Assembly: GCF_000718775.1 (NCBI RefSeq)
Contig: NZ_JOCB01000013.1
Coordinates: 62,001-126,000, forward strand
Direction: 5' to 3'
DNA: 64,000 nt
Origin: Streptomyces sp. NRRL S-31
GTDB taxonomy: Bacteria > Actinomycetota > Actinomycetes > Streptomycetales > Streptomycetaceae
Shown piece by piece: positions 1 to 64,000 of the stretch (within the stretch, counting starts at the first letter, position 1; the number at the start of each line of letters is the position of its first letter). Under the pieces are notes generated by a model. It saw nothing but the letters and a program-made list of their open reading frames with translations, did not search any database and was not told the origin of the DNA. Position numbers and translations under genes: made by a program.

Positions 1-1131
1 CGCGGCGAGCAGCCCCGCGCCGGAGAAGAACCACAGGGCGACACGCTCCCGGTCCACCCGTGGATCGGCCCGCAGCAGCTCGACCGCCTCGGCCACGTCG
101 TCGGCGGACCGCGCGTAGTCGGTGATGCCGTGCAGCCGGTGCTCCACGACGGCGCCCACGGCCCCCAGACTCGCCACGTAGCGGGCGTACCCGAGGTAGA
201 ACGGCCAGTCGCGCGGCGCGGGCACGAAGTCGGCTGGTACCGGGCCGCCGTGCACGAACAGCACCGCCGGCCTCGGCCCCCGCTCCTCCTCCGGCTCCGG
301 CAGGTGCAGGTCCACACGCCCGTTCCGCACGCGGGGCCGTTCCGGGGCGTCCAGTGGGAAGGGCCGCAGGAACGCCGGTTCACCCTCGGGCGCCGTCAGC
401 CGTCGTCCCTCGCCCGCGGCCGCGCGCACCAGCACTTCGGCCAGCAGGTCCGGGCAGGAGAGCATCGGCCAGTGACCGGTGTCCAGTTCGAAGAAGCCCA
501 CCCGCGGATCGGCCAGCTTCCTCAGCTGCGGCGGGCCGGAGTCCACCAGTGCCTGGATGCCCGCGATGGTCATGCCGCCCGCGGTGCACAGGACCGCGCT
601 GGACGGTACGGCGTCCACCGCGCCCGTCAGCCGCAGCGGCTGGGTCAGCGTACGCGGCGGCTGGGGGCGGGCCGAGCGGCTCAGCAGCTCCAACCGGTCC
701 GCCGTGAGGCCCTCCGTGCTGCCCCAGCGGTGCCAGTCGGACGGCTGCGGCGCCGGTACCGGCCGGGGGCTGCCACCGGAGCCCAGCAGCTGGTGCACCG
801 CCGGATCCGGGACCAGGGCCAGCGCCGGATCGCCGTCCCGCGGCAGCCCGGCGTCCAGGTGCACGACGCGGGCGACCCGCTCCGGGCGGCGGTCGGCCGC
901 GCCCAGCACCGGGTGGATGGCGTAGTCATGGCCGACCAGCACGACCTGCGGCACGTCGAGGGAGTCCACCAGGCGGACCACGTCCCCGATGTGCGTCTGA
1001 AGATCCGCCTCGGGCCGCATGCCCAGGGTCACCGGGTGCGCCGCGGCACCCGCCTCCCGGAGCCGGCCGGCCACCGCGTGCCAGATCCGCCCGTCGGTGA
1101 ACGGGCCGGAGACCAGGACGAACACAGACAT
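1..1131 (-). CDS. tandem alpha/beta-hydrolase fusion, 3' end outside window
   Basis: The reading frame is open from an ATG at 1131 to the window edge, so the C-terminus is missing. GGAGG sits 7 bases before the ATG. Two hydrolase units follow each other. The first (residues about 3-225) has a nucleophile elbow GHDYA near 67-71 and a late His in DTGHWP. The second (from about 275) opens with the oxyanion-type AVLFVHGGP and reaches an elbow FFSGAG at the edge, as in dienelactone-hydrolase or prolyl-oligopeptidase-like enzymes. The first elbow carries Asp where esterases have Ser, as in dehalogenases and epoxide hydrolases. The substrate is unknown. The gene is divergent from a MerR regulator that probably controls it. 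Confidence 0.85.
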   Translation of the reverse strand, partial: MSVFVLVSGPFTDGRIWHAVAGRLREAGAAAHPVTLGMRPEADLQTHIGDVVRLVDSLDVPQVVLVGHDYAIHPVLGAADRRPERVARVVHLDAGLPRDGDPALALVPDPAVHQLLGSGGSPRPVPAPQPSDWHRWGSTEGLTADRLELLSRSARPQPPRTLTQPLRLTGAVDAVPSSAVLCTAGGMTIAGIQALVDSGPPQLRKLADPRVGFFELDTGHWPMLSCPDLLAEVLVRAAAGEGRRLTAPEGEPAFLRPFPLDAPERPRVRNGRVDLHLPEPEEERGPRPAVLFVHGGPVPADFVPAPRDWPFYLGYARYVASLGAVGAVVEHRLHGITDYARSADDVAEAVELLRADPRVDRERVALWFFSGAGLLAA

Positions 1132-1163
1132 CAGCGCCTCCAGACAGTAGTGTCGTCACCGGT

Positions 1164-1194
1164 AACGTAGGAACTCCCCCTGAGGGAGGTTCAA
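1164..1194 (-). promoter_or_regulatory. MerR-type promoter with 19-bp spacer and operator
   Basis: On the minus strand TTGAAC (1194-1189) and TACGTT (1169-1164) are separated by exactly 19 bases. The spacer region holds the near-palindrome GAACCTCCC/GGGGGAGTTC. An over-long spacer with a dyad inside it is the hallmark of promoters activated by DNA twisting by MerR proteins. Transcription would start near 1157 and give a roughly 25-base leader before the hydrolase ATG at 1131. Confidence 0.85.
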
Positions 1195-1197
1195 CCC

Positions 1198-2097
1198 TTG
1201 CCATCGGACGGCACCCTGAGCATCGGTGAGCTCGCCGCGCGCGCGGGAACCACGGTCAAGACCATCCGCTTCTACTCCGACCAGGGCCTGCTGCCCGAGA
1301 CGGCGCGCAGCGGCGGCGGCCACCGGCGCTACGGGCCCGACGCCCTGGCCCGGCTGCGCACGATCCGCTCGCTGCGCTCCCTCGACGTTCCCGTTCCCGA
1401 GATCAAGCGCGTCCTCGACTCCGGGGACGGCCTGGAAGCCGTCGTCGCGCGCCGGCTGGACGACCTCGGCACCCAGCTCGCCGCCCTGCGCTGGCGCGAG
1501 GCCGCGCTGCGGGCGCTCCAGGAGAGCGACCCCGACCAGGTGGCGGAGCGCCTGGAGCTGATCGGAGCGGTCGGCGTCCCGCCCAGCACGGCCGCCCTCG
1601 ACCGGTACTGGCGCCGGCTGCTGCCCGTCCGGCTCTCCGCCCGGCTCCGCTCCCGGATCACCGAGGCGGCCGTACCGCCGCTGCCCGCCGACCCCGGCAC
1701 GGACCAGGTCCTCGCCTTCGCCCGCCTGCACGCGCTGGCCACGGCCGCCACCGACCACTGCCTCGCCTCCCACCGGCCCGTCACCGTCGCGCACCCGGAC
1801 CTGCTCTACGACGGGCTGCGCGAAGCCCACGACCTGGTGGACGCCGCCGTCCGGGCCGGCACGCCGCCGGCCCCGGGAGAGGCGCTGGACTGCTACGTCG
1901 CCGCTCACGCGCGTGCCGCCGGCACCCGGGACACCCCCGCCTTCCGCCGGGCCCTCACGGTCCGGCTCGCCGCGGAGGACCACCCGGTGATGCGCCGCTA
2001 CTGGCGACTGGCGGGGGAACTGGCCGACGCCCCGACGCTCGGCGCGGCCGACGCCTGGCTCCGCGAGGCCCTGACCGCGAGCACGGCGACGGACTGA
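1198..2097 (+). CDS. MerR-family transcriptional regulator
   Basis: This 299-residue protein begins with a MerR winged-helix domain (LSIGELAARAGTTVKTIRFY, then GGHRRYG and the LDVPVPEIKRVL helix, residues 4-75), followed by a coiled linker and a long C-terminal effector region of about 200 residues with no recognised motif. The TTG start at 1198 is preceded by GGGAGG at 1184-1189, inside the divergent promoter, so the protein can control its own translation-initiation region as well as the hydrolase. The effector is not evident, because no Cys cluster typical of metal sensors is present. I infer activation of the divergent hydrolase gene from the 19-bp-spacer promoter between them. Confidence 0.92.
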   Translation: MPSDGTLSIGELAARAGTTVKTIRFYSDQGLLPETARSGGGHRRYGPDALARLRTIRSLRSLDVPVPEIKRVLDSGDGLEAVVARRLDDLGTQLAALRWREAALRALQESDPDQVAERLELIGAVGVPPSTAALDRYWRRLLPVRLSARLRSRITEAAVPPLPADPGTDQVLAFARLHALATAATDHCLASHRPVTVAHPDLLYDGLREAHDLVDAAVRAGTPPAPGEALDCYVAAHARAAGTRDTPAFRRALTVRLAAEDHPVMRRYWRLAGELADAPTLGAADAWLREALTASTATD

Positions 2098-2206
2098 GCC
2101 CCCGCTCCTCCATCGGCACAGCCCGTGACACCGCGATCACGGAAATGCGAGACTGGCCCGTCGACGGCCCGCGGGCGGTGGGCGGCTGAGCGGTGGAGGA
2201 GCCGGA

Positions 2207-3190
2207 GTGGTCGAGCAGCACCCTGTCGAGCCGGACATCCCACCCGCCTTGGCCGACGTGTGGATGCTGGTGCGGCACCGGCCGTGCGCGCTGCGCCGGT
2301 CCACCCGCGAACTGGCGGCGGCGCTCGCCGCCGCCCACGGCCCCCGCTTCGCCCTCTGGCACACCGACGAGCTGCTCTTCGGCGTCCGGGGCGGCCGGCT
2401 GACGCTCCGGACCCTGGGCGGTGTGGAACTCCACGCCCCCCGGGTGGTGTGCGTACGTCAGGTGCCCGGCCCCATGCGCGACGACCGCGAGATCACCCTG
2501 CTACGGCACCTCGCCCGCATGGGCAGCACCCTCGTCAACCCGCTCGACGCCCAGCTCGCGTCCCGCAACAAGATCTGGCAGTCGCAGGAACTCGCCCTCG
2601 CCGGACTGCCGGTGCCCGACACCCTCTCCTACGCCACCGCCCCTCTGGAGGGCGTGGTGCGCAGTCCCGGCCTGGACACCCCGTGCGTGGTGAAGTCGGT
2701 CAGCGGCGCCAAGGGCGGACAGGTCTTCCTCGTCCGCGATCCGCGCCTGCTGCGCGAGGTGGCGGGCAGCCTCACCCGCGAGACACCGTTCCTCTTCCAG
2801 GAACACGTGGCGCCCTCGCACGGCCGTACCCTGCGCGTGCTCGTCGTCGACGGCGAGCCGGTGGGCGCCGTACTGCACACCGCCCCCGACGGCGCCCTCG
2901 CCGCCAACATCGCCCGGGGCGGCTCGGCCACCCCGTGCCCGGGCCGCCACCCGCGGGCGGAGGAACTGGCGGTGCGGGCCGCGCGCGCCCTGGGCCTGGA
3001 CATCGCCGGGGTGGACCTGTTGTTCACCTCCCGGGACACCTACACCATCTGCGAGGTCAACGCCGTCCCCGGCTGGCGCCCGGAACTGACCGCGGTCGTC
3101 CCCGCCATCACGGCCTGCGTCGCCCGCCGCCTGGCCGGCCATGACCGCACCGGACCGGACGGGACCCCGGGGGCGCGGAAAACCACATGA
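2207..3190 (+). CDS. RimK-like ATP-grasp ligase
   Basis: A 327-residue protein with a RimK/glutathione-synthetase-like ATP-grasp fold: an N-terminal pre-ATP-grasp part, then SRNKIWQSQELALAGLPVPDTL (about 122-143), the ATP-binding strand CVVKSVSGAKGGQVFLV, and the metal-binding end DIAGVDLLFTS...CEVNAVPGW. Enzymes of this group add amino acids, often glutamate, to a carboxylate using ATP. The substrate here is not evident, and I see no precursor peptide next to it as in graspetide clusters. The GTG start at 2207 has GGAGGA six bases upstream. It stands alone between the MerR gene and a convergent catalase. Confidence 0.85.
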   Translation: MVEQHPVEPDIPPALADVWMLVRHRPCALRRSTRELAAALAAAHGPRFALWHTDELLFGVRGGRLTLRTLGGVELHAPRVVCVRQVPGPMRDDREITLLRHLARMGSTLVNPLDAQLASRNKIWQSQELALAGLPVPDTLSYATAPLEGVVRSPGLDTPCVVKSVSGAKGGQVFLVRDPRLLREVAGSLTRETPFLFQEHVAPSHGRTLRVLVVDGEPVGAVLHTAPDGALAANIARGGSATPCPGRHPRAEELAVRAARALGLDIAGVDLLFTSRDTYTICEVNAVPGWRPELTAVVPAITACVARRLAGHDRTGPDGTPGARKTT

Positions 3191-3217
3191 CGCGCGGCGC
3201 CCGGTGACCCACAAGGC

Positions 3218-3254
3218 GGTGCCGCGGCCGGACTCGGGGATCGGCCGCGGCACC
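3218..3254. terminator. bidirectional hairpin terminator
   Basis: Perfect 13-bp inverted repeat GGTGCCGCGGCCG (3218-3230) and its complement (3242-3254) with an 11-base loop. It lies between the convergent ATP-grasp and catalase genes, with no T tract, which is typical for Streptomyces. Confidence 0.75.
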
Positions 3255-3363
3255 ACCACCCAGGGGCACTCACCACGCATCCGACGAGTGCCCTGCCCCG
3301 GCGGGTGCATACGGGGCCGAACGGGTGGTCCGGACGGCGAGGACGAGACCGGCCGGCGGTCAC

Positions 3364-5022
3364 TCAGCGGGAGACTTCGTGCCGCTCGTCCGGGACGCAG
3401 TGCGTCATGGTGAGGCCCTCGACGTCCCGCGGCGGGTTCTTGCCCAGGTTCGACAGTCGCTGCTTGTCCTCCTCGGTGAGGTCCTGGCTCGCCAGCGGCT
3501 CCAGGTCCGCGACGTCCTCCGGACGGATGCCGAGCCCTTCACCGACCCGGAGCCCGAGGTCGTTCTCCACCAGCAGGAAGTGCCACACCATCCGCTCCTG
3601 GATGGGCCGGTCGCACCGGGAGAGCTGACCCACCAGGTTCCGCACCAGGTCGTCGCGCTCCCACTCCTCCATGAGCAGGTACCGCTGTCCCGCTTGCAGG
3701 TAGTCGTTGGTGCGGGGGATCCGCGCGCGGGTGAGACGGCCGCGGATTTCGGGTCCCTGCTCGTCGTGCGTCGGGTACTGCGCCTCACGCAGGCCGCCCC
3801 GGATCGACGGCTCGTAGTTGACGCTCGGGTTCTCCGCGCCGCCGTCGATGTGGTACGTCATCTGGCCGTCGCGCTGGTTGGTGCGCACCTTGGCGTTCCG
3901 CGCCTGGTTGACGGGCAGCTGGAGGTAGTTGGGACCGACCCGGTACCGCTGCGTGTCACTGTAGGAGAAGGTCCGGCCGACGAGCATCTTGTCGTCGGAG
4001 AAGTCCAGGCCGTCCACCAGGACGCCCGTGCCGAAGGAGATCTGCTCGTTCTCCGCGAAGAAGTCGTCCGGCATCCGGTCCAGCACCATCCTGCCCACCG
4101 GCTTCGGCGGGAAGTCCTGCTCGGGCCAGGTCTTGGTGTCGTCCAGCGGGTCGAAGTCGAGTTCCGGGTGCTCCCCGTCGTCCATGACCTGCACCAGCAG
4201 TTCCCACTCGGGGCAGTCGCCGCGCGCGACCGCCTCGTACAGGTCCTCGGTGGCGTGACCGAGGGAGCCGGCCTGCACGTTCGCGGCGTCCTCCTCGGTC
4301 ATGGAGCGCACGCCCTGTTTCGGCATCCAGTGGTACTTGACGAGTACGGTGTTGCCCTCGGCGTTCACCCACTTGTACGTGTTCACGCCGAAGCCCTGCA
4401 TGTGGCGGTAGTCGGCGGGGATGCCGCGCGGGCTGAACAGGTTGACCAGCATGTGCATGGCCTCGGGCGTCTGCGACATGAAGTCGAAGATCCGGTTCGG
4501 CTTCTGCCGGAAGTCCACCGGGTCCGGTTTGAGCGCGTGGATCACGTCCGGGAACTTGACGGCGTCCCGGATGAAGAAGACGCCCAGGTTGTTGCCGACC
4601 AGGTCCCAGTTGCCGTCCTCGGTGTAGAACTTCACGGCGAACCCGCGGGGGTCGCGCGCGGCCTCGGAGGAGTCCCGGCCGCCGATCACGGTGGAGAAGC
4701 GGAGCGCGACGTCGGTGCGTTTGCCGCGCTCCTGGAACAGCCTGGCGCGGGTGTACCGGCTGATCGGCTCGTCGCCCCAGGCACCGTACGCCTCGAAGTA
4801 GCCGTACGCGGTCACGCCGCGGGCGTGCACCACCCGCTCGGGGATGCGCTCCCGGTCGAAGTGGCTGATCTTCTCCAGGAACTGGTAGTTCTCCAGCGTG
4901 GCTGGGCCCCGGGCGCCCACGGTGCGCTGGTTCTGGTTGTCGTAGACGGGATGACCCTGCCGGTTGGTCAGGATGCCCCGGTCGTCCCCGTTGCCGGGTC
5001 CGGTGCCTGCTGCGTCCGTCAC
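3364..5022 (-). CDS. monofunctional haem catalase
   Basis: Decomposes hydrogen peroxide to water and oxygen in the cytoplasm. The 552-residue protein shows the catalase core: the distal His in [14 protein letters not shown], the Asn in [17 protein letters not shown], and the proximal haem Tyr in [21 protein letters not shown]. The C-terminal helical region ends with [12 protein letters not shown]. The length fits small-subunit catalases with a somewhat extended tail. The GTG at 5022 was chosen because GAGAGG precedes it and conserved sequence starts soon after ([28 protein letters not shown]); further upstream the frame is shadow sequence. No FurA/OxyR/CatR gene is adjacent, so control is not visible. 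Confidence 0.96.
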
Positions 5023-5248
5023 GATCTGGACCTCTCGAAGCGAAGGGTGGTACGACAAGCGTCGCCACGGCCTGTGCACGAGTACCCGCAGGCGCACGGC
5101 CACACCCCCGCGGACCCCCCGTACGGGCCTGGCCGTGAGGAGCATCCGGCGTCACCCGGCCCCCGGTCCCCGCATCGCTGCGCTATGCGGGCCGGAACGG
5201 GGTAGGGGGACGGCGAACAGTCGAGGAACCTGTCTCGAGGAGTTGCTC

Positions 5249-5674
5249 ATGACCGATGACGCGTACCTGTTTCTCGTCGACGATCCGGCCGCGCCAGTCG
5301 GTACGCCGCTCACGGCGGTCGGGCCGCTCGCCTGCCTGGAGACACCCGCGGTCCGCGCCTGGCTGGACGCCCACGGCGTGCCGGCCACGTCCCCGCGGCT
5401 GCGTCTGCTGCCCCCCGGGCAGACCGGGCTGATCGCCGAGGAGGAGGAGCGCCTGCCGGTCCCGCTGAGCGACGAGGAACTCAGCCGGCTGCGCGGCCGG
5501 ACCGGCCCGGAGCCGCTGGCGACGATCGAGTCGGAACTCCTGGCCTACCGGGACTGCGCCGACGGCCGCGACGAACTGCTCGCCCGGGCGCTGGCCGCGG
5601 GGGTCAGCCCCGACCGCGTCGCCGAACTGACCGGCGAGGACATGACGGTGGTCAGGGCCGCCGCCACCAGCTGA
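5249..5674 (+). CDS. conserved hypothetical acidic protein
   Basis: A 141-residue cytoplasmic protein, acidic, beginning MTDDAYLFLVDDPA. Residues about 98-141 form predicted helices ending AGVSPDRVAELTGEDMTVVRAA, which resembles a helix-turn-helix-like half, so a DNA- or partner-binding role is possible but unproven. GAGGAG lies six bases before the ATG. The gene is divergent from the catalase, with about 225 bp between their starts, so they may share a control region. I do not recognise the family. Confidence 0.75.
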   Translation: MTDDAYLFLVDDPAAPVGTPLTAVGPLACLETPAVRAWLDAHGVPATSPRLRLLPPGQTGLIAEEEERLPVPLSDEELSRLRGRTGPEPLATIESELLAYRDCADGRDELLARALAAGVSPDRVAELTGEDMTVVRAAATS

Positions 5675-5826
5675 GTTCCCCGCTCTCCCCGGACACCCGG
5701 CAACCCGGCCGCCCCCCGCCGGGGCCCGGCCCGTGGTCCCCGCTGTCGTCCCGTTCACGGCGTGGACCCGGCCCCGCGCGGGCGGCGGACCGACGCGGCC
5801 GTACGCGCTGCCCCGACGGCCTCGGC

Positions 5827-8097
5827 TCAGTCCAGGGGCACGACCACCTCACCCGTACCGGTCGCGCCGGCGCCGCCGGGGACACGGACGGTGAACGGGC
5901 GGTCGGTGCCGCGTGCGGTGACACGGAGTCGGGTGCCCTCGCGCCGCACGGTGAACGCGGCGGCCGGAGCGCCCGTCAGGTCGGGCACCGTGGTTTCGGC
6001 GGTGTAGCCGGGCGCGCCCGTGGGGTGGACCAGCAGGGTCGGGGTGTCCAGCCAGTCGCCGTCCGGACGGCTGTCGTCGGCGGCGAGCGGCAGGACGGCG
6101 CCCTCGCGGACGTACAGCGGCAGGCTGTCGTAGGCGTGCCGCTCGGTGCGCCACGCCGGGCCGGTGACCCGTTCGCCGGTCAGCAGGTGCGTCCAGGTGC
6201 CCTCGGGGAGGTACACCTCGACCTCGCCGTCCGCTGTGAACACCGGGGCGACCAGCAGGTCGGGGCCGAGCATGTACTGGCGGTCCAGCGGGCGGCACGC
6301 CGGGTCGTGCGGGAACTCCAGGAGCATCGGGCGCATCACCGGGACGCCGGTGCGGTGGGCCTCGGCCGCGGCACCGTAGAGGTAGGGCATGAGACGGTGC
6401 TTGAGCAGCGTGAACCGCCGGGCGACCGCCACGGCCTCCTCGCCGAAGTTCCACGGCACCCGGTACGACGTGGAACCGTGCAGACGGCTGTGCGAGGAGA
6501 GCAGCCCGAAGGCGAGCCAGCGGGTGAACACCGCGGGGTCGGGCGTGCCCTCGAATCCGCCGATGTCATGGCTCCAGAAGCCGAAACCGCTCAGCGACAG
6601 GGACAGCCCGCCGCGCAGGGACTCGGCCATGGCCTCGAAGGACGACCAGCAGTCACCGCCCCAGTGCACCGGGTACTGCTGGCCGCCCGCGGTGGCGGAG
6701 CGGGCGAAGACGACGGCCTCGCCCCGGCCGCGCTCCTCCTCCAGGAGTTCGAAGACGGTCCGGTTGTACAGGTGGGTGTAGTAGTTGTGCATCCGCTCCG
6801 GGTCGGAGCCGTCGTGCCAGACGACGTCGGTGGGGACGCGCTCGCCGAAGTCGGTCTTGAAGCAGTCCACGCCCTGGTCGAGCAGTGCCTTGAGCTTGGC
6901 CTGGAACCAGGCGCGGGCGTCGGGGCCGGTGAAGTCGACCAGACCCATGCCGGCCTGCCACAGGTCCCACTGCCAGACGTCGCCGTCCGGGCGGCGCACG
7001 AGGTGGCCGAGGGCGGCCGCCTCCTCGAAGAGGGGCGACTTCTGGGCGATGTACGGGTTGATCCACACGCTGACCTTCAGCCCCTTCTCCTTGAGCCGGG
7101 CCAGCATGCCCTCCGGGTCGGGGAAGACGGCGGGGTCCCAGGCGAAGTCGCACCACTGGTACTCCCGCATCCAGAAGCAGTCGAAGTGGAAGACCGACAG
7201 CGGGATGCCCCGCTCCGCCATGCCGTCGACGAAGGACGTCACCGTCGCCTCGTCGTAGTCGGTGGTGAACGACGTGGTCAGCCACAGGCCGAACGACCAG
7301 GCGGGCGGCAGGGCCGGGCGGCCGGTCAGCGCGGTGTAGCGGCCGAGGACCTCCTTCGGCGTGGGACCGGCGATCACGTAGTACTCGATGCTCTGGTCCT
7401 CCACGCTGAACTGCACCTGGCCGACCGACTCGGAGCCGACCTCGAAGGAGACCGCGCCGGGGTGGTTGACGAAGACGCCGTAGCCGCGTGAGGAGAGGTA
7501 GAACGGGACGTTCTTGTACGCCTGTTCGCTGCTGGTTCCGCCGTCGGCCTGCCAGACGTCGACGACCTGGCCGTTCTTGACGAACGGGGTGAAACGCTCG
7601 CCGAGGCCGTAGACCTGCTCGCCCACCCCGAGCGCGAGCTGGGCGAGGACGTGGTGCGCTCCGTCGCCGGTGGTGGCGAAGGCGGTGCCCTTGGCGCCGG
7701 CCCGGGTCAGCTCCCGTCCGTCCGCGCCGTGGAACGCCAGGGTCCACGGCGCGGCCTCGTCCAGGCGGAGGGTCAGCGGTCCGCTGGTCAGCTCCGTGAC
7801 GGTGCCGTCGCGGCGCACCGCGCCCGCGCCGCCGGCCTCGCCGGTGAGGGCGAAGTCCGGGCCGGGGCGGCCCCGGCCGGCGTGGTGCGTGATCCGGACA
7901 CCGATGACGCCCTCGGCGGGCGAGAAGCAGTCGACCGTGAGGAGCGGCGCGTTGAGCGTGTCCCCCCTCCGCGTCACCTTCTGTACGGCGGCATAGGCGG
8001 TGAAGCGCTTCGATTCCAAGCGTATGTCACGGGCCTCGGTGGCGTACGCGATCTGTACGCCGTCGCGGATGCGCCAGAAGCCGTCGGTGAACTTCAT
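5827..8097 (-). CDS. yicI: alpha-xylosidase, GH31 (YicI type)
   Basis: Removes alpha-linked xylose from the non-reducing end of xyloglucan-type oligosaccharides. The 756-residue length matches E. coli YicI (772). After an N-terminal beta-sandwich, the barrel shows the nucleophile in CFKTDFGERVP and the acid/base Asp in WGGDCWSSF, plus the GH31 strand FHFDCFWM. The ATG at 8097 is preceded by GAGGAAG. It lacks a signal peptide, so it acts on sugars imported by the divergent ABC system. The long AT-richer divergent region upstream probably carries the shared control sites; no regulator gene is adjacent. Confidence 0.95.
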   Translation of the reverse strand: MKFTDGFWRIRDGVQIAYATEARDIRLESKRFTAYAAVQKVTRRGDTLNAPLLTVDCFSPAEGVIGVRITHHAGRGRPGPDFALTGEAGGAGAVRRDGTVTELTSGPLTLRLDEAAPWTLAFHGADGRELTRAGAKGTAFATTGDGAHHVLAQLALGVGEQVYGLGERFTPFVKNGQVVDVWQADGGTSSEQAYKNVPFYLSSRGYGVFVNHPGAVSFEVGSESVGQVQFSVEDQSIEYYVIAGPTPKEVLGRYTALTGRPALPPAWSFGLWLTTSFTTDYDEATVTSFVDGMAERGIPLSVFHFDCFWMREYQWCDFAWDPAVFPDPEGMLARLKEKGLKVSVWINPYIAQKSPLFEEAAALGHLVRRPDGDVWQWDLWQAGMGLVDFTGPDARAWFQAKLKALLDQGVDCFKTDFGERVPTDVVWHDGSDPERMHNYYTHLYNRTVFELLEEERGRGEAVVFARSATAGGQQYPVHWGGDCWSSFEAMAESLRGGLSLSLSGFGFWSHDIGGFEGTPDPAVFTRWLAFGLLSSHSRLHGSTSYRVPWNFGEEAVAVARRFTLLKHRLMPYLYGAAAEAHRTGVPVMRPMLLEFPHDPACRPLDRQYMLGPDLLVAPVFTADGEVEVYLPEGTWTHLLTGERVTGPAWRTERHAYDSLPLYVREGAVLPLAADDSRPDGDWLDTPTLLVHPTGAPGYTAETTVPDLTGAPAAAFTVRREGTRLRVTARGTDRPFTVRVPGGAGATGTGEVVVPLD

Positions 8098-8348
8098 GTT
8101 CTTCCTCAGGGGAGGTGGAGGGGCGGGGGAGAGGGGTGCGAGTGCGGTGCGGAGGCGTCGCCCGGCTCGCCGATCGTACACAGGGCGTGCCCGCACGGAA
8201 CCGTCCCGGTAGCTTAATTTCCAGGCTGAGCAGCAGCGATTACGGAGGTATACGTTCTTGTCACGGTCCGTGGCGCGAGAAAGGGCAGGTGCTCGGGTCT
8301 GGCGCCCGGGGCTGTGCATGGCGTATTAGTCATCACAATAAACAAACG

Positions 8349-8370
8349 CGTCCGGCATCGTCGCCGGACG
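8349..8370. promoter_or_regulatory. inverted repeat in divergent sugar-operon region
   Basis: Perfect 8-bp inverted repeat CGTCCGGC/GCCGGACG with a 6-base spacer, ending 21 bases before the start codon of the sugar-binding lipoprotein. It follows an unusually AT-rich stretch (8325-8346) that may hold the promoter. It could be an operator for a sugar-responsive repressor or a hairpin in the mRNA leader. The rest of the 8098-8391 gap holds no gene. Confidence 0.5.
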
Positions 8371-8391
8371 GTACGACAGCAAGGGCCACCT

Positions 8392-9630
8392 ATGTCGAAG
8401 CGCTTCAACAGACGCTCCCACAGGGCCGTGATACCCCTCGCAGCCGTCTCCGCGTTGACCGCCGGGGCCGCACTGACCGGCTGCGGCCAGCAGCGCGACC
8501 ACTCGGTCTACACCGTGCTGAACTCGTCGACCGACGAGACGTACCACCGCTGGGACGCGCAGGCGATGACCCGCTGCGGCCGGGAGCTGGGCGTCACCGT
8601 CGAGCAGCAGAGCGTCCCGGCGGCGCAGGTGATGACGAAGGCACTGCGCATGGCGTCCTCGAAGTCACTGCCCGACATCGTGCAGTTCGACGCCTCGGAG
8701 ATGCCGACGTTCGCCGAGGCCGGCGGGCTGGTCGACCTCGGGAAGCTCGGCCTGGGCACCCGGGACGTCCCGCAGGGCATCGTCGACTTCGGCTCGTACA
8801 AGGGGACGTACTACGGAGCCGCCCGGTCGGTGAACACGCTCGCGCTCTTCTACAACAAGGACGTCCTCGGCCGGGCGGGCCTGAAGGTGCCCACCACCTG
8901 GGCGGAACTGCGCGACACCGCGAAGCGGCTGACGCACGGCAGGACGTACGGCCTGGCGCTCAGCGCGGGCGGCGCCGAGGACGGCGTCTTCCAGTTCACG
9001 CCGTTCATGTGGTCCAACGGGGGCGACGAGACGCGGCTCGACGGGCCGCGCGTCGTGGCGGCGCTGGACTACTGGAAGGCACTGCTGAAGGACGGCTCGC
9101 TGTCGAAGGCCACGGTGGGCTGGACGCAGGCCGACGTCAACGACCAGTTCATGGCGGGCAACGCGGCGATGATGATCAACGGCCCGTGGCAGGTGGAGAC
9201 CCTGAACACCAAGAAGTCACTGCACTGGGGGATCGCGCGGATCCCGGTGCCGAGGGCGGGGGAGAAGTCCGTCGGCCCGCTGGGCGGCGCGGTGCTCACC
9301 GTGCCCCGCACCGGTGACGAGCACCGGGAACGGACGGCGGGCAGGATCGTCGCCTGTCTGTCCAGCGAGCGCGAGCAGCTGACCTACGCGCGCAACAGCT
9401 GGATGGTCCCCGCCAACGAGAAGGCCGCCGCCGTGTGGCGCAGGCAGGTGCCGGAACTGGACGCGCTGGCCGACCAGGTGGCCACGGCCCGCTCCCGCAC
9501 GGCCAGGCTCGGCGCCGGCTGGTCCGGGGTGTCGCTCGCCCTCCAGAGCGCCTTCCAGTCCGCCCTGACCGGCCAGTCCAGCCGGACCGCCCTCCAGCAC
9601 GCCCAGCAGCGGGCCACGAGCGGGAACTGA
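8392..9630 (+). CDS. sugar ABC transporter solute-binding lipoprotein
   Basis: Family-1 extracellular sugar-binding protein of 412 residues. A lipoprotein signal (basic MSKRFNRRSHRAVIPL, then a hydrophobic stretch and lipobox LTGC) anchors it outside the membrane. Conserved sites include YNKDVLGRAGLKVPTTWAEL, FMAGNAAMMINGPW and YARNSWMVP. The ATG at 8392 follows AAGGG and gives the intact signal peptide, unlike the upstream in-frame starts. Two permease genes follow after 11 and 5 bases. There is no ATPase in the operon, so a shared MsiK-type ATPase is likely, as for most Streptomyces sugar importers. The divergent alpha-xylosidase suggests xylose-containing oligosaccharides as ligand. Confidence 0.93.
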   Translation: MSKRFNRRSHRAVIPLAAVSALTAGAALTGCGQQRDHSVYTVLNSSTDETYHRWDAQAMTRCGRELGVTVEQQSVPAAQVMTKALRMASSKSLPDIVQFDASEMPTFAEAGGLVDLGKLGLGTRDVPQGIVDFGSYKGTYYGAARSVNTLALFYNKDVLGRAGLKVPTTWAELRDTAKRLTHGRTYGLALSAGGAEDGVFQFTPFMWSNGGDETRLDGPRVVAALDYWKALLKDGSLSKATVGWTQADVNDQFMAGNAAMMINGPWQVETLNTKKSLHWGIARIPVPRAGEKSVGPLGGAVLTVPRTGDEHRERTAGRIVACLSSEREQLTYARNSWMVPANEKAAAVWRRQVPELDALADQVATARSRTARLGAGWSGVSLALQSAFQSALTGQSSRTALQHAQQRATSGN

Positions 9631-9641
9631 GGTACGCGCAG

Positions 9642-10592
9642 ATGACCACGTCCACCGTCACCGCGTCCGCGCCCACCGGGGCCGCCCGGCCCGCCGGACC
9701 GGACACCGGCCGGCCGCGGCGCCGGCACCGGCTGTCCCAGTGGGGATTCGTCGCCCCCGCGGTCCTCTTCATGCTGCTCTTCTTCGGCTACCCGCTCGTC
9801 CGCAACGTCGTGATGAGCTTCCAGCACTACACGCCGGAGACGTTCTTCACCGGCGATGCGCCCCTCAACGGCCTCGACAACTGGTCGAAGGTCTTCCAGG
9901 ACGCCCTGTTCGGCAAGGCCCTGTGGCACACGCTCGTCTTCACCGCGGGCTCGCTCCTCGGCCAGTTCTGCGTCGGCCTCGCCCTCGCCGTCTTCTTCAG
10001 CCGCGGCTTTCCGCTGAACGGTGTCCTGCGGTCGCTGATCCTGCTGCCCTGGCTGGTGCCCATGGTGGTCTCCGGCATCGTGTGGCGGCGCATCCTCGAC
10101 CAGGACACGGGGGTGCTGAACTCCTTCCTCGACACCCTCGGCCTGGGCGGCCACACTCCATGGTTGACCAGTCCACATATGGCCCTGCTGTCGGTCATCC
10201 TGGTCAACATCTGGATCGGCATACCGTTCAACCTGGTCATCCTGTACGGCGGCCTGCAGGAAGTCCCCCGCGAGCTGTACGAGGCTGCGGCCCTGGACGG
10301 CGCCTCCGCCTGGCGCGCCTTCCGCTCCGTCACCCTGCCGGTGCTCCGCCCCGTCATCACGGTCGTCCTCGTCCTGGGCTTCATGTCGACGGTCAAGATC
10401 CTCGACCTGATCCTGGCCCTCACCGACGGCGGCCCCGCCGACGCCACCCAGACCCTGGGCACGCTCACCTACCAGAACTCCTTCGTCCGGCTGGACTTCG
10501 GGGCGGGCGCCGTCATCGGCAACGTACTCATCCTGATCTCCGCGGTGTTCGCGGTGTTCTACCTGCGGGCCAACCGCACCGAGGGGAAGTGA
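9642..10592 (+). CDS. sugar ABC transporter permease (MalF type)
   Basis: A 316-residue inner-membrane permease with six predicted helices, starting after a basic N-terminal tail of about 35 residues. The cytoplasmic EAA loop reads EAAALDGASAWRAFRSVTLP, the contact site for the ATPase. The ATG at 9642 has GAGG upstream and lies 11 bases after the binding-protein stop. The partner permease follows almost immediately, so the two form a heterodimer in the membrane. The absence of a local ATPase gene points to the multi-transporter ATPase used by this transporter class in Streptomyces, which is inference from family knowledge. Confidence 0.94.
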   Translation: MTTSTVTASAPTGAARPAGPDTGRPRRRHRLSQWGFVAPAVLFMLLFFGYPLVRNVVMSFQHYTPETFFTGDAPLNGLDNWSKVFQDALFGKALWHTLVFTAGSLLGQFCVGLALAVFFSRGFPLNGVLRSLILLPWLVPMVVSGIVWRRILDQDTGVLNSFLDTLGLGGHTPWLTSPHMALLSVILVNIWIGIPFNLVILYGGLQEVPRELYEAAALDGASAWRAFRSVTLPVLRPVITVVLVLGFMSTVKILDLILALTDGGPADATQTLGTLTYQNSFVRLDFGAGAVIGNVLILISAVFAVFYLRANRTEGK

Positions 10593-10597
10593 TCGCG

Positions 10598-11431
10598 ATG
10601 GCAGCCGAGAACCCGGGGCCACGCACGGAAAAGCGCCGCTGGGGCTCCACCGTGGCGGGCGTGCTGGTGCTGTGCGTGATGCTCTTCCCGCTGTACTGGA
10701 TGCTCGACACCGCCCTCCAGCCCGAGGCCGGGCTGCTGGAGGTCGATCCGGTGCCGCACCGCCTGGACCTGTCCGGCTTCGCCAAGGCGCTCGGCGACCA
10801 GGGCGGGCACCTGCTGACGTCCCTGGTGGTCTCGCTCGGCGCGGTCGCCGTCTGCCTGGTGATCGCCGCCCCGGCGGCGTACGGCCTGGCCCGGTTCCGG
10901 CTCCGCGGCACGCGCACCCTCGTGTTCGGCACGCTCATCACGCAGATGGTCCCCGGGATCGTCATCGCCAACGCGCTCTACACCTCGTACGTCGACCTCG
11001 GCCTCGTCAACTCCTACCTCGGACTGATGCTCGCCGACGCCTCGCTCGGCATCCCCTTCTCCATCGTGCTGATGCGGTCGTTCATGGTGTCCCTGCCCGG
11101 CGAGGTGCTGGAGGCCGCGCAGCTGGACGGCGCCGGCCGGCTGCGCACCTTCCTCCGCGTGGTGCTGCCGATGAGCCGCAACTCCCTGATCACCTCGGGC
11201 CTGTTCGCGTTCCTGTTCTCCTGGAGCGACTTCATGTTCGCGCTCACCCTCAACACCACCGACGACGTCAAGCCGATCACCCTGGGCATCTACCAGTACA
11301 TCGGCGCGCACGTGGGCGACTGGGGTTCGGTGATGGCCGCGTCCGTGCTGTCCGCGGCCCCCGCCGCGGTCCTGCTCGTCCTGGCGCAGAAGTACATCGC
11401 CGCGGGCATCACCGGCGGCTCCGTGAAGTGA
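10598..11431 (+). CDS. sugar ABC transporter permease (MalG type)
   Basis: A 277-residue permease, partner of the preceding one, with six predicted membrane helices and the EAA loop EAAQLDGAGRLRTFLRVVLP. The ATG at 10598 is favoured over the GTG at 10589, which overlaps the previous stop, because GAGGGG at 10581-10586 is too close to the GTG and better spaced for the ATG. It ends the binding protein-permease-permease operon; no ATPase follows. Confidence 0.93.
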   Translation: MAAENPGPRTEKRRWGSTVAGVLVLCVMLFPLYWMLDTALQPEAGLLEVDPVPHRLDLSGFAKALGDQGGHLLTSLVVSLGAVAVCLVIAAPAAYGLARFRLRGTRTLVFGTLITQMVPGIVIANALYTSYVDLGLVNSYLGLMLADASLGIPFSIVLMRSFMVSLPGEVLEAAQLDGAGRLRTFLRVVLPMSRNSLITSGLFAFLFSWSDFMFALTLNTTDDVKPITLGIYQYIGAHVGDWGSVMAASVLSAAPAAVLLVLAQKYIAAGITGGSVK

Positions 11432-11610
11432 CCCTGGGCCCCGCCACCGCCTCCTGCCGGACCGAGGGCGCGGCCCGCGAGGGCCGGGGGTACGCTCACC
11501 GCCCCTTGCCTCCCGGTCGGACGCGGGCCGCCGGCCGCCCGGCGTCGGCCCCCGATCCGGGACGGTCCGCTCGCCGCCGGGCGGGCGGACCGCAGACCGC
11601 ATCCCGAAGG

Positions 11611-12009
11611 GTGAACAGCCACGGACGGCGGCGTGTCGCGAGCACGGCGCCGTCCGGGGGCGATGGACGCGACCTGCGCCCGGCCGACCGGTACGTCCGG
11701 CCCGGCCGCGTGGCCTCCTTCGCGACGGTCGTGGCGGCCGCGCGGCAGCGGGGCGAGTGCGCGATCGGCTACCGCGCGCACACCCCGGGCGCCGCGCGCC
11801 GCCACGAGGGCATCCGGCTCCGCCCGGCGAAGTCCGAACGACGGCAGTGGGCGGCCGAGGACGAGATCGTCGTGCTGCCGCCGGGACCCGCGACGGCCGA
11901 CGGCGGCCCGCACGAGCGGGACGTGCTGCCCGGAACGAGACGGGACACGGAGGCGACCGACGCGCCCGCCGGCCGCCCGCCGGGGGCACCCGGCGGGCCG
12001 GGACCGTGA
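11611..12009 (+). pseudogene. C-terminal remnant of a CASTOR/POLLUX-like ion channel
   Basis: Only the last part of a protein is present: YVRPGRVASFATVVAAARQR, then GECAIGYR, LRPAKSERRQWAAEDEIVVL. In Streptomyces this block normally closes the regulatory tail of CASTOR/POLLUX-related channels of about 600 residues. Upstream, the frame is low-complexity Arg/Pro sequence with no membrane segments, and the GTG at 11611 has no properly spaced ribosome site. I read it as the 3' remnant of a deleted channel gene. It fills most of the 750-bp gap between the sugar operon and the LLM gene; nothing else is visible there. Confidence 0.55.
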
Positions 12010-12080
12010 CCCGGGCACAGCAGGTCGGAGCGGTGGAGACGGCGCCCCGGCCGCCCGCGTCCGGCCGGACGGGACAGGGC

Positions 12081-12093
12081 CTTGTGGGACAAG
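12081..12093. promoter_or_regulatory. short inverted repeat upstream of LLM operon
   Basis: CTTGT-GGG-ACAAG, a 5-bp dyad about 87 bases before the LLM start codon. It may be an operator half-site pair, but it is short enough to be chance. Confidence 0.25.
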
Positions 12094-12179
12094 CGTTCCT
12101 GCACGCACAGACATGCCGGCCGCCCGGAGCATGCCTACATTTCCGGTACTCATATCAGTTGCTGGAACGAAGAGGCCCA

Positions 12180-13265
12180 ATGCAGTTCGGAATATTCTCG
12201 GTCGGGGACGTCACCCCCGATCCGACCACCGGCCATACTCCGTCGGAGAACGAGCGCATCAAGGCGATGGTCGCCATCGCGCTCAAGGCGGAGGAGGTCG
12301 GGCTGGACGTCTTCGCGATGGGCGAGCACCACAACCCGCCGTTCGTGCCGTCGTCGCCCACCACGATGCTCGGCTACATCGCGGCCCGCACCAAGAACCT
12401 GGTCCTCTCCACCTCCACCACGCTGATCACCACCAACGACCCGGTGAAGATCGCGGAGGACTACGCGATGCTCCAGCACCTGGCCGAGGGCCGGGTCGAC
12501 CTGATGATGGGGCGCGGCAACACCGGCCCGGTCTACCCGTGGTTCGGGCAGGACATCCGCCAGGGCATCAACCTGGCCAAGGAGAACTACGCCCTGCTGC
12601 GCCGCCTGTGGCGCGAGGACGTGGTGAACTGGGAAGGCAAGTTCCGCACCCCGCTCCAGGGCTTCACCTCCACCCCCCGTCCGCTGGACGACGTACCGCC
12701 GTTCGTCTGGCACGGCTCGATCCGCTCCCCGGAGATCGCCGAGCAGGCCGCGTACTACGGTGACGGCTTCTTCCACAACAACATCTTCTGGCCCGCCGAC
12801 CACACCAAGCGGATGGTCCAGCTCTACCGGCGGCGGTACGCCTACCACGGTCACGGCCGGCCCGAGCAGGCCATCGTCGGCCTCGGCGGACAGGCGTTCA
12901 TGCGGAAGAACTCCCAGGACGCGGTGCGCGAGTTCCGCCCCTACTTCGACAACGCGCCCGTCTACGGGCACGGCCCGTCGCTGGAGGAGTTCACCGAGCA
13001 GACCCCGCTGACGGTGGGCTCCCCCCAGCAGGTCATCGAACGGACGCTGGCCTTCCGCGAGAGCGTCGGCGACTACCAGCGCCAGCTGTTCCTGATGGAC
13101 CACGCGGGACTGCCGCTGAAGACGGTCCTGGAGCAGCTCGACCTGCTCGGCGAGGAGGTCGTGCCGGTGCTGCGCAAGGAGTTCGCGATCGGCCGCCCGG
13201 CCGACGTGCCGGACGCCCCCACGCACGCGTCCCTGCGAGCGGCCCAGGAGGTGTCCGCCGCATGA
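12180..13265 (+). CDS. LLM-class flavin monooxygenase, CE1758 family
   Basis: A 361-residue luciferase-like flavin-dependent oxidoreductase that uses reduced FMN and oxygen. Conserved segments are MQFGIFSVGD, VFAMGEHHNPPF, LMMGRGNTGPVYPWFG and the C-terminal TVGSPQQVIERTLAF. The ATG at 12180 follows AGAGG. Its stop overlaps the start of a small flavin reductase (ATGA), so the pair is co-translated and matches the two-gene CE1758/CE1759 arrangement known in actinobacteria. The physiological substrate of this pair is unknown. Confidence 0.92.
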   Translation: MQFGIFSVGDVTPDPTTGHTPSENERIKAMVAIALKAEEVGLDVFAMGEHHNPPFVPSSPTTMLGYIAARTKNLVLSTSTTLITTNDPVKIAEDYAMLQHLAEGRVDLMMGRGNTGPVYPWFGQDIRQGINLAKENYALLRRLWREDVVNWEGKFRTPLQGFTSTPRPLDDVPPFVWHGSIRSPEIAEQAAYYGDGFFHNNIFWPADHTKRMVQLYRRRYAYHGHGRPEQAIVGLGGQAFMRKNSQDAVREFRPYFDNAPVYGHGPSLEEFTEQTPLTVGSPQQVIERTLAFRESVGDYQRQLFLMDHAGLPLKTVLEQLDLLGEEVVPVLRKEFAIGRPADVPDAPTHASLRAAQEVSAA

Positions 13266-13876
13266 GGATCGTCGCCGTGTCCGCGGGTCTGAGCACCCCG
13301 TCCTCCACCCGCCTGCTCGCCGACCGCCTCGCCGAGGCGGCGCGCGGCGACCTCGCCGCCCAGGGCCACGAGGTACAGGTCGACGTCATCGAGCTGCGCG
13401 AACTGGCCGTCGCCGTCGCCAACAACTTCGTCACCGGCTTCCCGTCCGCCCCGCTGGCCGCCGCCATCGACGCGGTGACCAGCGCCCAGGGCGTGATCGT
13501 CGTCACCCCCGTGTTCACCGCCTCCTACAGCGGGCTGTTCAAGTCCTTCTTCGACCTGATCGACCCGGACGCCCTCACGGGGAAGCCGGTCCTGATCGCG
13601 GCGACCGGCGGCACGGCCCGCCACTCCCTGGTGCTGGAGCACGCGCTGCGCCCGCTCTTCGCCTATCTGCGCGCCACCGTCGTCCCCACCGCGGTGTACG
13701 CGGCGTCCGAGGACTGGGGCTCCGGCGGCGACGAGTACACCGAGGGCCTGCCCGGGCGCATCCGGCGGGCCGCCGCCGAGCTGTCCGCGCTGATGGCCGC
13801 CCGCCCGGCCGACGAGACACCGGAGGACGACGTCACCGCGCTCGAACGGCAGCTCTCCGACCTGCGCTTCGACTGA
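13262..13876 (+). CDS. LLM-partner FMN reductase, CE1759 family
   Basis: A 204-residue flavodoxin-fold NAD(P)H-dependent FMN reductase that would supply reduced FMN to the upstream monooxygenase. It begins with a beta strand and phosphate loop (MRIVAVSAGLSTPSSTRLLA), has GVIVVTPVFTASYSGLFKSF near 80-100 and GTARHSLVLEHALRPLFAYL. The ATG overlaps the preceding stop by four bases, implying coupled translation. The last 25 residues are acidic and probably flexible. Confidence 0.92.
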   Translation: MRIVAVSAGLSTPSSTRLLADRLAEAARGDLAAQGHEVQVDVIELRELAVAVANNFVTGFPSAPLAAAIDAVTSAQGVIVVTPVFTASYSGLFKSFFDLIDPDALTGKPVLIAATGGTARHSLVLEHALRPLFAYLRATVVPTAVYAASEDWGSGGDEYTEGLPGRIRRAAAELSALMAARPADETPEDDVTALERQLSDLRFD

Positions 13877-13904
13877 GGCGCGAGCGCCCTTTCGCGTGGC
13901 GGGC

Positions 13905-14798
13905 TCAGTGGAACAGGGTCGTGTACAGACGGGCCTTGTAGATCCGGGCGCCGGGGCGGGTGCGCTCGCCGCCCTCGGAGAAGTGCACGGTGGGCCCGCC
14001 CCAGACGGAGTCCTCCGCGTCGGGGTCGGTGGTCCACATGCTCTGGCCGCCCGCGTGGCGTACGTAGGACTTCGGGTAGGGCAGCGAGATTAGAGGGGTG
14101 AGGGCGCGGGTCCTCTTGTCGAGGACGTGGACGTGGTGGCTGTCGGCGACCAGCAGCGTGCCGGGCCGGTGGTAGTCCGGCTGGAGGTCATGGCCGTTGC
14201 CGGGGATGGTGATGTCCGGACCGTGTTTGACGAGCCGGGAAGCGCGCATCGACCCGGTGACGCGGTAGCTGCGGACGACGGTGCCGCCGGTCACCCAGAG
14301 CAGCTCGTTCTGGTCGTCCCACAGGACGGCGTGGGCCTTCGGGAACGTGAGGGTCTGCACCTCCTTCAGGGTGGCCGGATCGCTGCTGGACGGCCCGAAG
14401 ACGTGCAGCCGGTCGCGTGAGCCGGCGACCACGACCGTGCCGGCCCCGGGCACCCGCTCGATGCAGTGCGGATAGCTGGTGATCCGGGCCGACCACAGCA
14501 GGTCGGCCCGGGTCAGGTGCGCCTTGCCGGTCACGTCGACGATCGCGGCCCGGCCCTCGCCGGGGCTGCCGAAGGTCATCAGCGCGATCATGCCGTAGCG
14601 CTGGGTGTCCCGGAAGCGGATCTCGAAGGGGTGGTCCCAGCCGGGGGCGTTGCCCGTGCTGAAGCTCCACCGGACGTTGGCGTCGGTCCACTGAGCGGCC
14701 CGGTCGAACAGGAGGATCCGTCCGGTGTGCTGTTCGGTGATCGCCACCTTGTAGGCCGTCGGCGCGGCCGCACCGGATGTGTCGTTCGAGGTGCCCAT
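13905..14798 (-). CDS. beta-propeller-like hypothetical protein (DUF6528 type)
   Basis: A 297-residue protein made of repeated strand pairs of WD-like character: YKVAITEQHTGRILLFDRAA at the start, then IVDV, RVPGAGTVVVAG, NELLWVTGGTVVRSYRV, GTLLVADSHHVHVLDKRT. I believe this corresponds to the Streptomyces DUF6528 group, whose function is unknown. No signal peptide is visible, so it is cytoplasmic or exported by another route. AGGAGAA precedes the ATG at 14798. It is downstream of, and in the same direction as, the CHAP-domain gene, but a strong terminator lies between, so it is probably its own unit. Confidence 0.75.
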   Translation of the reverse strand: MGTSNDTSGAAAPTAYKVAITEQHTGRILLFDRAAQWTDANVRWSFSTGNAPGWDHPFEIRFRDTQRYGMIALMTFGSPGEGRAAIVDVTGKAHLTRADLLWSARITSYPHCIERVPGAGTVVVAGSRDRLHVFGPSSSDPATLKEVQTLTFPKAHAVLWDDQNELLWVTGGTVVRSYRVTGSMRASRLVKHGPDITIPGNGHDLQPDYHRPGTLLVADSHHVHVLDKRTRALTPLISLPYPKSYVRHAGGQSMWTTDPDAEDSVWGGPTVHFSEGGERTRPGARIYKARLYTTLFH

Positions 14799-14944
14799 CT
14801 GCCGTTCTCCTGATCCGTGCTGGGTGAGGTGTGCGGGCGGGGTGTGTGACGGGGGCGGGTGACGGGGACGTGCCCGGTCCGGGCCGGGCCGACGGATGCC
14901 GGCCGGGCCCGGACCCGGACCCGCACGCCGGTCACCGGCGTGCC

Positions 14945-14982
14945 GGTCCGGAAGGCCGCCCCCCGTGGCGGTCTTCCGGACC
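14945..14982 (-). terminator. hairpin terminator after CHAP gene
   Basis: Arms GGTCCGGAAGGCCGCC (14945-14960) and the matching 14967-14982 pair at 15 of 16 positions around a 6-base loop, directly downstream of the CHAP gene stop at 14996. Confidence 0.75.
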
Positions 14983-14995
14983 GTGGGTCAGCGGT

Positions 14996-16000
14996 TCAGA
15001 ACGAGCCCGCGTTCAGGGCCTTCTGCAGGGCGCGGGTGGTCGCCGCGTCCCACTCGCCGCCGGCCGGCGCGGCCAGATGGCTCTGGAGGGCGCTGACCGT
15101 CTTCGGGCCGACCACGCCGTCCGCGGTGACCTTCAGGTACTGCTGGAGGGCGGTGACGGTGAGCGGCCCGAAGGCCCCGTCGACCTCCAGCCGCGCCTGG
15201 GCGCGGGTGTTGAGGGCGCGCTGGAGCGCCGCGCAGGTGGCCGGTCCGAACTCGCCGTCGACCTCCAGCACCGCGGGGGCGGCGAGGCGGGCCTTCGGCC
15301 GGATCGGTGCCTTCCTGCCCGCCAGGGCGGCCTTCATCATCGCCGCGGACTGCGGGCCGTACTCGCCGTCCACGTGCAGGTGATGGTCGGCCTGGAAGGC
15401 CCTGACCGCCTTCTGCGTGGCCGGCCCGAACGCGCCGTCCACGGTGAGACCGGCCTTCTGCACCGTGTTGAGGTTCTTCTGGAGGGTCTTGACGGCCTGG
15501 CCCTTCGAGCCGAGCCGCAGGATGCCGTCACCGGAGGGCATCGGTGCACCGCCGCTCCCGTAGGCGGGGCGGCCGTAGCCCACGACACAGGCCGAGCTGC
15601 GCCGCCTGCGGCGGAACGCGTCGGAGGTGTTGCCCTCCAGGGTGGTGATGGTGCGGTTGGAGTGGACCGCCTCGACGATGCCGACGTGGTCGATGGCACC
15701 GATGGAGCGGGAGCCGGACCAGTCGAAGAAGACGATGTCACCCGGGCGGATCCCGCCGATGCCGTAGTGCCAGCGGCCCTTGTTCTGGAAGGCGCGGGCG
15801 TGGGCGGTGGTCAGCGCGTACTTGCCGCCTATCGCCGAGAGGTTGTCGGAGTGGGCGGCCGCGTAGCAGACGGCCATGTCGCACCACGGCCCGGTGAAGC
15901 CGTACCACCGGGTGACCAGGTTGCGGTTGGAACCGGGAGGGTGCTCGGTGGTGCCCAGCAGCCTGCGGGCCGCGGTGAGCATGCCTTGTACGTTCCCCAT
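14996..16000 (-). CDS. CHAP-domain hydrolase with peptidoglycan-binding repeats
   Basis: A 334-residue protein with an N-terminal CHAP amidase/endopeptidase domain (Cys in GFTGPWCDMAVCYAA near 37-44, His in AIDHVGIVEAV, then GNTSDAF) and three to four peptidoglycan-binding type-1 modules from about residue 165, each with a (L/V)xVDGxFGPxT motif. It would cleave cell-wall peptides. No signal peptide is visible, which resembles phage endolysins or proteins released by lysis or a contractile system rather than a Sec-exported enzyme. GGAG precedes the ATG, within the end of the small upstream gene (1-base gap), so the two are co-transcribed. Confidence 0.85.
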   Translation of the reverse strand: MGNVQGMLTAARRLLGTTEHPPGSNRNLVTRWYGFTGPWCDMAVCYAAAHSDNLSAIGGKYALTTAHARAFQNKGRWHYGIGGIRPGDIVFFDWSGSRSIGAIDHVGIVEAVHSNRTITTLEGNTSDAFRRRRRSSACVVGYGRPAYGSGGAPMPSGDGILRLGSKGQAVKTLQKNLNTVQKAGLTVDGAFGPATQKAVRAFQADHHLHVDGEYGPQSAAMMKAALAGRKAPIRPKARLAAPAVLEVDGEFGPATCAALQRALNTRAQARLEVDGAFGPLTVTALQQYLKVTADGVVGPKTVSALQSHLAAPAGGEWDAATTRALQKALNAGSF

Positions 16001-16001
16001 G

Positions 16002-16148
16002 TCAGAACTCCACGTCTTCGGGAAGGGCCTGGACGTCTCCGGTCACCGCGTCGTCGGGGTTCTGGCTGACGCCGTCCTGGTCGGGATCGACGTCGAAGAT
16101 CCCCGCGCCGCCCACCGGATAGGGCGGCTTCTCCTCGGGCTCGGTCAC
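16002..16148 (-). CDS. small acidic protein upstream of CHAP gene
   Basis: A 48-residue acidic peptide rich in Asp, Glu and Pro (MTEPEEKPPYPVGGAGIFDV, then DPDQDGVSQNPDD). GTG at 16148 with GGAG upstream; the stop is one base before the ATG of the CHAP gene. Coupling suggests a partner or chaperone role for the wall hydrolase, which is inference only. Confidence 0.6.
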   Translation of the reverse strand: MTEPEEKPPYPVGGAGIFDVDPDQDGVSQNPDDAVTGDVQALPEDVEF

Positions 16149-16420
16149 GAGCGCTCCTTCACGTACGGACTCGGGTGTGCGGAGGGAAATGAACGCCGGT
16201 CCGGTCCGCACGAGAGCCGGCCGGCGCTGCCCGGCCCGCCGTTGCGGTGCCGCTGCGACATCGAGTCCAGCGGCCGCGGAGTTGGTTGGCAGCCCCTGTT
16301 CGTGCGCGTAATCAACGCGCCGGACCCGCCGCGCCGCCTGGCCGCCCCACAGGCCGCGCCCTACCGTGACAAGCGCGGCGCGGGGGACGGCGCCGGTGCG
16401 GGCAGGGGGGAGAACAGGAA

Positions 16421-19400
16421 ATGGGACGTCCGGAGAACCCGCTCGACCCGGAGTCGGGGCCTCTTCAGCGGTTCGCGGTCGGGTTGCGGGACCTGCGGGC
16501 GCGGGCCGGCGGACCGACGTACCGCGCGATGGCGCAGCGGACGCCGTACTCGGCCGCGGCCCTCTCCCAGGCGGCGGCGGGCGAACGGCTGCCGACGCCG
16601 GAGGTGACGCGGGCGTACGTCATCGCGTGCGGCGGGGATCCCGACGAGTGGGAGGGGCGCCGGCGGGCCGTGGCCGACGAGCTGGCCGCCCTCCCCCGGG
16701 AGGACCAGGACGTGCGGGAGTCGCCGTACCGGGGTCTGGCCCGGTTCGAACCGGACGACGCGGCGGTCTTCTTCGGCCGGGACCAGCTCGTGGACGATCT
16801 GGTCGAGCTGGTGCGCGGACACCGGTGCGCGGTGGTGCTGGGACCGTCGGGCAGCGGCAAGTCCTCCCTGCTGCGGGCCGGGCTGATACCCCGGCTGCGC
16901 ACCACGACCGACACCGCCCTGCGCCCCGCCGCCCTGCGCGTCCTCACCCCCGGCGCGCACCCGGTGCGCACCCACGCGGACAGACTGCGGCCCACCGGGG
17001 ACCCGGGCGACACCCTCGTGCTGGTCGACCAGTTCGAGGAGGTCTTCACCCTCTGCCCGGACCCGCGGGAACGCGCCCGGTTCATCGACCTGCTGCTGGC
17101 GGCCCGGGAGCCGGGCAGCCGGCTGCGCGTGGTGCTGGGCGTGCGGGCCGACTTCTACGGCCGCTGCCTGGAACACCCCGAACTGGCCCGGGTGCTGCGG
17201 GACGCGGCGGTCCCGGTGCCGGTCATGGACCGCGAGGAGCTGCGCGAGGCGGTCGTCAAGCCGGCCGTGGCACGCGGCCTCACCGTCGAACGGGTGCTGA
17301 CCGCACAGCTGGTGGAGGAGGTGGCCGGCGAGCCGGGCGGCCTGCCCCTGCTGTCGCACGCCCTGCTGGAGACCTGGCGGCGGCGCTCCGGCCGCACCCT
17401 GACCCTGCGCGCCTACGAGGCGGCCGGCGGAGTACGCGGCGCCATCGCCCAGACGGCGGAGGACCTGTACGCGGGGCTCTCCGACGGCCAGGCCCGGCTG
17501 GTACGACGGGTGCTGCTGCGCCTGATCGCGCCCGGCGAGGGCACCGCCGACACCTGCCGGCCGGTGGAGCGCGCCGAACTGCGCACCCACGGCCCGCACT
17601 CCGCGGATGCCGTCGACACCGTCCTCGAACGCCTCGCCCGCGCCCGGCTGGTCACCCTCGACGGGGACACCGTCCACCTCGCCCACGAGGCACTCATCAC
17701 CGCCTGGCCCCGGCTGCGCGGCTGGATCGAGGAGGACCGGCACCGGCTGCGGATCCTGCGCCGGCTCACCGAGGCGGCCGAGGCGTGGCACGAACTGGGC
17801 CGGGAGCCCGGGGCGTTGTACCGGGGCACGCGGCTGGCCGAGGCCGCCGAGGCGTTCGTGCCGGCCGACCGCGACCGGGAACTGACCGCGACCGAACGGG
17901 ACTTCCTCGCCGCCGGCACGGCCACGCGCTCCCGCGAACGCAGACGGCTGCGCGGACTGGTCGGCTCGGTCTCCGTGCTGCTGGTGCTGGCCCTGGTGGC
18001 CGGAGCCATGGCCTGGCAGCAGCACGGCACGAGCGAGCGCCGGCAGCTCGCCGCCGCCGCCCGTCGCGCGGCCACCACGGCCGCCGGTCTGCGCACCACC
18101 GACCCGCGCACGGCGCTGCGGCTGAGCGTCGCCGCCTGGCGGCTCAGCCGGACCCCGGAGACACGCTCCGAGCTCGTCGGCGCACTCGCCCAGCACGACC
18201 TGCCCACGTTCACGGTGCCCGCCGCCGACGTCGAACAGTTCGCCCCGGACGGACGGACCCTCGTCAGCGTCGGCGACGGCAGGTTCGTCCGCCGGGACCT
18301 GCGCACGCACCGGGTGCTCGACAGCCGGCGGATACCCGGTGACCCGGACGACGTCGCCATGGCCCAGGTCAGCCCTGACGGGCGCTACCTGGCCCTGCCG
18401 GCCGGACAGGAGGGGACGCGCGTCCGGCTGTGGGACACCCGCGCCGGCCGGTTCCGGTCCGGTGCCGTGGGACCCTCCGGCGACATGCCCGACCTGTCCT
18501 GGGAACGCCCGCCGGGCGACGGGGTCGCCGCGCGCCCGGACGGGTCCGGCGGACCCTGGGTGACCGCGGCGATCGGCGTCGGGTCCTGGTCCGGCTTCAG
18601 CGCCGCCGGACACGCCCTGCTGTTCGTCACCGGCGACCGCCTGGAGGTGTGGGACGCGGCGGGCGGGCGTCGCCTGTTCGCCCACTCCTCCGCCGCGCTG
18701 GAGGAGTCCGAGAGCGGCGACGTCAGCCCGGACAACCGCCTGGTGGCGGTCTGCGTCCAGGGCGGCGTCAACGTCTGGGACATGCGGACGCGACGCCGCG
18801 TCGACACGGCCTGGCGCAAGCGGCCCGCCTGCGGCCCGGACGCCGGGCTCCAGTTCTCGCCCGACAGCCGCACCCTGGCGATGGTGGACACGACCGGAGT
18901 GCGACGCGTCACGGTCCGCACCGGAACCGCGCTGCCGAAACTCGCGCAAACCGCGCCGACCAGCGCCGTCTTCAGCACCGACGGCAGGCTGCTGGCCGGG
19001 GTGGGCGGCAACGACATCCTGCTGTGGCGGCTGGACCGCCCCGAAGCCCCCGTGCTGCGCCACCCCTTGACCGACATCCAGCCGCGCGACGTCCGTATCG
19101 ACACCGCCGGCCGCGTGCTGCGCTACACCGCCGACGCCTCGGACGGCGGGACCGTCGTCCACAGCCTCGACATCGACAGCGTGCTCCGGCCGCGCTGGAA
19201 CCCGCGAGCCGTCGCCGAGGCGGCCCTCAGCGCGGACGGCTCGGTGCTGGCCGTCCTGGACAGCCGCGACCAGGGCTCCCCCCGGCCCCGCATCCTCGAC
19301 GGGCACACCGGCCGGCCGCGGTACACGATCACGGCCGGACCACCCAAGGCCGCCGGCAACGCGCTCGGACCCGATCCCGCGATCATGGCGCTCAGCGCCG

Positions 19401-20260
19401 ACGGCCGTCGCCTCGCCTTCGGCTCGGGCCCGGCCGACCTGATGGACGAACCGACGCGGATCACGGTCTGGGACACCGTGCGCGACCGGAGGCTCACCGA
19501 GTTCAGGCCCTACCGCGGCGACGCGTTCCCGACCGGGCTGGCCCTCGGCCCGGACGGCCGGGAACTGCTGACCACCGACAGCGACGACGCCACGGTGACC
19601 GTCTGGGACGCCGGCAGCGGACGGAAGCTGAGAACCGTGACCCGCCGTGGCGCGAAGGGTGACGACGGGACCGGCGACTCCATCAGCTCCCTCTCCGCAG
19701 ACGGCGGCGTCCTGCTGACCAGCAGCGGAGCCCTGCTGCCGACCAACGGCCACGGCCCGCAGCGGATGACGGGGGACTGCCTGTGCGTCAGCGCCCTGAG
19801 CCCCGACGGCGGCCGTGTCGCCCTCGCCGCCACCGACGGGGGCATCACGCTGTGGGACACCGAGCGCGCCACCTCGCTGGGCGTGCTGCCCGGCGGCTTC
19901 TTCCGGGGCGCCACGGGCGGGCAGGAGGAGCCGACCGCGCTGGCGTTCTCCCCGGACGGCACCGTGCTCGCCGCGGCCGGCTCGCAGGGCACGGTGCGGC
20001 TCTGGGACGTCGAATCCCGCCAGCTGCTCGGCACCGACCTGCCCACGGCCGGCGACCGCGTCCTGTCCCTGGCCTTCACCGCCGACGCCGGCGACCTGTA
20101 CGCGGCGGGCGAACACGTCACACTCCAGCACGTCGTCCTGGACCCCGAGCGCCTGACCGACACGGTGTGCCGCCGCGCCGGGGGCGGACTGTCCCGCGCG
20201 CAGTGGCGGATGTACCTGGCGGACGTCCCCTACCGGAAGGTCTGCCGGGGCTCCGCGTAG
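16421..20260 (+). CDS. HTH-nSTAND1 NTPase-WD40 signalling protein
   Basis: A 1279-residue multidomain protein. Residues about 10-90 form a Cro/C1-type helix-turn-helix (TYRAMAQRTPYSAAALSQAA). Residues 95-500 are a STAND NTPase of the nSTAND1 class with FFGRDQLVDDL, Walker A GPSGSGKSS near 140 and Walker B LVLVDQFEEVF near 200. A membrane helix (VSVLLVLALVAGAMAW) lies near 515-532. The rest is a WD40 propeller with repeated SPDGR and LWDT/VWDT motifs. The HTH end and NTPase would be cytoplasmic and the propeller across the membrane. Family members act as ligand-triggered switches in regulation or phage defence; the partner is unknown. GGGGGAG precedes the ATG. Confidence 0.92.
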   Translation: MGRPENPLDPESGPLQRFAVGLRDLRARAGGPTYRAMAQRTPYSAAALSQAAAGERLPTPEVTRAYVIACGGDPDEWEGRRRAVADELAALPREDQDVRESPYRGLARFEPDDAAVFFGRDQLVDDLVELVRGHRCAVVLGPSGSGKSSLLRAGLIPRLRTTTDTALRPAALRVLTPGAHPVRTHADRLRPTGDPGDTLVLVDQFEEVFTLCPDPRERARFIDLLLAAREPGSRLRVVLGVRADFYGRCLEHPELARVLRDAAVPVPVMDREELREAVVKPAVARGLTVERVLTAQLVEEVAGEPGGLPLLSHALLETWRRRSGRTLTLRAYEAAGGVRGAIAQTAEDLYAGLSDGQARLVRRVLLRLIAPGEGTADTCRPVERAELRTHGPHSADAVDTVLERLARARLVTLDGDTVHLAHEALITAWPRLRGWIEEDRHRLRILRRLTEAAEAWHELGREPGALYRGTRLAEAAEAFVPADRDRELTATERDFLAAGTATRSRERRRLRGLVGSVSVLLVLALVAGAMAWQQHGTSERRQLAAAARRAATTAAGLRTTDPRTALRLSVAAWRLSRTPETRSELVGALAQHDLPTFTVPAADVEQFAPDGRTLVSVGDGRFVRRDLRTHRVLDSRRIPGDPDDVAMAQVSPDGRYLALPAGQEGTRVRLWDTRAGRFRSGAVGPSGDMPDLSWERPPGDGVAARPDGSGGPWVTAAIGVGSWSGFSAAGHALLFVTGDRLEVWDAAGGRRLFAHSSAALEESESGDVSPDNRLVAVCVQGGVNVWDMRTRRRVDTAWRKRPACGPDAGLQFSPDSRTLAMVDTTGVRRVTVRTGTALPKLAQTAPTSAVFSTDGRLLAGVGGNDILLWRLDRPEAPVLRHPLTDIQPRDVRIDTAGRVLRYTADASDGGTVVHSLDIDSVLRPRWNPRAVAEAALSADGSVLAVLDSRDQGSPRPRILDGHTGRPRYTITAGPPKAAGNALGPDPAIMALSADGRRLAFGSGPADLMDEPTRITVWDTVRDRRLTEFRPYRGDAFPTGLALGPDGRELLTTDSDDATVTVWDAGSGRKLRTVTRRGAKGDDGTGDSISSLSADGGVLLTSSGALLPTNGHGPQRMTGDCLCVSALSPDGGRVALAATDGGITLWDTERATSLGVLPGGFFRGATGGQEEPTALAFSPDGTVLAAAGSQGTVRLWDVESRQLLGTDLPTAGDRVLSLAFTADAGDLYAAGEHVTLQHVVLDPERLTDTVCRRAGGGLSRAQWRMYLADVPYRKVCRGSA

Positions 20261-20313
20261 ACACCGGCCGGTTCCGCACGGCCCATTGCGGTGACCCGCC
20301 CCGCGAAACAATC

Positions 20314-20865
20314 ATGGCCGCCATGGAGCGACCGGGGCGGGTCATCGGGTGCGGGGACTTCGTCCTGCGCCGCTGGCGGGGACGGAGCGACGTGGCCGCG
20401 GCGTTCAGGCTGATCGAGGAGTCCGTGGACCACCTGCGCCCGTGGATGTCGTGGGTCGAGCAGTACAGCGAGGAGCGCACCCGGGACTTCCTCGACAGGT
20501 CCGAGGCGAACTGGGCGACCGGCGAGACGTACAACTACGCCATCAGCGCGGACGGCTCGCTCATCGGCATGTGCCAGACCTACCGCTGGACCGATCCCCG
20601 AGGGCGCAGGATGGGGTACTGGCTGCACCCCGCCGCCACCGGTCGCGGCATCGCCACCAGGGCGACGGCGGCCCTGGCCGCCGAGATGTTCGCCCTGCCG
20701 GACGTGGAGTACCTGGAGATCGCGCACGATCCCGCCAACACCGCGAGCGGCGCCGTTCCGCGCCGGCTGGGGTTCACCCGGGTCCACGACGAGCCGGCGT
20801 CACCTCCCGCGAGCCCCTCGGACAGCGGCGGCGAGGTGGTCTGGCGCCTGTACCGCCCCGCGTAG
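20314..20865 (+). CDS. GNAT acetyltransferase, RimJ/RimL type
   Basis: A 183-residue acetyl-CoA-dependent N-acetyltransferase: [16 protein letters not shown] at the start, [14 protein letters not shown], the acetyl-CoA loop [20 protein letters not shown] (about 108-127) and [10 protein letters not shown]. RimJ/RimL-type enzymes acetylate protein N-termini or small amines; the substrate is unknown. The ATG at 20314 (rather than the one three codons later at 20323) has no clear ribosome site, so the start is provisional. The gene follows the STAND gene after about 50 bp and may be read from it. Confidence 0.88.
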
Positions 20866-21028
20866 CCCCGGCCTGCGGACCGGTCCGGGCCCCGGCCGGA
20901 CGCGGTCGGCCCCCGCCCGTCGCCTACTAGCGGGTAGGAACCGTACGACCCGTAATAAGCTGGGTGCACGTGAGAACCGAACGCCAACGACCGCACCGGA
21001 CCGCGGCTCGAACAAGAGGGAGCGACCG

Positions 21029-21550
21029 ATGACATCGGAAACCGAGCGAGCAGTCCTGGCGGGCGGCTGCTTCTGGGGCATGCAGGACCTGATCCGCAAG
21101 CAGCCGGGCGTGGAGTCCACCCGCGTCGGGTACAGCGGTGGTGACACCCCGAACGCCACCTACCGCAACCACGGCGACCACGCCGAGGCCATCGAGATCC
21201 TGTTCGATCCCTCGGTCACCTCCTACCGCGACATCCTGGAGTTCTTCTTCCAGATCCACGACCCGACCACGAGGGACCGCCAGGGCAACGACATCGGCCG
21301 CAGTTACCGGTCCGCCCTGTTCTACACCGACGAGGAGCAGCACCGCGTCGCCCTGGACACCATCGCGGACGTCGAGGCGAGCGGCCTGTGGCCGGGCAAG
21401 GTGGTCACCGAGGTCGAGCCCGTGGGCGACTTCTGGGAGGCCGAGCCCGAGCACCAGGACTACCTCGAGCGCTACCCGAACGGCTACACCTGCCACTTCC
21501 CGCGTCCCAACTGGAAGCTGCCGCGCCGGGCCTCGGCTCCGACGAGCTGA
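21029..21550 (+). CDS. msrA: peptide methionine-(S)-S-oxide reductase
   Basis: MsrA repairs oxidised methionine in proteins. The 173-residue protein has the catalytic motif GGCFWGMQ (residues 11-18), the fold marker [21 protein letters not shown] and the [20 protein letters not shown] block. The usual C-terminal resolving cysteines are absent apart from one Cys in [17 protein letters not shown] precedes the ATG. The -10-like TAATAA about 80 bases upstream may belong to its own promoter. Confidence 0.96.
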
Positions 21551-21593
21551 GACACCGCTCGCGCCGGGCGCCCGCCGCCCGCCCGTCCGGCCG

Positions 21594-21625
21594 GTTCCCC
21601 TCCGCGCGACGGCGCGGAGGGGAAC
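21594..21625. terminator. bidirectional hairpin terminator
   Basis: Perfect 14-bp stem GTTCCCCTCCGCGC (21594-21607) with its complement at 21612-21625 and a GACG loop, between convergent msrA and the desaturase gene. Confidence 0.85.
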
Positions 21626-21664
21626 TCGTGCCTCACGGCCCGCACACCCGCTGCCTCCCGCCCC

Positions 21665-22738
21665 TCAGGCCGCGCGCCGCCGCCTGATCGGCTCGCCCAC
21701 GCGGTGCAGGTGCGCCAGCGCCTCACGGTAGGACCGGATCAGTCCGGTCTCGTGGTACGGGACTCCGATCTCGGCGCAGTACTGCCGCACGATCACCCGG
21801 GCCCGGCGCAGATGGGGCGTGGGCATGCTCGGGAACAGGTGGTGCTCGATCTGGTAGTTGAGCCCGCCGAGCATCACGTCGGTGAACCGGCCGCCGCGCA
21901 CATTGCGGGAGGTGAGCACCTGGCGCCGCAGGAAGTCGAGCCGCTGGTCACCGGTGATCGTCGGCATGCCCTTGTGGTTGGGGGCGAAGGTGCACCCCAG
22001 ATAGACGCCGAACAGACACTGGTTCACGGCGAGGAACGCCACCGCCTTGCCCGGGGGAAGTACCAGGAACAGGGCGGAGAGCAGGGCGGCGATGTGCAAC
22101 AGGAGCAGCGCCCCCTCCAGCGGCCGGTTCCTCATGCCGGGCCGGCACAGCGCCCGCAGGCTCGCCACGTGCAGGTTGAAGCCTTCCAGGGTGAGCAACG
22201 GGAAGAACAGCAGGGCTTGGTGCCCCCCGAGCAGACGCGGCAGCCCCCGGCTGGCGCGGGCCTGTCCGGCGGACCACACCAGGATGTCCGGGGCGACATC
22301 GGGGTCCAGCTCCTCGTGGTTGGGATGGGCGTGGTGCCGGGTGTGCTTGTTCATCCACCAGCCGTAGCTCATGCCGATGCCGAGGTTGCCGAACAGCCGT
22401 CCTGATATCTCGCTGGGCCGGCGCCGCCGGAAGACCTGCCGGTGGGCCAGGTCGTGCGCCACCAGGGCGACCTGCCCGAAGACCAGGGCCAGGAAGGCCG
22501 CCACGGCCAGCTGCCACCAGGTGTCCCCGAGGGCGAGGAAGGCGGTCCAGCCGGCGGCGAACGACCCGGTCACCAGACCGAGCCGCACCGCGTAGTAGCC
22601 GGGGCGCCGCTCGAGCAGGCCCGCGGCGGCGATCCGCCGGGACAGCCTGGCGAAGTCGCTGCCGGCACCGGGGCCGGCGGTGCCCTCGTCGACTCCGGAG
22701 CCGGTGGGTGGGGCGGAGGCGCTGGGAGAGATCGTCAT
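21665..22738 (-). CDS. front-end type acyl desaturase
   Basis: A 357-residue membrane di-iron fatty acid desaturase. The three histidine boxes are present: HDLAH, HTRHH and QIEHH, the last with Gln as in delta-6/linoleoyl-type desaturases, though there is no cytochrome b5 domain. Hydrophobic segments surround the boxes (AVAAFLALVFGQVALVA, LLLLHIAALLSALFLVLPPG). The ATG at 22738 lacks a clear ribosome site; CAGAAT lies seven bases before it, so the mRNA may be leaderless. It introduces double bonds into membrane lipids, often in cold response; the electron donor is not encoded nearby. Confidence 0.92.
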   Translation of the reverse strand: MTISPSASAPPTGSGVDEGTAGPGAGSDFARLSRRIAAAGLLERRPGYYAVRLGLVTGSFAAGWTAFLALGDTWWQLAVAAFLALVFGQVALVAHDLAHRQVFRRRRPSEISGRLFGNLGIGMSYGWWMNKHTRHHAHPNHEELDPDVAPDILVWSAGQARASRGLPRLLGGHQALLFFPLLTLEGFNLHVASLRALCRPGMRNRPLEGALLLLHIAALLSALFLVLPPGKAVAFLAVNQCLFGVYLGCTFAPNHKGMPTITGDQRLDFLRRQVLTSRNVRGGRFTDVMLGGLNYQIEHHLFPSMPTPHLRRARVIVRQYCAEIGVPYHETGLIRSYREALAHLHRVGEPIRRRRAA

Positions 22739-22849
22739 ACCCGGGATTCTGGTGACGGGGGTGTGCCCGGAAGAAGCCTGCCAGCCACCCTCGGCACCCC
22801 ACGCCCACCCCCACCGTCCGCCGGGGGTTACCCCCCGCCGAGGCGAAGA

Positions 22850-22908
22850 TGGCGCCACCTTCGCACTGCGTGGCATCAGGTGGTGCCATGCGATGCCATG
22901 TGGTGGCA
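22850..22908. promoter_or_regulatory. phased operator octamers, cluster 1
   Basis: Octamers of the form TGGYRYCA recur: TGGCGCCA at 22850, TGGCATCA at 22871, TGGTGCCA at 22881, CGATGCCA at 22891 and TGGTGGCA at 22901. The last four are spaced exactly 10 bp apart, one helical turn. They match the octamers overlapping the promoter of the ribbon-helix-helix gene at 23092, so they are probably binding sites for that protein. Confidence 0.65.
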
Positions 22909-22942
22909 CCTTCGTTGCGGAGGGCGGATGGAAGGAGACGTG

Positions 22943-23101
22943 ATGTCACGGTCGTCAAAGTCGTCCCGCTGTCCGTCTGTGCAGGTCAGCGTGCTCGCTA
23001 CCACTCCCTTCGCCCGTCCGGCACCGCCCGAACGCTGTCCGGATGCCGTTCGGGCTTGCGTGTGGCGCCATAGTGGTGCCATGATGGCGTTATGGACCTG
23101 A
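22943..23101 (+). CDS. possible small protein in RHH control region
   Basis: A 52-codon frame starting at ATG 22943 behind a good ribosome site (GGAAGGAG at 22930-22937). It starts MSRSSKSSRCPSVQV and ends at 23101, overlapping the RHH start codon by ten bases. It is preceded by operator cluster 1. It has no recognised family and its last codons run through cluster 2, so it may be a leader peptide or a chance frame. Confidence 0.3.
   Translation: MSRSSKSSRCPSVQVSVLATTPFARPAPPERCPDAVRACVWRHSGAMMALWT
23056..23092 (+). promoter_or_regulatory. RHH promoter overlapped by phased operators, cluster 2
   Basis: TTGCGT (23056-23061), 18 bases, CATGAT (23080-23085), then six bases to the ATG at 23092. 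TGGCGCCA (23063), TGGTGCCA (23074) and TGGCGTTA (23085) are spaced by 11 bp and cover the spacer, the -10 and the start codon. This fits autorepression by the gene product and a leaderless mRNA. Confidence 0.6.
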
Positions 23102-23613
23102 CCCCGTATGTCGACACCCTTCGCCGTGAACTCGCGGTGGCCGCCGAGGCCGGCGGGGACGAAGCCCGCGAGCTGGCCGGGCGGCTGACCGCCCCGCTGG
23201 AGTCGGCGGCCCGTCTGACGATGCTCCACGTGCTCTCCGCCGCGATGGACGAGATCACCCGCGAGCTCGCCCCCGGCTCGGTCGACGTACGACTGCGCGG
23301 GCTGGACCCCGACTTCGTGGTCACGCCGCCGCCCGCCGAGCACGGCCCCGCCGAAGCGGCCGTGACGCCCGGCGGACCGCCCGCGGCACAGCCGCCCGCC
23401 GCGGGCGAGGAGGGCGGCACCGCACGCGTCAACCTCCGCCTGCCGGCCCCCCTCAAGGCGCGTGCCGAGGAGGCGGCGAACCGCGAGGGCCTGTCGGTCA
23501 ACGCGTGGCTGGTGCGAGCCGTGTCCGCCGCGGTCGAGGACGGCGGCGCCCGGCCGCGCGTGACGGAGCGGAGCCGGACCGTCGGACAGAGCTTCACGGG
23601 CTGGGTGCGCTGA
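23092..23613 (+). CDS. ribbon-helix-helix (HicB/Arc-like) regulator
   Basis: A 173-residue protein. Residues about 1-75 are helical with no family I can name, 80-112 are a Pro/Ala linker, and 112-150 form a ribbon-helix-helix domain (ARVNLRLPAPLKARAEEAAN followed by REGLSVNAWLVRAVSAAV) as in Arc, CopG and HicB-type proteins. There is no toxin next to it. The ATG lies directly behind a -10-like hexamer without a ribosome site, and the promoter is covered by phased octamers, so I infer autoregulation. The following DUF4097 and ABC exporter genes, starting 82 bp downstream on the same strand, are likely part of its regulon. Confidence 0.85.
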   Translation: MDLTPYVDTLRRELAVAAEAGGDEARELAGRLTAPLESAARLTMLHVLSAAMDEITRELAPGSVDVRLRGLDPDFVVTPPPAEHGPAEAAVTPGGPPAAQPPAAGEEGGTARVNLRLPAPLKARAEEAANREGLSVNAWLVRAVSAAVEDGGARPRVTERSRTVGQSFTGWVR

Positions 23614-23695
23614 CCGCGCCCGTAGCCCGCATTACCCACCTACACCACGTCCCACCAGCGGGGACGCCCTGAAGACCCAAGAGGACGGGACAGTC

Positions 23696-24541
23696 ATGCC
23701 TTCTTTCGACACCCCTGAACCGATCTCGGTCACCGCGCGCGTGGAGGCCGGTTCCATCCAGTTCACCGCGGGCGACCGTCCCGACACCGTCGTCGTGGTG
23801 CGGCCCCGCGATCCGAAGAAGGACCAGGACGTACGGGCGGCCGACCAGACCGAGGTCACGTACGCGAGCGGCGTCCTGACCGTCACGACGCCCAAGCAGC
23901 GCTACCTGCTCGGACGCACCGGCACCGTCGACGTGACGGTCGAACTGCCCACGGGCTCGCACGTCGACATGACCGGGGCCTGGGCCCAGGTCCTCGGCGA
24001 GGGCCGGCTCGGCGAGGTCCACGTCAAGACCTCGTCCGGCGACGTACGGCTCGACGCGACCGGGCCGCTCCGGCTGACCGCCTCCCACGGCTCGATCACC
24101 GTGGACCGGATCGAGGGCGCGGCCGAGATCACCACCAGCTCGGGCAGTCTGCGCGTCGGCCTGGTCGACGGCCCCGCCGTCCTGAAGAACTCGCACGGCG
24201 GCACGACCGTCGGCGCCGCGACCGGCGAGCTGCGGGTGAGCGGTGCCAACGGCGACATCGACATCGCGCGGGCCGAGGGCTCGGTCACCGCCACCACCGC
24301 CCACGGCACCCTGCGGGTGGGCGAGGTGGCCGCCGGGAACGTCCAGTTGGAGACCTCCTACGGCGCCATCGAGGTCGGCGTCCGCGAGGGCACGGCGGCC
24401 TGGCTCGACGTCAGTTCGGGTTCCGGCCAGGTGCGCAACGCGCTCACCGCGTCCGAGACCCCGCAGGAGACCGAGGGCACCGTCATGGTCCGCGCCCGCA
24501 CCCGGTACGGCAACATCGACGTCCGCCGCGCCCGCCCCTGA
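23696..24541 (+). CDS. DUF4097 beta-helix protein
   Basis: A 281-residue protein of repeated short strands in the DUF4097 pattern: VHVKTSSGDVRLDATGPLRL, EITTSSGSLRVGLVDGPAVL, LRVSGANGDIDIARAEGSV, VQLETSYGAIEVGV. Such proteins fold as right-handed beta-solenoids; their role is unknown, though they often sit next to envelope-stress or ABC exporter genes. There is no signal peptide or membrane segment, so it is cytoplasmic. AGAGGACGGG lies upstream of the ATG. It is transcribed with the RHH gene before it and the Drr-type exporter after it. Confidence 0.92.
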   Translation: MPSFDTPEPISVTARVEAGSIQFTAGDRPDTVVVVRPRDPKKDQDVRAADQTEVTYASGVLTVTTPKQRYLLGRTGTVDVTVELPTGSHVDMTGAWAQVLGEGRLGEVHVKTSSGDVRLDATGPLRLTASHGSITVDRIEGAAEITTSSGSLRVGLVDGPAVLKNSHGGTTVGAATGELRVSGANGDIDIARAEGSVTATTAHGTLRVGEVAAGNVQLETSYGAIEVGVREGTAAWLDVSSGSGQVRNALTASETPQETEGTVMVRARTRYGNIDVRRARP

Positions 24542-24629
24542 GCGCCGGCCCCGCCGACCCGCTCCCTCGCCCCGCCCCTCACCCCGGTCACTTCACCCCG
24601 GTCACTTCAGCCTTCGAACGGAGGGCTCC

Positions 24630-25634
24630 ATGTCTTCATCTGTCATGCCCACGCCCAGAATGGGCGGTGGGCGGCCACCCGCCGCCGTCTCCGCCGTCGG
24701 TCTGCGCAAGTCGTACGGCGACAAGACCGTGCTCGACGGCGTCGACCTGCGCATCCCCGCCGGTTCCGTCTTCGCGCTGCTCGGCCCGAACGGCGCCGGC
24801 AAGACCACCGTCGTCAGGATCCTGTCCACGCTCATCACCGCCGACGGCGGCCAGGCCCAGGTCGCGGGCCACGACCTCGCCACCGCCCCGCACGCCGTAC
24901 GCGCCGCCATCGGCGTCACCGGACAGTTCTCCGCCGTCGACGGACTGATCACCGGCGAGGAGAACATGCTCCTCATGGCGGACCTGCACCACCTTCCCCG
25001 ACGGGAGGGACAACGGGTCGCCACCGAACTGCTGGAGCGCTTCGACCTCGCCGAGGCCGCGAAGAAGCCCGCCTCCACCTACTCCGGAGGCATGAAGCGC
25101 CGCCTCGACATCGCCATGACCCTGGTCGGCGGCCCACGCGTCATCTTCCTCGACGAGCCGACCACCGGACTCGACCCGCGCTCCCGGCACACCATGTGGC
25201 AGATCATCCGGGAACTGGTCACCGGCGGCGTCACCGTCCTCCTCACCACCCAGTACCTGGAGGAGGCCGACCAGCTCGCCGACCGCATCGCCGTGCTCGA
25301 CGGCGGCCGGATCGCCGCCGAGGGCACCGCGGAGGAACTGAAGCGGCTCATCCCCGGCGGACACGTCCGGCTCCGCTTCACCGACCCGGCCGCCTACCGC
25401 GACGCCGCCACCGCGCTCCGCGAGGCCACCCGGGACGACGAATCCCTGGCGCTGCGCATCCCCAGCGACGGCAGCCAGCGCGAGCTGCGCACCGTCCTCG
25501 ACCGGCTCGACTCGGCCGGCGTCGAGGCGGACGAGCTGACCGTGCACACCCCCGACCTCGACGACGTCTTCTTCGCCCTGACCGGCGGCGCCGCGCCGAG
25601 CCGGGCCCACCGGATCGAGGAGGACGCCCGATGA
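24630..25634 (+). CDS. ABC exporter ATP-binding protein, DrrA type
   Basis: A 334-residue ABC ATPase with Walker A GPNGAGKTT (about 54-62), Q-loop GVTGQFSAVDGLITGEEN, signature YSGGMKRRLDIA, Walker B VIFLDEPTTGLD and the H-loop region TTQYLEEADQLAD. The C-terminal extension of about 90 residues, ending DLDDVFFALTG, is typical of daunorubicin-resistance-type exporters. GGAGGG precedes the ATG at 24630. The gene is joined to its permease by an ATGA overlap. Substrate unknown. A 14-bp direct repeat (CCCCGGTCACTTCA twice) lies just before the ribosome site. Confidence 0.95.
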   Translation: MSSSVMPTPRMGGGRPPAAVSAVGLRKSYGDKTVLDGVDLRIPAGSVFALLGPNGAGKTTVVRILSTLITADGGQAQVAGHDLATAPHAVRAAIGVTGQFSAVDGLITGEENMLLMADLHHLPRREGQRVATELLERFDLAEAAKKPASTYSGGMKRRLDIAMTLVGGPRVIFLDEPTTGLDPRSRHTMWQIIRELVTGGVTVLLTTQYLEEADQLADRIAVLDGGRIAAEGTAEELKRLIPGGHVRLRFTDPAAYRDAATALREATRDDESLALRIPSDGSQRELRTVLDRLDSAGVEADELTVHTPDLDDVFFALTGGAAPSRAHRIEEDAR

Positions 25635-26422
25635 GCTCCCTCGCCCTCGCCGTACGCGACTCGACCACGATGCTGCGGCGGAACCTGCTGCACGCGCGGC
25701 GCTACCCGTCCATGACGCTCAACCTGCTGCTCACGCCGGTCATGTTGCTGCTGCTCTTCGTCTACATCTTCGGCGATGTGATGAGTGCCGGCATCGGGGG
25801 CGGCGGAGGGGACCGGTCCGCGTACCTCGCGTATCTCGTCCCGGGCATCCTGATGCTGACCATCGGCGGCACCACGATCGGCACCGCCGTGTCCGTCGCC
25901 ATGGACATGAACGAGGGCATCATCGCCCGCTTCCGCACGATGGCGATCCACCGCGGGTCGGTGCTCATCGGACACGTGGTGGGCAGCGTGCTCCAGTGCG
26001 TGCTGAGCGTGGTCCTCGTCGGGGCCGTGGCGGTGGCCATCGGATTCCGGGCCGTCCACGCCGGCGCCCTGGAATGGCTCCTGGCCCTGGGCCTGCTGGC
26101 GCTCGTCGCCCTGGCGCTCACCTGGATCGCCGTCGGCATGGGCCTGTCCAGCCCGAACGCCGAGGCGGCCAGCAACAACGCCCTGCCGCTGATGGTCCTG
26201 CCGCTGCTGTCCAGCGCCTTCGTACCGGTCGACGCGATGCCGGGCTGGTTCCGGCCGATCGCCGAGTACCAGCCGTTCACCCCGGCGATCGAAACGCTGC
26301 GCGGGCTGCTGCTCGGCACCCGGATCGGCGACAACGGATGGCTGGCCGTCGTCTGGTGCCTGGGGCTGGCCGCACTCGGCTACCTCTGGTCCAGGGCTCG
26401 GTTCGACCGCGATCCGACGTAA
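25631..26422 (+). CDS. ABC exporter permease, DrrB type (ABC-2)
   Basis: A 263-residue ABC-2 membrane protein with six predicted helices: LNLLLTPVMLLLLFVYIFG, YLVPGILMLTIGGTTIGTAV, a helix pair around VLVGAVAVAIGF and WLLALGLLALVALALTWIAV, LPLMVLPLLSSAFVP and a last one near WLAVVWCLGLAALGYLW. Conserved YQPFTPAIETLRGLLLG marks the ABC-2 family. Its ATG overlaps the ATPase stop. Together they export an unknown compound; control by the upstream RHH protein is inferred. Confidence 0.95.
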   Translation: MSSLALAVRDSTTMLRRNLLHARRYPSMTLNLLLTPVMLLLLFVYIFGDVMSAGIGGGGGDRSAYLAYLVPGILMLTIGGTTIGTAVSVAMDMNEGIIARFRTMAIHRGSVLIGHVVGSVLQCVLSVVLVGAVAVAIGFRAVHAGALEWLLALGLLALVALALTWIAVGMGLSSPNAEAASNNALPLMVLPLLSSAFVPVDAMPGWFRPIAEYQPFTPAIETLRGLLLGTRIGDNGWLAVVWCLGLAALGYLWSRARFDRDPT

Positions 26423-26466
26423 CGGCCACGAGGCTCCGGACCACCGGACCGGCCCCCACCCCCACC

Positions 26467-26511
26467 CCGGGGCGGCGTACCCCGACACCGCGTCGGCGTA
26501 CGCCGCCCCGG
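26467..26511 (+). terminator. strong hairpin terminator of exporter operon
   Basis: Perfect 14-bp arms CCGGGGCGGCGTAC (26467-26480) and 26498-26511, with an inner CCGAC/GTCGG stem in the loop. Confidence 0.75.
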
Positions 26512-26539
26512 CGCGCCGTCACCGTCCGTTCCCGCGCGC

Positions 26540-26545
26540 TACAGT
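26540..26545 (+). promoter_or_regulatory. -10 element of leaderless acetyltransferase gene
   Basis: TACAGT ends exactly six bases before the GTG at 26552 and no ribosome site is present, so transcription should start at the start codon. Confidence 0.6.
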
Positions 26546-26551
26546 CATCCG

Positions 26552-27112
26552 GTGCTCATCCCTCCCGAAGCGCTGCCCGGTGGCGTCCTGTTGCGGCTCG
26601 TCTCCGTCGACGACGCCGAAGCGCTGTGCTTCGCCTACAGGGCCAACCGGGAGTACCTGGCCCCGTGGGAACCTCACCGCCCGGACAGCTTCTTCACCGC
26701 CGACGGCCAGGCCGAACGCATCACCGAGCGGCTGCGGGAATGCGCGCAACGGCGGTCCGTGCCCTGGGTGTTGGACAGCGCCGGCACGATCGTCGGCACC
26801 GTCACGCTCTCCGGGATGACGTTCGGCCCCTTCTGCAGCGCCTATCTGGGCTACTGGGTGGCAGCGGACCGGCAGGGCAGGGGGCTGGCCGGCGCGAGCG
26901 TGGCGCGCGTCTGCCACGTGGCCCGCGACACCATCGGACTGCACCGCCTCGAGGCCACCACGCTGCTCGACAACGCTCCCTCCCAACGCGTGCTGGAGAA
27001 GAACGGGTTCGAGCTGATCGGCACCGCCCCGAGGTACCTGCACATCAACGGGCGTTGGCGGGACCACCGCCTGTTCCAGCGGATCCTGCACGACGGTCCG
27101 CCACCGGCCTGA
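26552..27112 (+). CDS. GNAT acetyltransferase, RimJ/RimL type
   Basis: A 186-residue acetyltransferase with GVLLRLVSVDDAEALCFAYR, the central LGYWVAADRQGRGLAGASVA acetyl-CoA loop (about 108-127) and LEATTLLDNAPSQRVLEKNG, the standard GNAT closing motif, followed by FELIGTAPRYLHINGRWRDH, which is characteristic of ribosomal-protein-type acetyltransferases. The GTG start is set by the promoter: TACAGT-N6-GTG and no ribosome site. Its substrate is unknown, and it stands as a single gene. Confidence 0.9.
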   Translation: MLIPPEALPGGVLLRLVSVDDAEALCFAYRANREYLAPWEPHRPDSFFTADGQAERITERLRECAQRRSVPWVLDSAGTIVGTVTLSGMTFGPFCSAYLGYWVAADRQGRGLAGASVARVCHVARDTIGLHRLEATTLLDNAPSQRVLEKNGFELIGTAPRYLHINGRWRDHRLFQRILHDGPPPA

Positions 27113-27134
27113 CGGCGTTGTCAGACCCACCCAC

Positions 27135-27140
27135 TACCTT
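27135..27140 (+). promoter_or_regulatory. -10 element of leaderless dehydratase-VOC gene
   Basis: TACCTT, six bases, then ATG at 27147 with no ribosome site: the same layout as the gene before it. Confidence 0.6.
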
Positions 27141-27146
27141 GCTCAC

Positions 27147-27845
27147 ATGACGTACACACAGGGCACGACCGAGCGGATCCCGCCGCGGCAGTTCCACGAG
27201 ACCGCCGGCCTGGAGGACTGGCGCGTGCTGGGAGAAGGAGCCTGCGCCCACTTCCGCACCGGGTCGCTGGCCGCCGGCGCCGGGCTCGTGCGGGCGATCA
27301 GCGAACTGCCCGGCGCAGGGGCCGGCCACCCCGACATCGACGTCCGGCACGACGGCGTGACCGTGCGCCTGATCACGCTCACCGACGACTTCTACGGACT
27401 GAGCGAGCGGGACGTCGAACTGGCCCGGCGCATCTCCGAGGTGGCACGCGCGCTCGGGCTCACGGCGGACCCGTCCGCCGTGCAGACCGTCCAGGTCACC
27501 GTCGACGCCCTCGAGGGACCGGAGGTGGTGCGGTTCTGGCGAGCGCTGCTCGGCTACGCCGACCGGGCGAAGAGCCCGGAGGACCTGATCGACCCGCACC
27601 GCCGCGGAGCGCCTTTCTATTTCCAGCGGATGGACACGCCGCGCCCGCAGCGCAACCGGATGCACGTCGACGTCTGGGTGCCGTACGACCAGGCGGAAGC
27701 GCGCATAGCGGCGGCCGTCGCCGCCGGCGGCCGACTGGTGAGCGACGCCCACGCCCCGTCGCACTGGGTGCTGGCCGACCCCGAGGGCAACGAAGCCTGC
27801 GTCGGAACCGCCGGCTGGACCGGCCCGGAACCCACTCGCAGGTAG
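27147..27845 (+). CDS. pterin-4a-carbinolamine dehydratase/VOC fusion
   Basis: A 232-residue two-domain protein. Residues about 20-110 resemble pterin-4a-carbinolamine dehydratase (HFRTGSLAAGAGLVRAISEL, then GHPDIDVRHDGVTVRLIT and GLSERDVELARRISEVARAL). Residues 115-225 form a glyoxalase/VOC-like module (VTVDALEGPEVVRFWRALLG, MHVDVWVPYDQAEARIAAAV, WVLADPEGNEACVGT). The first domain recycles pterin cofactor in aromatic hydroxylation. No aromatic amino acid hydroxylase is nearby, so the real substrate is open. The leaderless start follows TACCTT. Confidence 0.85.
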   Translation: MTYTQGTTERIPPRQFHETAGLEDWRVLGEGACAHFRTGSLAAGAGLVRAISELPGAGAGHPDIDVRHDGVTVRLITLTDDFYGLSERDVELARRISEVARALGLTADPSAVQTVQVTVDALEGPEVVRFWRALLGYADRAKSPEDLIDPHRRGAPFYFQRMDTPRPQRNRMHVDVWVPYDQAEARIAAAVAAGGRLVSDAHAPSHWVLADPEGNEACVGTAGWTGPEPTRR

Positions 27846-28010
27846 CCACCCCGGCCGCACGGGGCGCCAGCCGACCCGCGTACGGCGCGGCGGCCGGGAC
27901 CCGGCGCCCGGAGCCCACCCGCCGTCGCGGACGCCATGATGGACGCGCGCCAGGCGGAGCGGAGCGGGCTCGCCGTACGAGGGCGGGCCGGGCCCGTGCC
28001 GGGCACGCCG

Positions 28011-28910
28011 TCAGGCCGCCGCCTCCCCGTCGGCAGGGATGCCCAACCGGTCGGCGACCCTGGTGAGGGCTGTTCCCAGCGGGAGCGCCACCCGGGTCGC
28101 GGCGTGCCGGTCGCCCCGGGTCGGGTCCCGGTTGACGATCAGCACCGGCTTGCCGGCCTGGGCCGCCTGACGGACGAACCGAAGCCCGGACATCACCGTC
28201 AGTGAGGAACCCAGGACCAGCAGCGAGGCCGCCTCACGGACCAGCGTGCGGCAGTGCTCGACCCGCCGCGGCGGAACCGTTTCGCCGAAGAACACCACGT
28301 CCGGCTTGAGGATGCCGCCGCAGACCGCGCACGGCACCACGCGGAAGTCCCCGACCTGCTCGTCGGTGAGGTCGGCGTCACCGTCCGGGTTGATGCCCGC
28401 GGCCACCGGTTCGAAGCCCGCGTTGGCCTCCTCCAGCCGCCGCGCGAGTTCGTGGCGCGGGCTGAGGGCACCGCAGGAAAGGCAGACCACCCGGCCCAGG
28501 CTGCCGTGGAGTTCCACCACGCCCTCGCTGCCGGCGGCCTGGTGGAGGCCGTCGACGTTCTGGGTGATCACGCCGGAGAGCAGGCCGCGCCGCCCGAACG
28601 CGGCCACGGCCCGGTGCCCGGCGTTGGGCAGGGCGCGGCCGAAGGTGCGCCAGCCGAGGTGGCTGCGCGCCCAGTACCGGCGCCGCGCCTGGCCGCTGGC
28701 GCTGAAGTCCTGGTAGGTCATCGGGGTGTGCCGGCTCAGGCTGCCGCCCTCGCCCCGGTAGTCGGGGATGCCCGACTCCGTCGAGATACCCGCTCCGCTG
28801 AGCACCACGACACCTCCGGCGCTCAGCGCGTCGGTGACGGGGCCGAGGTCCGTGGTGCCGGGAGGCAGGTCCTCGGAGGGGGTCCAGCTCAGAGTGGGGC
28901 GCATGCGCAT
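28011..28910 (-). CDS. NAD-dependent protein deacylase (sirtuin)
   Basis: Removes acyl groups from lysines using NAD. The 299-residue protein has the sirtuin motifs GAGISTESGIPDYRG (about 39-53), TQNVDGLHQAAG with VELHGSLG (catalytic His), a zinc site of two Cys pairs (CLSCGAL and CAVCGG), LKPDVVFFGE and VLGSSLTVMSG. The 28910 ATG lies six bases after TACCCT on its strand, so the mRNA is probably leaderless; a second ATG is two codons later. It is slightly longer than bacterial CobB at both ends. Confidence 0.94.
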   Translation of the reverse strand: MRMRPTLSWTPSEDLPPGTTDLGPVTDALSAGGVVVLSGAGISTESGIPDYRGEGGSLSRHTPMTYQDFSASGQARRRYWARSHLGWRTFGRALPNAGHRAVAAFGRRGLLSGVITQNVDGLHQAAGSEGVVELHGSLGRVVCLSCGALSPRHELARRLEEANAGFEPVAAGINPDGDADLTDEQVGDFRVVPCAVCGGILKPDVVFFGETVPPRRVEHCRTLVREAASLLVLGSSLTVMSGLRFVRQAAQAGKPVLIVNRDPTRGDRHAATRVALPLGTALTRVADRLGIPADGEAAA

Positions 28911-28916
28911 GCCGCA

Positions 28917-28922
28917 AGGGTA
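28917..28922 (-). promoter_or_regulatory. -10 element of leaderless sirtuin gene
   Basis: TACCCT on the minus strand, then six bases and ATG at 28910. Confidence 0.6.
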
Positions 28923-29292
28923 CGGAACACGGGAGGCCCGACGGGAACACGGCCTCGGGCGTCAACCAGGCGCCCGCCGGTTCAGCCCGCACATGGGTGA
29001 GCGGGGGAGCGGTGGCCGGTTGCTTTCGGCCGCTGCTGGGGTTGCCGGAGGGACCGGAGAGCACTTGTGTGACACCGGAGGCGTATCACCGCCGGTCCGC
29101 GTGACCGTGGGACACGAAATCCCCGGACAGGACCGGTGAAACCCGCACGCCGGAGTTGGCCGGACTCGTCCGGCGATCACTTTGCGTACCCGTCGGCATG
29201 CGGTGCGCTGTGCGGTGTTCCGGCTCCGTCAGCGGGCGCGAAGCGCGCCGGTCGGCGGCGCACTCCAGCAATGTCGACGCAAGGGAACAACA
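28923..29292. other. intergenic region without a gene
   Basis: A 370-bp divergent region between the sirtuin and DUF11 genes. I see only a short dyad GCCGGA-CTCG-TCCGGC near 29158-29173. There is no credible coding frame, and the promoter of the DUF11 gene must lie here. Confidence 0.5.
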
Positions 29293-30696
29293 GTGACCAC
29301 ACCTTCCGCCGCTCCGCTCCGGGTCACCCTGGTCAACGGCAGTTTCGAGCAGCCGGCCGTCACCGCCTTCGAGATCCTGCCGGACGCCTCGCAGACCCAG
29401 GCGGCCAAGCGCGTCCCGGGCTGGCTCACCACCGCCTCCGACCACATGATCGAGCTGTGGCGGTCGGGGTTCAACGGCGTGCCGTCGGCGGAGGGCGCCC
29501 AGTTCGCGGAACTCAACGCCAACGAGGTGGCCACCCTCTACCAGGACCTGCCGACCACGCCGGGGACCAAGCTGTACTGGCGGCTCTACCACCGGGGCCG
29601 GCTGGGACAGGACACGATGGCCCTGGACATCGGCTCCCCGGGGTCCCCGGTGGAGCAGCGGCGTTTCACCGACGGCAACACCGCGTGGGGTTACTACACC
29701 GGCACCTACACCGTCCCGGCCGGGCAGACGACGACCCGCTTCTCCTTCCGGTCCGTCTCCGCCGCCGGCGGCAACCGCGGCGTGGGCAACTTCCTCGACG
29801 GTGTCTTCTTCGGCACCGCCGCCTATGTGGAGCTGACCAAGTCCGCGATCCCGGCGGGGCCGTTGGAGGTGGGCGACGTCATCACGTACCGCATCACCGC
29901 CCGGAACGAGGGCGGCGGCGCCGCGGAGAACCTCGTCCTGACCGACGGCATCCCGGAGGGCACCGCGTACGTACCCGGCTCCCTACGGGTCGTCGACGGC
30001 CCCAACGCCGGTGTGAAGAGCGACGCGCGGGGCGACGACCAGGCGTACTACGACGCCGCGGCGGGCAAGGTCGTGTTCCACCTGGGCAACGACGCGTCCG
30101 CCGCGCAAGGAGGCAGGCTGCCCAGCACCGAGACCCTGCCGGCGGGCACCACGGTGGAGTACCGGGTGGTCATCGAGCGGTCCGGCGGCGGCAAGCTGAT
30201 CAGCAACACCGCCACCGCGTCCTACGAGAACAGGCTCGGGGACACGCCGGAACCGCTGACGGCCACCTCCGACGAACAGGTCACGGAGGTCAGGCCGGCG
30301 GCCGACCTGACGGTGGTGAAGGCGGCCGACGCGACCACGGTGACCGTCGGACAGACCGTGACGTACCGCGTCACCGTCCGCAACACCGGCCCGAACGACG
30401 CCACCGGCGTCGTCGTCGACGACCAGGTGCCGGACGGCCTCACCTTCCTGTCCGCCGACAGCACGTCCGGCTCCTACGACCCGGCCACCGGACTGTGGTC
30501 CGTGGGCGACCTGGCCGACGGCGCCACCACGACCCTCGTCCTGCGGGCCAAGGCCCTACAGGCCGGCCGGATCGGCAACACCGCCACCGTCACCGCCAAC
30601 GAGAAGGACCCCGACCCCACGAACAACTCCGACTCCGTCACCGTCTGCGTCGAACCGGCCCCCGCCTGCTGCGGCCCCTGCTCCGAGCAGCAGTAG
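29293..30696 (+). CDS. DUF11-repeat surface-type protein without signal peptide
   Basis: A 467-residue protein. Residues about 8-180 resemble a DUF642-like galactose-binding beta-sandwich (LRVTLVNGSFEQPAV, then GWLTTASDHMIELW, FLDGVFFG). Residues 180-320 and 335-450 are two DUF11 modules (ITYRITARNEGGGAAENLVL, VTYRVTVRNTGPNDATGVVV, ending NEKDPDPTNNSDSV). Such modules occur on surface and filamentous proteins. The tail CVEPAPACCGPCSEQQ carries four cysteines. The GTG at 29293 follows AAGGGA. Unusually there is no signal peptide or anchor, and no upstream in-frame start provides one. Confidence 0.9.
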   Translation: MTTPSAAPLRVTLVNGSFEQPAVTAFEILPDASQTQAAKRVPGWLTTASDHMIELWRSGFNGVPSAEGAQFAELNANEVATLYQDLPTTPGTKLYWRLYHRGRLGQDTMALDIGSPGSPVEQRRFTDGNTAWGYYTGTYTVPAGQTTTRFSFRSVSAAGGNRGVGNFLDGVFFGTAAYVELTKSAIPAGPLEVGDVITYRITARNEGGGAAENLVLTDGIPEGTAYVPGSLRVVDGPNAGVKSDARGDDQAYYDAAAGKVVFHLGNDASAAQGGRLPSTETLPAGTTVEYRVVIERSGGGKLISNTATASYENRLGDTPEPLTATSDEQVTEVRPAADLTVVKAADATTVTVGQTVTYRVTVRNTGPNDATGVVVDDQVPDGLTFLSADSTSGSYDPATGLWSVGDLADGATTTLVLRAKALQAGRIGNTATVTANEKDPDPTNNSDSVTVCVEPAPACCGPCSEQQ

Positions 30697-30818
30697 CGAC
30701 GCGGCGCACCCGTCCGCCCCGTCCGCCCTCTCAGTGTCCGGCGCCCCGCCCCGGACGGCGGACGGCCGGGCGGGGCCCGGCCGAAGCACCGAGACGTCCC
30801 TTACACCGCTGTCGGGCG

Positions 30819-31019
30819 ATGACACAGTACGACGGGATATGTGACGCGTTCGAGATCGCCGTGGGAGTGCGGTGCCTCGACCACGCCGAGGACACCGCGG
30901 CGATGGAGCGGATGTGCCGCTACGTCCACCGGCGCCACCGGCATCCACGAGTTCGGCGAGACTTCCGAGCGGACCTCCTCGCGAACCCGCCACTACAGAT
31001 GCTGCGCTGCCGCGCCTGA
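30819..31019 (+). CDS. small hypothetical protein
   Basis: A 66-residue basic protein beginning MTQYDGICDAFEIAVGVRCL with three cysteines in the first half and Arg/His-rich RYVHRRHRHPRVRR in the middle. Third-position GC is high in the first two thirds and lower at the end. No good ribosome site is visible. The family is not recognised and it could be a chance frame. Confidence 0.4.
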   Translation: MTQYDGICDAFEIAVGVRCLDHAEDTAAMERMCRYVHRRHRHPRVRRDFRADLLANPPLQMLRCRA

Positions 31020-31090
31020 CCGGCCGGGCGGACGGAGCCGCGGGACCCGGGGCCGGCCGCGACCGGACGACGGCCCGAACCGCCGCCCGG

Positions 31091-32068
31091 CTAGTCGTCG
31101 TCCCGCAGCCGGCGCCAGATGCGGGTGCGGTGCAGCACGTAGAGGGAGCCGAGCAGGACGACCGCCTGGAGCCCCACCGCGATCAGCCAGAACTCGTCCC
31201 TCGTCTCCAGCCTGTTCGTCAGGAAGGTGAAGTTCATACCGAAGAACCCGGTCAGGAACGACAGCGGCAGGAAGATCACCGACACGATGGCCAGCCGGTT
31301 GATCACCCCGTTCTGCTCACCCGCGACGAGGGACGAGTAACTGGCGAACGCCCGCCGGGCGGCGTCCTGCAAGGTCTCGATGGTCGTGAGGACCGTACGC
31401 GCCGCGTGCTGGAACTCACGGGCGAGGCGTTGCCGGTCCTCCGGGAAGTCGCGGCTCGTCAGCCGGCGACCGATGACCTCGTCCACGACCTGGGCGTACG
31501 GCAGCAGCGCGTGGTGCAGCTCGGCCGAGCGGCGGCGCAGCTGCGCCAGCCGGTACACCTGCTGGGGGCCCCGCTGCCGGAACATGTCGTCCTCGAGCTC
31601 CTCCACCTCCAGCAGCGCCGCGACCGCGGCGCGCCGGAAGGTCGTCAGGGCCTCCTGGAGCATGAGGAAGAGGACGGCGACGGCGTCGTGCGGCCGCTCC
31701 CGCCGGAGGTGTCCCATCATGTGCGGCGCCAGGACCGCCGGTTCCTGGTGCGCGGTGACCAGGAAGCGGTCGTTCGCCACCGCGTGGACGTGCCTGATCC
31801 GCTCGTCATGGACCACCGGCACGACCAGACCGAGGAGACTGCCCACGAAGTCCGCGCGCACGGGCTCGTCCGCGCGGCCGAACCAGTCGAGCTCCTCGGC
31901 CCCCAGCCCGAGGAGCCGGGCCACCGGCTCGGCCTCCTCCGCTCGCTCCTGCGCCGTCAGCTCCACGTCGACCACGAGGAACCGGGCGGTGCCGAGCCGA
32001 CGGCGGGCCTCCGTGACGTCCGTACGCACACCGGCTGCCTCCGGCATCGACACCACCGTTACGATCAT
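31091..32068 (-). CDS. CorA-type magnesium/metal ion transporter
   Basis: A 325-residue CorA-family channel: a cytoplasmic alpha/beta domain, a long helical stalk (residues about 130-260) and two C-terminal membrane helices. The selectivity loop is FFGMNFTF after LAIVSVIFLPLSFLTG. The acidic outer loop ETRDEFW links to the last helix AVGLQAVVLLGSLYVL, followed by a basic cytoplasmic end. It takes up Mg2+ or related divalent ions as a pentamer. GAGGGG precedes the ATG, although spacing is short; an in-frame ATG seven codons on is an alternative. Confidence 0.92.
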   Translation of the reverse strand: MIVTVVSMPEAAGVRTDVTEARRRLGTARFLVVDVELTAQERAEEAEPVARLLGLGAEELDWFGRADEPVRADFVGSLLGLVVPVVHDERIRHVHAVANDRFLVTAHQEPAVLAPHMMGHLRRERPHDAVAVLFLMLQEALTTFRRAAVAALLEVEELEDDMFRQRGPQQVYRLAQLRRRSAELHHALLPYAQVVDEVIGRRLTSRDFPEDRQRLAREFQHAARTVLTTIETLQDAARRAFASYSSLVAGEQNGVINRLAIVSVIFLPLSFLTGFFGMNFTFLTNRLETRDEFWLIAVGLQAVVLLGSLYVLHRTRIWRRLRDDD

Positions 32069-32238
32069 CGCCCCTCACCGTCAGTCCCGAAGCCCGTGGT
32101 TCCGAGCGTCCCCGTGTGGCGCGGACCGCGCATCCGAAGCCACTCGTGCGCGCCGCGCGGAGACCTCCGAACGGATGAGGGACCGGGAGGATTCGCGCGT
32201 TCGCATGGGCTCTCCCTCCCCGGGGAAGGAACCAGGCC

Positions 32239-32877
32239 ATGTCCGAGACGGTCTACGGCTTACTGGGCGCGCTGGGCGGGGCGCTCATCACCGCCGCCGG
32301 CGCCTACTGGGGCCCCCTGCGCGTGTCGGCGGCCGCGCGGAGGGCGGCGGCGAAGGCGGAGGGCCGGGCACGCAGGGAGGCCGAGACGACACGGATCATC
32401 CTCATGCGCACCACGACGCGCACCTGGCGTGATCTCCTGGCACGGACCATCCAGGACCTCGAACTCGGTCTCCTCGTGGACATCGCGGCGTTCGACGAGG
32501 CGGTGACCACCGCCCGGAACAGCGCGCAGTCCGCCCTCGACCACGCGCTGCACGACGGCATCTGGATCCAGCAGACCGGCTACGGCTACCCCGCCGCGCC
32601 TTCCGGCCCCTTCGGCCCCGACCAGCTCCGGGTCCTCACGGCGCTCGGCCGGCTGACGCATGTGACCCGGGCGGCGGTGATCAGGCGGGAACCGCTGGAC
32701 GACGACCGGGCCGAGGCCCTCAAGCGGGCACTCGACGCGGCGGACGAGGCCCGCGGGGAGCTGTCCGCGGCACTCCTCAACCGGCTCGAGCAGATCATGG
32801 GCGTCACCGTCATCGCCGGACAGGCGTCGGCCCCGCTCCTCCCGGACGAGTCCGCGGGCGACGGTCCGACGGGCTGA
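32239..32877 (+). CDS. membrane-anchored helical protein with a TTA codon
   Basis: A 212-residue protein with one N-terminal membrane helix (VYGLLGALGGALITAAGAYW) followed by a basic stretch and a long mostly helical cytoplasmic region. The family is unknown. Codon 8 is TTA (32260-32262), the only in-frame TTA codon I found in a clear gene here; in Streptomyces such codons need the bldA tRNA, so expression is likely restricted to development. GGAAGGA precedes the ATG. No partner gene is evident. Confidence 0.75.
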   Translation: MSETVYGLLGALGGALITAAGAYWGPLRVSAAARRAAAKAEGRARREAETTRIILMRTTTRTWRDLLARTIQDLELGLLVDIAAFDEAVTTARNSAQSALDHALHDGIWIQQTGYGYPAAPSGPFGPDQLRVLTALGRLTHVTRAAVIRREPLDDDRAEALKRALDAADEARGELSAALLNRLEQIMGVTVIAGQASAPLLPDESAGDGPTG

Positions 32878-32902
32878 TCCTCGATGCCGAGCGCCGTTTT
32901 CG

Positions 32903-32933
32903 TTGACATGGAGGATGCGGTGAAGGGCATACG
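32903..32933 (+). promoter_or_regulatory. possible promoter of DUF4190 gene
   Basis: A consensus TTGACA (32903-32908) with a weak CATACG 19 bases later, 70 bases before the gene. Confidence 0.3.
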
Positions 32934-33002
32934 GGGGGTCAAGGGGAAGCCAAAGAGGCTTAAGGGTTGTTGAGCCCGATCGTCGTCAGCGCGGGAGTAC
33001 CG

Positions 33003-33290
33003 ATGACAAGTTACGGCGGATCTTCTACCGCATCCACTCGTTCTCGCACCAACGGCCTGGCGATCGCAGGTTTGTGCTGCGGCATCGTCGGACTGTTCAT
33101 ACTCAACATAGTCCTGGGGCCGCTGGCAGTCGTCTTCGGCGCGGTAGGTCTGCGTCAGTCGGCTGCCAAGGGCGGTGCCGGAATGGCGAAAGCCGGCATC
33201 GTCCTCGGCATAGTCGGCGTCGTCCTGTGGCTGATCCTCCTGGCCGTCGCCACGCAGAGCGGCGGTTTCAGCTGGCACGTGGGCGGCTGA
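33003..33290 (+). CDS. DUF4190 small membrane protein
   Basis: A 95-residue protein with a Ser/Thr-rich N-terminus (MTSYGGSSTASTRSRTN) and two membrane helices, NGLAIAGLCCGIVGLFILNI and AGIVLGIVGVVLWLILLAVA, joined by a short loop with LRQSAAKGG, the DUF4190 pattern. The function is unknown. GGGAG lies six bases before the ATG, which I prefer to the upstream in-frame TTG. A strong hairpin follows the stop. Confidence 0.85.
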   Translation: MTSYGGSSTASTRSRTNGLAIAGLCCGIVGLFILNIVLGPLAVVFGAVGLRQSAAKGGAGMAKAGIVLGIVGVVLWLILLAVATQSGGFSWHVGG

Positions 33291-33315
33291 CCAGCCGGAC
33301 GACCGACGAAAACGT

Positions 33316-33344
33316 GTGCGGCCCGTCCCCGTGGCGGGCCGCAC
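33316..33344 (+). terminator. hairpin terminator
   Basis: Perfect 10-bp arms GTGCGGCCCG and CGGGCCGCAC around a 9-base loop, 25 bases after the DUF4190 stop. Confidence 0.75.
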
Positions 33345-33456
33345 GGTTGTGTCCGGGCCGTCCCTCGGGCCGAGCCCCGGGTCGTCCCCTGGGCGAGCGC
33401 GACGGCCCGGCCTCGGCGGTCTCGCGTACGCGGGCCCGGGCGACCCCGTACGTACG

Positions 33457-34326
33457 TCAGGCGGCCTTCTGGGAGGCGGCCGCGTCGGGGTGCAGATCGT
33501 CGAGGGTGAGCCGGTGCGCCGGCGGGTCCGGTAGGACGACCCGGTGGACGACGCGCAGATCGGGGCCGACGTGCAGCAACTCGCCGGGCTTCATCCGGCG
33601 CCAGTCGGGCGCGTCGTCCATGCGCTCGCTCGCGACGACGACGGCGGGGTGGTCGGCCAGGGGCGCCGAGTGGACGCGCATGCGGCCGTGGCTGCCGCTG
33701 TGGTCGAGGTGCCGGCTGCCGTGCTGGCCACCGGCCCGGCGCCGAAGGACCCACAGGTCGTGGGTGTCCGGATAGCGCAGCGCCCACAGCTCCCGCGGGG
33801 TGACGAGGATCAGGTTCAGGGCGTAGACGGGCAGCTCGGCGGCGATCCAGCGGGCGGCCTGCGTCAGGCCGGCGGTGACGTCCCCGTCGTGCCGCCGGGT
33901 CTCCCGGGTGATCAGGGCGAAGAACCGTTCGGAGTCGGTGTCGCCCTCCACCAGTGACCGGTCGGCGCCCAGGTGATCGTCGAGCCGGTCGAGGCCCTCG
34001 ATGACCCCGTTGTGGGCGAAGAGACGCCCGTCCTGCTCGAAGGGGTGGGTGTTGCGCATGTCGAGGCTGCCCGTGGAGGCGAAGCGCACATGGGCGACGA
34101 AGGTCGCCGACTCCTTCCGCCGGGCCTCCCGGGCGAAGGCGCGGTCGTCATAGGCGGCGATCGGCGCCTTGTCGATGTGTGGCGTACCGGCCGCGTCGAA
34201 CCAGCCCAGGCCCGTGCCGTCGGGGTCGCGGTGGCTTTGCAGGCTGAGGCTGTCCGGGGCGTCGAGCAGCCAGAAGGTGGCGTACGTACGTCGCGGGGCG
34301 CTGCTGAGGCCGAAAAGACGGCACAC
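33457..34326 (-). CDS. class II glutamine amidotransferase
   Basis: A 289-residue Ntn-type amidotransferase that hydrolyses glutamine to donate ammonia. After removal of the initiator Met, Cys2 (VCRLFGLSS) becomes the nucleophile. Other conserved parts are HRDPDGTGLGWFD, FVAHVRFASTGSLDMRNTHP and LFAHNGVIEG, with DTDSERFFALI. The GTG at 34326 has GGAGG six bases upstream and puts Cys at position 2. It resembles stand-alone EgtC/YafJ-type enzymes. No ergothioneine (egtB/egtD) genes are adjacent, so the acceptor is unknown. Confidence 0.92.
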   Translation of the reverse strand: MCRLFGLSSAPRRTYATFWLLDAPDSLSLQSHRDPDGTGLGWFDAAGTPHIDKAPIAAYDDRAFAREARRKESATFVAHVRFASTGSLDMRNTHPFEQDGRLFAHNGVIEGLDRLDDHLGADRSLVEGDTDSERFFALITRETRRHDGDVTAGLTQAARWIAAELPVYALNLILVTPRELWALRYPDTHDLWVLRRRAGGQHGSRHLDHSGSHGRMRVHSAPLADHPAVVVASERMDDAPDWRRMKPGELLHVGPDLRVVHRVVLPDPPAHRLTLDDLHPDAAASQKAA

Positions 34327-34470
34327 GGGTGACCTCCATGACGGCCGGCCGGCCCCTCGGCCCATGCGGGGAGCGCGGTCGGCGGGCCGGTTCTTGACAA
34401 GTGGTCTGCGGTCTCCTGCCGGTGCCGGCGTGGACATGTCGGCGGTCGCCGTCCTCGGCCGCCCGCCGCG

Positions 34471-34743
34471 TCACGGCGGGTTGGCCGCCATACGACAGGC
34501 ACCGGTCGCGGCGCCGCCGGGCACCCCGGCCTCCGTCAGGGCGCTCACACACCCCCGCAGATCGTTGTGCACCCCTCGGGTGCACGCCGCCGTGACGGCG
34601 TCCGAGACACCGACGCCCGTCTGCCGGACCATGTTCGTGCAGGCGGGGATGTCCGCCTGGGCGGTGGGAGCGACGAGGGCCGCGCAGCCCAGGGCGAGCG
34701 TCACACCGGTGAGGACACCGAGGACATGTGTCGGTATGCGCAT
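34471..34743 (-). CDS. small secreted cysteine-containing protein
   Basis: A 90-residue protein with a Sec signal peptide (MRIPTHVLGVLTGVTLALGC, hydrophobic core, cleavage after TAQA near residue 30). The mature part of about 60 residues has four cysteines (PACTN, AACTR, RGCVS, GACRM) spaced for two disulfides. Small proteins of this kind are common in Streptomyces; their role is unknown. The start is the ATG giving the shortest complete signal peptide, with AGGTG upstream. Confidence 0.75.
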   Translation of the reverse strand: MRIPTHVLGVLTGVTLALGCAALVAPTAQADIPACTNMVRQTGVGVSDAVTAACTRGVHNDLRGCVSALTEAGVPGGAATGACRMAANPP

Positions 34744-35053
34744 GGCAAACACCTGGTTCCGCGGGTGGGCATGGGCGGCTGCGACACGCCGGGCAACGGA
34801 CGCGGCCGGTGCGCGACCGCGGACCGAGGCCCCCGCCGGCCGCCGGCTCGGCACGGCCGCCTCCTCCGTCTTCGACGCTAGAACAGCCCACGGCCGCGCG
34901 CACGTTGACCCGGCGGGACCGCCTCTTCCGGGCACCCTTGCCACGAGTTCGTGCGAGCGGGAACCGGGCGCCGGGGCGGGGCGGAGCGTCGGGACCGGTG
35001 AGGGCGGGGCGGCCCGTCTGCGCGACGAGCCGATGACCGGGCCGGTGGCCTGC
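34744..35053. other. intergenic region without a gene
   Basis: I see no credible coding frame or strong hairpin in these 310 bases; they must hold the promoter of the small secreted protein gene. Confidence 0.5.
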
Positions 35054-35347
35054 CTACCGCTGGTCGGGCCAGGTGGCCAGCACGTCGGCGGTCCGCTCGT
35101 CGGTCAGGGTGACGCGGGCGCCGGGCAGACCGCCGTACTCGCCGACCCAGCGCCGGAACTTGTCCCGTGCGACCTCCTCACGGCCCCACCACCCGTGCTG
35201 AACCGGCCGGCCGTCGGCGGAGAGCAGCAGGTGGTAACGGCCTCGGCCGGTCCTGCCGGGCGGCTCTTCCGGTCCGGCCCGCGCGTGCGGACGGTCGCGG
35301 CCGCCCTCGCGGGAGCGGGCCGCGCCGGAAGGCTCCTCATGAGGCAC
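35054..35347 (-). CDS. small hypothetical protein coupled to polymerase gene
   Basis: A 97-residue protein. The first 35 residues are Arg/Gly/Pro-rich; the rest looks folded (RYHLLLSADGRPVQHGWWGR, then FRRWVGEYGG and TLTDERTADVLATWP). The family is unknown. Its ATG overlaps the end of the Y-family polymerase gene by 11 bases on the same strand, so translation is coupled and a repair-related role is possible. Confidence 0.65.
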   Translation of the reverse strand: MPHEEPSGAARSREGGRDRPHARAGPEEPPGRTGRGRYHLLLSADGRPVQHGWWGREEVARDKFRRWVGEYGGLPGARVTLTDERTADVLATWPDQR

Positions 35348-36242
35348 GGCGGAAGGGCAGGACCGCGGCCGGACCGATCGAGGCGGGGCCGAACCGGTCG
35401 CGGACGCGGTCCATGGCCTGTTCGGCCATGAGACGGGATTCTCGCGTGGTGTCCAGGCTGATCTGCTCGGTGACCCGACCGGCGTCGACGAGGTCCTCGG
35501 CCCTCAGCGCGATGCCGGTCAGCCGGGCGCGCTGGAGGCCCGCCGCGTCCATCAGCCGGTAGGCGACGGCACGCAGGTCCTGGTCATGGGCCGAGGGCTC
35601 CGGCCCTGGACGGCGCCACGGTCCGCGCCGCCCTGCTCGACCTCGTCGTCCGGCTCGGTCCGCTCGTACGGCGGCGGAGGCCGGCAGTGTCTGGGGAACG
35701 ACGGGGCGGGGATCGACGCCGCGGGCCCGGTCGGCGGCGAGGCGGCCGGCCCTCCTGCCCAGCAGGCGTTGCACGGTCGCCGGGGAGACGGCGGCGAGCC
35801 GCCCGACGGAGTGCATGCCGTAGTCGCGGAGCGCCGCGGCCTGACGGGGGCCGATGCCGTGCAGGGCCCGCACCGGCAGCGGCCCGAGCCAGTCCGCGAC
35901 CCGCCGCGGTGCGACGGCGAGCACGCCACCGGTCCCTTCGACCTGGGCGGAGGCGGTCGCGGCGACCGTGATCGTCGGTCCTATACCGACCCGGACGTCG
36001 ACGCCGAGCCGCGAGACGGTCCGGACGCGGAGCATCTCACCCAGGTGGGCGGCGTCGGTGCCGTGGTAGTGCAGGGCGCCTTTCAGGTCCACGAGGGCGC
36101 AGCCCGGGGGCAGGGCCTGGACGACCGGGGACAGCCCGGCCAGTAGCTCCAGCACCTCCCGGTAGACATCCTCCGGCAGCCGGTCGGGGCAGCACACGTG
36201 CATCACCACCGACTGCCCAACCCGCGACGCGTCCTTGTGCAT
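35337..36242 (-). CDS. rearranged Y-family DNA polymerase-like protein (DinB/ImuB type)
   Basis: A 301-residue protein related to Y-family lesion-bypass polymerases: MHVCCPDRLPEDVYREVLEL, SPVVQALPPGCALVDLKGAL, the helix-hairpin-helix LHGIGPRQAAALRDYGMHSV and ERARG-like DRARGVDPRPVVP, then a little-finger end PEPSAHDQDLRAVAYRLMDA and ISLDTTRESRL. The first catalytic acidic residues of true polymerases are missing, as in ImuB-type proteins. Between PASAAV and PEPSAHD the frame is open but nonsense (Arg/Gly-rich). The expected helix is readable there only on the opposite strand, so the gene carries an internal inversion plus deletion and is probably non-functional. ATG 36242 follows GGGAGG. Confidence 0.8.
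   Translation of the reverse strand: MHKDASRVGQSVVMHVCCPDRLPEDVYREVLELLAGLSPVVQALPPGCALVDLKGALHYHGTDAAHLGEMLRVRTVSRLGVDVRVGIGPTITVAATASAQVEGTGGVLAVAPRRVADWLGPLPVRALHGIGPRQAAALRDYGMHSVGRLAAVSPATVQRLLGRRAGRLAADRARGVDPRPVVPQTLPASAAVRADRAGRRGRAGRRGPWRRPGPEPSAHDQDLRAVAYRLMDAAGLQRARLTGIALRAEDLVDAGRVTEQISLDTTRESRLMAEQAMDRVRDRFGPASIGPAAVLPFRRAS
35603..35677 (+). other. inverted segment of the polymerase gene
   Basis: Read on the plus strand, this stretch encodes ALDGATVRAALLDLVVRLGP then LVRRR with 23 of 25 third positions G or C. This is the first helix of the little-finger domain expected in the minus-strand gene at exactly this point. On the minus strand the same bases give only ADRAGRRGRAGRRGPWRRPG. 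A local inversion is the simplest explanation; about 25 further residues of the domain are missing. Confidence 0.7.
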
Positions 36243-36268
36243 CGTCTTCACCTCCCACCATCCACGTT

Positions 36269-36289
36269 ATCGAACACAAAATCGAACAC
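36269..36289. repeat. 12-bp-period direct repeat in polymerase promoter
   Basis: ATCGAACAC occurs twice, at 36269 and 36281, separated by AAA. The core CGAAC is the LexA half-site of actinobacteria, but the copies are direct rather than inverted, so this is not a standard SOS box. Confidence 0.45.
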
Positions 36290-36418
36290 GCGAGTGCTGG
36301 TGCCACCGGCCGGGGGAGGGCAAGCCCAGCCGGTCGCGCGCTCATCGGACCGCGCACCATGGGGCAGCCGGAGCCGTTCCCGCCCGCCTCCGATGTCACG
36401 GTGCCGGCCGATGTCCGC

Positions 36419-37357
36419 TCACGCCGTACGGGGCCGACGGCCCGGAGTCTTCTTCTCGGCCGTCTTCCGGGCGGCCGTCCGCTTCGCCGCGGTCTTCTCG
36501 GCCGGCTGCTTCTTCGCTGCCGCCTTCTTCGCCGGCTTCGGCAGCTCGCGCACCTCCGCGGGGCCGGTGTCCCCGGTCCGGGACGCCTTGGCCTTCTGCA
36601 CCGACTGCTGCAACGCCGCCATCAGGTCCAGCACCTGCGCGGGTTCCTCCGGCGCGGGCGCCTCCGGCAGCGGCTTCTCCTCCCGCTTGGCTTCGATGAT
36701 CCGCGCGATCGCCTCGGTGTACCGGTCGGTGAAATCGGGACCCTCCAGCGCGTCGACGGTCATCGTCTCCATGAGGGCGAGCGCGCCGTCGATCTCCTGC
36801 TCCGACACCTCGGCCGGCGCCGGCAACAGTTCGGAGGGATCGCGGATCTCGTCCGGCCAGCGCATGGCGTGCAGCACCAGGACGTCGTCGCGTACGCGCA
36901 GGAGCCCCAGCCGCTCGCGGCCGGACCAGGCGTACTTGGCGACCGCCACCTTCGAGGACCGCGCCAGCGCCTTGGCCAACAGCTTGTACGGCTTCGCCGC
37001 GACCTGGCCGGCTGGCTGGAGGTAGTAGCCCTCGGCGATCCGGATCGGGTCGACCGACTCCAGCGGCACGAACGCGTCGATCTCGATCGCCTTGGCGGTG
37101 GGCAGGGGCAGGTTGCTCAGATCCTCGTCCGTGATCGGGATGACCTGTGTCCGGGTCAGCTCATAGCCCTTGCCGATCTCGTCCTGGGAGACCTCCCGGT
37201 CCTCCAGCTCGCACACCTTGCGGTAGCGCACCCGCCCCTGATCGGCCAGGTGGTACTGGTGGAAGCGGATGCTGTGGTCCTCGGAGGCGCTGACCACCTG
37301 GATCGGCACCGTGACCAGGCCAAACGTGATCGCGCCGGACCAGATCGTTCGGGGCAT
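36419..37357 (-). CDS. ku: Ku, DNA end-binding protein
   Basis: Homodimeric Ku binds double-strand breaks and recruits ligase D in bacterial non-homologous end joining. The 312-residue protein starts MPRTIWSGAITFGLVTVPIQ, the invariant Ku start, and has FHQYHLADQGRVRYRKVCEL, ITDEDLSNLPLPTAKAIEID, VLVLHAMRWPDEIRDP and MTVDALEGPDFTDRYTEAIA. After the core of about 260 residues comes a Lys/Ala-rich tail, as in the long actinobacterial Ku proteins that bind DNA more tightly. AAAGGTG precedes the ATG. No ligD is in the window. Confidence 0.96.
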   Translation of the reverse strand: MPRTIWSGAITFGLVTVPIQVVSASEDHSIRFHQYHLADQGRVRYRKVCELEDREVSQDEIGKGYELTRTQVIPITDEDLSNLPLPTAKAIEIDAFVPLESVDPIRIAEGYYLQPAGQVAAKPYKLLAKALARSSKVAVAKYAWSGRERLGLLRVRDDVLVLHAMRWPDEIRDPSELLPAPAEVSEQEIDGALALMETMTVDALEGPDFTDRYTEAIARIIEAKREEKPLPEAPAPEEPAQVLDLMAALQQSVQKAKASRTGDTGPAEVRELPKPAKKAAAKKQPAEKTAAKRTAARKTAEKKTPGRRPRTA

Positions 37358-37546
37358 GGCACACCTTTCGCACTCACCCCGAGCACCACCAGGCTATGAA
37401 CGCCACCGACACCCCGCACGCGCACCCACCCGAACGGGTACGCCCGCGATGCCCCACCTCGCCCGGCGGCGTCGGGCGACGCACTGAGTTGTCGGCGAGG
37501 CTCCCCACCGGCTGTGCTCGTCGAAAGGGTGCCGGGCGTCCCTGCG

Positions 37547-38353
37547 TCAGAACGGTGGGTCTTCGAAGGAGCCGCCTGTCCCTTCGGCCGCCCACCCGGA
37601 TTCACGTTCGGCCTTGAGACGGGCGTAACGCTCGCGGGCTGCCATGTCGTCCGCGTTCTCCAGGTCGCTGGTGTCGTGACCCCATGCCTTCATCGCGTCC
37701 AGGACGCGGTCTCGGTTGTAGCGGTCGGTGCTGGTGGCCAGCAGACGCCGGGCGTGGGTGACCAGCTCGCCCCGGTGCGTGGTGAGAACGGGATGCTCTG
37801 AGAGGGGGATCGCAGCGACGAGGGCCGCGTCGCGTACCTCCGCGTTGCCGTGGCCGAGAAGGGGATGGACAGCGGAGAAGATCGCCGGGCGCAGGTTTCG
37901 GAACTCCCGCATCTCCCCGTACTCGTCGAGGAATCCCTTGCCGAAATGGCGTTCGCCGAGGGCGACGCACTCGTCGTCGGCGTCGTAGGCGGTGCCCCTG
38001 AGCCACTCAAGCAGTCTCACGAGGGTGGGATGGTGGGGAGGAATGCCGGCATCGCGGCCGAAGTGGTCTGTCGCGATGGCCGGGTGGTTGAGGATGGCGG
38101 CGAGGTAGAGGGCTACGGGCACGGTGGCTTCGTAGATGGTGTTCTGGTGGGTCACTTCCCTGAGCGCGTTATCGGTGGCGGCGGCTCTGGCGACCGGGTC
38201 GTGGCTGAGGATCCGCGCCAGCGCAGTCGGCAGGGATTCGCCTGTCCCGCGTGCGGTGGTGAGCGACGCCCAATCTGTGCTGTCCAGGAGCGCTTGATAG
38301 TGGGGCAGCTCGTGGGGGCGGGACTTGTCGATCCGGCTGCGGCTGTTGATCAC
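37547..38353 (-). CDS. helical-repeat (HEAT-like) hypothetical protein
   Basis: A 268-residue cytoplasmic protein built of helix pairs such as TALARILSHDPVARAAATDN, VALYLAAILNHPAI, RDAALVAAIPLSEHPVLTTH and ARRLLATSTDRYNRDRVLDA, which looks like an alpha-solenoid of HEAT type. Proteins of this kind in Streptomyces are uncharacterised; some act as immunity or scaffold proteins. The GTG at 38353 follows TAGCCT by six bases and lacks a ribosome site, so it is probably leaderless. It stands alone. Confidence 0.75.
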   Translation of the reverse strand: MINSRSRIDKSRPHELPHYQALLDSTDWASLTTARGTGESLPTALARILSHDPVARAAATDNALREVTHQNTIYEATVPVALYLAAILNHPAIATDHFGRDAGIPPHHPTLVRLLEWLRGTAYDADDECVALGERHFGKGFLDEYGEMREFRNLRPAIFSAVHPLLGHGNAEVRDAALVAAIPLSEHPVLTTHRGELVTHARRLLATSTDRYNRDRVLDAMKAWGHDTSDLENADDMAARERYARLKAERESGWAAEGTGGSFEDPPF

Positions 38354-38359
38354 AGGCGG

Positions 38360-38365
38360 AGGCTA
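38360..38365 (-). promoter_or_regulatory. -10 element of leaderless HEAT-like gene
   Basis: TAGCCT on the minus strand, six bases, then GTG at 38353. Confidence 0.55.
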
Positions 38366-38454
38366 TAGCGTCTGGGATCCAGTGCGGGGCGGGATGCCAT
38401 GGCACCGCGGCGTTCGGATCGCTCACGAGCCGCGGCAGCACCGGTCGCCAGTGC

Positions 38455-39306
38455 TCAGCGACCGAACGCCGTGGTCGCGATCTGGACGAAGGAGCGGATC
38501 AGCGGGTTGGTGTCACCCTCGTTCCACACCGCCACCACTCGGCTCGGCGGCATGTCGATCAGTGGTACCACCGTCAGTTCCGCGGGGAGGCCGTGTCCGA
38601 GCGGGGCCAGGCCGACCGTGCCGTTCCACAGCACGGCCTGCCGGCACTCCTGGACGGCGCGCACCACCGGGCCCTCGCGCGGCCTGCCGCCGTTCCAGTA
38701 CGACTGCCACACGGGATCGGTGCCTCGCGGGAACCGGAACCAGTGGCGGTCGTCCAGTTCGGCCAGCCGCAGCCGCTCGCGGCGGGCCAGCGGATCGTCG
38801 GCGCGCAGGACCACGCCCACCGGATCGCTTCGCAGCGCACGCACCGTCAGGGCGGTCTCGTCGAACGGCGCCCGAGTCAGCGCGACGTCAACCAGTCCGG
38901 CGCGCAGCCCGCAGGTCGGGTCGGTCAGGTCGGTTTCGCGGACGCGGATGTCGATGCCGGGGTGGTGTCGGCGGTAGGCGGCGGCCAGCCTGGCCACGCC
39001 CGGGTCGGTACCGTCGCCCAGGATGCCGATGGTGATGGTCGCGACGCCGGCCGCAGCGCTCACGCGTAGCCGGACGCGGTCGGCATGGTCGAGGAGGGCC
39101 CGCGCCTCGTCGAACAGCACCGTGCCCACCGGAGTGAGCGTGACGCCGGCAGGCGAGCGGGCGAAGAGCAGGGCCCCGACATCGGCCTCCAACTGCTTGA
39201 TCGCCCGGCTCAGCGGCGGCTGACTCATGTGCAGTCGGGCGGCGGCCCGGCCGAAGTGGAGTTCCTCGGCGACCGCCACGAAGTAGCGCAACGTCCGTAG
39301 CTCCAC
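38455..39306 (-). CDS. LysR-family transcriptional regulator
   Basis: A 283-residue LysR protein: N-terminal winged helix (LRTLRYFVAVAEELHFGRAA, then RLHMSQPPLSRAIKQLEADV), linker helix, and a periplasmic-binding-like effector domain (TITIGILGDGTDPGVARLAA to the C-terminus). The GTG at 39306 lies six bases after TATCGT, with no ribosome site. It is divergent from a cupin/DoxX pair with 81 bp between the start codons, the usual arrangement for a LysR activator and its targets. The inducer is unknown. Confidence 0.93.
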   Translation of the reverse strand: MELRTLRYFVAVAEELHFGRAAARLHMSQPPLSRAIKQLEADVGALLFARSPAGVTLTPVGTVLFDEARALLDHADRVRLRVSAAAGVATITIGILGDGTDPGVARLAAAYRRHHPGIDIRVRETDLTDPTCGLRAGLVDVALTRAPFDETALTVRALRSDPVGVVLRADDPLARRERLRLAELDDRHWFRFPRGTDPVWQSYWNGGRPREGPVVRAVQECRQAVLWNGTVGLAPLGHGLPAELTVVPLIDMPPSRVVAVWNEGDTNPLIRSFVQIATTAFGR

Positions 39307-39312
39307 GCCGCA

Positions 39313-39318
39313 ACGATA
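39313..39318 (-). promoter_or_regulatory. -10 element of leaderless lysR gene
   Basis: TATCGT on the minus strand, six bases, then GTG at 39306, inside the LysR/cupin divergent region. Confidence 0.55.
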
Positions 39319-39387
39319 CCCATGAGGTATCGGCGCCGCGGGACAGGTCTTGGACAGCCCCGGGGCTCCGGCGGTGAACTCGTGAGC

Positions 39388-39882
39388 ATGACCGAAGAAG
39401 CGAAGACCGGCGAGCCGCAGGCCCACCCCGCTGTATCGCTGACGGGTCCCGGCGATGGCGAGATGATCATTCTGGGCAGCACGCGCATGCGGGTCCTGGA
39501 GGACGGCAGCCACACCGGGCACCGCCTCGCGATCGCCGAGTCCGTTCTCGCCCCGCACACCCAGGGACCGCCGCAGCACCGCCACGCCCGACACGACGAG
39601 GGCTTCTACGTCCTGTCCGGAACCGTGCGATTCACCGTCGCAGACGAGGACTACGACGCCGTCACGGGCACCCTCGTGATGGTTCCGCCCGGTACCCCGC
39701 ACACCTTCGCCAACCTGACCGACCAACCCGCCGTCATGCTCAGCACATTCACCCCCGACCGGTACGTGCAGTACTTCCGGGACCTCCGGGAACTACTCGC
39801 CGACGGCCGGCCGCTGACGCCACAGGCCAACGTCGACGCGATGAGCCGCTACGCGACCGAGCCCGCCACCGATCTCACCTGA
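39388..39882 (+). CDS. cupin-domain protein
   Basis: A 164-residue single-cupin protein. Motif 1 is PQHRHARHDEGFYVLSGTVR (metal-binding His and Glu), motif 2 is GTLVMVPPGTPHTFANLTDQ. It could be a small dioxygenase, isomerase or sensor; the motifs do not decide. The ATG at 39388 is chosen over a GTG two codons earlier; the ribosome site (GGTGA) is weak. The DoxX gene follows after 78 bp and LysR is divergent. Confidence 0.88.
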   Translation: MTEEAKTGEPQAHPAVSLTGPGDGEMIILGSTRMRVLEDGSHTGHRLAIAESVLAPHTQGPPQHRHARHDEGFYVLSGTVRFTVADEDYDAVTGTLVMVPPGTPHTFANLTDQPAVMLSTFTPDRYVQYFRDLRELLADGRPLTPQANVDAMSRYATEPATDLT

Positions 39883-39960
39883 AGCCGACGGGACCGCACG
39901 GCCCGGCAGGCAACGCAACCAGCGGGCCCTCGTCAACCGGCAGGCCCATGAACGGGAACC

Positions 39961-40320
39961 ATGGACATCGCCTATTGGATCGTCGCGGGACCACTCGCCA
40001 CCTTCTACGTCTACGCGGGCACGCTGAAGGTGATCCGCAGCCGAGATCAACTCCGACCGATGATGGCCTGGGTAGACCACATACCCTTGCCTGCCCTCAG
40101 AGCGCTGGGGACGGTCGAGATGCTCGGCGCGACCGGCCTGGTCCTCCCGCCGCTGACCGGCATCGCTCCCTCGCTGGTGCCCGCCGCGGCCATCGGCTTC
40201 GTACTCCTGCAGACCGGCGCGATCGCCGTCCACCCGAGGGGAGAAGACCGCCGGATCGCACTCAACGCCGGGCTCACCGTCACCGCGGCCGTGACCATCT
40301 GGCCGGCCACCCGGCTGTGA
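39961..40320 (+). CDS. DoxX-family membrane protein
   Basis: A 119-residue protein with four predicted membrane helices (IVAGPLATFYVYAGTLKV, LGTVEMLGATGLVLPPLTGI, LVPAAAIGFVLLQTGAIAV and a last one at GLTVTAAVTIW). DoxX-like proteins are linked to quinone or thiol redox at the membrane. GGGAACC precedes the ATG. It is downstream of the cupin gene, and the pair is probably LysR-controlled. Confidence 0.87.
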   Translation: MDIAYWIVAGPLATFYVYAGTLKVIRSRDQLRPMMAWVDHIPLPALRALGTVEMLGATGLVLPPLTGIAPSLVPAAAIGFVLLQTGAIAVHPRGEDRRIALNAGLTVTAAVTIWPATRL

Positions 40321-40416
40321 TCGGGCCCAGTCCTCGCCGGGTGGATGATCACGCGACGGCGAGGGCCGTGTCCCTGTGGCCCTCGAACAGCACACGACAG
40401 GGTCCCGCGGTCCCGG

Positions 40417-40770
40417 TCAGGCCCGCTGCCGGGTGGCGCGGTAGGCGGCGATCAGCGCCGTGAGCTGGCGGTTGAATCCCTCGGCCTCCTGCAGGGCCGC
40501 GTCCGGCATCGGGTCGTCGTCGGAGTATCCGGGTGCGGGGTGTCCGGTGATGTGCTCGCACAGGGCGTCCAGGCGGTCCATCAGGGCGGCGCGGCGCGCC
40601 TGTTCCGGGCTCAGTGACCGCAGCCAGGCCAAGCGGTCCGCGGCCGTTCCCGGTCGCGGGGGCAGGTCCCGGCGGATGCCGTCGGCCCGTGCGGCGAGGG
40701 TCTTGCGCACCGGCAGGCGCAGCGCCGCGACCAGTGCGTCGGGAGGGGCTTCCAGCGGGGTCGTCGTCAT
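40417..40770 (-). CDS. hypothetical helical protein
   Basis: A 117-residue cytoplasmic, largely helical protein (RRDLPPRPGTAADRLAWLRS, SPEQARRAALMDRLDALCEH, QEAEGFNRQLTALIAAYRAT). Family and function unknown. The ATG at 40770 has no strong ribosome site; TTGTCA lies 29 bases upstream. It is convergent with DoxX and divergent from cbiZ. Confidence 0.7.
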   Translation of the reverse strand: MTTTPLEAPPDALVAALRLPVRKTLAARADGIRRDLPPRPGTAADRLAWLRSLSPEQARRAALMDRLDALCEHITGHPAPGYSDDDPMPDAALQEAEGFNRQLTALIAAYRATRQRA

Positions 40771-40982
40771 ATGCCCACGGTCGCAGGAGGCACTGACAAC
40801 GGGGTGCGCGGCGGACCTGCGGTCAGCCGTCCGGGGCGCGTTCAGGGCGCAATCAGCCCAGTCCCCGGTCCCCGGTCCCGGGGTCGCAGCCGGCCCGGCC
40901 GCGCAGAGGACCCGGCGGCACTGAAGCCCGGGTGCGTGTGCGTACGATCACCGGGTTCCCGCACCACGAGGAGTCCAGCCCG

Positions 40983-41654
40983 GTGACCGTCATCCCGCCG
41001 CCCCGCCCCGTCGACAGCGCGCTGTCGGTACGGCGGCTGACCCGCGCCGAGGACGGCCGGCAGCTGCACGCCCTGCTCTGGCGGGCCGGCGCCGGCTGGC
41101 GGATGATCAGCAGTGCCGTCCTCGGCGGAGGCATCGGCGAGCGGACCTGGGTGCTGAACGCCCAGGTCGCCCACGGCTACCGCCGTACCGACCCCGAGCG
41201 GCACCTGGCCGACCTGGCCCACGGCGCCGGGGCGCACGGGCCGGGAGTCGGCCTGATGACGGCCGCCGACGTCCAGGCGTACGGCCACGCGCACGACGGC
41301 GGTGTCGAGGCGGTCGTCACCGCGGGGCTGGGGGTGCGCGGCTGGGCCGCCTCCCCGGCGCCGGGCACGGCCGGGCCGGCCGAGCCGGGCACGGTCAACA
41401 TCGTCGTCGCGCTCCCCGTGGCGCTGACCGACGCCGCGCTGGTGAACGCGGTGACCACCGCCACGGAGGCCAAGGTGCAGGCGCTGCTCGACGCGGGGTA
41501 CGACTGCTCCGGCACCCCCACCGACGCCGTCTGCGTCGCGGCTCGCACTCCGGTGGCCGGCGGCGAGACACACTCCTTCGCGGGCCCTCGCTCGCTGTGG
41601 GGCGCCCGTCTGGCCCGTGCGGTCCACGCGGCCGTACGCGCCGCCGCACAGTGA
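40983..41654 (+). CDS. cbiZ: adenosylcobinamide amidohydrolase
   Basis: CbiZ cleaves the aminopropanol side chain of adenosylcobinamide to adenosylcobyric acid, allowing salvage of incomplete corrinoids. The 223-residue protein has SSAVLGGGIGERTWVLNAQV, GAHGPGVGLMTAADVQAYGH, VEAVVTAGLGVRGWAASP, GTVNIVVALPVALTDAALVN and the closing AGYDCSGTPTDAVCVA, all typical. The GTG at 40983 has GAGGAG eight bases upstream, and TACGAT at 40943-40948 is a good -10. No other cobalamin gene or cobalamin riboswitch is near. Confidence 0.9.
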   Translation: MTVIPPPRPVDSALSVRRLTRAEDGRQLHALLWRAGAGWRMISSAVLGGGIGERTWVLNAQVAHGYRRTDPERHLADLAHGAGAHGPGVGLMTAADVQAYGHAHDGGVEAVVTAGLGVRGWAASPAPGTAGPAEPGTVNIVVALPVALTDAALVNAVTTATEAKVQALLDAGYDCSGTPTDAVCVAARTPVAGGETHSFAGPRSLWGARLARAVHAAVRAAAQ

Positions 41655-41749
41655 CGGCCGGAAGGCGCCCGTCACGGCCCGAGACAGGTGACGCGGGAGG
41701 CGCCCGCACGGCCCCGACGGGTAACAGGGAAGGCACCCGTCGGCCCCGA

Positions 41750-41849
41750 CGGGCGAGAGGGCCCGCACGGCCCCGAACGGGCGAGGGGGCCCGCACGGCC
41801 CCGAACGGGCGAGGGGGCCCGCACGGCCCCGAACGGGCGAGGGGGCCCG
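41750..41849 (+). repeat. 28-bp tandem repeat, about 3.5 copies
   Basis: Unit CGGGCGAGGGGGCCCGCACG followed by GCCCCGAA, repeated at 41750, 41778, 41806 and partly at 41834, nearly identical; degenerate copies extend back to about 41662. It lies between the convergent cbiZ and VOC genes and can fold into GGGCCC-centred hairpins, so it may act as a multi-copy terminator. Confidence 0.8.
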
Positions 41850-41925
41850 GCGGTGCGCTCCGCGGGTCCGGCGAACCGCGCGGCACGGAACACACGGTCC
41901 CGTGGCGGCCGGCCGCCTCGCCCGG

Positions 41926-42309
41926 TCACGGTGACGCGGGGAGGAGCCTGCGAACCAGTTCCTGGTCCCACTCCACGTACTCGATGCTCGCGCCGTCCGC
42001 GTGCCGGGCGTAGAGGAACCGTCCCGTCGGGCCGCCGGTCACCGGGGTGGTGAGGACGGCTCCGGCGGACTCCAGCGTGGCGCGCAGGGCGCCGAGGTCG
42101 TCGACGACGACGGTGGCCGAGGCATGACCGTATTTCGCGCGTTCCTCGGCCGGTCCGCCGATGACCAGGAAGTCACCGATGGCGGCGAGGCCGACCTTGT
42201 GGAACGCCAGCCGCAGATGAGGCTGTTCGCCGGTGAGCCGTTCCAGCAGGGGGAGCGCACCGTCGAGGTCGTCGGTCCACAGGCGGGCGTATGTCTTCAG
42301 GATGGTCAT
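41926..42309 (-). CDS. VOC-family (glyoxalase/bleomycin-resistance-like) protein
   Basis: A 127-residue single-module VOC protein (MTILKTYARLWTDDLDGALP, FLVIGGPAEERAKYGHASAT, GRFLYARHADGASIEYVEWD). VOC proteins bind metals and act as lyases, dioxygenases or drug binders; the role here is unknown. GGGGAG lies seven bases before the ATG. It is divergent from an HxlR regulator with 96 bp between the start codons, so it is the likely target of that regulator, and the pair may respond to an electrophile or quinone stress. Confidence 0.88.
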   Translation of the reverse strand: MTILKTYARLWTDDLDGALPLLERLTGEQPHLRLAFHKVGLAAIGDFLVIGGPAEERAKYGHASATVVVDDLGALRATLESAGAVLTTPVTGGPTGRFLYARHADGASIEYVEWDQELVRRLLPASP

Positions 42310-42334
42310 GACGGAACTCCCCACGGTCTCTTCC

Positions 42335-42349
42335 GGTTACTGGGAAACC
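42335..42349. promoter_or_regulatory. candidate HxlR operator
   Basis: GGTT-N7-AACC dyad in the 96-bp divergent region between the VOC and HxlR genes. Confidence 0.35.
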
Positions 42350-42405
42350 GTAGGTGAGTATGCTCCGACCTGGAAGAACGCACTTCTCGGTGAGAGAGGC
42401 ACCTG

Positions 42406-42825
42406 ATGGAAACCGAGCGGACCGGGCGCGCGCCCGAGGACACGGACGTGACGCGCGCCGACTCCCTGGCACGCGAGATCTTCGCGGGGGTGGCCAACAA
42501 GTGGGCTCTGCTGATCATCAACGTCCTGGGATCGCGGACGCTGCGGTTCACCGAGGTGCGGACCGAGGTGGAGGGCATCAGCCACAAGATGCTCACGCAG
42601 ACCCTGCGAGGGCTGGAGAGGGACGGAGTGGTGCACCGGACGGTGTACGCGACGGTGCCGCCCCGGGTGGACTACCGGCTCACCGAGGCGGGCCGGGCCC
42701 TGCGCGAGACGGTCAACGGCATGTGCGCCTGGACCCGCCGCCACCTGGACGAGATCGAGGCCGCGCGGCGCCGTTTCGATGAGCGGGAGCGGGACAAGGC
42801 GCGGGAGCAGAACCCCACGCGGTGA
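42406..42825 (+). CDS. HxlR-family transcriptional regulator
   Basis: A 139-residue winged-helix protein with the HxlR core: FAGVANKWALLIINVLGSRT, RFTEVRTEVEGISHKMLTQT, LRGLERDGVVHRTVYATVPP, VDYRLTEAGRAL. There is no conserved N-terminal redox Cys, so effector sensing is not by the usual thiol switch. GAGAGG lies before the ATG. It is divergent from the VOC gene it probably controls. An octamer repeat begins 20 bp after its stop. Confidence 0.93.
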   Translation: METERTGRAPEDTDVTRADSLAREIFAGVANKWALLIINVLGSRTLRFTEVRTEVEGISHKMLTQTLRGLERDGVVHRTVYATVPPRVDYRLTEAGRALRETVNGMCAWTRRHLDEIEAARRRFDERERDKAREQNPTR

Positions 42826-42844
42826 GCTACGGTCCCGCCCGGTG

Positions 42845-42900
42845 CCTGTGGTCCTGTGGTCCTGTGGTCCTGTGGTCCTGTGGTCCTGTGGTCCTGTGGT
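42845..42900 (+). repeat. perfect 8-bp tandem repeat, 7 copies
   Basis: CCTGTGGT repeated seven times without a mismatch, just after the HxlR stop. A simple repeat of this purity should change copy number by slippage. It is outside any clear gene. Confidence 0.95.
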
Positions 42901-43279
42901 CCCGGGGCCCCGGGCGGCAGGGGTGTGGGCGCGGACAGACCACGCCCGGGGCACGGAGAGGCAAGCCGCCCCGCCCGTCGGGCTCTAACCTCGCGTGCGG
43001 GCCGGCGGTTTCCCCACGGCACACGCACCGGCGACGCCGCGACGCTGCCGTACCTTCGACGGGACGGCGTACCCCGGGGGCGGCCGTCCCGTCCCGGGGC
43101 GGACGAACCGGCCAGTGAGCGGCACCCGACGCCGCCGCGCGCACGCTCGCGGCGGCCGGGACGGCCGCACCGGGTGGTGGCCGGGCGGAACACCTCCGCC
43201 CCGATGCCGGCCCGGCGTACCGGCGACAGCTCGGCGGCCCACTTGTTCCCCGGTACCGGCAAGCACTTGAGGAGCCAGC
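42901..43279. other. intergenic region without a gene
   Basis: About 380 bases between the octamer repeat and the TMEM175-like gene. I see only GC-rich dyads around 43055-43100 and no credible coding frame. Confidence 0.5.
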
Positions 43280-43963
43280 GTGTCCCGCACCCGCCTCCAC
43301 CGATTCTCCCGCTCCGACACCTCCCGCGCCGAGGCGTTCAGCGACGGCGTGCTGGCCATCGCGGTCACGCTGCTGGCCCTCGGTCTGGCCGACCCACCAC
43401 ACCGCCCGGGCGGTCTCGGCCACGCCCTGCTGGTCCAGTGGCCCTCCTACCTCGGCTACCTCGCGTCCTTCGGCTACGTCTCGGTGATCTGGCTCAACCA
43501 CCACCAGGCCTTCGTCCGGATCAAGGTCATGGACCGGGGACTGCACGCCGCCAACCTGCTGTTGCTGTTCACCACGGCGGCGCTGTCGTTCCCCACGGCG
43601 GTGGTCGCGGACGCGCTCCAGGCCGACCCCGAGGGGGCGGACGCGCGGGTCGCCGTCGCGCTCTACGCCGGGCTGGCCGCCGCCATGTGCCTGAGCTGGG
43701 TCGCCTTCTACCACCAGCTCGCCCGGCGACCCGAGGTGCTGCAACCGGACGTGGAGGAGTCCTACGTACGGCACGGGCGGCTGCGTTCCTGGGCCGGCGC
43801 CCTCGCCTACGGCGCCGCCGGGCTCCTCGGCGCGTTCGTCGCACCCGTACTGGCCATCGCCGTCTTCGTCATCCTTCCCGTCTTCTACTTCGCCACCAGC
43901 GAAGGACTTCTCAAGGGACCCGACGGGGAACCGGCCGCCGCGGAGTCCGAACGGCAGGCGTGA
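43280..43963 (+). CDS. TMEM175-like potassium channel protein (DUF1211)
   Basis: A 227-residue integral membrane protein with six predicted helices. The first contains FSDGVLAIAVTLLALGLA, the signature helix of the TMEM175/DUF1211 channels, followed by SYLGYLASFGYVSVIWLNHH and LLLLFTTAALSFPTAVVAD. Bacterial members form tetrameric K+-permeable channels. The GTG at 43280 follows GAGGAG. It stands alone and ends before a long palindrome. Confidence 0.88.
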   Translation: MSRTRLHRFSRSDTSRAEAFSDGVLAIAVTLLALGLADPPHRPGGLGHALLVQWPSYLGYLASFGYVSVIWLNHHQAFVRIKVMDRGLHAANLLLLFTTAALSFPTAVVADALQADPEGADARVAVALYAGLAAAMCLSWVAFYHQLARRPEVLQPDVEESYVRHGRLRSWAGALAYGAAGLLGAFVAPVLAIAVFVILPVFYFATSEGLLKGPDGEPAAAESERQA

Positions 43964-44121
43964 GCCGCCCGCCGCTCCCGTCGCTACTCGCACCCGTCGC
44001 CGCCCACCCGCTCCCCGCGCGCCGGCGCCCGGCGCGCACTTCCCTCGCCTCGCGACTTCGCCCGGCGACCTCGCCCGGCGACTCCGGCACCACGAGTGTG
44101 CCGGCCCCGCACCCGGCTGAT

Positions 44122-44173
44122 CACCACCGTGGCCTCCACCGCCCGTCGACGGGCGGTGGAGGCCACGGTGGTG
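44122..44173. terminator. 52-bp perfect palindrome between convergent genes
   Basis: Each arm is 26 bp, the centre is GTCGAC, and every base pairs from 44122 to 44173. It lies between the TMEM175-like gene and the convergent alpha/beta-hydrolase, so its likely function is bidirectional termination. Confidence 0.85.
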
Positions 44174-44191
44174 TCGCGGACGCCGTGATCG

Positions 44192-45019
44192 TCACCTGCG
44201 CAGGAACTCGATCAGGTCCTTGTTGAACCTCTCCTTGTCGCCGGAGACCATCGCGATGCCGTGGGAGCCGCCCTCGTACACCTTCAGCTCGGCGTCCGCG
44301 ATGATCTCGGCCGACTTGCGGCCGGTGGCGTCGATGGGGACGACCTGGTCGTCGTCACCGTGGACGACCAGGGTGGGGATGTCGAACTTCTTCAGGTCCT
44401 CGGTGAAGTCCGTGTAGGCGAAGGCGTCCACACAGCGCACGCCGCCCTCGATGGTCTGCGCCATGGCCATGTACCAGAAGGCGTCCTTGTTGCCCTGGGT
44501 GACCTTGTCGCCGGGGCGGTTGGCCGAGAAGAAGCCCTCCGCGGTGTCCTTCCAGAACTGCGAGCGCTCGTGCAGGATGCCGTTCTTGATCGAGTCGAAC
44601 ACGTCGTCCGGCACCCCCTCGGGGTTGGTGTCGGACTTGACCATCACCGGGGGAACGGCCGAGAGCAGTACCGCCGAGCGCAGCCGCCCGGTGCCGTGCC
44701 GGCCGATGTAGCGGGCCAGTTCGCCGCCGCCCATCGAGTGCGCCACCAGGGTGACGTCGTGCAGGTCGAGGTGGGTCAGCAGGTCGTTGAGGTCGTCGGC
44801 GAAGGTGTCGAAGTCGTAACCGTGCCAGACCGGCGTGGAGCGCCCGTGTCCGCGGCGGTCATGGGCGATGCCGCGGAAGCCGGCGTCCGCCACGGCCTTG
44901 AGCTGGTCCTGCCACGCGTCGCCGTTGAGCGGCCAGCCGTGGATGAACACGACGGGGCGTCCTTGACCCCAGTCCTTGTAGAAGATGTCCACGCCGTCAC
45001 GGGTCGTGCATACGGGCAT
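44192..45019 (-). CDS. alpha/beta-hydrolase, non-haem chloroperoxidase type
   Basis: A 275-residue cofactor-free esterase/perhydrolase. Visible are the oxyanion strand VVFIHGWPLNGDAW, DRRGHGRSTPVWHGYDFDTF, the nucleophile elbow AHSMGGGELARY, the acid in VVHGDDDQVVPI and the His in YEGGSHGIAMVSGDK. Family members hydrolyse esters and form peracids from acetate and peroxide. GGAAGGA precedes the ATG at 45019. A duplicated 36-bp element lies in the gap between it and the TetR gene upstream on the same strand. Confidence 0.93.
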   Translation of the reverse strand: MPVCTTRDGVDIFYKDWGQGRPVVFIHGWPLNGDAWQDQLKAVADAGFRGIAHDRRGHGRSTPVWHGYDFDTFADDLNDLLTHLDLHDVTLVAHSMGGGELARYIGRHGTGRLRSAVLLSAVPPVMVKSDTNPEGVPDDVFDSIKNGILHERSQFWKDTAEGFFSANRPGDKVTQGNKDAFWYMAMAQTIEGGVRCVDAFAYTDFTEDLKKFDIPTLVVHGDDDQVVPIDATGRKSAEIIADAELKVYEGGSHGIAMVSGDKERFNKDLIEFLRR

Positions 45020-45136
45020 GCTCGGTCCTTCCGGTGGATGGCGGCGCACGCGCCGGGGGGACGCCGGGCACGTCGAACGCCCGCAGCTTTGCCGCCTGAG
45101 TTCAGCCCCTGTACGGCAGCATCACCCGTCCCGTCC

Positions 45137-45210
45137 GGGCCCACCACTCGAAGCGTCACGCGCCGTACCGGCCCAGGGCCCACCACACGAAGCGTCACGC
45201 CCGTACCGGC
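45137..45210 (-). repeat. duplicated 36-bp element upstream of hydrolase
   Basis: 45137-45172 and 45176-45210 are near-identical (one mismatch and one deletion), each containing CACGAAGCGTCACG-like sequence. They lie 120-190 bases before the hydrolase ATG, in its probable promoter region. Confidence 0.7.
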
Positions 45211-45259
45211 TGCGACCGCCTCGTCCGGCGAAGCGTGCACGACGCGGGCGGCGGGAGCG

Positions 45260-45952
45260 CTACGTGTCGATCCTCTCGGGTTCGTCCGGAGTGGGACTGG
45301 GCGGGGGCACACTCCCGTTCGGCACGGTGGCGGGGGAGTCGTCGGCGCACACGCGGGCGAGCAGACCGGCCGCGTCCGGCTGGGCCTGGAGGCTTTCGAG
45401 CAGCAGCAGCCACAGTTCGCGCAGCCGCTCTTCGATGTCGGCACGGCCGTCCAGGGCGTCGGAGACGGTGTGCAGGCCGAAGAAGGCGCAGACGATGCTG
45501 TGCGCGGCGGTGGCCGGCACGACACGGGGGGCCAGTTCGCCCTGGGAGCGCGCCTCCGTGAGGAGTTCGGTGACCACCTCGATCCAGCCCACGAACGGGG
45601 CGGGAAGGGGCGCCGGGATGGCTTTGCGTTCCATCCAGAGGCGGGAGCCGGCCCGGACGACGACATCGTCGCGGAAGGCGCGGGCGACCGTGAAACTGAG
45701 CGCGACCAGCTTTTCCAGGGCCGGACGACCGGCGGACCGATGGCGATCGATCATGCGCGGCCATGACGCGAAATGCTCTTCGATGACCGCGAGCGCGAGC
45801 TTTTCCTTGCTGGTGTAGTGGAAGTAGATGGCCCCGCTGGTGCGTCCGGCCAGTGCGCTGATGTCGCTGATGCTCGTTCCGGCATAACCGCGCTCATCGA
45901 ACAAATGTGCCGCGGTTTCCAACAAGGTTTGCCGTGTCAATTTCGCCTGCAC
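45260..45952 (-). CDS. TetR-family gamma-butyrolactone receptor-like regulator
   Basis: A 230-residue TetR protein of the ArpA/ScbR type. The DNA-binding domain reads VQAKLTRQTLLETAAHLFDE, then GYAGTSISDISALAGRTSGA and IYFHYTSKEKLALAVIEEHF. The ligand domain has FVGWIEVVTELLTEARSQGE and ends in a Pro-rich tail. Such proteins repress until a gamma-butyrolactone binds. The divergent afsA homologue with 121 bp between starts is the classic scbR/scbA arrangement. The GTG at 45952 was chosen because the conserved domain starts there; an in-frame TTG three codons upstream is possible. Confidence 0.92.
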   Translation of the reverse strand: MQAKLTRQTLLETAAHLFDERGYAGTSISDISALAGRTSGAIYFHYTSKEKLALAVIEEHFASWPRMIDRHRSAGRPALEKLVALSFTVARAFRDDVVVRAGSRLWMERKAIPAPLPAPFVGWIEVVTELLTEARSQGELAPRVVPATAAHSIVCAFFGLHTVSDALDGRADIEERLRELWLLLLESLQAQPDAAGLLARVCADDSPATVPNGSVPPPSPTPDEPERIDT

Positions 45953-46073
45953 GCGTCGCAATCCGTTCCGAGATTGTCGTGTCCCTTTTGCTCGCACGCA
46001 ATGTAACGCCTCGTCCCCGTCCGCGGAGCCGCTTCGATGTGCGGGACGCATTGAACTGCGGTGTGCTGAGGGC

Positions 46074-47069
46074 ATGGTCGCTCGAAACGGTGGCACCGCC
46101 GGGCAGCCGCGGGCTCTGAGCTGGTCGCGTACGGTCCCCCGGGAACTGGTGCACCGTGTCTCGGTGGCGGAGGTCCTGCTCACCGATGTGCTCCGCATCG
46201 ACGAGGTGACTTTCGCGGCGGCCGCGTGCTGGCCCCGGTCGCATCCGACTTTCCCGGTCGACCGTCCGGCCTCGCACCACCCGCTCATGGTGGCGGAGAC
46301 ATTGCGCCAACTCGGTATTTTCATTCCGCTGCGCTACTTCGGCGTGCCGGTCGACGCCCGCTTGCTCATCACCGATCTCTTCTTCGCCATCGAGCCGGAG
46401 GCCCAGCCCAGCGTCGGCCACGGGGCCACCGACGTCACCTGCCGGGTGCGGGTCACCGGATTGCGGACCGACGCGGACGGCGCCGCCACGGCGCTGCGGC
46501 TCCGGGCGCAATTCCTCGCGGACGGGGTGGTGTTCGCCGAGGCCGGGGGCGGTGCCCGGTTCCTCTCCTCCGGCCGGTACGCCGCCCTGCGCGGACCGTC
46601 GGCCGGCCCGGGGAAGCGGCCGGCGGGACTGCTCCGGCCCGATCCGGCGGCGCTCGGCGTGTCGCACACCCGGGACGTGGTCGTCGGGTTCGCCGACGGA
46701 GACGGTCACGCCCCGTCGAGCGGCACCGGCCATCCGCGTCGGGGGAGCGGTGGTCCGAGGCGGCAGCACCGCGGGATGGTGCTGGACTCGGCCGACCTCC
46801 GGCACCCGTTCTTCTTCGACCACCCGACCGACCACGTACCCGGCATGGTCCTGCTGGAGGCGGCGCGACAGGCCGCGGCGCTGGCGAGCGGCGGAACACT
46901 CCTGTGGCCGACCGGCGCCCGGCTGACGGCACTGCGTTTCACCGAGTTCACCCCGGCCGCGCGAATCGTCTGCGTTCCGCACCATCGCACATGTGTATTC
47001 CACTTCGACCAACTGGGCGAACGACGCGCTTTCGGTGTTCTGCGCTATCACTCACTCCACCGGGTGTAA
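46074..47069 (+). CDS. afsA: AfsA/ScbA-type gamma-butyrolactone biosynthesis enzyme
   Basis: AfsA-type enzymes condense a beta-ketoacyl carrier chain with dihydroxyacetone phosphate, the committed step to gamma-butyrolactone signals. The 331-residue protein has the two AfsA hot-dog repeats: one around VPRELVHRVSVAEVLL and ASHHPLMVAETLRQLGIFIP, the other around HPFFFDHPTDHVPGMVLLEA. The linker between them is long and Gly/Arg-rich. The ATG at 46074 is the first in-frame start; the GAGGG before it is very close. Divergent from the receptor gene. No butenolide phosphate reductase is adjacent. Confidence 0.93.
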   Translation: MVARNGGTAGQPRALSWSRTVPRELVHRVSVAEVLLTDVLRIDEVTFAAAACWPRSHPTFPVDRPASHHPLMVAETLRQLGIFIPLRYFGVPVDARLLITDLFFAIEPEAQPSVGHGATDVTCRVRVTGLRTDADGAATALRLRAQFLADGVVFAEAGGGARFLSSGRYAALRGPSAGPGKRPAGLLRPDPAALGVSHTRDVVVGFADGDGHAPSSGTGHPRRGSGGPRRQHRGMVLDSADLRHPFFFDHPTDHVPGMVLLEAARQAAALASGGTLLWPTGARLTALRFTEFTPAARIVCVPHHRTCVFHFDQLGERRAFGVLRYHSLHRV

Positions 47070-47083
47070 CTGCTCGTCACCTG

Positions 47084-47124
47084 TTGACTCTCTCGAGTAA
47101 TGAAAACTAGCGTAACGATCGTTA
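47084..47124 (+). promoter_or_regulatory. promoter with TetR-type operator before HAD gene
   Basis: TTGACT (47084-47089), 18 bases, TAGCGT (47108-47113), followed directly by the perfect 12-bp palindrome TAACGATCGTTA (47113-47124) over the expected start site. The palindrome is of the common TetR-operator type and unlike known ARE boxes. Confidence 0.7.
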
Positions 47125-47314
47125 TGTTCCCTGGTGGACGGGTTCGTGCGGAGACTCACGGCGACCGCACGACCGAGTCCGCCCTGCCCGAAACCGCGAT
47201 CGCCGACCGGTCCGCAGCCCCCCGACGGCGCTGCCCGGCCCCCGTGGCGCCCACCGCCCCGGCACACAGCGGACGCGCGTGACGCGCAGCCCCACGCCAA
47301 CGGAGAGCACGCCC

Positions 47315-48055
47315 ATGACGCTCCATCGCATCCTGTCCTGGACTCCGACCGCCGTCGTCTTCGACTGCGACGGCACCCTGATGGACACCGAACGCCACTG
47401 GATGGAAGCCCGCCAGTACACCTTCGACACGGCCGGGCTGGACGCCCCCGCCGGCTTCGCCGAACGCGCGAAGGGCCTGCACTACACGGAGTGCGGGCAG
47501 CTCATGGCCGACGAGACGGGCCACCCCGAGCTGGGCCCCGACCTCGCCGACACACTGCTCAAGCGCTTCCGGACACTGGTGCAGGAGCGTCCTGTGACCA
47601 TGCCCGGCGCCCGGGAGATGGTGGAGGCGGCAGCGGCCTTCGCCCCCCTCGCCGTCGCCAGCAACTGCCCCCGTGAAGTGGTGGAGTCCTGCCTGGACAG
47701 CGCGGGCCTCCTGCGCTTCTTCCGCACGGTCGTCGTCCCGGACGACTCGCTCCGGCCCAAGCCGTACCCGGACGTCTATCTGACGGCCGCCAAGTACTGC
47801 GAAGCGTTTCCGGGCGAGACCATGGCGATCGAGGACACGCACTGCGGAATCCTCGCCGCCGTAAGGGCGGGTCTGCGCGTGGTGGGCGTGGGCCCCTGGC
47901 CGGGCGAGGAGACCGCCTCCCTGGTCGACCTGTGGGCCGAAACCCTGGCGGACCCGGAGATCACCGGCTGGGCCTCCAAGCGGCCGGCCGCGCGGACACC
48001 CGCACGGGCCATGCGCACCCCCTCCCAGGCCGGCCCCCGGTCCGCGGTCCGCTGA
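47315..48055 (+). CDS. HAD-superfamily phosphatase
   Basis: A 246-residue HAD hydrolase of beta-phosphoglucomutase type: motif I VVFDCDGTLMDTE (about 16-28), a helical cap, motif II VASNCP, motif III Lys in DSLRPKPYPDVYL and motif IV MAIEDTHCGI. It would remove phosphate from a small molecule. Its place next to afsA suggests dephosphorylation of the butenolide/butyrolactone phosphate intermediate, which is inference. GGAGAG precedes the ATG at 47315, leaving a leader of nearly 200 bases after the operator-overlapped promoter. The last 20 residues are Arg/Pro-rich. Confidence 0.88.
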   Translation: MTLHRILSWTPTAVVFDCDGTLMDTERHWMEARQYTFDTAGLDAPAGFAERAKGLHYTECGQLMADETGHPELGPDLADTLLKRFRTLVQERPVTMPGAREMVEAAAAFAPLAVASNCPREVVESCLDSAGLLRFFRTVVVPDDSLRPKPYPDVYLTAAKYCEAFPGETMAIEDTHCGILAAVRAGLRVVGVGPWPGEETASLVDLWAETLADPEITGWASKRPAARTPARAMRTPSQAGPRSAVR

Positions 48056-48173
48056 AGGGGCATGCTGCGGCCGGGCTCGGCGGCCATCCCGCTGCACGAA
48101 CATCACCGGCGTGTACGCCTTCAGGCTCAACCCCGACTGAGGCGCGCTCACGACATCGATCGCGGCGTACACC

Positions 48174-48506
48174 ATGACACTGCCGAGCACGGACGAGCTG
48201 CGGCGGATCGCCGAACGGATCGTCTACGAGATCAGCCACCCGGAAGGCGAATCCAGCACGCTCATACAGCGATTCAACAACAGCGCTGCCGGACCAGACA
48301 GCCCTGAACCGACGCCTGCTCCGGGTCAGGCAGCCAGGGGCTGGGTTGTCCCGGTGGCCGTACGGCGGTCCGCTCGCAGCTGTTCCAGGAGCGCGTCGGC
48401 GGCGCGGAGGGCCTCCTCCACCGACCGGGTGCCGGTCACCACGCACAGGGTGCGGGAGGCGTCCTCCAGTTCGCGGCCGGAGCGGCCGGTGGGCCGCAGG
48501 TCGTGA
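48174..48506 (+). pseudogene. possible gene remnant overlapping DUF5133 gene
   Basis: The first 45 codons look coding (MTLPSTDELRRIAERIVYEI, then SHPEGESSTLIQRF), but the frame then runs antisense into the DUF5133 gene as Arg/Ser-rich sequence until 48506. I read it as the 5' end of a gene whose remainder was lost. There is no good ribosome site. Confidence 0.35.
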
Positions 48507-48571
48507 CGGATGCGGGCGTCGGCGAAGCGGGCCAGTACCGCGCGCAGTTCCTTCTCCGCAGGCAGCAACAC
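48326..48571 (-). CDS. DUF5133 small protein
   Basis: An 81-residue protein with the DUF5133 pattern: LLPAEKELRAVLARFADARI, then LEDASRTLCVVTGTRSVEEA and LRAADALLEQL. Found widely in Streptomyces; the function is unknown. The GTG at 48571 has GAGAGAGG eight bases upstream and matches the usual family start. Its 3' end overlaps the remnant frame on the other strand. Confidence 0.85.
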   Translation of the reverse strand: MLLPAEKELRAVLARFADARIRHDLRPTGRSGRELEDASRTLCVVTGTRSVEEALRAADALLEQLRADRRTATGTTQPLAA

Positions 48572-48792
48572 AGCGACAACCTCTCTCGAAAGGCGGACCG
48601 TTTCACCGGGCCCGTGGCGTCCGCGAGCGCGCACCCGCCGGGTGGCACCACGACCGGAAGCAGTGGAATACGTCTTCCAGCGGGTCGTCTGCCCGCAATG
48701 GATCACCCTATGCACGGTTCCTGCCGCGCCGGAGGACGAGACCGTACGGCTGGTCGTCCGCCGCACCCACGGTGCGCTGGTGTGTCCACATG

Positions 48793-48816
48793 CCGGTGTA
48801 CCGGTGTACCGGTGTA
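48793..48816 (+). repeat. 8-bp tandem repeat, 3 copies
   Basis: CCGGTGTA three times in a row in a gene-free stretch between the DUF5133 and HTH genes. Confidence 0.8.
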
Positions 48817-48895
48817 CCCGCGCACCGCCGTACCGAAGACCGGGCCGGGGTCCCATGACAACGTTCCGGCGCGGGCATGGGCTCCCGCGCGACCG

Positions 48896-49108
48896 TCAAC
48901 GGGCCGGCTGAGCGGTGCCCGTACGGGCATCACCGCCCCGCGCCCTGAAAGGCACACCCGCTTCGCTGAGCACGCGGTGCACGAAGCCGTAGGACCGGCC
49001 GTGGGACTCGGCTATGGCGCGGATCGACCGCCCTTCGCCGTACTCCCTGGCGAAGGCTTCCGCCAGCTCCCGCCGCGCGCCACCTGTGATCCACTTACCC
49101 TTGTGCAC
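48896..49108 (-). CDS. small helix-turn-helix protein
   Basis: A 70-residue protein of a family common in Streptomyces: VHKGKWITGGARRELAEAFA, then EYGEGRSIRAIAESHGRSYG and FVHRVLSEAGVPFRARGG. The central SIRAIAESHGRSYGFVHRVL is a helix-turn-helix of resolvase-like type, and the ends are basic, so it binds DNA. GAGAGGAG precedes the GTG. Target genes are unknown. Confidence 0.88.
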   Translation of the reverse strand: MHKGKWITGGARRELAEAFAREYGEGRSIRAIAESHGRSYGFVHRVLSEAGVPFRARGGDARTGTAQPAR

Positions 49109-49215
49109 GGTGATCTCCTCTCGATACGCCGAGACGTGATCTCCGATTGCCCGCGTTGCCGCCACCCATGTGGCCCAGCCGCCGAATCGTGACCGACGCT
49201 TCGCCACAAACCGCG

Positions 49216-49506
49216 TCACCCGTCCGGGTTGAGTTCCGCGTGCACCATGTCCACCAGCTCCTCGGCCGCGGGGGTGCCGGAGTCGCCGGGGACCTCGTAG
49301 TACCCGCCCAGGGTGGTGATGACGTCCTTCCGCGAGCCGTCGTACTCGTGGTGACGGTCCGACCGTTCCTCGGACGTCCCGGAGCCGGATACCTGCCACC
49401 ACCACACCCTTCCCCGGATCTCGTCCTTCGTCAGGGGGCCGTCCAGGACGATGTCCCTGCCCTGGACCTTTGCGGTGATCCTGGCCGAGTTCGCGTCGGC
49501 AGTCAT
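49216..49506 (-). CDS. hypothetical small protein
   Basis: A 96-residue acidic protein, soluble, predicted mixed alpha/beta (ITAKVQGRDIVLDGPLTKDE, VWWWQVSGSGTSEERSDRHH, LVDMVHAELNPDG). I do not recognise the family. GAGAGG lies before the ATG at 49506. It may be transcribed with the small HTH gene 107 bp downstream on the same strand. Confidence 0.7.
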   Translation of the reverse strand: MTADANSARITAKVQGRDIVLDGPLTKDEIRGRVWWWQVSGSGTSEERSDRHHEYDGSRKDVITTLGGYYEVPGDSGTPAAEELVDMVHAELNPDG

Positions 49507-49659
49507 GCGCCTCTCTCCTCTCCCCCCAAGGGCATTCCCCGAGCGCCTCGTCCGCTCACACAGCGGCTACCCCGAAGCCGGCCCGTGAAGCCGGCCCGCG
49601 AAGCCGGACGGGGGCCCGTCCGGGACGGCGCGTGGTTCCCGGCAGGTGGGGGACACACA

Positions 49660-50763
49660 GTGCATGCCGTCAGCCGAGGAAACCACTACACGACCAAGGC
49701 GTTCGGCCCGTTCGCGGGTTTCATCGCCGGCTCCTGCATGCTCGCGGCCGGCATCGTCTCCGTCGCCGCGCTCGCCCGCGGGTTCGGCGGCGACTACCTG
49801 TCGGCCTTCGTCACCCTGCCCGTGGGCGCCGTGGTCGTGGTCTTCCTGCTGCTGCTCGCCGTGCTGAACGCACGGGGCATCGAGGAGTCGACGCGCGCCA
49901 ACGTGGTCGCCACCGTGATCGAGGTCAGCGGCCTGCTGGTCATCGTCGTACTCGGCGCGTGGCTGCTGCTGCGGGGGGACGGCGGCCCCGGGCGGCTCAT
50001 CCAGCTCGGCACGCCCGGGAAGAGTGCCGCAGGCGCGGTGCTCAGCGGCTCCGTCCTCGCCTACTACTCGTTCGTCGGCTTCGAGACGTCCGTGAACGTC
50101 GCCGAGGAGACCCGCGACCCCCGGCGCTCCTATCCGCGCGCGCTGTTCGGCGCGCTCGCCACCGCCGGAGCCGTCTACGTACTGGTCGGCATCGCCGCCT
50201 CCGCCGCCGTACCGACCGACCGTCTGGCCGCGTCGAGCGGGCCCCTGCTGGAGGTGGTCAAGGCAGCGGGCCAGGTGCCTCCCCGCCTGTTCAGCGCCAT
50301 CGCCCTCGTCGCCGTCGCCAACGGCGCCCTCCTCACCGGCATCATGTCCTCGCGCCTCGCCTTCGGCATGGCCCGCGACGGACTGCTGCCCTCCGCACTG
50401 ACCACCGTGCTGCCGGGGCGCCGCACCCCCTGGGTCGCGATCGCGGTCACCACGGCCCTGTCGTTGGTCCTGGCACTCACCGGAAGTGTCGCCACCCTGG
50501 CCTCGACCCTGGTGTTGCTGCTGCTCGTCGTCTTCCTCATGGTCAACGTCGCCGTGCTCGCCCTGCGCCACGACCCCGGTACCGCGGACCACTTCCGCAC
50601 ACCGACCGCCCTGCCCGTGCTGGGAGCGGTCTCCTGCGTCGTGCTGGCCACTCAGGTCGAAGCCCGGGTCTGGCGGCGCGGACTCGCGGTGCTCGGGGTG
50701 GGTGCCGCACTGGGCGCGATCAGCCGCCGCGCGGCCGGGAGGAAGCGCGCACGCCAGAGGTGA
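49660..50763 (+). pseudogene. 5'-truncated APC-type amino acid permease
   Basis: The frame encodes membrane helices 3 to 12 of an APC-superfamily permease: FAGFIAGSCMLAAGIVSVAA, FVTLPVGAVVVVFLLLLAVL, VIEVSGLLVIVVLGAWLLLR, the conserved AYYSFVGFETSVNVAEETRD, and RLAFGMARDGLLP. The first two helices, with the unwound substrate-binding glycine motif of helix 1, are absent: the frame upstream of 49660 is non-membrane sequence. A GTG at 49660 happens to follow GGGGGA and could start a 367-residue protein, but without helix 1 transport is unlikely. Confidence 0.65.
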
Positions 50764-50919
50764 CCGTGTGCACCGGCGACGACCCGGGACCGACGGACGA
50801 ACGGACGAACGAACGGACAGACGCCGCCGGCCCGCCCAGCCGAGGACGGCGGGGGAGGGGCGCCCCCGGCCCTCGGCGGCGCCGTTGAGGCACCGCCATC
50901 CCAGCAGGTGAACGAGTGA

Positions 50920-50948
50920 TTGTCCGGCGCGGCGGGCTGCTGTAGAAA
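50920..50948 (+). promoter_or_regulatory. promoter of leader peptide and sulfonate operon
   Basis: TTGTCC (50920-50925), 17 bases, TAGAAA (50943-50948), eight bases before the leader-peptide ATG. Confidence 0.65.
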
Positions 50949-50956
50949 TGGGCCTC

Positions 50957-51028
50957 ATGATGCACGAGCCGTTGGTACGACGCCTGGTCATCGACCTGTG
51001 CCGCCGTCCGGTCTCGTGCTGTCCCTGA
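50957..51028 (+). CDS. cysteine-rich leader peptide of sulfonate operon
   Basis: A 23-codon frame MMHEPLVRRLVIDLCRRPVS followed by CCP and a stop. The core R-R-x-V-I-D-L-x-R with a Cys-containing end is the pattern of the putative leader peptides found before sulfur-assimilation genes in Streptomyces. Three cysteines, two adjacent at the end, would stall ribosomes when cysteine is scarce. The start is at or next to the predicted transcription start, so it is read leaderless. The repeats and hairpin that follow before the permease gene are the likely attenuator. Confidence 0.75.
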   Translation: MMHEPLVRRLVIDLCRRPVSCCP

Positions 51029-51129
51029 ACGCACGTCCTTGAAGGCGCGTCCCTGAACACGCATCCCTGTAGCACGTGCCTGAACGGACGTTCTCGAACG
51101 GACTTCTTCGAACGGACGTCCTTGACGCC
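51022..51129 (+). repeat. 14-bp tandem repeat, about 8 degenerate copies
   Basis: Units of the form TCCCTGAACGGACG start at 51022, 51036, 51050, 51064, 51077, 51091, 51105 and 51119. The first one overlaps the leader-peptide stop codon. Several neighbours (GAACG...CGTTC) can pair, so the RNA can adopt alternative folds. Confidence 0.75.
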
Positions 51130-51220
51130 GCCCTCGGCCGGTGACGTCCCCGACCGGCCGTCCGCACGCCCCTGTCCCGCCATGGGGCCGTTTCCCACGC
51201 TCTGACCGCCCGGCCCCGGC

Positions 51221-51259
51221 GCGGAGCCGTCCGCCGACGCCCGGCGGACGCCGCTCCGC
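51221..51259 (+). promoter_or_regulatory. hairpin before the sulfonate permease gene
   Basis: A 15-bp stem (51221-51235 with 51243-51259, two-base bulge) and 7-base loop, ending 18 bases before the TGGAGG ribosome site of the first transport gene. There is no T tract. It fits an attenuator or a structure affecting ribosome access. Confidence 0.6.
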
Positions 51260-51288
51260 CGGGCCCCGGCGTCCCCTGGAGGCCACCC

Positions 51289-52155
51289 GTGTCCACGACA
51301 CCCCCTCTGCAAGAAGCGGAACCCGTCCCCATACCCGGCGGGGGACCGGCACGGCGCCGCCCCCGCGCACCGGGGCGGGTACGCCATGTCGCGCTGCCCC
51401 TCGGCTCGCTGGCGCTCTTCCTCGTCCTGTGGCAGTCGCTCGCGGCCGGCGGGACGTGGAGCGAGACACTGGTGCCGCCGCCGGCCAAGGTGTGGGACGC
51501 GTTCGTCGACGTGTCCACCACACACGACGGCGTACGCGGCTACAACGGCACCTACCTCATCGAACACCTGGGCATCAGCCTGCGCCGGATCGCGTCCGGA
51601 GCCGGACTCGGCATCGCCGCCGGAGTGCTCCTCGGGCTGCTCATGGGCACCGTCCGACCGCTGCGCTCGCTGTTCGAACCCTGGATCACCTTCCTGCGCA
51701 CACTGCCACCGCTGGCGTACTTCTCACTGCTCGTCATCTGGCTGGGCATCAACGAGGAACCGAAGATCACCCTGCTCGCCGTGGCCGCCTTCCCACCGGT
51801 CGCCGTCTCCACCACCACGGCCGTGGCCGCCGTACCGAGGAGCCTGGTCGAGGCGGCCCGCGCGCTCGGTGCCTCACGGTGGGACGTCGTCAAGGACGTC
51901 GTCGTGCCGTCCGCCCTGCCGGAAACGCTCACCGGCGTCCGGCTGGCCGTCGGCGTGGCCTACTCCTCCCTGGTGGCCGCCGAACTGGTCAACGGACTGC
52001 CCGGCATCGGCGGCATGGTCAAGGACGCCGCCAACTACAACAACACCCCGGTCGTACTCGTCGGCATCATCGCCATCGGCATCTCCGGCCTGGTCATCGA
52101 CGGCCTGCTGCTGCGGCTGGAACGCGCCGTCGTCCCCTGGCGCGGCCGCGCGTGA
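51289..52155 (+). CDS. sulfonate/taurine ABC transporter permease (SsuC/TauC type)
   Basis: A 288-residue inner-membrane permease with six predicted helices after a Pro-rich cytoplasmic tail. It shows LPPPAKVWDAF-type sequence (LVPPPAKVWDAFVDVS), FLRTLPPLAYFSLLVIWLGI and the EAA loop EAARALGASRWDVVKDVVVP. The GTG at 51289 has GGAGG seven to eight bases upstream. It opens a five-gene set: permease, binding protein, ATPase, TauD-like dioxygenase and DUF427 protein, which together import and desulfonate organosulfonates under sulfur limitation. Expression is probably gated by the upstream leader peptide. Confidence 0.92.
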   Translation: MSTTPPLQEAEPVPIPGGGPARRRPRAPGRVRHVALPLGSLALFLVLWQSLAAGGTWSETLVPPPAKVWDAFVDVSTTHDGVRGYNGTYLIEHLGISLRRIASGAGLGIAAGVLLGLLMGTVRPLRSLFEPWITFLRTLPPLAYFSLLVIWLGINEEPKITLLAVAAFPPVAVSTTTAVAAVPRSLVEAARALGASRWDVVKDVVVPSALPETLTGVRLAVGVAYSSLVAAELVNGLPGIGGMVKDAANYNNTPVVLVGIIAIGISGLVIDGLLLRLERAVVPWRGRA

Positions 52156-52202
52156 GCCCCGCACACCGAGCGAGAGTCCCCTTGCACAGAAACGGCCCCG
52201 CC

Positions 52203-53255
52203 ATGTCGCGTGTCCCTCAGAACCCGTCCCGCCGCCTGCTCCTCGCCGGAGCCCTCGCCGCCGCCTCGGCAGCGCTCACCGGCTGCTCCTCCGACAGTGA
52301 CGCGTCGTCGTCCGGCGGCGCCAAGCGGCTGCGCATCGGCTACTTCGCCTTCCCCAGCGGCGACCTCCTGGTGAAGAACCGGAAGCTGCTGGAGAAGGCG
52401 CTGCCGGACCACTCGATCACCTGGATCAAGTTCGACTCCGGCGCCGGCGTCAACCAGGCATTCCTCGGCAAGTCCCTGGACATCGCCGCCCTCGGTTCGA
52501 GCCCCTTCGCGCGGGGTGTGTCCGGGTCCTCTCCGATCCCGTACAAGGTCGCCTGGGTCCTGGACGTGGCGGGTGAAAACGAGGCGCTGGTGGCGCGCCG
52601 GAGCACCGGCATCTCCGATGTCGCCGGGCTCAGGGGGAAGACGGTCGCCACGCCGTTCGCCTCCACTTCGCACTACAGCCTGCTGGCGGCGCTCCGGACG
52701 GCCGGTCTGAAGAGTTCCGACGTCAGACTCGTCGACCTCCAGCCGCAGGCGATCCTCGCCGCCTGGCAGCGCGGCGACATGGACGCCGCCTACGTGTGGC
52801 TGCCCACCCTCGACGAGTTGCGCGAGACCGGCACCCAGCTCACCAGCAGCAAGCGGATCGGCGCCGCCGGCAAGCCGACACTGGACCTGGCCGTCGTATC
52901 GGACGAACTCATCGCCCGCGACCCGAAGGCGATCGACGCCTGGCGCAAGGCACAGGCACAGGCCCTGCGCCTGCTCAAGTCCGACCCCGACGGAGCGGTC
53001 CAGACGGTCGCCGCCGAACTGGGCATCAGCACCGCCGCCGCCAAGGCGCAGCTCGCCCAAGGGGTGTTCCTCACCCCGGAACAGGTGACGTCCGCCGACT
53101 GGCTGGGCACCGACGGCGCCCCCGGCAAGCTGCTGTCCTACGTCACCGACACGGGCCGCTTCCTGGCGGACCAGCGGCAGATCGACGCGGCGCCGACCGA
53201 GGACGCCGTACGCGAGGCGTTCTACCTGAAGGGGCTGCCCGATGTCCTCAAGTGA
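52203..53255 (+). CDS. sulfonate/taurine-binding lipoprotein
   Basis: A 350-residue substrate-binding protein of the SsuA/TauA/NMT1 group. A twin-Arg-like lipoprotein signal (NPSRRLLLAGALAAASAALT then lipobox LTGC) anchors it outside the membrane. The body has LRIGYFAFPSGDLLVKNRKL, DIAALGSSPFARGVS, LRGKTVATPFASTSHYSLLA and WQRGDMDAAYVWLPTLDEL, the ligand-pocket features of taurine-binding proteins. The ATG at 52203 has only a weak ribosome site. The ATPase gene overlaps its end by 14 bases. Confidence 0.92.
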   Translation: MSRVPQNPSRRLLLAGALAAASAALTGCSSDSDASSSGGAKRLRIGYFAFPSGDLLVKNRKLLEKALPDHSITWIKFDSGAGVNQAFLGKSLDIAALGSSPFARGVSGSSPIPYKVAWVLDVAGENEALVARRSTGISDVAGLRGKTVATPFASTSHYSLLAALRTAGLKSSDVRLVDLQPQAILAAWQRGDMDAAYVWLPTLDELRETGTQLTSSKRIGAAGKPTLDLAVVSDELIARDPKAIDAWRKAQAQALRLLKSDPDGAVQTVAAELGISTAAAKAQLAQGVFLTPEQVTSADWLGTDGAPGKLLSYVTDTGRFLADQRQIDAAPTEDAVREAFYLKGLPDVLK

Positions 53256-54171
53256 GACCACCGAGACCACCAAGACCACCCCGACCACCGAGACCACACA
53301 GACGACCGAGACCACCGGGCCCGCCTCTGACACCGACGCGCCTGACACCGACACGACCGGCTCCGACACGACCGGCTCCGACACGACCGGCTCCGGCGGG
53401 ACCGGCGGGGAGCGGACCGGCGCCGTGCGGCTCCGGCAGGTCACACACCGGTACGGCGCCGTCACCGCCGTGGGCCCCGTCGATCTGACCGTCCCGGCAG
53501 GGGAGTTCCTCGTCCTGGTGGGCGCCTCCGGCTGCGGCAAGAGCACACTGCTCCGGCTGATCGCCGGCTTCGAGCAGCCCACCCACGGCTCCGTGCGGGT
53601 GTCCGGCGCCGCGCCCCGGCCCGGGCGGACGGCCGGGGTGGTGTTCCAGACACCGCGGCTGTTCCCCTGGCGGACGGTGGACGGCAACATCGACCTCGCC
53701 CTGCGGTACGCGGGCGTCGACCGGGCCCGACGGGCCGAGCGGCGGGCGCGGTTGCTGGCCCGCGTGGGCCTGGAGGGCACCGGCGGGCGACGCACCTGGG
53801 AGATCTCCGGCGGCCAGCGGCAGCGCGTCGCCATCGCGCGGGCACTCGCCGCCGAGCATCCGCTCCTGCTGCTCGACGAGCCCTTCGCGGCACTGGACGC
53901 GCTGACCCGGGAACGGCTCCAGGAGGATGTGCGCCGGGTGGCCGCGCAGACCGGACGGACCACCGTGTTCGTGACGCACTCGGCGGACGAGGCGGTGTTC
54001 CTCGGCTCGCGCATCGTGGTGCTCACCAAGGGCCCGGGCACCGTCGCCCTGGACCTGCCGATCCCGCTGCCGCGCGGCGATGTGGACGCCGGGGAACTGC
54101 GCGAGTCCCGCGAGTTCGGCGAGCTGCGCGCCCGCGTGGCGCACGCCGTGAAGGCCGCGGCGGCGGCCTGA
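53242..54171 (+). CDS. sulfonate ABC transporter ATPase with Thr-rich N-terminal tail
   Basis: A 309-residue ABC ATPase (SsuB/TauB type): Walker A GASGCGKSTLL (about 93-103), Q-loop VVFQTPRLFPWRTVDGNI, signature ISGGQRQRVAIARAL, Walker B LLLLDEPFAALDALT and H-loop FVTHSADEAVFLG. The first 60 residues are a low-complexity Thr/Glu/Asp/Gly tail (ETTETTKTTPTTETTQTTET, then repeated GSDTT) absent from SsuB/TauB, encoded by tandem DNA repeats. The ATG at 53242 overlaps the binding-protein gene and follows AAGGGG. Confidence 0.93.
   Translation: MSSSETTETTKTTPTTETTQTTETTGPASDTDAPDTDTTGSDTTGSDTTGSGGTGGERTGAVRLRQVTHRYGAVTAVGPVDLTVPAGEFLVLVGASGCGKSTLLRLIAGFEQPTHGSVRVSGAAPRPGRTAGVVFQTPRLFPWRTVDGNIDLALRYAGVDRARRAERRARLLARVGLEGTGGRRTWEISGGQRQRVAIARALAAEHPLLLLDEPFAALDALTRERLQEDVRRVAAQTGRTTVFVTHSADEAVFLGSRIVVLTKGPGTVALDLPIPLPRGDVDAGELRESREFGELRARVAHAVKAAAAA
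53350..53394 (+). repeat. in-frame 15-bp repeat, 3 copies, in ATPase gene
   Basis: GACACGACCGGCTCC three times without mismatch, encoding DTTGS units in the N-terminal tail of the ATPase. Being a multiple of three, copy changes keep the frame. Confidence 0.9.
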
Positions 54172-54242
54172 CCGCCGTACCCCTGAGCCCGTCACCCCTG
54201 CCCGCGGCCCCGCGAGGGGCCGTACCCCGAAAGGACACCCGT

Positions 54243-55256
54243 ATGAGCATCCTCAGCGACCGGCCCACGGGGGCACGGCTGCCGATCACCGAGCTGGGCC
54301 CCCACTTCGGCGCCGAGGTCCACGGCATCGACCTCGGCCGGCTCGACGACGAGCAGGTCCGCGCGCTCCGGGCGGCACTGGTACGCCACAAGGTGCTGTT
54401 CGTACGCGGACAGCACGGCCTCGACGACGCCGCGCAGATCGAGTTCGGCCGACGGCTGGGCGAGGTCACGGTCGGGCACCCGGTGCACGACTCCGGTGAC
54501 GTGGCACCCGAGGTCTACTCCCTGGACAGCCAGGACAACGGGTTCGCCGACGTGTGGCACACGGACGTGACGTTCGTCCGGCGGCCGCCCGCGATCTCCG
54601 TACTGCGAGCCGTGGTGCTGCCGCCCAACGGCGGCGACACCAGCTGGGCCGACAGCCAGCTCGCCTACGCCTCACTCTCGCCCGGACTGCGGGCCTACGT
54701 CGACACACTCACCGCCGTCCACGACGGCTCCCGCGAGTTCGGCTACTACCTGGCCCACCGTCGCCAGGGCCGTGGCAACCTGTGGGAGGGCGAGGTGTTC
54801 ACCGAACTGACGCCGGTGGAGCACCCCGTAGTCCGGGTGCACCCGGAGAGCGGCCGCAAGGGCCTCTTCGTGAACCCCGGCTTCACCTCGCACATCGTCG
54901 GCGTCTCCGAGCACGAGAGCCGGGGCATCCTGGACATCCTCTACGCCCACCTCACCAAGCCCGAACACGTCGTACGGCACCGCTGGCAGCCCGGCGACGT
55001 GGCGCTGTGGGACAACCGCGGCACGGCCCACTACGCCAACCGCGACTACGGCGACCGGCACCGGGTGATGCACCGCATCACCCTGCGCGGCGACGTCCCG
55101 GTGGGCCCGGCCGCCACGCCCCCGGACCAGGGCACCGGCACGGCCGAGGCGCCCCTCGGCCGGGACTCGCCCCCCGCGGCGGAGCGCACCGGGACGACTC
55201 GGCGGACGGCCGCGGCGGGCGACCCCCGTACGGCGCACCTCCGACCGGGTGCGTGA
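54243..55256 (+). CDS. TauD/TfdA-family 2-oxoglutarate dioxygenase
   Basis: A 337-residue Fe(II)/2-oxoglutarate oxygenase that hydroxylates sulfonates such as taurine so that sulfite is released. Iron ligands are visible in VWHTDVTFVRRPP (His, Asp) and in the late HRVMHRITLRGD (His plus the Arg that binds oxoglutarate). Other TauD marks are LGPHFGAEVHGIDL, VLFVRGQHGL and GLFVNPGFTSHIVGV. The last 55 residues are a disordered Pro/Thr-rich extension. GAAAGGA lies before the ATG. It forms the catabolic step behind the ABC importer. Confidence 0.94.
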   Translation: MSILSDRPTGARLPITELGPHFGAEVHGIDLGRLDDEQVRALRAALVRHKVLFVRGQHGLDDAAQIEFGRRLGEVTVGHPVHDSGDVAPEVYSLDSQDNGFADVWHTDVTFVRRPPAISVLRAVVLPPNGGDTSWADSQLAYASLSPGLRAYVDTLTAVHDGSREFGYYLAHRRQGRGNLWEGEVFTELTPVEHPVVRVHPESGRKGLFVNPGFTSHIVGVSEHESRGILDILYAHLTKPEHVVRHRWQPGDVALWDNRGTAHYANRDYGDRHRVMHRITLRGDVPVGPAATPPDQGTGTAEAPLGRDSPPAAERTGTTRRTAAAGDPRTAHLRPGA

Positions 55257-55473
55257 GACCCGCCGGGGGAGGGGACGGCAAGGCGCACGGCCCGGTGCCC
55301 CGGGAGCCGGATCGGCACGTTCGTCGGCGTCGCCCGCCCTGTCCTCGCCCCCACGCGCGCGTCCTCGCCCCCCACGCGCGCGTGTCCGGCATCCCCGCGC
55401 ACCCCTGCCGCCCGGCGACGACGTCCACACGACGGTCGTGTCACCGTAGGAACAAGCGGAAGGAGAACCGGTC

Positions 55474-56289
55474 ATGAGCACGCTCAGCACCGCGCAGTCC
55501 CTGCGCACCACCCCGGAAGGCATCCTGTGGGAGCCCAGCGACCGCTGGGTCCGCGGGCGCAAGGGCGCCGTCACGGTCGTCGACAGCCACCGTCCCGTCC
55601 TCGTCTGGGAACCCGGCGCGGCCGTCCCGCTGTACGCCTTCCCAAGCGAGGAGGTCCGCGAGGACCTGCTGCGCCCGGCCCGGAACCCGCCGGCCGGCAC
55701 ACACACCGGATCACTGGTCTTCTACGACCTCGCCGTCGACGGGGAACTGCTGGAGAACGCCGCCTGGACGTTCCCCGCCGAGGACCTGGCCGGGCACATC
55801 GCCTTCGAGTGGTCCGGGCGCACCGGCACGGGCCTGGACCACTGGTACGAGGAGGAGGAAGAGATCTTCGTCCACCCCCGCGACCCGCACAAGCGGGTCG
55901 ACGCCCTGGTGAGCAGCCGCCACGTCCAGGTGGAAATCGACGGCACCGTCGTCGCCGACACCCACCGTCCGGTACTCGTCTTCGAGACCGGCCTGCCCGT
56001 GCGCTACTACATTCCGCGCGAGGACGTCCGCCTCGACCTGTTCAGCCCCACGGAACACAGCACCGGCTGCCCCTACAAGGGCACCGCCGCGTACTGGTCC
56101 TGGAACGGCGAGGCCGGCATCCCGCCGAACGTCCTCTGGAGCTACCCCGACCCGCTGCCCGCGGTGGCCGCCGTGAAGAACCTCCTCGCCTTCTACAACG
56201 AGGCGGTCGACATCACCGTGGACGGCGAGCCCCAGGAGCGCCCGGATACCGTCTTCAACGCGACACTGCGGCCAGGCACGGGACGGTGA
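55474..56289 (+). CDS. tandem DUF427 protein
   Basis: A 271-residue protein of two DUF427 domains: residues about 30-120 (VVDSHRPVLVWEPGAAVPLY, FPSEEVREDLL) and 140-250 (VADTHRPVLVFETGLPVRYY, IPREDVRLDLFSPTEHSTGC, PYKGTAAYWSW, VKNLLAFYNEAVDITVDGE). The function of DUF427 is unknown. AAGGAGAA, a strong ribosome site, precedes the ATG. It follows the TauD gene after a 217-bp gap and may belong to the operon or have its own promoter. Confidence 0.92.
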   Translation: MSTLSTAQSLRTTPEGILWEPSDRWVRGRKGAVTVVDSHRPVLVWEPGAAVPLYAFPSEEVREDLLRPARNPPAGTHTGSLVFYDLAVDGELLENAAWTFPAEDLAGHIAFEWSGRTGTGLDHWYEEEEEIFVHPRDPHKRVDALVSSRHVQVEIDGTVVADTHRPVLVFETGLPVRYYIPREDVRLDLFSPTEHSTGCPYKGTAAYWSWNGEAGIPPNVLWSYPDPLPAVAAVKNLLAFYNEAVDITVDGEPQERPDTVFNATLRPGTGR

Positions 56290-56363
56290 CGGCCACGGGA
56301 GACCGGTCACGAGCCGATCGTCCGGACGACAGGTCTGATCGCCGAGCACACCGCGGCACACGG

Positions 56364-56369
56364 TACTTT
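56364..56369 (+). promoter_or_regulatory. -10 element of leaderless small ORF
   Basis: TACTTT, six bases, then ATG at 56376 with no ribosome site. Confidence 0.5.
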
Positions 56370-56375
56370 CACTCC

Positions 56376-56501
56376 ATGCCACTGACGCCCGACTACGAAC
56401 TCCGCAGCCCGGCCGGGCCGGCCCCCGTCGTACCGGAACCGCACCGGCACCACCCGTGCGGCGGAGACGAACGGGCAAGCCGGACCCCCGGCCGCCTCTA
56501 G
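56376..56501 (+). CDS. possible leaderless small protein
   Basis: A 41-codon frame starting MPLTPDYELRSPAGPAPVVP and ending in a His/Arg/Pro-rich part. High third-position GC and a -10 placed exactly six bases ahead support expression. The family is unknown; it may be the start of a shortened gene. Confidence 0.4.
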   Translation: MPLTPDYELRSPAGPAPVVPEPHRHHPCGGDERASRTPGRL

Positions 56502-56579
56502 TCCGGCCCTGACAGCAGCTCGTCCCCGACCGTGCACCAGCCCCGCCACCCGGCACCCCGACAGAGAGCAGATTCCCCC

Positions 56580-56765
56580 GTGTTCCAGGAGACCCCCATC
56601 TTCAGCCGCCTCGTCGCCGAGCGTGGCGACATCCCCGCCCAGGTCCGCGGCGAAGCCGAACGCATACACCGCGATCTGGCCCAGGTGCTGCACCGGGGGC
56701 CGGCGTCCCACCTGGGCGCACCACGGCACGTCGGCGGTCCGAGAGCCCCGCACGGCGCCCTGTAG
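56580..56765 (+). CDS. small hypothetical protein
   Basis: A 61-residue protein starting VFQETPIFSRLVAERGDIPA, then QVRGEAERIHRDLAQVLHRG, with nearly all third positions G or C through the first 45 codons. The GTG at 56580 has only AGAGAG at a long distance. It resembles short conserved Streptomyces proteins with an ETPI...LVAERGDVPA start whose role is unknown. The last 20 residues look random, so the gene may be shortened. Confidence 0.5.
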   Translation: MFQETPIFSRLVAERGDIPAQVRGEAERIHRDLAQVLHRGPASHLGAPRHVGGPRAPHGAL

Positions 56766-56979
56766 CCGCGCGTGACCACGAGGGGCGCACGTCCCGGACC
56801 TGCGCCCCTCGTGCACCCGGGACGGCCACCGGGCACGCGGCCCCGTGCCCCGCGCGGAGAACGGCGCCGCCGAGCCCCACGGCCACACCCGGCGCCCGGC
56901 GGGCCGTGGCGGTGGGCGGCACGGACACCGCGCCACCTCACACCGGGCGCGCCGGGCCGGGGACCGCCGCCCGAGGTGA

Positions 56980-57558
56980 TCAGCCGTGGCGCAGCGCGGC
57001 CAGCGTCGAGGCGAGGTCGGCCGGGCGGGGACGGTTGTACGGCAGTCTGCCCAGCATGGCGGCCATGCCGCAGGTGTCGGTGAGCGCCGAGAACACGAGG
57101 CCGCCCGCGATGCCGGCGGAGAGGATCTGGAACGCCGGGTGCACCAGCAGACCGAGGAGCAGGCCCAGGAGGACCACGGCGCCCGCCGTGAGACGAACCT
57201 GGCGTTCCATGCTCCAGCCGGCCCGGCTGCCACCGGCGTCGGGCCGCCGCAGACCGTGGCCGGCGTCCGCCCACGCCCGGGTGCCGCCGACGAGCGTCGC
57301 CGACTCGACGCCGTGCTCGGCCAGGAGCGCGCAGGCGTTCTCCGAGCGGGCCCCGGAGGCGCACACCAGGAGGACACCGCCCCGCTGGGCCGCCTGCCGT
57401 ATCTCGGGCAGGGCCCGGCGGATCTGGTCCAGGGGGACGTTGAGGGCCCCGGGCACGTGCCCGGAGGCGTACTCGCCGGGGGTGCGTACGTCGATGACGG
57501 TCAGGTCGTGCAGCCGGGCTCGGGCCTGGTCCGTGTCGAGGGTCAGGGGAGTGGTCAT
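56980..57558 (-). CDS. membrane rhodanese (sulfurtransferase)
   Basis: A 192-residue protein: a rhodanese domain (residues about 5-105; DVRTPGEYASGHVPGALNVP and active Cys in VLLVCASGARSENACALL) joined to two membrane helices of DUF2892 type (AGAVVLLGLLLGLLVHPAFQ and ILSAGIAGGLVFSAL, then CGMAAMLGRLPYNRP). It moves sulfane sulfur to or from carriers at the membrane. Its start is about 50 bases from the CstR-type operator at 57609 that it shares with the divergent repressor gene. Confidence 0.92.
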   Translation of the reverse strand: MTTPLTLDTDQARARLHDLTVIDVRTPGEYASGHVPGALNVPLDQIRRALPEIRQAAQRGGVLLVCASGARSENACALLAEHGVESATLVGGTRAWADAGHGLRRPDAGGSRAGWSMERQVRLTAGAVVLLGLLLGLLVHPAFQILSAGIAGGLVFSALTDTCGMAAMLGRLPYNRPRPADLASTLAALRHG

Positions 57559-57576
57559 GGCAGAGAGGATCCTTGA

Positions 57577-57927
<351 letters not shown>

Positions 57928-57942
57928 GGGGTCCCCGTCGGG

Positions 57943-58692
57943 TCATCGCACCACCGCGTCCACCAGCATGAGGCCGGCCACCGCCAGCAGGACTACGGCG
58001 AAGATCCGTTGGAGGGCGGGCCCGGAGATCCGCGCCGACAGGCGCTTGCCGTCCCATGCACCCAGGATCGCCGCCGCGGCGAACGGTCCGGTGACCGCCC
58101 AGTCCAGGCCGCCGGCCGTGCTCGCGCGCATCGCCAGTGCGGCCAGGGAGTTGACGGTGATGACGAGCAGACTGGTGCCCACGGCCGCCCGCATCCGCAT
58201 GCCGAGGACGCCGACCAGCGCGGGGACCGCGAGGAAGCCGCCTCCGACGCCGAGGACACCGGTGACCGCGCCCAGCCCGGCCCCGGCGGCCGCCGCCCGG
58301 CCCCGCCGCACGGGAACGGTGTCACCGCCGTCGGACCGCGGCCTGAGCATGCGGACGGCGGCGGCGCCCGCCACCAGGGCGAAGGCCACGGTCAGCGGGG
58401 CGGCGGGCAGGTGCCCGGCGAGTGCGCCGCCCAGCATCGCCGGCCCGATCCCGGCCGCCGCGAACAGCAGCCCCGTACGCCAGCGGACGTGCCCTTCCCG
58501 GGCGTGCGCGGACAGCGCCGTGGCCGAGGTGACGGAGACGATCACGAGACTGGCGGTGGTGGCGGCGACGGGGGAGAAGCCGAGCAGATAGATCAGAGCG
58601 GGGACGGCCAGCACGCTTCCCCCGCCGCCGAGGGCACCGAGCGCCAGACCGATGACGGCGCCGGCGGCCAGGGCGAGTATCACCGCGCTCAC
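57943..58692 (-). CDS. TauE/SafE sulfite exporter-like membrane protein
   Basis: A 249-residue membrane protein with two homologous halves, each with a Gly-rich start (ALGGGGSVLAVPALIYLLGF and VTGVLGVGGGFLAVPALVGV) and about four helices. TauE/SafE proteins export sulfite, sulfoacetate or related anions, here probably sulfite or thiosulfate from persulfide oxidation. The GTG at 58692 follows GAGG and overlaps the stop of the preceding small frame by four bases. The gene is convergent with the repressor gene, 15 bp apart. Confidence 0.92.
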   Translation of the reverse strand: MSAVILALAAGAVIGLALGALGGGGSVLAVPALIYLLGFSPVAATTASLVIVSVTSATALSAHAREGHVRWRTGLLFAAAGIGPAMLGGALAGHLPAAPLTVAFALVAGAAAVRMLRPRSDGGDTVPVRRGRAAAAGAGLGAVTGVLGVGGGFLAVPALVGVLGMRMRAAVGTSLLVITVNSLAALAMRASTAGGLDWAVTGPFAAAAILGAWDGKRLSARISGPALQRIFAVVLLAVAGLMLVDAVVR

Positions 58693-58988
58693 GCGACGAC
58701 CTCGTAGCGGCCCGGCCGGTTCACGCCCGTCGGCGCCGTCCCGCGCCGCACCCGCAGGCCGCCGATGCCACGTTGTCGGCCGACGACGCCGACGCCACCG
58801 AAGACGTCGCCGCCGCCGTCGTCGTCGCCGCTGCCGTCCACGCCGTCGACGGACTCGTCGCCCCGTGCCCGGAGAGGTGCGGCGACGCTGGCTGTGGCTG
58901 TGGCTGTGGCTGTGGCTGTGGCTGTGGCTGCGGCCCCGTGCCATCCGCCGCCAGAGCGGCAGACCGGCACGGCGGGTCGGGCCTTCAT
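58689..58988 (-). CDS. possible small protein with (Thr-Ala)n repeat
   Basis: A 99-residue frame starting MKARPAVPVCRSGGGWHG, then alternating Ala-Thr from a GCTGTG hexamer repeat, an acidic Gly/Asp stretch and a basic end (TGVNRPGRYEVVA). It sits between the dioxygenase-rhodanese and exporter genes, and its stop overlaps the exporter start (GTGA), which supports translation. There is no recognised domain, and the ribosome site is distant. It may be a degraded sulfurtransferase gene or a real low-complexity protein. Confidence 0.4.
   Translation of the reverse strand: MKARPAVPVCRSGGGWHGAAATATATATATATASVAAPLRARGDESVDGVDGSGDDDGGGDVFGGVGVVGRQRGIGGLRVRRGTAPTGVNRPGRYEVVA
58891..58926. repeat. 6-bp tandem repeat, 6 copies
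   Basis: GCTGTG six times in a row, then a variant GCTGCG. Inside the possible 99-residue frame it encodes Thr-Ala repeats, and length changes would be in frame. Confidence 0.95.
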
Positions 58989-59041
58989 GACGTTCTCGTT
59001 CCTCTTCGTTTCCCGGCGCCGTGCTCCGCGAGTGGCCGCCA

Positions 59042-60406
59042 TCAGCGCGTGCGGACGGTGAGTCCGGCCCTGCCGGCCGAGTCGAAACCGTCGTCGACGG
59101 CGACGACGTCACGGCCCGCGGCATCCAGCAGGGAGGCGGCGATGGCGGCACGCATGCCGCCGGCGCAGTGCACCCACACCTGCCCTTCCGGCACCTCGTG
59201 GAGCCGGCCGTGCAAGGTGTGCAGGGGGATGTGGACCGAGCCCTCCACGTGCCCCGCGGCCCGCTCGGAATCCCTGCGGACGTCCAGCACCACCAGGCCG
59301 TTCCCGGAGTGCTCCGCGAGGTCGGCGAACGTGGCGCGCGGGAAGGAGGCCAGGACCTCGCCCGCACGTGCCCAGCGCGACGGCTCGCCGGTGGCCGCGG
59401 CGGCCGGGCGGTCGATGCCGACCCGGACCAGTTCACGCTGGGCGGCGGCCAGCTGCCCGGCGGACTCGGCGAGCAGAGTCACCGGCTTGCCCCACGGGAT
59501 CAGCCAGGCGAGGTATGTCGCGAGCTGCCCCTCGGCCTCGAAGTTGAACGAGCCGGCCACGTGCCCCTCGGCGAAGGCCACGCGGCTGCGCAGGTCGACC
59601 ACCCACTCCCCGGCGGCCAGCCGGGCGGCGATCTCCTCGGCGTCCGCGACGGTGAGCGGGCCGAGGTCGACGGGCGCGGGCCCCGCGGCATTGGCCGGAC
59701 CCATGTGCGTGTAGTACGCGGGCACGTCGTCCAGGCCCGCGAGCAGCCGGGTGACGAAGGTGTCGACGTCGAGGGTGAGCGCCTCGTTGGAGGTCTTCTC
59801 CACGCCGATGGTCGTGGCCCCGCCCGTCGCCTGGCTCGCCGAGCAGAAGCTGCCGAACCCATGGGTGGGCAACACCGCGGCCCCGTCCGGAAGTTCGGCG
59901 GCCAGGCGGTGCGCCGAGGCGTGCTGTGCCCGGGCGAGGTCCTCGGTCAGCCGTGGCTCGACCAGGTCGGGCCTGCCGACCGTGCCGATCAGCAGCGAGC
60001 CACCGGAGAAGACGGCGACGGCCGTGCCGTTCTCCTCCAGCGCGTAGGAGGTGTGGTGCGGGGTGTGACCGGGTGTCGCCAGTGCGCGCAGGGACAGGCC
60101 GGCGGCGGTGTCGATCTCGTGGCGGTCGCCGTCGTGCACGGGTATGTGTCCGTAGGAGACGCGGGCCGCCGCGGGAACGAGGTAGGCGGCGCCGACGAGA
60201 CGGGTGAGCTCCAGTCCGCCGGTCACGTAGTCGTTGTGGACATGTGTCTCGACGACGTGGGAAATCCGCACCCCGCGCCGCGCGGCCGCGGCGATCACGC
60301 GGTCGATGTCACGCGGCGGGTCCACGACGACGGCCGTCCGGGTGCCACCCGCCAGGTAGCTGCGGTTGCCGAGTCCGGCGACATCGATCGTGTCGACGAA
60401 AAACAC
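59042..60406 (-). CDS. persulfide dioxygenase-rhodanese fusion (MBL fold)
   Basis: A 454-residue protein like CstB/ETHE1-rhodanese fusions. Residues 1-240 are a metallo-beta-lactamase-fold dioxygenase with the iron site ETHVHNDYVTGG, TPGHTPHHTSY and LPTHGFGSFC. Two rhodanese domains follow. The first (about 255-345, VVDLRSRVAFAEGHVAGSFN) lacks its Cys (LLAESAGQLAA); the second (360-450) has it (VWVHCAGGMRAAIAASLLD). It oxidises glutathione- or mycothiol-type persulfide to sulfite and can form thiosulfate. The GTG at 60406 follows AGGAG. Two repressor sites lie 23-70 bases upstream. Confidence 0.94.
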   Translation of the reverse strand: MFFVDTIDVAGLGNRSYLAGGTRTAVVVDPPRDIDRVIAAAARRGVRISHVVETHVHNDYVTGGLELTRLVGAAYLVPAAARVSYGHIPVHDGDRHEIDTAAGLSLRALATPGHTPHHTSYALEENGTAVAVFSGGSLLIGTVGRPDLVEPRLTEDLARAQHASAHRLAAELPDGAAVLPTHGFGSFCSASQATGGATTIGVEKTSNEALTLDVDTFVTRLLAGLDDVPAYYTHMGPANAAGPAPVDLGPLTVADAEEIAARLAAGEWVVDLRSRVAFAEGHVAGSFNFEAEGQLATYLAWLIPWGKPVTLLAESAGQLAAAQRELVRVGIDRPAAAATGEPSRWARAGEVLASFPRATFADLAEHSGNGLVVLDVRRDSERAAGHVEGSVHIPLHTLHGRLHEVPEGQVWVHCAGGMRAAIAASLLDAAGRDVVAVDDGFDSAGRAGLTVRTR

Positions 60407-60428
60407 GGGTTCTCCTCTCCAGCGAAAT

Positions 60429-60476
60429 TACCCCCCGGGGTATGAGTCGACGGTAGCACGAGTACCCCCGGGGGTA
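60429..60476 (-). promoter_or_regulatory. paired CstR-type operators, sites 2 and 3
   Basis: TACCCCCCGGGGTA at 60429-60442 (one central mismatch to a palindrome) and the perfect TACCCCCGGGGGTA at 60463-60476, 34 bp apart, just upstream of the persulfide dioxygenase gene. Confidence 0.85.
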
Positions 60477-60790
60477 TTTCGTCGGGTGGGGCGGGGCAGC
60501 CACCCCCGACCTGCCGCGCCGCACCCTCCGGCCGGCCGCGACGTCTTCGCTCACCGGCGCCGGTCACCGGCTTCGATCACCAGCCGGGGTGCGCGCCCCG
60601 GGACGACCGGTCCTCCCACGAGCCCGCCCGGCGCGCGCCCGGCCATGACGCGGGCGGAGCGGCACCGCGGGGGACCGGTGCCGCTCCGGCACCCACACTC
60701 CTCCGCGACCGGCCTCGCCGCCGAGTGCCGTTCGGGTCGGCGCGGGGGGCCGGAAGTCCCGCTGCCACCGCCACTCACACGCACAGGGCC

Positions 60791-60990
60791 CCCGACACCT
60801 CACAGCCACTGACGCACACGCGGCCCCGACACCTCACAGCCACTCACACGCCCCGGCCACCCGACGCCCCACCGCCACCCGCCGCCACGCGGCCCGTCAC
60901 CGCCGGGCCCGCCGCGAGCCGGTCCGCCGGGCACCGGAAGCCCGGAACGCGAACGCGGAACGCCGAACGCCGAACGCGAACGCCGAACCG
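60791..60990. repeat. repeat-rich intergenic region
   Basis: In the 524-bp gap 60477-61000 I see no gene. CCCGACACCTCACAGCCACT occurs at 60791 and 60825 (34-bp period, with a partial earlier copy), and from 60943 to 60990 there is a run of GAACGC/GAACGCC units. Both lie after the ABC ATPase gene stop at 61001, so termination is a possible role. Confidence 0.7.
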
Positions 60991-61000
60991 CAGGCAGGGA

Positions 61001-61807
61001 TCAGGAACCGCCCTCCCGACCCCCGCCGACCGGCCCGCTCCCGCCGGCGCGGAAGCCAGGCCCCCCGCCCCGCCTCCCCTCACCCGCGGACGACGCGGGC
61101 ATCCCCGCGGCAGCGGCGGAAGCCCGTCCCGCGGGCCCCGGCAGGCGGAGACGGCCGTCGTGGACCTCGGCGATCCGGTCGACGGCGGTCAGCTGGGCGC
61201 GGTCGTGGGTGACCAGGACGGTGGCGGTGCCCCGCTCCCGGGTCAGGCGGGTGACGAGGGCGATGACGGCTGCGCCGCGTTCGTGGTCGAGGGCGCTGGT
61301 GGGCTCGTCGACCAGCAGGACGGTGGGGTCGTTCATCAGGGCCCGGGCGATGTTGACGCGCTGGCGCTGGCCACCGGAGAGCTGGTGCGGCCGGCGATCC
61401 GCCCGGTCGGACAGACCGACCGCGTCGAGGAGTCCCAGGGCCCGGGGGCGGACGGCCCGGGGCTTGCGACCGTCGATCCGCGCCATGACCTGGAGTTGTT
61501 CCACGGCGGTGAGCGACGGCAGCAGGTTGGGCTGCTGGAAGACGATGCCGATCTTCCGGCGCCGCAGATCGGTGAGGTCGCCGCGGCTCATGCCGGCGGT
61601 GAGGGTCCCGTCGACGGCGACGGTCCCGGCATCGGGCGTGATCAGGGTGGCGGCGACGGCCAGCAGGCTGGACTTGCCGGAACCGGAGGGACCGACCACG
61701 GCGGTCAGGCTGCCCGGCGGAACCTCCAGGCTGACCTCGTCCAGAGCGGTCAGGCGGGTGTCACCGTCGGGGTAGGTGAGGGTGATGCCGGTCAGACGCA
61801 GGCTCAT
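61001..61807 (-). CDS. MacB/LolD-type ABC ATPase
   Basis: A 268-residue ABC ATPase with Walker A GPSGSGKSSLL (about 38-48), GIVFQQPNLLPSLTAVEQL, signature LSGGQRQRVNIARALM, Walker B VLLVDEPTSALDHERG and H-loop LVTHDRAQL. The long VAVDGTL...LRRRKIGIVFQQ region is of the MacB/LolD group that drives mechanotransmission by FtsX-like permeases rather than classical transport. The last 45 residues are Gly/Arg/Ala-rich. Its ATG overlaps the permease stop (ATGA). A sensor kinase is divergent upstream of the permease. Confidence 0.95.
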   Translation of the reverse strand: MSLRLTGITLTYPDGDTRLTALDEVSLEVPPGSLTAVVGPSGSGKSSLLAVAATLITPDAGTVAVDGTLTAGMSRGDLTDLRRRKIGIVFQQPNLLPSLTAVEQLQVMARIDGRKPRAVRPRALGLLDAVGLSDRADRRPHQLSGGQRQRVNIARALMNDPTVLLVDEPTSALDHERGAAVIALVTRLTRERGTATVLVTHDRAQLTAVDRIAEVHDGRLRLPGPAGRASAAAAGMPASSAGEGRRGGGPGFRAGGSGPVGGGREGGS

Positions 61808-62898
61808 CGGATGCTCCCCAGGGCGGTCAGCGGGTCGACGGAGGTGATACGGCGAACGGAGAGGGCGGCCCCGAGCGCGCCGAGCCCGATCATCACCGCG
61901 GCCGGGAGGAGGACGGTGGCGGGTGCGAGGACGAAGGGCACACCCGAGCCGGTCACCAGGGTTCCCAGCGCGACCGCGACGCCGGTGCCGACTGCGGTAC
62001 CGCCGACGAGCAGGACGACGGCCTGGCCGAGGGCGTCCCGGAGCAGCCCGGCGGTGGAGGCGCCGAGGGCCTTGAGAACGGCGACGTCACCGCTGCGCTG
62101 GATGGTCCACACGGTGAAGAAGGCCCCGATGACCAGCGCGGAGATTGCGAACAGAAAACCGCGCATCAGTTGCAGGGAGCCGTTCTCGGAGGCGTATGAG
62201 CCGATCGCGGACAGCGACCCGTCGAGGGACACCGTCCTCGTACCGGCCTGCCGGTCGGTGGCCGCCACGTCGGCGCCGGAGTCGGTGTCCAGGGCGATGA
62301 CGGTGGCGGTCGGACCGGCACCATCACCGCCACCGGCGGGCGGCGCGGTCTTCCTCCAGACATCCAGGCTGGCCCAGACCACCGGGGTGTGACTGAAGTA
62401 GACGTCGCCGCGCACGGCGGCCACCCTCAGCCGCTGCCCGGCCAGGGTGAGGGAGCCGCCGGCCCGCACGCCGAGGCCGTCGGCGGCCGCGGTGGACAGC
62501 ACCACCGACGCGTCGTCGATCCTGCCGCCGTCCGGGGCGAGGCGGGAGCCCGGCAGCACGCCGAAGACGGACACCGGGGAACCCCTGCCCCCGGCGACGG
62601 CCCTCGTGATCGTGATCCCCAGCGGTTCGGCGCTCTCGACACCGGGCGCTCCGGCCCACCGCCGCCACTGCTGCCGGGTCACGGTGGAGTCGGAGTACGA
62701 CAGCTCCCGGCCGTCGGCGGGAGCCTGGAAGGCGATCCTGTCGGCGGGCAGAGACATGATCGCGGAGACGTTCTGCCGGCCCAGTCCGGCCGTCAGCCCG
62801 GACAGCAGCCCGACCAACAGCGTGATCAGCACGATGACGGCGCCCATCAGGGCGAAGCGCCCCTTGGCGAATCTCAGATCTCTCCAGGCGACGAACAC
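61804..62898 (-). CDS. FtsX/MacB-type ABC permease
   Basis: A 364-residue FtsX-like permease: an N-terminal helix (GRFALMGAVIVLITLLVGLL), an extracellular domain of about 200 residues (PADRIAFQAPADGRELSYSD to SYASENGSLQLM) and three C-terminal helices (GFLFAISALVIGAFFTVWTI, AVVLLVGGTAVGTGVAVALG, LLPAAVMIGLGALGAALSV) with the ending RITSVDPLTALGSIR. With its ATPase it is likely to export peptides, lipids or antibiotics or act in envelope homeostasis. GTG 62898 follows AAGGA. The start is 173 bp from the divergent sensor kinase. Confidence 0.93.
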   Translation of the reverse strand: MFVAWRDLRFAKGRFALMGAVIVLITLLVGLLSGLTAGLGRQNVSAIMSLPADRIAFQAPADGRELSYSDSTVTRQQWRRWAGAPGVESAEPLGITITRAVAGGRGSPVSVFGVLPGSRLAPDGGRIDDASVVLSTAAADGLGVRAGGSLTLAGQRLRVAAVRGDVYFSHTPVVWASLDVWRKTAPPAGGGDGAGPTATVIALDTDSGADVAATDRQAGTRTVSLDGSLSAIGSYASENGSLQLMRGFLFAISALVIGAFFTVWTIQRSGDVAVLKALGASTAGLLRDALGQAVVLLVGGTAVGTGVAVALGTLVTGSGVPFVLAPATVLLPAAVMIGLGALGAALSVRRITSVDPLTALGSIR

Positions 62899-63071
62899 GG
62901 TCCTTGACCCGTCCTTTCCGGCGGTGGAAGCGGTACGACCCCACCCTCGCCGCCGGCCCCCCGCGCCCGCTTCTGGCACAAGAGGGCACCGCACGCGTCG
63001 GAAGACGGCACGCGCCTTGCACCTTTCGACAGAGGCCCGCGAGGCTCCGGCTCCGTAGCCTGGGAGGCACT

Positions 63072-64000
63072 GTGAACACCGCTGCCCCGTCCCTCACCCC
63101 GACCACCCGTGCCCTGGCCTGGTGCCTGCACCTGCTGATCATCGGCCTGCTCGCCCTGACCGCCGGACGGGCCCTGGCCGACGGCCGGCCCCACGCCGGG
63201 GCGATCGCCACCGGTGCGGCGGTGTGCGCCGTGGTCTACGCGACCGGACCCGTGCTGCCGCGCATACGCCGCTCACGACGGGCCGCCGCACTCTGGCTGA
63301 CCGCCGTGGGCGCCGTCTGGCTGGTGCTGCTGGCCCTGTCCGCCGACGCCGTGTGGGTGGCGTTCCCGCTCTACTTCCTCCAGCTCCACCTGTTGCCCCG
63401 CCGCGTCGGACTCACCGCCGTGGCCGCCACCGCGGCCGCCGCCATCGCCGGCTTCGCCGCCCACCAGCGCTCCTTCAGCCCCGCCATGCTGATAGGCCCC
63501 GCGCTCGGCGCCGCCGTCGCGGTCGCCGTGGTGTGGGGGTACCAGGCCCTGTACCGGGAGAGCGAACACCGCAGGCGACTCATCGAGGAACTGACCGCCA
63601 CCCGCGCCGACCTGGCCGAAGCCCAGCACACCGCCGGAGTGCTCGCCGAACGCGAACGCCTGGCCCGCGAGATCCACGACACCCTCGCCCAGGGCCTGTC
63701 CAGCATCCAACTGCTGCTGCGGGCCGCCGAACGCGCCCTGCCCGACCGGCCCGACACCGCCGCCCGCCATGTGGAGGCAGCCCGCCAGGCCGCCGTGGAC
63801 GACCTCGCCGAGGCCCGCCGCTTCGTCGCCGCCCTCACCCCGCCCGCACTGCAGGACACCACCCTGGCCGACGCCCTGGCCCGCCTGTGCGCCACCACCG
63901 GCGCCCGCCACCGGCTCGCCGCCCGCTTCCACCTCACCGGCGACCCCGCCGCCCTGCCGACCGCCCACGAGGTCGCCCTGCTGCGCCTCGCCCAGTCCGC
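63072..64000 (+). CDS. NarL/DesK-type sensor histidine kinase, 3' end outside window
   Basis: The frame is open from the GTG at 63072 (GGGAGG upstream) to the edge, covering about 309 residues. Five or six N-terminal membrane helices (LAWCLHLLIIGLLALTAG, LTAVGAVWLVLLALSADAVW, AAHQ...MLIGPALGAAVAVAVVWGY) lead to a short coiled linker and the HisKA_3 dimerisation helix LAREIHDTLAQGLSSIQLLL with the phospho-acceptor His. The ATPase domain lies beyond the window and a response regulator should follow. The divergent MacB-type transporter is the probable target, as in antibiotic-sensing three-component modules. Confidence 0.93.
   Translation, partial: MNTAAPSLTPTTRALAWCLHLLIIGLLALTAGRALADGRPHAGAIATGAAVCAVVYATGPVLPRIRRSRRAAALWLTAVGAVWLVLLALSADAVWVAFPLYFLQLHLLPRRVGLTAVAATAAAAIAGFAAHQRSFSPAMLIGPALGAAVAVAVVWGYQALYRESEHRRRLIEELTATRADLAEAQHTAGVLAERERLAREIHDTLAQGLSSIQLLLRAAERALPDRPDTAARHVEAARQAAVDDLAEARRFVAALTPPALQDTTLADALARLCATTGARHRLAARFHLTGDPAALPTAHEVALLRLAQS

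Follow-up and report, generated by a model that had tools for sequence, protein, structure and literature searches.

The window analysed here, a stretch of 64,000 bp from Streptomyces sp. NRRL S-31 whose own numbering is used throughout, contains on its minus strand a damaged copy of a Y-family-polymerase-like gene. The closest relative of its product among the matches listed is P0001, the 337-aa product of gene ACE1SV_00850 of Streptomyces sp. E-15. The ATG at 36242, which the initial annotation had taken as the gene start, agrees with the start of P0001; a longer mechanical ORF begins at a GTG at 36251 and encodes 304 aa. The features of the locus are as follows, with columns numbered as in the family profile.

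35337..36242, minus strand: damaged copy of a Y-family-polymerase-like gene, 301 aa from the ATG, a Streptomyces-type homologue
35665..36242, minus strand: intact left (N-terminal) part, reaching family column 49 and ending GCC GTA CG; 96% identity with P0001 residues 1-194
35603..35664 (near-ties 35603/35604/35605 to 35664), plus strand: inverted piece of ~62 bp, placed by profile and orthologue scores
35337..35602, minus strand: intact right (C-terminal) part, 98% identical to P0001 residues 247-337, beginning PEPSAHDQDL
35664..35665, no strand: junction 1, column 49 joined to column 130 reversed, 0-1 bp shared
35602..35605, no strand: junction 2, column 69-71 reversed joined to column 218-220, ~2 bp (GC) shared
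35054-35347, minus strand: ORF of 97 aa overlapping the end of the gene by 11 bp

A polymerase-like family in Streptomyces

The protein search returned 626 relatives in all, and the best 120 of the 626 are from Streptomyces wherever an organism is given. P0001 is the one sequence compared here from a 90% identity cluster of four members, and the two alignments used 24 and 32 of the best 120 relatives (A1 and A2, respectively). The HHH motif is present in the window protein (Pfam IMS_HHH, PF11798; E 3.2e-06, 27.5 bits, cut-off 24.4) and there are sequence matches to solved Pol IV and REV1 structures. The family, whose members have ~335 aa, begins to fit Pol IV models only at about profile position 61. 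Its motif PPxxAL aligns with SCDEAL of REV1, in which we take the DE pair to be catalytic, and an acidic pair (D or E at the two x) occurs in none of the 25 aligned members. The family is thus like DinB/Pol IV in having the HHH motif and, in the aligned relatives, an IMS_C little finger, and unlike DinB/Pol IV in that the 25 aligned members have no active-site acidic pair, the window copy being also without the little finger. Judged by its sequences, the family (P0001-P0120 and the window gene) would appear to be an offshoot of the Y family in Streptomyces that has lost catalytic activity, and it is found on plasmids as well. The plasmid records that match it number 46, all from Streptomyces.

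The upstream neighbour of the gene is a ku gene (36419-37357, minus strand). Among 57 genome loci of the family, ku lies within the flank (up to 6 kb, some flanks being cut by contig ends) in eight; the linkage recurs, but with this low count there is no general operon, and a functional link to ku was rejected. The 97-aa ORF at 35054-35347 has no Pfam match; relatives of it were found in four of the 57 loci, in two of which (L024 and L068) they lie at or just behind the gene end.

An inverted piece between two deletions

The comparison with orthologues rests on 110 loci, 52 of which were parsed by one motif expression; the other 58, outside the motif, include broken or partial copies and distant DinB paralogues as well as the loci of the window itself. 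Some genomes are present among the 52 through both of two collections, and distinct 249-bp segments number 41. The initial annotation had read the plus strand of 35603-35677 as ALDGATVRAALLDLVVRLGP followed by LVRRR and had proposed a local inversion of about 75 bp together with the loss of about 25 codons, the frame staying open. The plus-strand reading is present, with G or C at 23 of 25 third positions by our count, and the coding strand of the gap is an Arg/Gly-rich run with an open frame (no stop). The inversion itself and the loss of codons with the frame open were borne out, whereas the sizes were not: the inverted piece measures ~62 bp, and 36 codons are missing. The difference in the former lies in LVRRR (35665-35677), which stands outside the flip: it is the last, unflipped bases of the left flank (GCC GCC GTA CG) read in antisense, where they happen to resemble the Arg-rich end of the helix.

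Several lines of evidence establish the reversed orientation. The plus strand of 35603-35664 encodes ALDGATVRAALLDLVVRLGPL, with all 21 of 21 residues identical to P0001, and a search with P0001 against the window's own genome gave a weak third match over the gap on the plus strand (E 0.0059). Over a span of 25 codons from codon 191 of the coding strand, GC rises to 0.92 at position 2 and falls to 0.52 at position 3. In DNA comparisons with the 52 parsed orthologue loci, the segment scored 49-97 when flipped versus 15-28 in the coding orientation, without exception (52/52). The inverted middle by itself reaches 74.1 bits on the orthologue profile; 100 shuffles of its bases gave -24.4 at best. 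A model composed of left flank, inverted middle and right flank scores 153.1 bits, which is 74 bits above a deletion with an unrelated insert (79.0); the scores for a forward copy of the middle and for a plain deletion are 45.2 and -23.0 bits, respectively. A local inversion is therefore confirmed at a level far beyond chance.

The direction of the change is also clear. When orthologues were aligned with the flipped segment, as the initial annotation had recommended, the relatives proved to carry the ALDG helix on the coding strand: this is its position in P0001 and the 52 parsed orthologue loci, which gives the ancestral order, and in the best 120 of the 626 relatives the helix is matched within the protein itself. 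An Arg/Gly stretch shared by orthologues, which would have spoken against an inversion, was looked for and none was found. A search with this region alone returned only P0001 and P0038, both of which have the ordinary helix; the Arg/Gly piece was thus met in no other protein of a database that is clustered at 90% identity and would hide a scarred sister inside the P0001 cluster. Of the 110 loci, only the two that are the window's own contain either junction string. No nearer DNA relative was found at a limit of 1e-170 in a genus search centred on another genome (best 20 of 392 genomes); these 20 had been covered before, and the sample is probably largely unchanged. The best 120 of 1226 matches of a Ku protein search contain no separate E-15 entry. 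One further match to the inverted piece, G165:C2:10147197-10147252, has 93% identity to it over 56 bp and gene flanks of 75-78% identity, a contrast that may stem from strong constraint or from an exchange of the segment encoding the helix.

The amount of DNA lost can be stated closely. From DPRPVV to SAHDxDL there are 249 bp (83 codons) in 51 of the 52 parsed loci and 246 bp in one, compared with 141 bp (47 codons) in the window, a net loss of 108 bp or 36 codons. Of this, 19 bp (columns 50-68) are missing on the side of junction 1 and 89 bp (columns 131-219) on the side of junction 2. The left flank holds to 35665 and the right flank restarts at 35602-35604 (columns 218-220), and the inverted piece ends at 35603, 35604 or 35605 (columns 69-71), positions that lie within 0.7 bits of one another. 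The Ala of P0001 at the helix start favours 35603. Both breakpoints were placed to within about 2 bp from a profile of more distant relatives and, for E-15, from the protein sequence. A search of the window's own assembly at E values up to 1 turned up no match to the lost codons at another place.

Origin of the rearrangement

The initial annotation had offered three origins, namely a recent mutation, an assembly artefact and a switchable segment. Of these, a mutation fits best, one that occurs in this genome alone among the sequences examined. The reversed columns 69/71-130 stand in place of the longer region between column 49 and column 218/220, and this pattern of deletion, inversion and deletion is that of the 1-3-2-4 class of short-range template switch. 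According to PMC7954356, the reverse complement of a shorter stretch takes the place of a larger region in such events, with too much lost for reconstruction. The window scar is similar in that information has been lost irreversibly; it differs in that the events described there are from great ape genomes, with deletions capped at 50 per event, whereas here 108 bp are missing from a bacterial coding gene with an open frame.

Our preferred reading, which we hold to be fairly probable, is that the ~62 bp were reversed and the 19 and 89 bp lost most likely in one short-range template switch that likely destroyed the little finger. A nascent strand would have halted after GTACG, paired with the opposite template ~80 bp ahead, and copied ~62 nt backwards on it before rejoining the original template ~170 bp beyond its point of departure, potentially guided by ~2 bp (GC). 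The frame would have stayed open since the number of bases lost is divisible by three and there is, by chance, no stop in the flipped GC-rich piece. The template switch is preferred because one continuous event accounts for all four switch points. Several observations weigh against it, however. No significant prior inverted homology exists at the first switch point, the junction overlaps of 0-2 bp would fit end joining equally well, and PMC7954356 overturns an earlier view of 1-3-2-4 as the most common type of event and considers large deletions unconvincing under its own model.

The result on inverted homology comes from the 41 distinct orthologue segments. Arms at switch points 1-2 had a mean of 8.12 matches out of 20 versus 5.91 in control position pairs, 6.9% of which reached at least this value, and arms at points 3-4 had 7.2 out of 20 versus 5.84, with 16.5% of control pairs at least as high. 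One of ten arm tests (points 3-4, 10 bases) stood at 4.8%, uncorrected for ten tests. With no significant inverted homology at the switch points, a quasipalindrome-driven switch is unsupported. PMC7202029 and PMC6357072, on quasipalindrome-associated switching in E. coli, describe, as proposed here, replication-based template switching in a bacterium, but with imperfect inverted repeats, of which we found no significant example at the window scar. PMC3161906 interprets complex inversions and duplications found in starving E. coli as the outcome of repeated template switching. The template switching in yeast coding genes outlined in PMC8604942 is alike in inverting a spacer within coding sequence and in clustering amino-acid changes; it differs in involving short inverted repeats and at most five neighbouring replacements, versus ~21 codons flipped and 36 lost in the window gene.

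A close rival, which we rate as somewhat unlikely, is that a short fragment was released by double-strand breaks and, after loss from the ends, put back in flipped orientation by non-homologous end joining. Joining of a flipped fragment would yield the same product as the template switch, and the loss on both sides of the inverted piece and the overlaps of 0-2 bp fit this account. According to PMC5124664, Streptomyces have multiple NHEJ-like genes and NHEJ leaves nucleotide additions and deletions. In addition, the product of 36419-37357 is a Ku protein (PF02735, E 4.1e-43), and with ku as the upstream neighbour the end-joining machinery may be at hand. Against it stands the need for two breaks within ~170 bp and the re-ligation of a piece of only ~62 bp.

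An artefact of assembly or library preparation, with a consensus that took in a chimeric read or amplification product, is decidedly unlikely. Library preparation is known to yield inverted chimeras with short overlaps and the assembly is in 322 contigs, but the contig is at least 126 kb long and the scar stands ~97 kb into it, away from the edge, and the 108 bp would need to have dropped out of the consensus. Six further residues specific to the window protein, mostly at conserved sites, suggest true decay. No second close copy of the gene that could have been mis-joined was found in the assembly, the other matches there being 33-42% identical, and a mis-joined paralogue was rejected on that ground.

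Reversible inversion by a site-specific recombinase, the third of the origins offered, has next to no probability. In its favour, the window gene does have a short in-frame segment inverted within an open frame. Inspection of the edges (35540-35760) for inverted repeats gave five imperfect pairs, none linking 35603 to 35664; one of them, 35583-35593 with 35601-35611 (82%, 11 bases), forms a small local hairpin spanning junction 2. The segment cannot flip back: repeats linking its two edges are lacking, and a search of the assembly turned up the lost DNA at no other place. A reverse flip would thus not restore the gene, and orthologues are likewise without significant inverted homology at the same points. 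Site-specific inversion and phase variation are ruled out by the absent edge repeats and the missing 108 bp. The resemblance to the bacterial invertible segments described in PMC5903667 is limited to a short DNA segment in reverse orientation, as the window scar, unlike those segments, has edges without repeats and is not reversible. The scar is irreversible and of an ordinary mutational kind, not a switch.

Consequences of the scar and its meaning

The little finger of Y-family polymerases has the element order beta-alpha-beta-beta-alpha-beta. The same order is predicted for P0001 (beta 189-200, alpha 203-223, beta 228-237, beta 242-253, alpha 256-270, beta 277-285) in what is a weak model, with a mean pLDDT of 69.1 and a pTM of 0.40. 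Based on this prediction, the end of the first beta strand, the first alpha helix and the second and third beta strands would have been lost or flipped in the window protein. The model of the window protein, built on 25 sequences, is weak as well (mean pLDDT 55.7, pTM 0.39), and its residues 181-269 have a pLDDT below 50. The Pfam little-finger domain IMS_C (PF11799) was identified in 24 of the 25 aligned members, the exception being the window protein. The event is thus predicted to have likely cost the protein its DNA-gripping little-finger domain and to have likely inactivated it.

That the frame remained open is no evidence of function because such events commonly leave it open. Random events of the same geometry did so in 16,258 of 20,000 trials and random events of free size in 5351 of 20,000 (27%). 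The exact event, when imposed on orthologues, left 39 of 46 frames open (the 47 genes used for the frame and residue comparisons include 46 of the 249-bp length). An argument for selection from the open frame is therefore ruled out.

Outside the gap, the window protein differs from P0001 at six of the 271 residues compared, the first 11 residues and window residues 196-217 being left out. The rarer residue is on the window side at all six, for example R20C at a site that is 98% Arg. Most of 21 control pairs of similar distance were mixed, with one pair, P0010/P0011, at four to zero. The skew of six out of six, a small number, suggests relaxed constraint and decay of the gene, and the window gene is probably decaying. 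It is very unlikely that selection has kept the altered protein as a new form that uses only the part before the little finger. Such a form could be read from the open frame of 301 aa and from a C-terminal stretch still 98% identical to P0001; opposed to it are the frequency with which such events leave frames open and the conserved residues among the window-side changes.

Decay may not be confined to this copy. A single open frame spans at least 310 P0001 residues in 40 of the 57 genome loci; two of the remaining loci span 280-281 residues and 15 span fewer than 250, some of them at contig ends. Partial or broken gene matches lie inside contigs at L062, L067, L068, L071, L073-L077, L079 and L080. 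The partial and broken copies suggest frequent decay of what would be an accessory gene.

The class of mutation is known, and the window supplies a nearly base-resolved case of deletion, inversion and deletion inside a bacterial coding gene. A much wider generalisation, to which we give little credence, is that template switches reshape bacterial genes stepwise without inverted repeats, that the scars in high-GC genomes often remain open, and that the window gene is a first step towards a new, part-antisense polymerase-like protein. Where the net loss is divisible by three, most frames remain open, and about a quarter do so even when sizes are free, so that gene callers would treat the scarred gene as a normal one. 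A hidden flip of this kind can show itself as an internal stretch of Arg/Gly codons in which GC3 is low. Scanning for segments whose reverse complement fits the orthologues would provide rates of such mutations in Streptomyces and a test of their mechanism.
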